Part shown: positions 1-21,130 of the stretch, piece by piece
How the letters are laid out: each line of letters starts with the position of its first letter
Numbering within the stretch: position 1 is the stretch's first letter
Origin: a virus
IMG/VR virus record: IMGVR_UViG_3300027692_000039
Span: 1 to 21,130 of that record
Length of the DNA stretch: 21,130 nucleotides
Direction: 5' to 3' (one strand)
Program-made: the position numbers and the translations under genes
The notes under the pieces: generated by a model
Told to the model about the DNA's origin: nothing
Databases searched by the model: none
What the model saw: only the letters and a program-made list of their open reading frames with translations

Positions 1-120
1 CCCACACGCTGGCCCCCACGCTGGCCCCCACGCTGGCCCCCACGCTGGCCCACACGCTGGCCCGCACGCTGGCCCCCACGCTGGCCCGCACGCTGTCCCA
101 CACGCTGGCCCGCACGCTCT
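1..120. repeat. 12-bp tandem repeat, about ten copies
   Basis: Ten consecutive 12-base units of the form CCC(A/C/G)CACGCTGG occupy the left edge, with variation mainly at the fourth base and a few at the last. They are in frame in the minus-strand gene above, each unit encoding one S-V-(R/W/G)-(A/D) tetrapeptide. The array continues past the window, so the total copy number is unknown. Confidence 0.95.
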
Positions 121-373
121 TGCCTATATCGGAAACGAGCTTTTTATCGAGGATAATCGCCCTCGTAAGTCCCTGAGATAACGGGGAACCACACCACACA
201 ATCTTTTTAGGTGGCTCCTTGCCGGCCGCGCGGTACATCTCGCGAATAGCCTCTTCGGCCGCCTCGCGCGATGCTGGTGCAGTACAAAGGCCAATATCGG
301 TCCATCGCTGCACATATTCAGGAAAGCGCGCTATCTGTTCAGGCGTGAGCGACTCGATTTTAGTCCGCGACAC
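1..373 (-). CDS. Phage protein with C-terminal SVxA tetrapeptide repeats (3' end outside window)
   Basis: The start is GTG at 373, because an AAGGAG site lies 7 bases upstream and the frame then stays open to the window edge. The protein begins V/M-S-R-T-K-I-E-S-L-T-P-E-Q and continues with a helical, Trp- and Glu-containing domain (residues ~8-84, including the string PPKKIVWCGSPLSQGLTRA). From residue ~86 it becomes a tetrapeptide repeat SV(R/W/G)(A/D), ten copies before the edge. I recall this N-terminal domain followed by SVRASVWDSV-type repeats in many phage and prophage proteins, usually next to an 'RQGDV' protein as here, but its function is unknown to me. It overlaps the upstream gene by 14 bases and is the last visible gene of the minus-strand operon. 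The four-residue period could build a regular fold such as a solenoid; that is inference. Confidence 0.8.
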   Translation of the reverse strand, partial: MSRTKIESLTPEQIARFPEYVQRWTDIGLCTAPASREAAEEAIREMYRAAGKEPPKKIVWCGSPLSQGLTRAIILDKKLVSDIGKSVRASVWDSVRASVGASVRASVWASVGASVGASVGASVW

Positions 374-683
374 GGCGTAGCTCCTTCGGCGTATATTCAA
401 CCTGAACGGGGAGCATCCACAGACCCGCAGGCACACGCGCGGTCGAGTGCTCCTCGTGCAGAAGATCCGCAGGCGCCGAAACATCTAGGTATCGCACCCC
501 AGTGTTAGTCTGGAACATCTTCACGTTGTGAGAGGTGTCCATGAATTCAAATCGGTGGTGGTGTCCGGTCACTTCCCCGAAAGCGAGAATGAGCTTCTTG
601 CCTTCACTTTTGACAGCACTCGCCTCTTTCGGAATCGTCTTCACACGCACTAACAACACATCACCCTGACGTATCACGCTCAT
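360..683 (-). CDS. Conserved phage protein of the 'RQGDV' type, unknown function
   Basis: This 107-aa protein starts with ATG at 683, with AGGAG about 10 bases upstream. It has an N-terminal IRQGDVLLVRV strand (residues 4-14), a GEVTGHHHR motif (36-44), LHEEHS (75-80) and a VEYTP strand near the C terminus (95-99). The pattern RQGDV...GEVTGHxHR...EEH...EY.P is one I recognise from many phage and prophage small proteins. Its histidine-rich motif suggests metal or ligand binding in a small beta-barrel fold, but no function is established that I can name. It overlaps the 57-aa gene upstream by an ATGA junction and the repeat protein downstream by 14 bases, so the three are probably translated from one mRNA. 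Confidence 0.82.
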   Translation of the reverse strand: MSVIRQGDVLLVRVKTIPKEASAVKSEGKKLILAFGEVTGHHHRFEFMDTSHNVKMFQTNTGVRYLDVSAPADLLHEEHSTARVPAGLWMLPVQVEYTPKELRRVAD

Positions 684-853
684 TTGCCTCTCTCCTGTTG
701 AAATTTAGATCGTTCACTTTTGATCATCACCGATCGCTGAAATTCCTTGATATCTTCTCGATCCCGCGGACACCGATCATTCAAATGCACCTTGCGCTCA
801 AACCCGCACTCGCACGTATCCGGCGTGAGGCGGTTCCAGAGGTAACTACTCAT
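680..853 (-). CDS. 57-aa Cys-containing small protein, unknown
   Basis: This short frame starts with ATG at 853, overlapping the stop of the upstream membrane-protein gene (AATGAGTAG), and ends in TGA overlapping the ATG of the next gene. Overlap at both ends is the main evidence that it is real. The product has cysteines at 14, 16 and 28 (TCECGF, then DRCPRD), followed by a charged, probably helical C terminus rich in Lys, Arg and Glu. The Cys spacing could hold a metal, but a fourth ligand is not obvious. I do not recognise the family. Confidence 0.68.
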   Translation of the reverse strand: MSSYLWNRLTPDTCECGFERKVHLNDRCPRDREDIKEFQRSVMIKSERSKFQQERGK

Positions 854-1031
854 TGCCGTATTTCTTTGAATAATACTCTTTGCACCTGTCGTGAAGCTGA
901 TTCAATAGAACTACGCTGATGAGTGCTTGCGTCCAATCGATTTTAAACAGCCATACCCACAACCATGCGAGTCCAATCGAAATACCGAAAATTATGTATG
1001 CAGCAAGCGTGGTTATGACAATTTCTTTCAT
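846..1031 (-). CDS. Small membrane protein, unknown
   Basis: A 61-aa frame starting with ATG at 1031. Residues ~4-29 form one long hydrophobic stretch (ITTLAAYIIFGISIGLAWLW and on to VWLF), long enough for one membrane helix or a tight hairpin. A hydrophilic, Lys/Glu/Tyr-rich tail follows from residue ~46 (HDRCKEYYSKKYGNE). No clear Shine-Dalgarno site is present. It is the first gene of the minus operon and overlaps the next start by 8 bases. The plus-strand frame across the same region has no comparable support. Phage small membrane proteins of this kind can be lysis, superinfection-exclusion or host-takeover factors, but nothing here decides between them. Confidence 0.6.
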   Translation of the reverse strand: MKEIVITTLAAYIIFGISIGLAWLWVWLFKIDWTQALISVVLLNQLHDRCKEYYSKKYGNE

Positions 1032-1040
1032 AGTTGGCCG

Positions 1041-1068
1041 TTGACTCTTTTCGCGAATGGTTTATAGT
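1041..1068 (+). promoter_or_regulatory. Sigma-70-like promoter for the resolvase operon
   Basis: TTGACT (1041-1046) and TATAGT (1063-1068) each match the consensus at five of six bases and are separated by 16 bases. The predicted start near 1075 leaves a leader of about 36 bases before the TTG start at 1111. The site lies in the gap between the divergent operons. Confidence 0.6.
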
Positions 1069-1110
1069 GAAGCACACCAAGCGGCTAAATGCAAATAGCG
1101 GGTTGCTAAC

Positions 1111-1590
1111 TTGATCCACATCGCCATCGATCCCGGGATTTCTGGTGCAATCGCCGCAATTGACGACCAGGCCAATCTGATCCTATGCGCAGACTTGCCC
1201 ATTATCCGATCCGGCAAACTCGTTTGGATCGACGCGAACGACTTGACCGACCTATTGATGACCGCTCGGAATGGCCGCGCAGCTCGCATCACGATTGAGC
1301 GCTCGCAGTCGATGCCAGGTCAGGGCGTCAGTAGCACGTTCTGCATTGGCGTGGTGCTGGGCTCGATCCTTGCCGCGTGCCAGCGTATCGCGGTACCCAT
1401 GGATTTAGTTACCGCCGCAGCTTGGAAAAACGCGATGGGGCTTGACTCGCAGAAGTCTACATCGCTTGATCGGGCGCGCCTGTTATTCCCTACGGCTGAG
1501 TTGGATAGGAAGAAAGATCACAATCGCGCCGAAAGTTTGTTGCTTTGCGAGTTTTCACGCCGCCAGTGGGCTGGAAAGGAAGCAGCATGA
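1111..1590 (+). CDS. RuvC-like Holliday-junction resolvase of phage type
   Basis: This 159-aa protein starts with TTG at 1111. It has the RNase H-like fold signature of the RuvC family: an N-terminal HIAIDPGISGAIA strand with the first catalytic Asp (D7), TIERSQ with the second acid (E63), then MPGQGVSSTFCIGVVLG typical of phage RuvC-like proteins, and a C-terminal KKDHNRAESLLL helix with acids D136 and E141. Such enzymes cut four-way or branched DNA, which phages need to debranch replication intermediates before packaging. It is the first gene of the plus-strand early train, just behind a good promoter, and its stop overlaps the next ATG. Only weak ribosome binding sequence precedes the TTG. 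Family assignment is firm; the exact DNA substrate is inferred. Confidence 0.88.
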   Translation: MIHIAIDPGISGAIAAIDDQANLILCADLPIIRSGKLVWIDANDLTDLLMTARNGRAARITIERSQSMPGQGVSSTFCIGVVLGSILAACQRIAVPMDLVTAAAWKNAMGLDSQKSTSLDRARLLFPTAELDRKKDHNRAESLLLCEFSRRQWAGKEAA

Positions 1591-2018
1591 TCAGAGATAT
1601 CTGGGAAGGACCAGAAACGGTAGGTGATTTCATCGCGTTGCTTTCTAAGTTTCCGAAGGATTGGCTAGTCCAGGTCTCCACGCAAGCGGGGGGAGGGATC
1701 GCCGTCGAACATCGAGAGATTGGCGGCAAACCATTGGTCGGAATCTTTGGAAAGAATGGAGGTCGATTCGGTGAAAATCCGCTTACCGAAGATGAATATC
1801 AAAAACAGTCGCAAGACTTCCTAGCCAGTTTGCGAGGTGGGCGCGTTTACACCTCCATCCACGGCGATCACCGGCTTTATTCGCCGTTTGTGGGCGATCA
1901 GGCTACGTGCTACGGCACCCACTATGATCGGCGCGTGATAGAGCGCATGGTGCAAGAGGGCCTCATCACGCCTGAGAGTGTTGACCTGGAGCGCGTTGCG
2001 CGTCTGGATCAATCATGA
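1587..2018 (+). CDS. Hypothetical phage protein (143 aa)
   Basis: The ATG at 1587 is chosen over an in-frame upstream ATG because AAGGAAG lies just before it and the ATG overlaps the resolvase stop. The N-terminal half (residues ~8-55: PETVGDFIALLSKFPKDWLV followed by a GGGIAVEHREIGGKPLVGIF stretch) resembles a small alpha/beta unit I have seen in many phage proteins. The C-terminal half (residues ~80-143) is different, with GGRVYTSIHGDHRLYSPF and a helical end, so it may be a two-part protein. I do not know its function. It sits second in the early operon and overlaps the next gene by ATGA. Confidence 0.8.
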   Translation: MIRDIWEGPETVGDFIALLSKFPKDWLVQVSTQAGGGIAVEHREIGGKPLVGIFGKNGGRFGENPLTEDEYQKQSQDFLASLRGGRVYTSIHGDHRLYSPFVGDQATCYGTHYDRRVIERMVQEGLITPESVDLERVARLDQS

Positions 2019-2287
2019 GGCGCTACGGCTCGAAAAAGGTGCCCAAAGGCGCGAGCACGCGAAACTTTGCGCTCTTGAGTGCATCCGACCAAAAGGATAG
2101 CGTGCGCAAACTCAAGGCATCTGGCCTGACAAATGCGGCTATCGCTCAGTTGAGCGGTTTAAGTGTGCACGAAGTGGACGATATGCTGCCCTTTGGCCTC
2201 GCCGCGGCAAAACGAGAAGGCACGACGATTTGCCGATACTGCTATTTCACGCCGGATAAATGCATTTGCGATGGAGACAAATCATGA
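2015..2287 (+). CDS. Small protein with HTH-like segment and C-terminal zinc-type Cys cluster
   Basis: This 90-aa basic protein begins at the ATG overlapping the previous stop. Residues ~28-60 (DSVRKLKASGLTNAAIAQLS, then GLSVHEVDDM) look like a helix-turn-helix of the resolvase or sigma-region-4 type: a helix, a G-L-T turn, then a recognition-like helix. The C terminus carries four cysteines in CxxC-x6-CxC spacing (C73, C76, C83, C85), a plausible single zinc site. Together they suggest a small DNA- or RNA-binding regulator. No named family is recognised. Its TGA overlaps the next ATG. Confidence 0.75.
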   Translation: MRRYGSKKVPKGASTRNFALLSASDQKDSVRKLKASGLTNAAIAQLSGLSVHEVDDMLPFGLAAAKREGTTICRYCYFTPDKCICDGDKS

Positions 2288-2502
2288 CCGACCGTTTTCA
2301 TTCACTCACCGTGGCCTTGGATAAGGATATGCGTGACGACGATGCGCAAAGCTTAATCGCCGCTATTCTGCATTTCAAGGGAGTCATTTCTGTTGGCGGA
2401 AACGTCACCGATAGTGGAATGTGGATGGCTGAACAGCGCGCATTGGATGTCTTGCGAAAGCAGATGCTGGACATCCTTTTTCCGAAAATTAAGGGAACCT
2501 GA
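2284..2502 (+). CDS. Conserved small phage protein (72 aa), unknown function
   Basis: The ATG at 2284 overlaps the preceding TGA. The pattern HSLTVALDKDMRDDDAQSLI followed by a hydrophobic strand (GVISVGGNV) and a helix with M-A-E-Q-R-A is one I recognise from numerous phage and prophage small proteins with the same order: a strand, an acidic D-D-D-A helix, V-x-S-V-x-G-N-V, and a C-terminal helix ending near L-F-P. It probably folds as a compact alpha/beta domain. No function is known to me. An alternative start 24 bases upstream lies inside the preceding gene and is not preferred. Confidence 0.82.
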   Translation: MTDRFHSLTVALDKDMRDDDAQSLIAAILHFKGVISVGGNVTDSGMWMAEQRALDVLRKQMLDILFPKIKGT

Positions 2503-2503
2503 A

Positions 2504-2755
2504 ATGAAAATCACCGACGACGAACGCGAAGCCGCCTACGAGCTGCGCTATCACATTGACGGCATCCTGTTTGAGCGCGAGCGTGCTGCCCTATACCGGG
2601 AGATCTACACGCAGATGGTGCACCTGGGTGCTCCACACGATGATGCCGACAGAAACGCGCGTATGGCGATACGCAACATGGAAAAGGCGTTTGAGCCGAT
2701 CTGTGAACATTGCGAGGCTGAAAACGATGCCGCAGCGCAAGCTAAAGCGAACTAA
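2504..2755 (+). CDS. Small helical protein with C-terminal CxxC, unknown
   Basis: The ATG at 2504 follows an AAGGGA site and lies just after the stop of the previous gene, so it is preferred to an upstream in-frame ATG that would overlap that gene by more than 100 bases. The 83-aa product is charged and mostly helical (DDEREAAYELRYHIDGILFE and on), with one CEHC pair near residues 68-71 and an Ala-rich tail. A single CxxC could bind zinc only as a dimer or with the nearby His. Function unknown. Confidence 0.72.
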   Translation: MKITDDEREAAYELRYHIDGILFERERAALYREIYTQMVHLGAPHDDADRNARMAIRNMEKAFEPICEHCEAENDAAAQAKAN

Positions 2756-3221
2756 GGACCGCTGCACGATCGAGCGCGTATACCGCAAGCTCCTCGCGGT
2801 CGAAAAGGACGTTGTGAATCAACTCGCGATCATTCGCCTGGATCTTCGACCAGTTCGCGAACATGTGCCAATTCTGACACAGCACTGTGAACGATTAATG
2901 CGTGAGAAGATCACGCTGCAAAAGCAGGTCGAGAGCGCGAATCGGTATATGGCATATGTTCCCCCGCGCGAGGCGATGAGTACATACGCTCCCGGAAGTG
3001 CGCTGGAGCTAGTCGACCTGCGAAATCCCAAGCAAAACGAGAAGCGGCGCGAAGAGTGGGAGAAAAAAGCTGCGGATATTCTGAATAGCTCGTTCGCCGA
3101 GGACTGGGGGAAAATGGTGTCGATCGCTAGGCCCCCCAAATGCGCGTTCACACATCTCCATCGTCCCGGAATTCGTTGTGCGGTGTGTCATCACATGGAG
3201 ATCAACTATGGCCCACCCTGA
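2727..3221 (+). CDS. Hypothetical protein with coiled-coil middle and C-terminal Cys/His cluster
   Basis: The ATG at 2727 is chosen because GAGG lies upstream and it gives a modest 29-base overlap with the previous gene; the frame is open further upstream but reads as a shadow there. The 164-aa product starts very basic (MPQRKLKRTKDRC), has a helical stretch with heptad-like spacing (residues ~17-75), a charged linker (NPKQNEKRREEWEKK), and ends with C139, H143, H145, C151, C154, H155 and H156. That last cluster could bind zinc. The layout suggests a nucleic-acid-associated protein, but no family is recognised. It overlaps the small acidic gene that follows. Confidence 0.7.
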   Translation: MPQRKLKRTKDRCTIERVYRKLLAVEKDVVNQLAIIRLDLRPVREHVPILTQHCERLMREKITLQKQVESANRYMAYVPPREAMSTYAPGSALELVDLRNPKQNEKRREEWEKKAADILNSSFAEDWGKMVSIARPPKCAFTHLHRPGIRCAVCHHMEINYGPP

Positions 3222-3351
3222 CGGCCCCGACTTAGACGAGCTCGAAACGCGCGAATGGCGCGAGCGCTACGACATCGAAACCGAGCGCCTGGAGGATGCC
3301 GCGGATACGGACTATGGCGAGGACATCGCGCCGTGGACGGGGTACGGGTGA
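3208..3351 (+). CDS. 47-aa acidic small protein, unknown
   Basis: ATG at 3208 has GGAG about 7 bases upstream, and the stop TGA (3349-3351) shares its last base with the next ATG. The product is strongly acidic (many Asp and Glu, including DGPDLDELETREWRERYD and a C-terminal DYGEDIAPW) and probably helical in the middle. Acidic small phage proteins sometimes mimic DNA or inhibit host enzymes; there is no direct evidence for that here. The gene also overlaps the 3' end of the upstream gene by 14 bases, which supports a continuous translational chain. Confidence 0.55.
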   Translation: MAHPDGPDLDELETREWRERYDIETERLEDAADTDYGEDIAPWTGYG

Positions 3352-3542
3352 TGGATCACGATTTCGACCTCGTGATGGCGTGGTGCCGGCGCTGTGGGCG
3401 CCCACTCGAAGAAATCGTCGAAGCAGATATGAATGCGTGCGACGGGCTCATGGGCGCGGTGCATCAACGATTCTTGAAAGCCCAAGCGGCCGCGCGGGCT
3501 GTATTCGATCCATCTATCGCGAAGCTCATCCCCAAACCATGA
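3351..3542 (+). CDS. 63-aa protein with CxxCG motif, unknown
   Basis: The ATG at 3351 is preferred to an upstream in-frame start because it couples to the preceding stop (TGATG). The product shows WCRRCGRPLEE (C12, C15) and a third cysteine at 30, followed by an Ala-rich helix. The CxxCG knuckle is typical of half of a zinc ribbon; a second complete half is missing, so any metal site would be incomplete or shared between subunits. No function assigned. Its TGA overlaps the next ATG. Confidence 0.62.
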   Translation: MDHDFDLVMAWCRRCGRPLEEIVEADMNACDGLMGAVHQRFLKAQAAARAVFDPSIAKLIPKP

Positions 3543-3718
3543 GCCAAACCGCCGCAGAGTCGATTAACGACGAACTGATCGCGCTCCTGGCCCAACGTTG
3601 CCGTAAGCTCGAGCGGCGCCTGGAAGTCATCCTGCAGCGCTATGTGTGCCACACGGAGGACTGTCCGCGAGGCGATGGGTATCCTTGCACGTGCGGGGCG
3701 GAGAGGTTGGAGATATGA
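3539..3718 (+). CDS. 59-aa protein with helix and C-terminal Cys cluster
   Basis: The ATG at 3539 overlaps the previous TGA. Residues 1-36 are helical and amphipathic (DELIALLAQRCRKLERRLEV), then a compact cluster follows: C37-H38-x3-C42, C50-x-C52. Four cysteines plus one His in 16 residues make a convincing small metal site. A helix plus zinc knuckle suits a protein- or nucleic-acid-binding adaptor. The family is not recognised. The stop overlaps the next ATG. Confidence 0.65.
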   Translation: MSQTAAESINDELIALLAQRCRKLERRLEVILQRYVCHTEDCPRGDGYPCTCGAERLEI

Positions 3719-3903
3719 GCAAAAAACAAGCGGGCGCCGACGGCGTGGCACTAACATCGGCACCGCATCCCGAGGGCGAGCCGATTGAGACGGCCGACAT
3801 CGATGAGCGCGCGCTAATTACTGAGACTCACGAGACGGAAGGTTTTTGCGACGCATGCCAACGCGATCCGTGCGTGTTCGTATGGTATTTCCGGAAGGTC
3901 TAG
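3715..3903 (+). CDS. 62-aa protein with C-terminal CDACxxxxC motif
   Basis: The ATG at 3715 overlaps the preceding TGA (ATGA), and GGAG motifs lie just upstream. The first 40 residues are acidic and likely disordered (PEGEPIETADIDERALITET); the end has C45, C48 and C53 with aromatic residues (VFVWYF). It is the last gene of the plus-strand train. Its stop codon TAG at 3901-3903 lies in a CTAG that also contains the stop of the facing minus-strand gene. Confidence 0.62.
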   Translation: MSKKQAGADGVALTSAPHPEGEPIETADIDERALITETHETEGFCDACQRDPCVFVWYFRKV

Positions 3904-4100
3904 ATAGCGCTTTTTAAGCCCGCTGGATCCTGCTCAGATTCCAACGTGGCGAGCCCCAGCCGCAGACAATCCGCGCATAGTTCCGCCGTGGCCGTCTCGT
4001 AATGCGGAACTTCCCCCATCAAAACGGTTGGAACACCATCGCGGAAGCAATGGTCGCACCACCCATTACTTTGGTACTTGCATCCCGCGTTTTTACTCAT
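3900..4100 (-). CDS. 66-aa protein with two CxxC pairs
   Basis: The ATG at 4100 overlaps the stop of the upstream gene (ATGA) and is preferred to a longer in-frame start that would run deep into that gene. Cysteines at 7, 15, 18, 42 and 45 (GWCDHCFRDG and LCADCLRLG) form two CxxC knuckles about 24 residues apart, the spacing expected for one structural zinc in a zinc-ribbon or treble-clef fold. It is the last gene of the four-gene minus operon that begins at 4864. Function unknown. Confidence 0.7.
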   Translation of the reverse strand: MSKNAGCKYQSNGWCDHCFRDGVPTVLMGEVPHYETATAELCADCLRLGLATLESEQDPAGLKSAI

Positions 4101-4501
4101 GGCTTCTCGTCTCCGCCCATTAGCGCTTGATACTTGGCGAGCCATTTGTCGCGCTCGATCTCCCAAGCGCGGCGATCGTCGAAACATGGGAAACCATCCC
4201 AAGGAATTACCTTTGCCTCGCCCAAGAGCGTGGCCGCATCTTTCAGTAATTCATCCATGCTTCTTTGTTTCTCCCGCTGATCAGTCTGTAAGCCCTCTCT
4301 CTCGACCCGCTCACCCAGCGCAAGCGTCTTGACCGGATCAGATATTGATTCGGGCAAATCTTCGATGATCTTGCCGCAGCCGGGGCAATGCCTGTACCAG
4401 CTTTTGCGTTGTACAAATATTGGGACGACATCCGCAGGTCTGTTACAGCCAGGTTCCCATACACCCATACCTATCAGCTTCCAAAAACATCTTCTAGCCA
4501 T
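4097..4501 (-). CDS. Hypothetical protein with N-terminal CPGCGK zinc knuckle
   Basis: Two in-frame ATGs lie 6 bases apart (4507 and 4501); the one at 4501 is used because AGAGG then sits 8 bases upstream. The 134-aa product (residue numbers from this start) has C5 and C19, and then SWYRHCPGCGK (C39, C42), so up to four Cys could form one zinc site in the N-terminal 45 residues. The remainder is a charged helical region (GERVEREGLQTDQREKQRSM) and a C-terminal WEIERDKWLAKYQALMGG helix. Many phage proteins carry an N-terminal ribbon like this, without known function. Upstream it follows the 46-aa gene with a short gap; downstream it overlaps by ATGA. Confidence 0.7.
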   Translation of the reverse strand: MARRCFWKLIGMGVWEPGCNRPADVVPIFVQRKSWYRHCPGCGKIIEDLPESISDPVKTLALGERVEREGLQTDQREKQRSMDELLKDAATLLGEAKVIPWDGFPCFDDRRAWEIERDKWLAKYQALMGGDEKP

Positions 4502-4514
4502 GCTCATAACCTCT

Positions 4515-4655
4515 TCACAGCCTCACGCCTCTGGCGTGGGCCTCCATGATGGCCTGAATCACCCACTCATGAGGCTGAAACGGTTCGGCGTAGTAACTCT
4601 CTGGATACCGCTTCGCATATTGACGCGCTAGTTCAATCGCTTGTTCTCTAGTCAT
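4515..4655 (-). CDS. 46-aa helical small protein, unknown
   Basis: The ATG at 4655 shares its A with the stop of the upstream gene (TAATG) and has GGAG 7 bases upstream. The product reads as a small helical domain: TREQAIELARQYAKRYPESY, a short loop (FQPHEW), then VIQAIMEAHARG. The amphipathic pattern and the overlap at its 5' end are good evidence that it is translated. No metal motif and no known family. Confidence 0.65.
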   Translation of the reverse strand: MTREQAIELARQYAKRYPESYYAEPFQPHEWVIQAIMEAHARGVRL

Positions 4656-4864
4656 TACCAGTCTCCGAACGTGCACACTGGGCCGCATTTGCCAGAGCGA
4701 TGATACTCACTCGAGAAGTGAGCGCGAATGTCCATGACCCGCTCATGATCGTTGCTCACTCTCCAGACGACCGGCTTGGCGCCGGCCAAGAGCTCGTCAC
4801 AGCGCGGGCAGCCTGGCGTTTTTCTCCCGAAGACCGGACCGCCGCAAGTGTGTTTTGTCGTCAT
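4655..4864 (-). CDS. 69-aa zinc-ribbon-like small protein, first gene of minus operon
   Basis: ATG at 4864 has a textbook AAGGAG 6 bases upstream and a strong promoter (4919-4891) behind it. Cysteines at 7, 19, 22, 60 and 64 (HTCGGP, GCPRCDELL, KCGPVCTFGDW) suggest one zinc site built from two knuckles around a helical middle with DHERVMDIRAHF. It begins a four-gene operon of small proteins. The strong signals argue that these proteins are made early and in quantity. The molecular role is unknown. Confidence 0.75.
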   Translation of the reverse strand: MTTKHTCGGPVFGRKTPGCPRCDELLAGAKPVVWRVSNDHERVMDIRAHFSSEYHRSGKCGPVCTFGDW

Positions 4865-4890
4865 CGCTATCTCCTTTTGACCGTGGTGCC

Positions 4891-4919
4891 ATTAGATACC
4901 AAGCCGCTTGCTGTGTCAA
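4891..4919 (-). promoter_or_regulatory. Strong minus-strand sigma-70 promoter
   Basis: Read on the minus strand, TTGACA (4919-4914) is a perfect -35 and TCTAAT (4896-4891) matches the -10 consensus at five of six bases, with a 17-base spacer. The predicted start near 4884 gives a leader of about 20 bases containing AAGGAG before the ATG at 4864. Confidence 0.72.
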
Positions 4920-4948
4920 TAGGCTGCGCAAATATATTTTGCTGCGGT

Positions 4949-4959
4949 GCTTTTGTGCG
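4949..4959 (+). promoter_or_regulatory. Single copy of the GCTTTTGTGCG motif between divergent promoters
   Basis: The 11-mer GCTTTTGTGCG lies between the two divergent promoters, 9 bases before the -35 at 4968. The same 11-mer occurs twice in the array ahead of the second RHH gene (starting at 6705 and 6737). This suggests one regulator serves both regions. Confidence 0.5.
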
Positions 4960-4967
4960 TCACGGGC

Positions 4968-4997
4968 TTGACATATTGGATGGGCAATGATTACATT
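4968..4997 (+). promoter_or_regulatory. Plus-strand promoter for the first RHH gene
   Basis: TTGACA (4968-4973) is a perfect -35; TACATT (4992-4997) is a moderate -10 with an 18-base spacer. The predicted start near 5004 falls inside the palindrome at 5001-5024, so a bound repressor would block it. Confidence 0.58.
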
Positions 4998-5000
4998 CGA

Positions 5001-5024
5001 GTGTGCATATTCATATCCGCACAC
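5001..5024. promoter_or_regulatory. Palindromic operator candidate
   Basis: GTGTGC (5001-5006) and GCACAC (5019-5024) are perfect inverted arms around 12 A/T-rich bases, which are themselves nearly symmetric (ATAT...ATAT). The site overlaps the predicted transcription start of the RHH gene at 5040. This is what an autorepressor site would look like; binding is inferred. Confidence 0.5.
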
Positions 5025-5039
5025 AATGGGATTTTATCA

Positions 5040-5231
5040 ATGGATTCAACAACAACCACGGTTAGGATGCCAGTTCGACGCCGAAAACGCATCCCGGCAA
5101 ATTTTACACTTCTGCCTGAAACTCACGTCTACCTCGCCCGCATAGGCGATGGCAATCGCAGTGCTGCGATCGAGGAGCTCGTGAGGATGCACCGGGCGCG
5201 CGAGCTCACTCCGCAATCTGAATCTGCTTAG
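5040..5231 (+). CDS. Ribbon-helix-helix DNA-binding protein (Arc/MetJ type)
   Basis: The ATG at 5040 is chosen because the upstream in-frame start would lie before the promoter. The 63-aa product has a very basic N-terminal arm (VRRRKR at 12-17), a short strand (NFTLL), then two helices with the typical turn: PETHVYLARIGDGNRSAAIE, continuing ELVRMH. The turn with G-N-R-S followed by an Ala/Ile helix is characteristic of RHH repressors, which bind DNA as dimers with the paired strands in the major groove. With divergent promoters and a palindrome directly upstream, it is probably the local switch or an autorepressor. The target is inferred. Confidence 0.72.
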   Translation: MDSTTTTVRMPVRRRKRIPANFTLLPETHVYLARIGDGNRSAAIEELVRMHRARELTPQSESA

Positions 5232-5242
5232 CCGCTTTACCC

Positions 5243-6424
5243 GTGGCTGCGCGCCCAGATTTTGATGCCGCCCAGGCTGAGTACTTAGGTTTTCCCTCTC
5301 GCACGTCCGAGGGTGAGACAAAAGTGAACGGCCATGATGCAGAAGATCCCCGCAAATTACTCCCAGCGCGTTCACCATTGGACTGGGAGCGCCTCGAAAG
5401 CGAAGAGCCACCTAAACGCGAATGGGCGCTCGAGCATTGGCTCCCGCGTCATCACACGAGCCTACTAGCTGGTCGCGGCGGTATCGGCAAGACGCTCCTT
5501 GCCCAGCATTTGGGCACAGCCATGGCGCTTGGACGCAACTACATCGACGAGATCCAAAAACCATTGAGCGTGCTTTTATGGGCTGGCGAGGATGACCCAG
5601 GCGAACTGCATCGGCGACAAATACCTATTTGCCATCACTTCGGCGTGCCGCTCTCGGCGCTTCGCAATTCGTTTTTTGTGCAGTCCTATGAAAGCGAGGA
5701 CATCACGCTTGCGGGGCAAGTGTTCGGCAGCATGGCGCCCACGCAAATGATGAAAGAACTCACCGAGCAAGTGCAAGACTACAGCGTCGATTATGTGTTC
5801 CTCGACAATATCGCCCGCATTTACGGCGGAAATGAGAACGATCGACACCAGGTCACGCAGTTCCTAGCATGGCTCACTGCGGCCTGTAAACCTGCCGGCG
5901 TCTGTGTGCTAGGCCATCCATCAAAGGGGGCGCAATCAGAATATTCTGGCTCGACAGCATGGGAAGGCGCCGTGCGAGCTCGCCTCTACCTCTCGGATCG
6001 GCTCCCCGATAAACCGATTGATGATGATGAGCCCCCCGACGAGACTGTGCGCTATCTGTCACGTCGCAAATCCAATTACTCACCCAATGACTGGCGCAAG
6101 CTCGATCTAATCCAAGGACTACTCGTTGCAGAACAGCAAACATTCGAGCCACAGTCGCGTCAGGTGAGCGGGGAGTTTGCGCAGGATATCGTGCGCACTG
6201 CACTGCGCAAACTCACGGCGATGAAGCTCACTCCCAACCAGGCGACCGCATCGCCCGAGTATTTCCCCAAACTCGCATCCCAGTATCTATTGCTTGACAA
6301 GCTCAGCGAAAAACGCTTCGGCGCCATCATGCGCGAACTCATCAAAGAGGGCGAGATCCTCATCGGCGACGTGGGCTTTTATGCTAATCGCACCCCGAAG
6401 AAGGGATTGCTGCTGCGCAACTAA
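5243..6424 (+). CDS. RepA-like AAA ATPase (RecA-fold replicative helicase family)
   Basis: A 393-aa protein starting at GTG 5243; a second GTG at 5324, with GAGGGTGAG just before it, is an equally possible start. It has a Walker A motif GRGGIGKT (77-84), an AGEDDPGELHRR segment after the next strand (114-125), Walker B YVFLDN (184-189), a VLGHPSK sensor-like strand (222-228) and SGSTAWEGAVRARLYL (235-250). This order matches RepA-like hexameric helicases of plasmids and phages (AAA_25 group). The last ~85 residues look like a winged-helix domain. It would unwind the phage origin and recruit replication proteins. The gene is followed at once by a small Cys protein and then by a repeat array that could be an origin. 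Confidence 0.85.
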   Translation: MAARPDFDAAQAEYLGFPSRTSEGETKVNGHDAEDPRKLLPARSPLDWERLESEEPPKREWALEHWLPRHHTSLLAGRGGIGKTLLAQHLGTAMALGRNYIDEIQKPLSVLLWAGEDDPGELHRRQIPICHHFGVPLSALRNSFFVQSYESEDITLAGQVFGSMAPTQMMKELTEQVQDYSVDYVFLDNIARIYGGNENDRHQVTQFLAWLTAACKPAGVCVLGHPSKGAQSEYSGSTAWEGAVRARLYLSDRLPDKPIDDDEPPDETVRYLSRRKSNYSPNDWRKLDLIQGLLVAEQQTFEPQSRQVSGEFAQDIVRTALRKLTAMKLTPNQATASPEYFPKLASQYLLLDKLSEKRFGAIMRELIKEGEILIGDVGFYANRTPKKGLLLRN

Positions 6425-6631
6425 TGGAAAGGACGTGCCGCACTTGCAGATGGGCCGATGGGGCAGTTCAATGGCCGATACATCGAATGTCGAGTCAGCG
6501 CGCCCTCCGTTAACCTCAGCAACGGTAGGCCGTGGCCGCAGGTCAAGCCCTCCGATTGGTGTAGCCATTGGACGCAGACCGACCCGCCAACCAAAGAGCG
6601 CAAACGCCTCACTGTCGTGCACAAGAGCTAG
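6424..6631 (+). pseudogene. Small CxxC...DWC protein split by an apparent +1 frameshift
   Basis: The ATG at 6424 shares its A with the helicase stop (TAATG) and encodes MERTCRTCRWADG before the frame is soon lost (stop at about residue 30). The next frame, from about 6464, continues with QFNGRYIECRV, then RPWPQVKPSDWCSHWTQ and a basic tail ending at TAG 6629-6631. Joined across the run GGGG (6460-6463) with one G skipped, the two halves give a coherent 69-aa protein with CxxC, W, C, WPxV and DWCxxW. That is the usual order of a common phage small zinc-type protein. The break may be a sequencing error, a recent mutation or a programmed +1 frameshift. An ATG at 6458 could also start the second half alone. 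Confidence 0.65.
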
Positions 6632-6760
6632 TGCTCAAATGCACAAGTGCCACCTATGCTCTCTCACAATGCCTAACTAGTAGGCATTTGTGCGAGAGAG
6701 CAAGGCTTTTGTGCGGAATCGTGAACCATTTGTGCGGCTTTTGTGCGGAGACATTTGTGC
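6619..6760. repeat. Phased TTTGTGC motif array: iteron or operator cluster
   Basis: Five direct copies of TTTGTGC begin at 6687, 6708, 6729, 6740 and 6754, usually inside (C/G)(A/C)TTTGTGCG. The spacings are 21, 21, 11 and 14 bases, so the first four lie on one face of the helix. On the opposite strand, CACAA cores at 6620, 6642 and 6665 are spaced 22 and 23 bases. The array lies between the helicase gene and the second RHH gene in a gap without convincing coding frames. It could be the binding array of an RHH protein or iterons of a replication origin. Confidence 0.72.
6658..6701. repeat. Long imperfect inverted repeat
   Basis: Left arm GCTCTCTCACAATGCC (6658-6673) pairs with right arm GGCATTTGTGCGAGAGAGC (6683-6701), with three unpaired bases on the right. 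The 9-base loop TAACTAGTA contains the palindrome ACTAGT. There is no T-run after the stem, so it is not an ordinary terminator. It marks the symmetry centre of the motif array. Confidence 0.7.
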
Positions 6761-6768
6761 ACGTGAGA

Positions 6769-6798
6769 TTGGCTCAGAAGTTATTATCGTTCTATGAT
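6769..6798 (+). promoter_or_regulatory. Promoter giving a possibly leaderless mRNA
   Basis: TTGGCT (6769-6774) and TATGAT (6793-6798) are separated by 18 bases and match the consensus at four and five of six. The start expected near 6805 would fall only about two bases before the ATG at 6807. The motif array lies directly upstream. Confidence 0.5.
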
Positions 6799-6806
6799 TT
6801 GGTTTC

Positions 6807-6995
6807 ATGTCTCGCCTAACTCTCCTCAATGTCCCTATCGACCCTGAGTTGAAAGCCGAGCTCGCCACAGAAGCGTGGCTCTCGCGCTTGACGCTCGCAG
6901 AATATATCCGGCGCATCATCGAGCGCAGTCGCACGCCCGACGGCAAGCAGCGAGTGTGGGCGAAGATGCGCAAGCGCGGGCGGCCGAAGAGATGA
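6807..6995 (+). CDS. RHH protein with C-terminal AT-hook
   Basis: The 62-aa product begins with a strand (LTLLNVPID) and two helices (PELKAELATEAWLSRLTLAE, continuing YIRRIIERSR), as in RHH transcription factors. It ends in KMRKRGRPKR, whose RGRP core flanked by Lys/Arg (57-60) is a classic AT-hook for the minor groove. Having both would let the protein clamp DNA from both grooves. There is no Shine-Dalgarno site and the promoter ends just before the ATG, so translation may be leaderless. Its position right behind the phased array makes it the best candidate to bind that array and control its own synthesis or replication. Binding is inferred. Confidence 0.7.
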   Translation: MSRLTLLNVPIDPELKAELATEAWLSRLTLAEYIRRIIERSRTPDGKQRVWAKMRKRGRPKR

Positions 6996-7024
6996 TGCGA
7001 TGCAACATCGTGCAATTAGGCCGC

Positions 7025-7047
7025 TGATTGAGATTGTGTGTCAATCA
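7025..7047. promoter_or_regulatory. Inverted repeat TGATTGA-N9-TCAATCA
   Basis: Perfect 7-base arms around a 9-base centre lie 12 bases before a TTGACA. This could be an operator for an unidentified dimeric regulator. Confidence 0.4.
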
Positions 7048-7065
7048 CCTCAAGATGCTTGACAG

Positions 7066-7149
7066 ATGCGTGCTGATGTGCCATGCTCTGAGCCATGGAT
7101 CACCGCGCTCGAGCAGCTGATCGATCAAATGCGCCAGGGCTGGGCCTGA
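7066..7149 (+). CDS. Possible 27-aa peptide
   Basis: ATG at 7066 opens a frame encoding MRADVPCSEPWITALEQLID and seven more residues, ending QGWA before TGA. It has a plausible helix but no ribosome binding site, and it is too short to judge. Kept only because codon use and the helix look protein-like. Confidence 0.25.
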   Translation: MRADVPCSEPWITALEQLIDQMRQGWA

Positions 7150-7302
7150 ACGCCGGCCTAATAGGTGGGCGCGCGTTTCGACCCGGGGGAGCCCCCTTTC
7201 CTAGCCGTTTCGGGACCCGATGTACCGGCCTGCGCGCCGAAACGATACACGGAGTATGCTCCCAATGGTCCGGTACCCGAATGTACATCACTAGGAGTTA
7301 TG

Positions 7303-7941
7303 ATGGAAAATGAGCATCCGACGGCGGTGGCGTACTACCGCACCTCGAGCGCAACAAACGTAGGCGCCGACAAGGATTCGTTGAAGCGCCAGGAGGACGC
7401 GGTGAGGGCCTACGCGGCATCGCACGGATTGACGATCGTTCACGAGTACTACGATGCTGCGGTTTCTGGCACTGATCTCGTTGAGGGACGCCCCGGGTTT
7501 AGCGAGATGCTGGCCTACATGCTGGGGAATGGAGCCCGCACGGTGCTTGTGGAGACCGCCGGCCGCTTCGCCAGGCACCATGTTGTTCAAGGGCTTGGGC
7601 ATGAGATGCTAAAGAAGCACGGCATTGCACTCATCCCAGTTGACTCGCCGGATCAGTTCACCGACGAGAGTCCGACATCGAACATGCTGCGCACGATCAT
7701 CTCCGCGGTGAGCCAATTCGAGAAAGAGGCGCTGGTCTTAAAGCTACGCAAGGCCCGCGAGCGCAAGAAGCGCGAGACGGGGCACTGCGAGGGGAGCCCT
7801 GCCGTTCCACGGGAAACGATCGAGGCGGCGAAGGCATTGCGGGCGACTGGGCTCTCCTACCGCAAGGTGGCTGCCGAGCTCGAGCGGCGCGGGATCAAGC
7901 GCTACGGCGCGCAGAGCATCAAACACATGGTGACGCCGTGA
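7303..7941 (+). CDS. Small serine recombinase (resolvase/invertase family)
   Basis: The ATG at 7303 is chosen because AGGAG (7293-7297) precedes it by 5 bases; the frame is open further upstream but reads through the repeat-rich gap. The 212-aa product starts with a VAYYRTSSATNVGADKDSLK stretch. The YxRTS motif carries the conserved Arg and the likely nucleophile Ser, and DSLKRQ starts the next conserved helix. GRPGFSEMLAYML and SQFEKEALVLKLR (long E helix) follow. A short C-terminal helix-turn-helix (ETIEAAKALRATGLSYRKVA) binds the site. Length and layout fit resolvases rather than large integrases. In a phage it could resolve dimers, invert a segment or integrate. The gene overlaps the next start (GTGA). 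Confidence 0.85.
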   Translation: MENEHPTAVAYYRTSSATNVGADKDSLKRQEDAVRAYAASHGLTIVHEYYDAAVSGTDLVEGRPGFSEMLAYMLGNGARTVLVETAGRFARHHVVQGLGHEMLKKHGIALIPVDSPDQFTDESPTSNMLRTIISAVSQFEKEALVLKLRKARERKKRETGHCEGSPAVPRETIEAAKALRATGLSYRKVAAELERRGIKRYGAQSIKHMVTP

Positions 7942-8273
7942 AGGACCGATTGTCGGCGGCGATGGGTGTCTTGGAGTTGAACCCGGGGTGGCCAGAAGAT
8001 GCGGTAATTGAGCGTGCCAAGCGCCGGTTCTGGCAGCATCGAACGAATGCGCGGAATCGCGGCATCGAGTTTTTTCTGACGTTCGAGGAGTGGTACGGCT
8101 GGTGGCAAGCGACGGGCCATTGGGGCGAGCGCGGCCGACATCGGGAGAGTTACGTCATGGCGCGGATCGGCGATGAGGGCGCCTACGAGCTCGGCAACAT
8201 CGAGTGCATCACGGCACGACGCAACTGCATCGAGGGGAACAATCGCAGAGTGAGACGTTGCACGCCACGATGA
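7938..8273 (+). CDS. HNH-like phage endonuclease-related protein
   Basis: GTG at 7938 overlaps the recombinase stop. The 111-aa product has a helical, basic N-terminal part (ERAKRRFWQHRTNARNRGIE), an F-x-E-W segment (TFEEWYGWWQATG), then YVMARIGDEGAYELGNIECI and ITARRNCIEGNN. That order resembles the phage HNH homing-nuclease group whose core reads L-D-R-I-D-N-D-G-x-Y-x-x-x-N-C-R-W. Here the core Asp residues are partly replaced (ARIGDEG), so catalytic activity is uncertain. It may be a degenerate nuclease or a DNA-binding relative. The tail is basic (RRVRR). Confidence 0.55.
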   Translation: MKDRLSAAMGVLELNPGWPEDAVIERAKRRFWQHRTNARNRGIEFFLTFEEWYGWWQATGHWGERGRHRESYVMARIGDEGAYELGNIECITARRNCIEGNNRRVRRCTPR

Positions 8274-8286
8274 GGTAATGTACGAT
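8258..8286 (+). promoter_or_regulatory. Weak promoter candidate before the third RHH gene
   Basis: TTGCAC (8258-8263) and TACGAT (8281-8286) are 17 bases apart, just before the ATG at 8295, which has no good ribosome binding site. The match to consensus is weak, so this is tentative. Confidence 0.28.
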
Positions 8287-8294
8287 TCACTTCC

Positions 8295-8465
8295 ATGGCA
8301 ACGGCGAGAAAGCAGGTGACGACCTACGTGGATGAGTCGACGTACGAGTGGCTCGCGGGGCGTGCGTCTGGTGAGAGGCGCTCCTTGTCGCAATTTCTAT
8401 CCTTGATGCTGAAGCGCTGGGCTGAGGATGAGCGTGGAAAGGTGAGCGAGGAGGCGAGTCAATGA
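8295..8465 (+). CDS. 56-aa ribbon-helix-helix protein
   Basis: ATG at 8295 opens a frame ending with TGA that overlaps the next ATG. The product starts MATARKQVTTYVDESTYEWL, a basic strand followed by helix A, then AGRASGERRSLSQFLSLMLK, a turn and helix B, as in RHH repressors and antitoxins. A short acidic tail follows. It is the third RHH protein in the window. No toxin-like partner is evident in the next genes, so it is more likely a phage regulator. The frame is below the length usually listed in gene calls. Confidence 0.66.
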   Translation: MATARKQVTTYVDESTYEWLAGRASGERRSLSQFLSLMLKRWAEDERGKVSEEASQ

Positions 8466-8671
8466 GCCGGATTTACGTGATTGAGAACCGCGAGACGAAG
8501 GGGCACATGAGGTACGTTCGTGCGGCGACGATGAACGGTGCGGTGCGTGCGTACGCGGATGAGATCTTCGAGGTCCGTGCGGCATCGACGGAGGATTTGT
8601 GGCAGGCCTCGAAGGACAAGTCGTTCGATGTGTTGGATGCACTTGAGGAGAAAGCCGATGGCGAACGATGA
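8462..8671 (+). CDS. 69-aa small protein, unknown
   Basis: The ATG at 8462 overlaps the RHH stop, with GAGGAGG about 9 bases upstream. The product has a beta-rich N terminus (SRIYVIENRETKGHMRYVRA) and a helical, acidic C terminus (STEDLWQASKDKSFDVLDAL). This resembles small phage proteins of a strand-helix type that I cannot name. It overlaps the next gene by 14 bases, which supports its translation within the same operon. Confidence 0.68.
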   Translation: MSRIYVIENRETKGHMRYVRAATMNGAVRAYADEIFEVRAASTEDLWQASKDKSFDVLDALEEKADGER

Positions 8672-8846
8672 CTGGGTGCCGACGGGAAAGTTACGCTGGC
8701 TAGCGCGCGACGGTGCGCGTGTCCATGCGTCGCTGCCAAACTACGTGCTACAGGCATGGTACAGCCCCAATGTTCCCGGCTATATGCGCCGTGACGCGGA
8801 AGGTGAATGGCGGGATGTTCCGCTCGAGGAAGAGACGGCGCCGTGA
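8658..8846 (+). CDS. 62-aa small protein, unknown
   Basis: The ATG at 8658 has GAGGAG about 8 bases upstream and is preferred to the upstream in-frame start. The product reads MANDDWVPTGKLRWLARDG, then a tyrosine- and tryptophan-rich middle (YVLQAWYSPNVPGYMR) and an acidic end. The pattern of short strands (KLRWL, YVLQAWY, EWRDVP) suggests a small beta sheet. No function is known. Its stop overlaps the GTG of the next gene. Confidence 0.66.
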   Translation: MANDDWVPTGKLRWLARDGARVHASLPNYVLQAWYSPNVPGYMRRDAEGEWRDVPLEEETAP

Positions 8847-8989
8847 CATCCTTCGTTGGCGGCCATGTTCCATCGAGTCTGCGTTACGGCGAGGGCTTCT
8901 ACCGCATTTGGTGGTTCTGCCGTACCTTCGGTGATAAGCGCAAGCTTATCCGGTACTGGCGTTCGCGGCCGAAGGTGCAATGGCCCTGA
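8843..8989 (+). CDS. 48-aa basic, aromatic small protein
   Basis: GTG at 8843 overlaps the previous TGA (GTGA), with GAGG and AAGAG upstream. The product is rich in Arg, Lys, Trp and Tyr (GEGFYRIWWFCRTFGDKRKL and RYWRSRPKVQWP). It could be a small nucleic-acid or membrane-surface peptide. It is the last gene before the terminase genes. The longer frame beginning at 8807 is a less likely version of the same protein. Confidence 0.5.
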   Translation: MTSFVGGHVPSSLRYGEGFYRIWWFCRTFGDKRKLIRYWRSRPKVQWP

Positions 8990-9010
8990 AGTCGCGCTAG
9001 TCTTGCGCGC

Positions 9011-9616
9011 ATGTCCGACGAGCCTCCCATAGTCACCGACATCACCGACGCTGTCCCGAGGCGCTCTCGGCGCCTTTCCGTCATGCCCACACTTCCCGGC
9101 ATCAGCCCCCAAGAGCGCAAGGACTTGATGCAGTTCATGAAGGCGGAGCTGGAATCGATCGCTCGTAGCTACCAGGAGCGCGAGGATTTGATCAAATCGG
9201 GCGGCGAGCATCCGATGCCCTTGTACGCGAAGCTCGTCCACAACCACGCCGCGATGGGGCAGACCATCCCGCAGATATGCAGGTACTTAGGGATCTCGCG
9301 CCCCGTGCTCGAGCGCTGGTATGCGGATGAGTTAGAGCTCGGCGTCGCGCAGATCAACTTACGCATCGCCTCGAATGTGGCACGCAAGGCGCTTTCGGAT
9401 GATCCGGACGCCGCTAAGATCGGGCTCGACTGGTTGGATAGGCGCGGGGGCGATGGGTGGAGGAAGTCGACGCAGAAGATTGAGGTCGAGGACAAAAAGC
9501 CGCCAGTCATTGACTCGTCCAAATTGACCGCAGAGGAACGTGAACAACTTCGAGCGATTGTGACGCGTCTGACCGCGACGGAGGACGGCGAGACAGCAGA
9601 GATACAAGCCGAGTGA
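9011..9616 (+). CDS. terS: Terminase small subunit (putative)
   Basis: The assignment rests on position directly before the large terminase and on a helix-turn-helix-like segment in the middle. The 201-aa protein has a disordered N terminus, a helix at ~33-60 (PQERKDLMQFMKAELESIAR), then IPQICRYLGISRPVLERWYA (~86-105), which reads as a DNA-binding HTH. A helical segment (INLRIASNVARKALSDDPDA) and GLDWLDRRGGDGW follow, with an acidic C terminus. Small terminases recognise the packaging start and form rings that stimulate the large subunit. There is no Shine-Dalgarno site before the ATG. The stop overlaps the next GTG. Confidence 0.72.
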   Translation: MSDEPPIVTDITDAVPRRSRRLSVMPTLPGISPQERKDLMQFMKAELESIARSYQEREDLIKSGGEHPMPLYAKLVHNHAAMGQTIPQICRYLGISRPVLERWYADELELGVAQINLRIASNVARKALSDDPDAAKIGLDWLDRRGGDGWRKSTQKIEVEDKKPPVIDSSKLTAEEREQLRAIVTRLTATEDGETAEIQAE

Positions 9617-11247
9617 TCCCATCAAATCTCAGTGGGATTGATCCACGCGCGCAGTTGATCGATCTGGACCGCGTAGAGATGGAAGATTCGCTGTACCTCT
9701 TCCTGCGCGGAGCGTGGCACGTTTGGGATTCAGATCCTTGGATCGATGGTTGGTGCATCGATGCCATCGCCGAACATCTGCAAGCAGTCGTCGACGGGCA
9801 GATTAAGCGCCTCTGCATCAACATTCCGCCTCGCTGCACCAAGACCGCCACTTGCTCGATTGCATTCCCCGCTTGGGCCTGGGCGCAGCAGAAGATTTCC
9901 CATACGAGCGGCCCCGGGGTCAAGTTCCTATACGCATCTTACCGCGATGACCTTTCGCGGGAGGCGGCCGGTCATTGCCGAACCGTGATCGAATCGCAGT
10001 GGTATCGCGATCGGTGGGGAGAGCGTTTCTCCCTAGCTCACGATCAGAACACGCGCGCACGCTTCGATAACGATAAAGGTGGCTATAGGATGATAACTTC
10101 TGTAGAATCAAAGGGTTCCACAGGTTTCGGCGCGAATATTATAGTTTTGGACGACTGCAATTCGGCGAAAGAGATCGAATCCGAGGCGGTGGTTGAATCG
10201 ACCACCGAGTGGTTTGACGGCACCTTGGGCACACGCTTGAACAATCAGAAGCTAGGCGCCGTCATTCAGATTCAGCAGCGAGTGGGCGAGCGTGACTTGA
10301 CTGGCCACATTCAAACCAAAAATAAAGGCGAGTGGGATTTTCTAATTCTGCCGATGAGATTTGAAACGTGGAGGAAGTCTCACGTCACCTCGATCGGATG
10401 GTCGGACCCGCGCGCCGAGGAAGGTGAGTTGCTTTGGCCGGAACGATTCGATACCCAAGTCGTTCAGGGATTGGAAGATTGGATGCTCCCGTGGAGGGCC
10501 GCTGGTCAATTGCAACAAAGGCCAGCCCCGAAGGGCGGCGGAATTATCGAGCGTGATTGGTGGAGACTATGGGAGGGAGAGACGTTCCCGGCATTCGACT
10601 ACGTACTAGCAACGCTCGACACTGCCTACACCGAAGATCAAATGAACGATCCATCAGGCATGATCATTTGGGGAGTTTTTTCCGATCCCATCCCTGAATC
10701 GCCCACACGCGTCATTCCATCCGATCCACGCGAGCGACCGCTAAACCTTCATGTGAACGATGGGCGCACCACACCAAAAGTGATGATGATTTGGGCGTGG
10801 GAAAAATATTTGAAGCTGCACGATCTCGTCGTGACGACAGCGACCGCTTGCACGAAGTACAAGGTGGATCTCTTGCTGATTGAGAACAAATCGAGTGGCA
10901 TTTCTGTATCGCAGGAATTGAGGCGTCTGTTCAGCAATTCCCGATACGGCATTCAGATGTTTGATCCTAAGAGCCAGGACAAGGTCGCTAGACTAAACTC
11001 AGTTGCCCCACTGTTCTACGAAGGACTCGTGTTCTCTCCATCGGAAAAATATCCATGGGTCGAGGCCGTGATCGCGCAAGCAGAGAGATTTCCCAAGAGT
11101 CGGCACGATGAATTTGTAGACTGTATCTCGATGGGAATCCGGCACCTTCGCGAAAATTCTCTCATCTGCCGCGTTGTCGAACGCGAGGCTGAGATCGAAC
11201 AATCGAAGATCTATCGTGGCCGCGAGGAACCCCTGTACAGTGTGTGA
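9613..11247 (+). CDS. terL: Terminase large subunit (packaging ATPase and nuclease)
   Basis: A 544-aa protein starting with GTG that overlaps the small-subunit stop. The ATPase domain has an NIPPRCTKTATC Walker-A-like loop (70-81; most relatives have PPRHGKS), adenine-strand FLYASYRDDL (105-114), Walker B NIIVLDDC (175-182) and the coupling motif QIQQR (219-223). The RNase H-like nuclease domain shows TLDTAYTED (334-342), LLIENKSSG (421-429) and KSRHDEFVDC (495-504), supplying the acids D336, E424 and D499 or D503. The enzyme cuts concatemers and pumps DNA into the prohead through the portal encoded downstream. The Walker A loop with Cys-Thr before Lys is unusual. Confidence 0.93.
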   Translation: MIPSNLSGIDPRAQLIDLDRVEMEDSLYLFLRGAWHVWDSDPWIDGWCIDAIAEHLQAVVDGQIKRLCINIPPRCTKTATCSIAFPAWAWAQQKISHTSGPGVKFLYASYRDDLSREAAGHCRTVIESQWYRDRWGERFSLAHDQNTRARFDNDKGGYRMITSVESKGSTGFGANIIVLDDCNSAKEIESEAVVESTTEWFDGTLGTRLNNQKLGAVIQIQQRVGERDLTGHIQTKNKGEWDFLILPMRFETWRKSHVTSIGWSDPRAEEGELLWPERFDTQVVQGLEDWMLPWRAAGQLQQRPAPKGGGIIERDWWRLWEGETFPAFDYVLATLDTAYTEDQMNDPSGMIIWGVFSDPIPESPTRVIPSDPRERPLNLHVNDGRTTPKVMMIWAWEKYLKLHDLVVTTATACTKYKVDLLLIENKSSGISVSQELRRLFSNSRYGIQMFDPKSQDKVARLNSVAPLFYEGLVFSPSEKYPWVEAVIAQAERFPKSRHDEFVDCISMGIRHLRENSLICRVVEREAEIEQSKIYRGREEPLYSV

Positions 11248-11250
11248 CCG

Positions 11251-11520
11251 ATGCCCCTAAACGACACCGCCAAGAGAATCATCACCGGGAACACGAACCA
11301 GGTCTTGGCGAGCGTCACTCTCGATTTGATCAGCAGGCGCCAGCGCCCGTACCTGTTTCGAGCCAAAGTTGTAGGCCAACCCCCTCACGCGTATATTCGC
11401 GTCTACGATGTGACCGGGTGGCACGAGGATGCAGCGGCCTTGAAAGCGTTGGATATTTTCAAAGAGGAAATGGCGAATCCACTGATCAGGTGGCTGACTT
11501 CCGAGGAAGGGGGGCGCTGA
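11251..11520 (+). CDS. 89-aa hypothetical phage protein
   Basis: ATG at 11251 follows the terminase stop by three bases. The product begins helical (NDTAKRIITGNTNQVLASVT), has a strand-rich centre (YLFRAKVVGQPPHAYIRVYD) and a helical end (DAAALKALDIFKEEMANPLI). A competing frame starting at GTG 11244 is Arg- and Gln-rich with no sensible fold and is rejected. The function is unknown. Small genes between terminase and portal are common in podovirus-like gene orders. Confidence 0.75.
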   Translation: MPLNDTAKRIITGNTNQVLASVTLDLISRRQRPYLFRAKVVGQPPHAYIRVYDVTGWHEDAAALKALDIFKEEMANPLIRWLTSEEGGR

Positions 11521-11524
11521 TCCC

Positions 11525-11728
11525 GTGGGCCAGCGCAGCGTCAGTCCGAAGGGCGGCTTGCGTGAAAACCATAAGATTCGGTGGCCTAAGATCATGTCAG
11601 AGACGCAGCTAAACGCCTGGTACGAGCGAGTCGACAAGATCCGGCGCGGCGAGTCGGCGCCAGCACCCAAGCGCGCGTTTTTGACGGACGACTTGCACCC
11701 GCGGTTGCGGTTGGTGCTCCCCTCGTGA
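11525..11728 (+). CDS. 67-aa hypothetical phage protein
   Basis: GTG at 11525 has AGGGGGG upstream; an in-frame ATG at 11594 is an alternative start. The product is basic (GGLRENHKIRWPKIMSETQL) with one amphipathic helix (ETQLNAWYERVDKIRRGESA) and a Pro/Leu-rich end. It has no known motif. The TGA overlaps the GTG start of the next gene. Confidence 0.58.
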   Translation: MGQRSVSPKGGLRENHKIRWPKIMSETQLNAWYERVDKIRRGESAPAPKRAFLTDDLHPRLRLVLPS

Positions 11729-12000
11729 GCGAGCTGCGCATCATCCAGAAACCCGAAGGGTTCGACCTACGATTCGCGCGCGCAGAGAAGGAAAATAACG
11801 GCAAGTGCTGGACTCCGGAGGATGTTCTATACGACGCGCAGCAATTGATGGGGAAACATCCCCCGACCCAGGCTGCGCTCGTCGCCTGGTACACGCGCCT
11901 TCCAAACGGAAACCTTCAGATCAAGTACAACTGCTCCTTTGAGCATGACCGGCAAGCTGTAGCGCTCGCTGCCGACTTACTCAAGGATCTGCAAGAATGA
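11725..12000 (+). CDS. 91-aa hypothetical phage protein
   Basis: GTG at 11725 overlaps the previous stop, and the gene's own TGA overlaps the portal ATG. The product has a strand-rich N terminus (SELRIIQKPEGFDLRFARAE), a central helix (TPEDVLYDAQQLMGK) and a final strand-helix unit (NLQIKYNCSFEHDRQAVALA). Its position between the packaging enzyme and the portal suggests a morphogenesis accessory, but nothing more can be said. Confidence 0.72.
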   Translation: MSELRIIQKPEGFDLRFARAEKENNGKCWTPEDVLYDAQQLMGKHPPTQAALVAWYTRLPNGNLQIKYNCSFEHDRQAVALAADLLKDLQE

Positions 12001-14396
12001 GCGCCCAAGCCGGCTTAGGCGGCGCGAATATCCGCCTCGAAGGCCCGGACCGGCCGGATTTACCGCCCGCGGCCGAAGTGTCGGTCGAGATGGCGCCCCC
12101 GGATGGCGATATCCCAGAGGTCGATGACAAGGGAAATATCCTTCGCATCAAGCACGGCGATAATTCGCTCACGGTTTCCTTGAACGGGAAGCCACTGGGC
12201 TCGGCGAACGCGGCGAATGACGAACCACTGCAGTGGTATTCGAACCTGGCTGACAAGATTCCAGAGGATGCGCTTAACTCCATCACGGAGGACTTGCTAC
12301 GAGGGATTGAGGAGGATTTGCAGTCGCGCAAGGAATGGCTCGAAGATCGCGCGCTGTGCTTGAAACTCCTGGGGCTCAAAATCGAGCTACCGAATACGCA
12401 AGGGGCCTCGGACGGTGCACCCGTCGAGGGCATGAGCAAGACGCGTCACCCGTTATTGCTTGAGGCGGTATTAAGATTCCAAGCGAACGCGCGCTCCGAG
12501 CTCCTCCCGACCGATGGCCCGGTCAAAATCCGAAACGATTCCGATACGCCGACCGCGCAGCTAGATTCCGATGCCACCGCGCTCGAGCGCGACATGAATC
12601 ACTACCTGACGACGCACGCGTCAGAGTATTACCCCGATACCGATCGCATGCTGTTCATGACGGGATTCGGCGGGTCAGGCTTCAAAAAGGTTTACTTCTG
12701 TCCTATCCGAAATCGTCCGGTTTCAGAATCCGTCGATGCCGATGACATTATCGTGAATCAGTCGGCGACGGACCTCCAGAATGCGCAGCGCGTGACCCAT
12801 CGCACGATGATGAAGCCATCGACCTTGAAGCGACTGCAGTTGCTCAAGGTCTATCGCGATATCGAATTGGGCGATCCCATGCCGCAGGACCCGGATGAAC
12901 TGCAGCGCACGGAGAAAGATCAGCAAGGCATTACGCCAGAGCCGCAGAATGTCTTGCCACAGAACCGAGAGCGCGAGATTTACGAGTGCTGCTGCGAACT
13001 CGACATTCCTGGATTTGAGCACAAGCAAAAGCGCGAGATGACCGGGCTCGCCATTCCCTACGTCGTCACGATCGACAAGTCATCTCGGAAGGCACTCGCG
13101 GTCGTTCGCAACTTCGATGAGGACGATCAGGAGTTACCAACCGCGCGAGAAAAGTTCGTCAAGTTTCCGTTCGTGCCTGGGATTGGCTTCTACGACATCG
13201 GGCTTTGCCATATTTTGGGCAACACGACGAATGCAATTACGGCTGCGTGGCGCTTGATGCTCGACAATGGCATGTTCGCGAACTTCCCAGGATTTTTGGT
13301 CTCGAAGTCAGGCACACGGCAGAACACGAATATCTTGCGCGTGCCGCCGGGGGGCTCAGCGCAGATCGATACGCAAGGGTTGCCGATCGGACAATCCGTG
13401 ATGCCGCTTCCGTATGAGACCACGCACATGGCGCCCTTGATGAGTTTGGTCGGCGACATGGCGGAGACGGGGCGCCGCATCGGAGGCACGGCAGAGGTCC
13501 AGGTCGGTGAGGGACGCGCCGACGTTCCTGTTGGCACGACAATGGCGCTAATTGAACAGGCCATAAAAGTAATGAACGCAGTTCACAAGCGTATGCATGC
13601 ATCGCAGGCGAAAGAGTTTCAATTGCTCAAGCAGGTTTTCCGCGAGCATCCGGAATCCTTCTATCAGCGCAAGTGTAAGTCGAAAACGCCGTGGGACAAG
13701 GCGCGATTTCTCGCAGCGCTCAACAACTGCGATCTCGTGCCGCAGGCCGATCCGAATACCTCATCGTCAGGTCAGCGATTGATGAAAGTTGTCGCACTAA
13801 AACAGTTGCAGCAAGCGTCACCTAATCTTTATGATCCGCTGGCGGTTGATAAGGTCGCGCTTGCAACGATCGGGTGGGCAAACCCAGAAGAGTTCTTTGT
13901 GCCGCCAGCCGCTCGCTCGGCGCCGCCCCCGCAGTTGATTCAGGCCCAGGAGCAAATGAAGAACGAGGGCATCAAGGCGCAGGCTGACATGATCGAGGCG
14001 CAGGCGCGCGCGAAAGAGGCTGGTGCCAAAGAAACTGAATCGCAAGCCAAGGTGGCTGGAGTTGGCGCGTTCACGCCCAAACAACCAGAAGCCGCCGCGG
14101 TGCCAGAAGGCCCAGAGCCCATCTCGCCACTCGACGTTGCGACTGCTCAGGCTAAAATCCTTGACGCACATACTCGTGCGAAGGAAGCTGGGTTGAAAGC
14201 TCAAGAACTTTCGACAGAAAATGAGAACCGCGACAAGGATCGTGACGCGAAGGAAAAGGAAACCGCAATAGATCTTGCGAAGGCGGTCATCTCTGCGCCG
14301 ACTCAGGGCGAGTCAGGCAAACAAGTCAGCGTGAAAGGCGTTGGCAAGAAAGCTAAAGCCATCATCGGTGAAGTGGATAAGGGCATCGATAAATGA
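11997..14396 (+). CDS. Portal protein (large podovirus/P22-like size)
   Basis: A 799-aa protein; its size, position between terminase and scaffold genes, and sequence pattern point to the portal. After a disordered, Pro/Asp-rich N terminus come SRKEWLEDRALCLKLLGLKI (~111-130), RHPLLLEAVLRFQANARSEL (~150-169), a GFGGSGFKKVYFCPIRNRPV stretch (~223-242) and ADDIIVNQSATDLQNAQRVT. The middle has EDDQELPTAREKFVKFPFVP and then IGGTAEVQVGEGRADVPVGT before a long helix. The C-terminal ~150 residues are Ala/Glu/Lys-rich helix (QAQEQMKNEGIKAQADMIEA and repeats of it), likely coiled coil or barrel. The portal ring is the DNA gate at one capsid vertex. AAGGAT precedes the ATG. Confidence 0.8.
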   Translation: MSAQAGLGGANIRLEGPDRPDLPPAAEVSVEMAPPDGDIPEVDDKGNILRIKHGDNSLTVSLNGKPLGSANAANDEPLQWYSNLADKIPEDALNSITEDLLRGIEEDLQSRKEWLEDRALCLKLLGLKIELPNTQGASDGAPVEGMSKTRHPLLLEAVLRFQANARSELLPTDGPVKIRNDSDTPTAQLDSDATALERDMNHYLTTHASEYYPDTDRMLFMTGFGGSGFKKVYFCPIRNRPVSESVDADDIIVNQSATDLQNAQRVTHRTMMKPSTLKRLQLLKVYRDIELGDPMPQDPDELQRTEKDQQGITPEPQNVLPQNREREIYECCCELDIPGFEHKQKREMTGLAIPYVVTIDKSSRKALAVVRNFDEDDQELPTAREKFVKFPFVPGIGFYDIGLCHILGNTTNAITAAWRLMLDNGMFANFPGFLVSKSGTRQNTNILRVPPGGSAQIDTQGLPIGQSVMPLPYETTHMAPLMSLVGDMAETGRRIGGTAEVQVGEGRADVPVGTTMALIEQAIKVMNAVHKRMHASQAKEFQLLKQVFREHPESFYQRKCKSKTPWDKARFLAALNNCDLVPQADPNTSSSGQRLMKVVALKQLQQASPNLYDPLAVDKVALATIGWANPEEFFVPPAARSAPPPQLIQAQEQMKNEGIKAQADMIEAQARAKEAGAKETESQAKVAGVGAFTPKQPEAAAVPEGPEPISPLDVATAQAKILDAHTRAKEAGLKAQELSTENENRDKDRDAKEKETAIDLAKAVISAPTQGESGKQVSVKGVGKKAKAIIGEVDKGIDK

Positions 14397-14698
14397 GACC
14401 GCGATACTGTAGCCATCCGAGACCGGTGCGCCATCCGGCATTTTTCCGCTGGAATCCTGATCGCATCGTTCCTGACGAAAATGGTAACCGAATGGTACGC
14501 TGGATTGCGCCGGACGGGACGAGATTCGCCCTTGGCTATGCTCGTCACTCCAGACTCTTCGGTAGGCGTCAGCGGCAAACTAGGACATCGTTATTGCTCT
14601 CGATGGCGTATACGGTCGAGTCCCATCGCGCTAAAGTTGCACCTACGGGCCTTGTAGGACTATATTCCGCTCAATCATCAGGGGTCCCGAATGAGTGA
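14393..14698 (+). CDS. Possible 101-aa protein after the portal
   Basis: The ATG at 14393 overlaps the portal stop (ATGA), with AAGGG upstream. The first half is protein-like (HPAFFRWNPDRIVPDENGNR, MVRWIAPDGTRFALGYARHS), while the second half is Arg/Ser-rich and runs through a predicted promoter into the next gene. Either only a shorter true product exists or the frame is fortuitous. If it is not a gene, this ~300-base stretch has only the promoter at 14637-14666. Confidence 0.42.
   Translation: MRPRYCSHPRPVRHPAFFRWNPDRIVPDENGNRMVRWIAPDGTRFALGYARHSRLFGRRQRQTRTSLLLSMAYTVESHRAKVAPTGLVGLYSAQSSGVPNE
14637..14666 (+). promoter_or_regulatory. Promoter inside the morphogenesis block
   Basis: TATATT (14661-14666) is a five-of-six -10 with TTGCAC (14637-14642) 18 bases upstream. 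Between them CCTAC and GTAGG form a small inverted repeat. A ribosome binding site (AGGGG) and the ATG at 14691 follow at proper distances. Confidence 0.48.
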
Positions 14699-15680
14699 GA
14701 TGGCGAAGGAAGCCCGAGCGAATGCCCGATTGAAGGCTGAGCGCTTGACGCGGTCGCCCCCAGGCAACGTCGACGCATCTGGATGGCGAGAGCCACTCGG
14801 TGAGATGGGAACCATTCAGACTGGAATGCGCCCCGTTTCCCGCCAAAACTTCAGATCAGGTGGGAAGGTCGCGGGCCTCGCAGGCGCCATGCGCGCCGAT
14901 CGCAAGCCGCGCAAGTCTGGCGGCCGAACCTTCGCCGATGCGCTAATCAATCGCGATGTCAAAGAGGCGAACGAATCTCGCGAAGGCCAGAAGCACGTCG
15001 GCGGCATGGCGAGAGGCGGTCACGCGGATGCAGCCGAGGATCGCAAGCTGATCCATTCAATGGGCTGCAAGTGCGACAAGTGCTCTGGCGGCAGAGTCGG
15101 ACGCAAGTCCGGCGGCGGCAATTGGATCGCAGGCGCGGTAAAACATCCCGGCGCGCTTCACAAAGAACTCGGCGTCCCGCAGGGCGAGAAGATCCCGGCG
15201 AAGAAACTGAATGTGGCTGCCGCCAAGGGCGGTAAGGAGGGCGAACGCGCCCGACTTGCCAAGACTTTGAAGGGCTTCCACAAAGCCTCCGGCGGTTCGC
15301 TGGACGGAAAATTGCAAGGTCTACGTCCTCAAGGTGGCAGATTAGCTCGGAAAGGGGGTGGGGCAGCCAAAAAGGGTATGACGGTCAACGTCATCGTGGC
15401 GCCTGGTGGTCAATCGCGTCCCGCGCCGATGCCGCCTCCGGGGGCTCTCCCTCCCCCGGGCGCGGGCCCTGTCGGTTTACATCAGGGTGCACCGCCTCCC
15501 ATGCCGCCCCCCGGCGCGATGCCCCCACAAGCTGGCGCACCGCCCCCGATGATGCCGCGCGCTCGAGGTGGGCGGACATCGCACAAGCTTGCGAAGCCTG
15601 GCGCGTATCCGCTCGAGAACGCCTCGGGCGGCGGCTTAGGGCGCCTTGAGAAGGCCAAAGCTTACGGGAAAAACGCCTGA
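14691..15680 (+). CDS. Gly/Lys/Pro-rich phage structural-type protein
   Basis: This 329-aa protein has AGGGG upstream of its ATG. It is basic, with a helical start (EMAKEARANARLKAERLTRS), several GGR/GGK and MARGGHADAAEDRKLIH segments, and a CKCDKC cluster (~124-129). The stretch KHPGALHKELGVPQGEKIPA followed by KKLNVAAAKGG is one I have seen in many phage proteins. Then come VNVIVAPGG and a Pro/Gly/Met low-complexity region (PPPGALPPPGAG and similar), ending in RARGGRTSHKLAKPGAYPLE. Proteins of this kind sit between portal and scaffold in related phages and are probably virion or assembly components; the exact role is unknown. It has its own promoter. Confidence 0.72.
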   Translation: MSEMAKEARANARLKAERLTRSPPGNVDASGWREPLGEMGTIQTGMRPVSRQNFRSGGKVAGLAGAMRADRKPRKSGGRTFADALINRDVKEANESREGQKHVGGMARGGHADAAEDRKLIHSMGCKCDKCSGGRVGRKSGGGNWIAGAVKHPGALHKELGVPQGEKIPAKKLNVAAAKGGKEGERARLAKTLKGFHKASGGSLDGKLQGLRPQGGRLARKGGGAAKKGMTVNVIVAPGGQSRPAPMPPPGALPPPGAGPVGLHQGAPPPMPPPGAMPPQAGAPPPMMPRARGGRTSHKLAKPGAYPLENASGGGLGRLEKAKAYGKNA

Positions 15681-15871
15681 TTCCATTCGAGGCAAAACTC
15701 GCCAAGCGCATCGATGAAGAACTTGAACGCTTACGCGAACAGTTGGAATCACCGGCCGCGCTCAAAACTTTCGATGAATACAAATTCATTTCAGGCCAGA
15801 TTTTCGCGCTCAAGCGCGTGCAAACCTCCTACTTCGACGAAGTCAACGAAGATTTGAACAAGGAAAAATAG
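15680..15871 (+). CDS. 63-aa helical phage protein with a non-standard start
   Basis: The frame reads (ATT)PFEAKLAKRIDEELERLR, then EQLESPAALKTFDEYKFISG and QIFALKRVQTSYFDEVNEDL before TAG. It strongly resembles small phage proteins beginning MPF, with ATT standing where ATG would be. Upstream in frame there is a stop at 15647-15649 and no ATG, GTG or TTG, only CTG at 15677 and ATT at 15680. The A of ATT is the last base of the previous stop (TGATT). Translation therefore probably relies on coupling and a rare start codon, unless there is a base error. The helical, heptad-like pattern suggests a small assembly protein. Confidence 0.68.
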   Translation: MPFEAKLAKRIDEELERLREQLESPAALKTFDEYKFISGQIFALKRVQTSYFDEVNEDLNKEK

Positions 15872-15873
15872 CC

Positions 15874-16206
15874 GTGAATCACCAGAATGTTGTCCAAACG
15901 TATCCGTACAGTCAACAGGGCATTACCATCACGAGCACAGGCTCCCTGAATGTGCCGACTCCATCCACGCAAGTGCGAGAGGCCACGAATCGCCTGCAGA
16001 TGCACAACGGCGCGCTCTCGGAATCGATCATCCGACTTCGCGACACCGTCAATCGATTGGTCGGCGGAGAGCCTGAAGAGGCCGCAAAGAACGGTCCTGC
16101 GCCAGTGCCGAATGGCGAAATTCAGATGTTGCACGCGGAAATCGAGAGCTACGAGCGGATGCTCGTTCTGCTCGCATACCAGTTGAACCGTTTGGCCGGA
16201 GTCTGA
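15874..16206 (+). CDS. 110-aa coiled-coil phage protein
   Basis: GTG at 15874 follows the previous stop by two bases, with AAGGA about 9 bases upstream. After an extended, Thr/Ser/Pro-rich N terminus (TITSTGSLNVPTPSTQVREA) it has two helical stretches: LQMHNGALSESIIRLRDTVN (~41-60) and HAEIESYERMLVLLAYQLNR (~87-106). The hydrophobic spacing suits a coiled coil or helical hairpin. It lies between assembly genes and is likely a morphogenesis accessory. The long minus-strand frame over this region is a shadow. Confidence 0.75.
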   Translation: MNHQNVVQTYPYSQQGITITSTGSLNVPTPSTQVREATNRLQMHNGALSESIIRLRDTVNRLVGGEPEEAAKNGPAPVPNGEIQMLHAEIESYERMLVLLAYQLNRLAGV

Positions 16207-16209
16207 TCG

Positions 16210-16596
16210 ATGCCGAACGTCGCGATGCTGCACGAAGTAGATCCGAAGCAAGAAATCATAGCAAGGCTCGGCACATGGCTCGATGGCTTCGAGATTTTGA
16301 ACAACGAAGTGCTCCTGGCGACGTATCTGCGCCCCCATAAAACCAAGGGCGGCATCATCCTCACCGACAAAGTCTTGGGCGAGGACGTGTTTCAGGGCAA
16401 AGTCGGCCTTGTCGTGAAGGTTGGACCGTCGTGCGACTTCCCCACGGTGCCGATTTTTCTGCACGACTGGGTCGTCATCAAGTCATCCGACGGTCTCGCG
16501 ATGGAAATTCTCGCAGGCGATACCCGCGTTCCCTGCCGGCTCGTCATGGACAAGTTCGTCAAGGTCAAAGTCCCCCACCCGGATCTCATTTGGTGA
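16210..16596 (+). CDS. GroES-like co-chaperonin of phage type
   Basis: The 128-aa product has the GroES arrangement: a strand (EVLLATYLRPHKTKGGIILT), a mobile-loop-like GGIIL (47-51), then QGKVGLVVKVGPS (62-74), a DWVVIKSSDG strand pair and a final strand ending KFVKVKV. In bacterial GroES the loop tripeptide I-V-L binds the rim of GroEL; here G-I-I-L sits at the matching place. Phages such as T4 (gp31) encode their own GroES-like protein to fold the capsid protein with host GroEL. The gene lies between portal and capsid genes, fitting that job. An N-terminal extension of about 30 residues and the C-terminal PHPDLIW are unlike host GroES. The ATG follows the upstream stop by three bases. Confidence 0.8.
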   Translation: MPNVAMLHEVDPKQEIIARLGTWLDGFEILNNEVLLATYLRPHKTKGGIILTDKVLGEDVFQGKVGLVVKVGPSCDFPTVPIFLHDWVVIKSSDGLAMEILAGDTRVPCRLVMDKFVKVKVPHPDLIW

Positions 16597-16599
16597 TCT

Positions 16600-17571
16600 A
16601 TGAGCGCAACTGAAACGGAAATTCAGGTCGATTTGGACGCCGTCGAGGCTGCCGAAGCCGCAAAACTCGCGAAGGGCGCGAAAACCGACGATGCAACGGC
16701 CGAAGTCACGGTCGAAGCGCCGAAAGTTGAGCCCAAAGCGGCGCCAGCGGTCGATAAAACAGTCCTGACGCCCGACGAGGGCCTCAAAAAGCTACAAAAA
16801 CAGCTCGACGACGAAAAATCAGCGCGCATTGCAGCCGAAAACCGGGCGCGAGCCGCCGATGCCGATGCCGCGCGTGCCAAAAACGAGTCGCATGGCACGC
16901 AATTGGACTTGGTCAAGTCCGCGATTGCCTCATTGACCCAGGCGAACGATGCTTTGGAGGAAAAATACGCCGCCGCGCTCGCCGCGCAGGATTATCCGGG
17001 CGCCGCGAAGGCGCAGCGCGAGATGTCAGCGAACGAAGCGAAGCTCAATGACTTAAATCGCGGCAAAACGGCGATGGAGAACGCGCCGAAGGCTACGCCA
17101 CGCGTCGCCGATGACCCCGTCGAGCGCATCGCCCAGCAGTTGACGCCGCAATCGGCCGCGTGGGTCCGCTCACACCCCGAATACGCGCGCGATCCAGCGA
17201 AGTACAAGAAAATGGTCGCCGCCCACGAAATAGCGATGGCAGACGGCTTCTCCGTCGACACACCGGAGTATTTCGCCTCCGTCGAGGACACGCTTCGCAT
17301 CCCCTCTCAGCGCCAGGAGGCGATCGTCGTCGATGTGGACCCGACCGCGGATGCGGCGCGGCCGTCGACCACGAGGCCATCGAGGCAGACCGCCCCACCC
17401 TCTGCCCCCGTCACGCGTTCAGGCAACGGAACCGGAACCACCCGCTCAAATGTCGTGACGCTCTCGGCTGAGCAAGTCGAGATTGCCAAAATGATGGGGC
17501 AAACGCCCGAAGAATACGCCAAAAATCTCATCGCTCTCGAAAAAGAGGGTAAGTTGACGAGGACACACTAA
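16600..17571 (+). CDS. Scaffold-like protein
   Basis: A 323-aa acidic, Ala-rich protein. The first 55 residues are disordered. A long coiled-coil region (~56-165: KLQKQLDDEKSARIAAENRA and more) is followed by a segment with SHPEYARDPAKYKKMVAAHE and FSVDTPEYFASVEDTLR. A Thr/Ser/Pro linker and a helical C terminus (LSAEQVEIAKMMGQTPEEYA then KNLIALEKEGKL) complete it. This layout and the C-terminal motif are what I have seen in phage scaffold or head-assembly proteins that guide capsid assembly and are often removed later. It lies two genes before the decoration and capsid genes (an HNH gene intervenes), and its stop shares a base with the next ATG. Confidence 0.72.
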   Translation: MSATETEIQVDLDAVEAAEAAKLAKGAKTDDATAEVTVEAPKVEPKAAPAVDKTVLTPDEGLKKLQKQLDDEKSARIAAENRARAADADAARAKNESHGTQLDLVKSAIASLTQANDALEEKYAAALAAQDYPGAAKAQREMSANEAKLNDLNRGKTAMENAPKATPRVADDPVERIAQQLTPQSAAWVRSHPEYARDPAKYKKMVAAHEIAMADGFSVDTPEYFASVEDTLRIPSQRQEAIVVDVDPTADAARPSTTRPSRQTAPPSAPVTRSGNGTGTTRSNVVTLSAEQVEIAKMMGQTPEEYAKNLIALEKEGKLTRTH

Positions 17572-18158
17572 TGGCCGAAGACACACTCACCCTCCGCTCC
17601 AAGCAGCCGCACGCGCCGCTGCCGACGCCACCGAATGCGCCCGCACAGGCCGAAGCGAAAGCGCCAGATCCTAACGACCCGATGGAGCGCGCACGGCGGC
17701 GCGCGGCGGAACTGCGCGAGCACGGCAGTTTTGATCCCGGGAGCGATAAATTCAACTTCGATCTCTCCATCGTTCCGCCAGGTTGGTCCTACGAATGGAA
17801 GCGCCAGCTCGTGATGGGCGCGCCGGATCCGTCATACCAAGTGAGCTTAGCCCAGCGCGGTTGGGAGCCAGTTCCGGCGGCACGTCACCCGGAGATGATG
17901 CCGCTTAATTCAGGTGCCGCGACCATCGACCGCGATGGCATGCGCCTGATGGAGCGCCCCGCCGAGATTACCGAGGAAGCTAGAAGCCGCGAGAAGCAAG
18001 ACGCGCGCGATCAAGTGCGCGGCAAAGAGACGCAAGTCACCGCCGCTCCGGCCGGGGACAGCTCGCCGTTCGAGGGTACCAATCGCGACGCGAGAGGCAA
18101 GCCGCTAGGCATAAAACGCTCCTATTCTAGCGAGCAGATGGAGATTCCGAAGACGTAA
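17571..18158 (+). CDS. Conserved virion-associated phage protein, unknown role
   Basis: ATG at 17571 overlaps the preceding TAA. After a Pro/Ala-rich N terminus the 195-aa product has a conserved core (IVPPGWSYEWKRQLVMGAPD, SYQVSLAQRGWEPVPAARHP, GMRLMERPAEITEEARSREK). That core resembles proteins I know from other phages placed between scaffold and capsid. A charged helix (RSREKQDARDQVRGKETQ) and a basic tail follow. It could be a second scaffold or capsid-associated factor. An HNH gene separates it from the capsid genes. Confidence 0.72.
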   Translation: MAEDTLTLRSKQPHAPLPTPPNAPAQAEAKAPDPNDPMERARRRAAELREHGSFDPGSDKFNFDLSIVPPGWSYEWKRQLVMGAPDPSYQVSLAQRGWEPVPAARHPEMMPLNSGAATIDRDGMRLMERPAEITEEARSREKQDARDQVRGKETQVTAAPAGDSSPFEGTNRDARGKPLGIKRSYSSEQMEIPKT

Positions 18159-18163
18159 TACGC

Positions 18164-18169
18164 TATAAT
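18164..18169 (+). promoter_or_regulatory. Perfect TATAAT -10 box before the HNH gene
   Basis: TATAAT lies 40 bases before the HNH start. No good -35 is visible at 16-18 bases upstream, so strength is uncertain, but its placement fits a separate transcript for the inserted endonuclease. Confidence 0.38.
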
Positions 18170-18209
18170 TGCAGCCTTCCGCACAATAAACGCATAACAG
18201 GGCTGCATC

Positions 18210-18725
18210 ATGATTACCACGCTCGATAAGTACATTCCGTTCGAGAATGTCACTGACAATGACGTGATCAAGGCGCAGCTATTCAACGAATGCCGCCTTG
18301 GGGAAAGCGGCTGCTGGCTTTGGATGGGCACGAAGCGTAATGGGTACGGCTTGTTCAACATCGGAAGCAAATCAAAGTCTGCACATCGCGTCGCCTACGA
18401 AATATTCATCGGCCCCATCCCTGCAGGATTGCATCTGCTCCATTCGTGCGATACGCCGTCCTGCATTAACCCTGCACATTTGCGCCCAGGGACCGCGAGA
18501 GAGAATATGGCCGATCGCGAAGCACGCCGTAGACGCTGCGTTCGTGGCGAGCAGATAGGTACGTCGAAATTGACCTACAAGGAAGTTTTAGAAATCCGGG
18601 CGTCATCAGAGAAACCCGCGGTTCTCGCAAAAAGATACGGCGTACATCCCCACAACATTTGGTCAATCAAGACCGGTAGGTCTTGGAAACACGTCGCCGC
18701 GGAAGTTGACGTGTCGACAAAATAG
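18210..18725 (+). CDS. HNH homing endonuclease
   Basis: A 171-aa HNH enzyme. The ββα-metal core reads SAHRVAYEIFIGPIPAGLHL (57-76), LHSCDTPSCINPAHL (77-91) and ARENMADREARRR (96-108). H78 is the likely general base, N87 and H90 complete the HNH triad, and C80 and C85 flank it. The C-terminal part (KLTYKEVLEIRASSEKPAVL, then AKRYGVHPHNIWSIKTGRSW and KHV) is the helix-turn-helix of the NUMOD type that directs such enzymes to target DNA. It lies between assembly and capsid genes with its own -10 and terminator, which is typical of a mobile freestanding homing endonuclease. Its upstream sequence lacks a clear ribosome binding site. No intron halves are evident around it. Confidence 0.88.
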   Translation: MITTLDKYIPFENVTDNDVIKAQLFNECRLGESGCWLWMGTKRNGYGLFNIGSKSKSAHRVAYEIFIGPIPAGLHLLHSCDTPSCINPAHLRPGTARENMADREARRRRCVRGEQIGTSKLTYKEVLEIRASSEKPAVLAKRYGVHPHNIWSIKTGRSWKHVAAEVDVSTK

Positions 18726-18741
18726 TGCGATAAGGCGATAC

Positions 18742-18761
18742 AACTACCAGGTGTAGTTTTT
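18742..18761 (+). terminator. Weak intrinsic terminator after the HNH gene
   Basis: AACTAC (18742-18747) and GTAGTT (18753-18758) form a 6-bp stem with loop CAGGT, followed by further Ts (18759-18761). The stem is short, so termination may be partial. Confidence 0.42.
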
Positions 18762-18831
18762 CGAGAGAAGAGTTTGTAGGTCCCTCCGCCCTCCGGCTGT
18801 GCGCGATGACCTCCGATAGAGGAGTCACGCA

Positions 18832-19440
18832 TTGGCCAACCAAAATTACCCTTTCGGATTCCAGCAGCGCGCAGGCTTGGGATCATCCCCAACCTACGAG
18901 ATGACTGAGAACGGGAACGGCGGCATCGATTACAACACCGGTGCCATCTACTTCGGCGATCCCGTCCAGCGCGTAGGCTCAGGCGACGGCACCATCACCC
19001 AAGGCGCGAACGGTCAGACGACCCCCATGGCGGGCGTATTCATCGGCTGTAAGTACCTCTCGACCTCGCAGAAGCGCACCGTGTGGTCGAACTACTGGCC
19101 TGGCTCGGATGTCACCTCGGCGAACCAATCTGCGATCACTGCGTGGATCGTGAATGATCCGAATGCGCAGTTCCTCGTTCAGTCGGACTCGACAGGTGTC
19201 GTGCAAGCAGATATCGGTGCGAACAACGACTACCAAATTGGCACAGGCACCGCGGCGAACGGGTTCTCAGGCGCATACCTAGTTCACGGAGGTGCGACTA
19301 CGGCCACCAAACCTTGGCGCCTCGTGTCGCTGATTCTAGATCCACCGGGTAGCCCAGGGAGCGCAACCGGCGCGTACAACTGGTGTGTGGTCGCATTCAA
19401 CAACGTCGAGACGAAGTCTCTGACGGCGACGAACACCTAG
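18832..19440 (+). CDS. Capsid decoration or head structural protein
   Basis: TTG at 18832 has a strong GAGGAG seven bases upstream. The 202-aa product starts MANQNYPFGFQQRAGLGSSP, a start pattern known in phage structural proteins placed just before the major capsid protein. It continues with IYFGDPVQRVGSGDGTI, MAGVFIGCKYLSTSQKRTVW and SNYWPGSDVTSANQSA. The sequence is beta-rich, Gly/Thr/Asn-heavy and without membrane segments, as expected for a decoration or head-stabilising protein. It precedes the capsid gene by 12 bases. The role is inferred from context and pattern. Confidence 0.75.
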   Translation: MANQNYPFGFQQRAGLGSSPTYEMTENGNGGIDYNTGAIYFGDPVQRVGSGDGTITQGANGQTTPMAGVFIGCKYLSTSQKRTVWSNYWPGSDVTSANQSAITAWIVNDPNAQFLVQSDSTGVVQADIGANNDYQIGTGTAANGFSGAYLVHGGATTATKPWRLVSLILDPPGSPGSATGAYNWCVVAFNNVETKSLTATNT

Positions 19441-19452
19441 GAGCAATGAGAC

Positions 19453-20367
19453 ATGGCAATTAATCTAGCCGCAATCAAAGATCTCCTGCTCCCAGGACTG
19501 CGCGGGCTAACTGGAAAGTTCGAGCAGATACCAAGACAGTGGGACAAGGTTTTTACTAAGTTTGACAGTAAGTTAGCGCTGGAACGTACAGCCGAGATGA
19601 GGTATCTCGGTCTTGCGCAACTCAAAACCGAGGGCGGTCAGACCCAGTTCGATAACAACGCTGGTGAGCGCTACGTGTTCAACCAAGAGCACACCGAACT
19701 AGGACTTGGTTATGCGATGACGCGTAAGGCGATCGATGACAACCTGTACAAGACGCAGTTTCATCCATCGAACCTCGGGCTGATCGAGTCGTTCCGCCAG
19801 ACGGAGGAAATCTACGCTGCGAACGTGCTTAATACCGCGACGACCTACAACAGCAAGGTCAACGGTGACGGTGTGGCGCTTTGCGCGTCAAACCATCCGA
19901 TCGACACTGGGACGTACGCGAACATTCCGACGAGTGCGGTGGACTTGAACGAAGCCACGCTGCTCAACGCGATGGTATCTATTCGCGTGAACTTCAAGGA
20001 CCAGGCTGGCCTGCGCATGTTCTCGCGCGGCAGGAAGCTCCTGGTTCCCCCGCAACTCGAGCCGGTGGCGATTCGGTTGACCAAGACCGAACTACGGCCT
20101 GGCACTGCGGACAACGACGTGAACGCGATCCTGTCGACCGCTGGAGGTCTGCCGGAAGGCTACATGGTCATGGACTTCCTCACGTCCAACTACGCGTGGT
20201 TCCTGCTCACAAACATCGCGGGCCTCGCCATGATGAACCGCATCCCGTTTGAGAGTGACATGCAGGTGGACTTTGTTACCGATTCGTTGCTCGTGAAGGG
20301 GTATCAGCGCTACTCATTTGGGTATTTTTCGCCCCGCGCCATCTGGGGAAGTTTCCCGACCTCGTAA
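19453..20367 (+). CDS. Major capsid protein, Mu gpT-like
   Basis: A 304-aa protein, ATG at 19453 with AGGAG about 9 bases upstream. The sequence begins with helices (IKDLLLPGLRGLTGKFEQIP), then TEMRYLGL-like and NAGERYVFNQEHTELGLGYA segments. Its core (SNHPIDTGTYANIPTSAVDL, LLNAMVSIRVNFKDQAGL) and RGRKLLVPPQLEPVAIRLTK match the Mu gpT-like branch of the HK97 capsid fold. It ends with a strand-rich segment (FVTDSLLVKGYQRYSFGYFS). No N-terminal scaffold-like delta domain is seen, in line with a separate scaffold gene. It is probably the client of the phage GroES-like protein. Confidence 0.85.
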   Translation: MAINLAAIKDLLLPGLRGLTGKFEQIPRQWDKVFTKFDSKLALERTAEMRYLGLAQLKTEGGQTQFDNNAGERYVFNQEHTELGLGYAMTRKAIDDNLYKTQFHPSNLGLIESFRQTEEIYAANVLNTATTYNSKVNGDGVALCASNHPIDTGTYANIPTSAVDLNEATLLNAMVSIRVNFKDQAGLRMFSRGRKLLVPPQLEPVAIRLTKTELRPGTADNDVNAILSTAGGLPEGYMVMDFLTSNYAWFLLTNIAGLAMMNRIPFESDMQVDFVTDSLLVKGYQRYSFGYFSPRAIWGSFPTS

Positions 20368-20379
20368 GGAGTCACACTG

Positions 20380-20955
20380 ATGGCAAGTTATCTTCCTGGC
20401 GCGACTCCCACGTATCCCGACATTGTTGGGGGCCAACTCACGCAGACATCCGGAAACCCCGTTTTCCCAGGCACGTTGTTCACGGGTCCGCTGCTTGCTG
20501 GCAGCATTCAGGGTTCTGATGGCACGAACACCCTAGGCGGTGTGGGCGAAACGCAAGGCACCGCGAACGTAGGTTTCTGTGTGATGGGCAAATCCTGCAC
20601 CATCACGCAGGCGACGAACAACGGCTCGGCGGGTCAGTACGTGTGCCCGATTGTCGTTCCTGCGCAGTCGCAGATTCTACGGATCACGCTCATGGTGACG
20701 GCGGCGTGGACTTCCACTACGACGTTAGGCATTGGCACGAGCGCGTCGGCGACGGCGTTTACGACTTCGGCCGCGGTGTCGGGTGCGACGTTGGGACAGG
20801 TCGTGGTGACGCCGGGGACGAGCGGGACGCAGATCGCGAATTGGGATAATGTGGGCACGAGTGATGTGCAGATCGTCGTGCTCTCTGGTAGCACCGGTAC
20901 CGGCGCTGGCACGCTGACGGTTGAGTGGATTCAAGGCATCGATTTAGCCTCATGA
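20380..20955 (+). CDS. Beta-rich Ser/Thr/Gly structural protein
   Basis: ATG at 20380 follows the capsid stop by 12 bases with AAGGAG upstream. The 191-aa product is dominated by short strands and Thr/Ser/Gly/Ala (TSTTTLGIGTSASATAFTTS, VVVTPGTSGTQIANWDNVG), ending TLTVEWIQGIDLAS. Such composition is typical of surface proteins of the capsid (fibres, decoration) rather than enzymes. No repeats of regular length are visible. The function is inferred from position and composition. Confidence 0.7.
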   Translation: MASYLPGATPTYPDIVGGQLTQTSGNPVFPGTLFTGPLLAGSIQGSDGTNTLGGVGETQGTANVGFCVMGKSCTITQATNNGSAGQYVCPIVVPAQSQILRITLMVTAAWTSTTTLGIGTSASATAFTTSAAVSGATLGQVVVTPGTSGTQIANWDNVGTSDVQIVVLSGSTGTGAGTLTVEWIQGIDLAS

Positions 20956-20965
20956 GGACTGAACT

Positions 20966-21130
20966 ATGAAAGGCCGCAAACACAAATCGACCGGTGGCGA
21001 GAACGACGCGGCCGAGGACGAGAAGGACACCCCGAAGGACCGTGACGCGCCCAACAAGGTCGCGAGCGAAGCCGAAGAGAAAAAGCGCGGCGGACGTGCG
21101 AAACGCGCTCATGGCGGCAAATCCGAGATG
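20966..21130 (+). CDS. Highly charged phage protein, 3' end outside window
   Basis: ATG at 20966 has GAGG 8 bases upstream and the frame is open to the edge (55 codons visible). The product is almost entirely charged (GRKHKSTGGENDAAEDEKDT, DAPNKVASEAEEKKRGGR) with a basic GGRAKRAHGGKSEM end. Its GGR/HGGK style resembles the 329-aa Gly/Lys protein at 14691, so the two may belong to one class of head-associated proteins. A disordered N terminus is likely. Nothing more can be said from the part present. Confidence 0.66.
   Translation, partial: MKGRKHKSTGGENDAAEDEKDTPKDRDAPNKVASEAEEKKRGGRAKRAHGGKSEM

Follow-up and report, generated by a model that had tools for sequence, protein, structure and literature searches.

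What is the dense array of short repeats that lies downstream of a RepA-like helicase gene in this viral DNA, and which protein reads it? The window, that is, the whole stretch analysed, is a virus record of 21,130 bases and is a fragment. An earlier note on this DNA offered two readings of the array, as an iteron origin of replication tied to the helicase or as the operator of an RHH protein encoded downstream. We favour the former. With a probability of about 0.74, the segment from 6618 to 6761 would be a phage replication origin of the helicase-linked, iteron type, or the part of such an origin on which the initiator is loaded. The features on which this reading draws are collected in Table 1.

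Table 1. Features of the helicase operon and the adjoining repeat array (window coordinates).
Feature	Position	Strand	Remarks
Solitary iteron copy, GCTTTTGTGCG	4949..4959	+	ca. 8 bp upstream of the -35 element of the helicase-operon promoter
σ70-like promoter of the helicase operon, TTGACA-18-TACATT	4968..4997	+	Consensus match only
Small ORF, RHH-like by eye, gene 1 of the helicase operon	5040..5231	+	Replaced by a Fis-like HTH ORF in contig L027
RepA-type (AAA_25) hexameric helicase gene, proposed initiator	5243..6424	+	Pfam AAA_25, E = 2e-32
Predicted C-terminal winged helix (helicase residues 309-393), proposed to bind the iterons	6167..6421	+	AlphaFold2 models
Degenerate inverted iterons left of the hairpin	6618-6628, 6632-6642, 6640-6650	-	Array matrix/motif positions
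Central imperfect inverted repeat (hairpin), GCTCTCTCACAATGCCTA-ACTAG-TAGGCATTTGTGCGAGAGAGC	6657..6702		Right arm holds the iteron 6684-6694
Five direct iterons, 11-mers at 6684, 6705, 6726, 6737, and 6751	6684..6761	+	Consensus GCWTTTGTGCG
σ70-like promoter for downstream genes, TTGGCT-18-TATGAT	6769..6798	+	Consensus match only; abuts the last iteron
62-aa ORF, RHH-like by eye	6807..6995	+	73% identical in L027 despite a different array word

The heptamer TTTGTGC occurs on the plus strand at 6687, 6708, 6729, 6740, and 6754, which confirms the spacings of 21, 21, 11, and 14 bases reported in the earlier note; only three further copies are present elsewhere in the window (4952, 5675, and 13896), and the minus strand has none. 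Inverted TTGTG cores at 6620, 6642, and 6665, left of the direct copies, are 22 and 23 bases apart. Direct and inverted sets converge, as had also been claimed, on a large, imperfect inverted repeat with arms at 6657-6668 and 6691-6702. The fold z score was -6.6 for the stem formed by this repeat and -4.5 for the whole array (6610-6775). A check for structured RNAs revealed no Rfam families in the window. In a scan of the 21 kb using 250-base segments, the array was the densest repeat, except for a tandem repeat at the contig end. At the start of the record (1-118), the 12-base unit CCCCCACGCTGG is present in 9.8 tandem copies.

The array had been described as directly following the helicase gene and directly preceding an RHH gene. 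The order of the elements holds in both cases, but a gap of 195 bp, with a 57-aa ORF (6458-6631) without a family match, separates the helicase gene from the array, unlike in many relatives, where the array begins right at the helicase stop codon. The RHH assignment was made by eye, since the ORFs starting at 5040, 6807, and 8295, though RHH-like in appearance, had no Pfam or PHROGs match.

The product of the helicase gene is a member of the RSF1010 RepA helicase family, both by the sequence of its core (E = 5.9e-8 in an hmmsearch against PDB 1g8y) and by its fold (the top four PDB matches returned by Foldseek were all RSF1010 RepA, the best with an E value of 1.6e-13). A winged helix was predicted at its C-terminus in two AlphaFold2 runs, with helices at residues 310-326, 341-347, and 356-368 and strands at 372-379 and 385-391. 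When modelled separately, the C-terminal domain matched a range of winged-helix proteins only weakly in Foldseek (best E value, 7e-3). Judging from these models, it is probably this predicted domain that reads the repeats. No primase was recognised in the window, and among the genes beside the helicase in this fragment, none was recognised as RepC or RepB'.

Relatives of the helicase were drawn from viral contigs, bacterial genomes, and named records, which together gave 64 distinct loci. An array was called when the copy number of some 8-mer in the region following the helicase was beyond all 20 shuffles. Arrays followed the helicase domain in 54 of the 64 loci, as against 13 of the 128 control regions taken from these loci (Fisher p = 6e-25). 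A lysogen with such a cassette is, for example, Sphingobium sp. YR768 (L022). Multiple short repeats beside the proposed initiator gene, as in an iteron origin, are found in the window as well. Most close relatives have a repeated word resembling GCACAAA/TTTGTGC, and distant ones have other words (TGCGGGA, CGGTGACC, and AGTTGGCA, for example); when the window's own weight matrix was used, the top sites fell in the post-helicase arrays of five relatives. The 33 arrays that hold both orientations contain 68 orientation switches versus 123 expected, so the copies are grouped by side. A stable central hairpin is present in most of the relatives that were folded, and it is G+C-rich in many relatives. 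Similarity of the words drops with helicase distance across 51 arrays, with Spearman coefficients of -0.51 for the C-terminus and -0.49 for the ATPase core (Mantel p = 0.001 each), a difference too small for the reading domain to be assigned. More distant helicase relatives, those of Squash, Minerva, and RHph_X2_26, have no such array, the scan of an Azospirillum match (L194) gave none above shuffles, and nothing but short repeats was seen after the helicase of L029, which is weakly related to that of L027. In sphingomonad-type prophages (L011-L015 and L018), the array falls inside the helicase gene itself, in a 3' extension that is in frame, from ca. 420 to 120 bases before the end of the ORF; the putative origin would therefore be translated there.

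A natural swap bears directly on the question of which protein owns the array. The phage of contig L027 is closely related to that of the window, with 78% DNA identity over the terminase region, and the contig is conserved on both flanks of the locus, at 4885-4941 and from 6831 onwards in window coordinates. Between these flanks, it has a different cassette, composed of a Fis-like HTH ORF, another AAA_25-like protein with 23% identity to the window helicase over 203 aa, and an array of ten or more GTCCGAA words around a hairpin. The product of the downstream ORF at 6807 is 73% identical in the two phages; thus, the word changed with the cassette while this ORF stayed. The swap also exchanged the small upstream ORF at the 5040 position. 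In a search for further cases among terminase relatives L030-L109, a helicase was detected by profile only in L032, which is the same contig as L027. The operator reading put forward in the earlier note, in which the RHH-like product of 6807-6995 binds TTTGTGC cooperatively and controls the promoter at 6769-6798, does not survive this comparison well. Small RHH proteins often bind short repeated operators, and the promoter-like site abuts the last iteron, but the 73%-identical protein of L027 follows an array of a different word, and no homologue of the 6807 product was detected in nine relatives with a post-helicase array, most of them with the same word, nor in the other loci tested. With the protein kept and the word lost in L027, and the word kept in relatives that lack RHH homologues, this reading is unsupported, and we consider it very unlikely. 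The earlier note's other proposal, an iteron origin tied to the helicase, is by contrast well supported by linkage, co-divergence, and the L027 swap.

The array may be an origin and still be read by another protein. As in RSF1010, a separate small RepC-like protein, either the 5040 product or one encoded outside the fragment, would then recognise the iterons and recruit the helicase. RSF1010 RepA is without iteron recognition of its own, which is supplied by RepC (PMC4234260), and the 5040 ORF is part of the helicase operon and was swapped jointly with the helicase in L027. However, no 5040 homologue was detected in relatives with the window's word, no constant partner gene other than primase was seen beside the helicase, and the helicase has an extra predicted winged helix that is absent from the region matched by RSF1010 RepA; we therefore regard a separate reader as unlikely. 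Other functions of the locus are less probable. Repeat arrays can occur as partition and pac sites, and a serine recombinase gene (Pfam Resolvase, 7303-7941) lies 500 bp downstream, as might be expected if the array served in recombination (res/attP), packaging, or partition and not as an origin. But L027 keeps its array while the small ORFs that flank the recombinase gene are only ca. 340 bp apart there, too short a distance for the gene, the terminase genes are at least 2.2 kb away and conserved while the word changes, and it is with the helicase that arrays are associated, all of which makes such a role highly improbable. The least probable reading takes the hairpin to terminate or attenuate transcription past the helicase operon and treats the repeats as incidental. 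The stem is stable and stands at the end of the operon, but the hairpin at 6657-6702 has no T run or terminator-like site, multi-copy words in 54 loci would be left unexplained, and the arrays of the sphingomonad prophages are inside the helicase reading frame.

In the helicase-linked origin model, which we prefer, the product of the helicase gene immediately upstream would bind the ca. 11-bp GCWTTTGTGCG repeats through its C-terminal winged helix, and the copies that face each other across the hairpin would serve to load it. The hairpin or its neighbourhood would then open and a primase would start DNA synthesis; relatives carry a primase fused to the helicase, as appears to be the case in L020, or adjacent to it. 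Linkage to the helicase, the layout of the copies, co-divergence, and the L027 swap were observed; from these and the predicted fold we infer binding, opening, the role of the hairpin, and origin activity. The helicase gene and the array appear to travel as one cassette, so that each helicase would keep its own word. The same protein probably also limits its own expression through the solitary copy beside the operon promoter. Against the weight matrix of the array itself, this copy, GCTTTTGTGCG, reaches a score of 16.66, while the best score in 20 shuffled windows was 14.46. The earlier note had seen in this 11-mer a link between two control regions; the copy in the window is indeed above chance, but no equivalent top-scoring upstream copy was found with the window's matrix in five relatives (L132, L133, L135, L020, and L167).

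By analogy, the architecture has functional precedents in the initiator-gene-plus-adjacent-iteron origins of P4, PICI, pRN1, and IncQ. The PICI origin is located immediately 3' of pri-rep, with an AT-rich region between its two iteron sets (PMC6092414). PICI and SaPI are like the present locus in that primase and initiator genes, sometimes fused, are followed by an origin whose two iteron sets flank a central element, but here the initiator would be a RepA-type (AAA_25) helicase of tailed phages and phage-plasmids, and between the two sets there is a stable stem, G+C-rich in many relatives, in place of an AT-rich region. Terminase, portal, and further structural phage genes are also present on the element in the window, which counts against membership in PICI/SaPI. 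Replication of pRN1 depends on a stem-loop located after the gene for a primase-helicase that has a C-terminal winged helix, and in gel shifts the replication protein did not bind this stem-loop (PMC4234260), so that here, too, something other than the winged helix may be the reader. The order in pRN1 (orf56-orf904-stem-loop) and in a proposed equivalent, Bordetella phage BIP-1, is the one seen here, a putative small DNA-binding gene, a winged-helix helicase gene, and a stem-loop; pRN1 differs in having a prim-pol with an SF3 helicase and no iterons, while the protein considered here is RecA-like, of the RSF1010 RepA type, and is accompanied by iterons. RSF1010 (IncQ) itself, with RepA, RepB', RepC, and oriV, shares the homologous helicase core and an origin with iterons and stem-loops, but it needs a separate iteron-binding RepC, whereas here a winged helix is predicted to be added and the array follows the helicase gene. 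Satellite phage P4 is similar by description, with a winged-helix helicase that reads origin repeats and a linked primase, and differs in that alpha is one fused primase-helicase protein. The helicase of P4 alpha belongs to superfamily 3. Its C-terminal winged helix binds the origin repeats, and the primase is linked to it (PMC4234260). In principle, the element is of an ordinary kind, in which an initiator gene is accompanied by an iteron origin of its own. The form proposed here, a RepA-type helicase that has its own winged helix and a private origin of iterons and hairpin, spread over many phages and phage-plasmids as an exchangeable cassette, was not found described in the literature searched, where nothing on a RepA-like phage helicase with iterons was retrieved.

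The same arrangement, a RepA-type helicase followed by an array, is present in four circular plasmids, Methylobacterium indicum pVL1_6, two Microvirga plasmids, and Rhodoplanes serenus plasmid 1. In all four, the array was the densest repeat in the stretch examined. A TOPRIM primase gene adjoins the helicase in three of the four (pVL1_6 and both Microvirga plasmids), and terminase, portal, and capsid genes are present on at least the Rhodoplanes plasmid. The Microvirga lotononidis plasmid (L196; 40,945 bases) has repB/repC in addition to the cassette of TOPRIM primase, RepA-type helicase, and array, and the helicase cassette may therefore be a second, lytic replicon there. In Wolbachia phage WO (KX522565.1; L111:5170-5378), an array of AGTTGGCA/AGATGGCA words is found after a RepA-like ATPase gene and is a candidate origin; the word "iteron" is absent from the phage WO genomics paper. 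We put at even odds the broader proposition that these loci represent a widespread, undescribed class of phage and phage-plasmid replicon, which would include the lytic origin of phage WO and in which a RepA-type helicase with its own winged-helix reader is exchanged between phages as one unit with the iteron-hairpin origin private to it, every cassette having a word of its own. Origins in phage WO and in many phages not yet cultured could then be located by a simple rule, namely, a repeated short word around a hairpin, directly after a RepA-type helicase gene. It would suggest that the helicase acts as its own initiator and that replicon compatibility groups exist among phages and phage-plasmids. 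With helicase and word naturally exchanged between close relatives, the specificity of the origin can be put to a direct test.

Two further properties of the array were followed into the relatives. Helical phasing, proposed in the earlier note, holds numerically for the spacings of 21, 21, and 11 bases, but not for that of 14, and the spacing is not kept in relatives. Adjacent copies in the same orientation peak at 9-13 bp, which reflects packing, and gaps of 15-50 bp across the arrays have no helical phase (Rayleigh p = 0.24); phasing as a rule of the family was therefore rejected. The GC-skew analysis suggested in the earlier note placed the cumulative minimum of the window, a fragment, at 6677, that is, at the array, but the minimum is 2-5 kb upstream of the array in five relatives (G003, G004, G005, G007, and G008) and elsewhere in others; it lends weak support at most and was not used as an origin locator. 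In many distant relatives (L011-L019), a second recurring element, AAGTCATTGAAA, is present between the iterons and is possibly the site of another protein.
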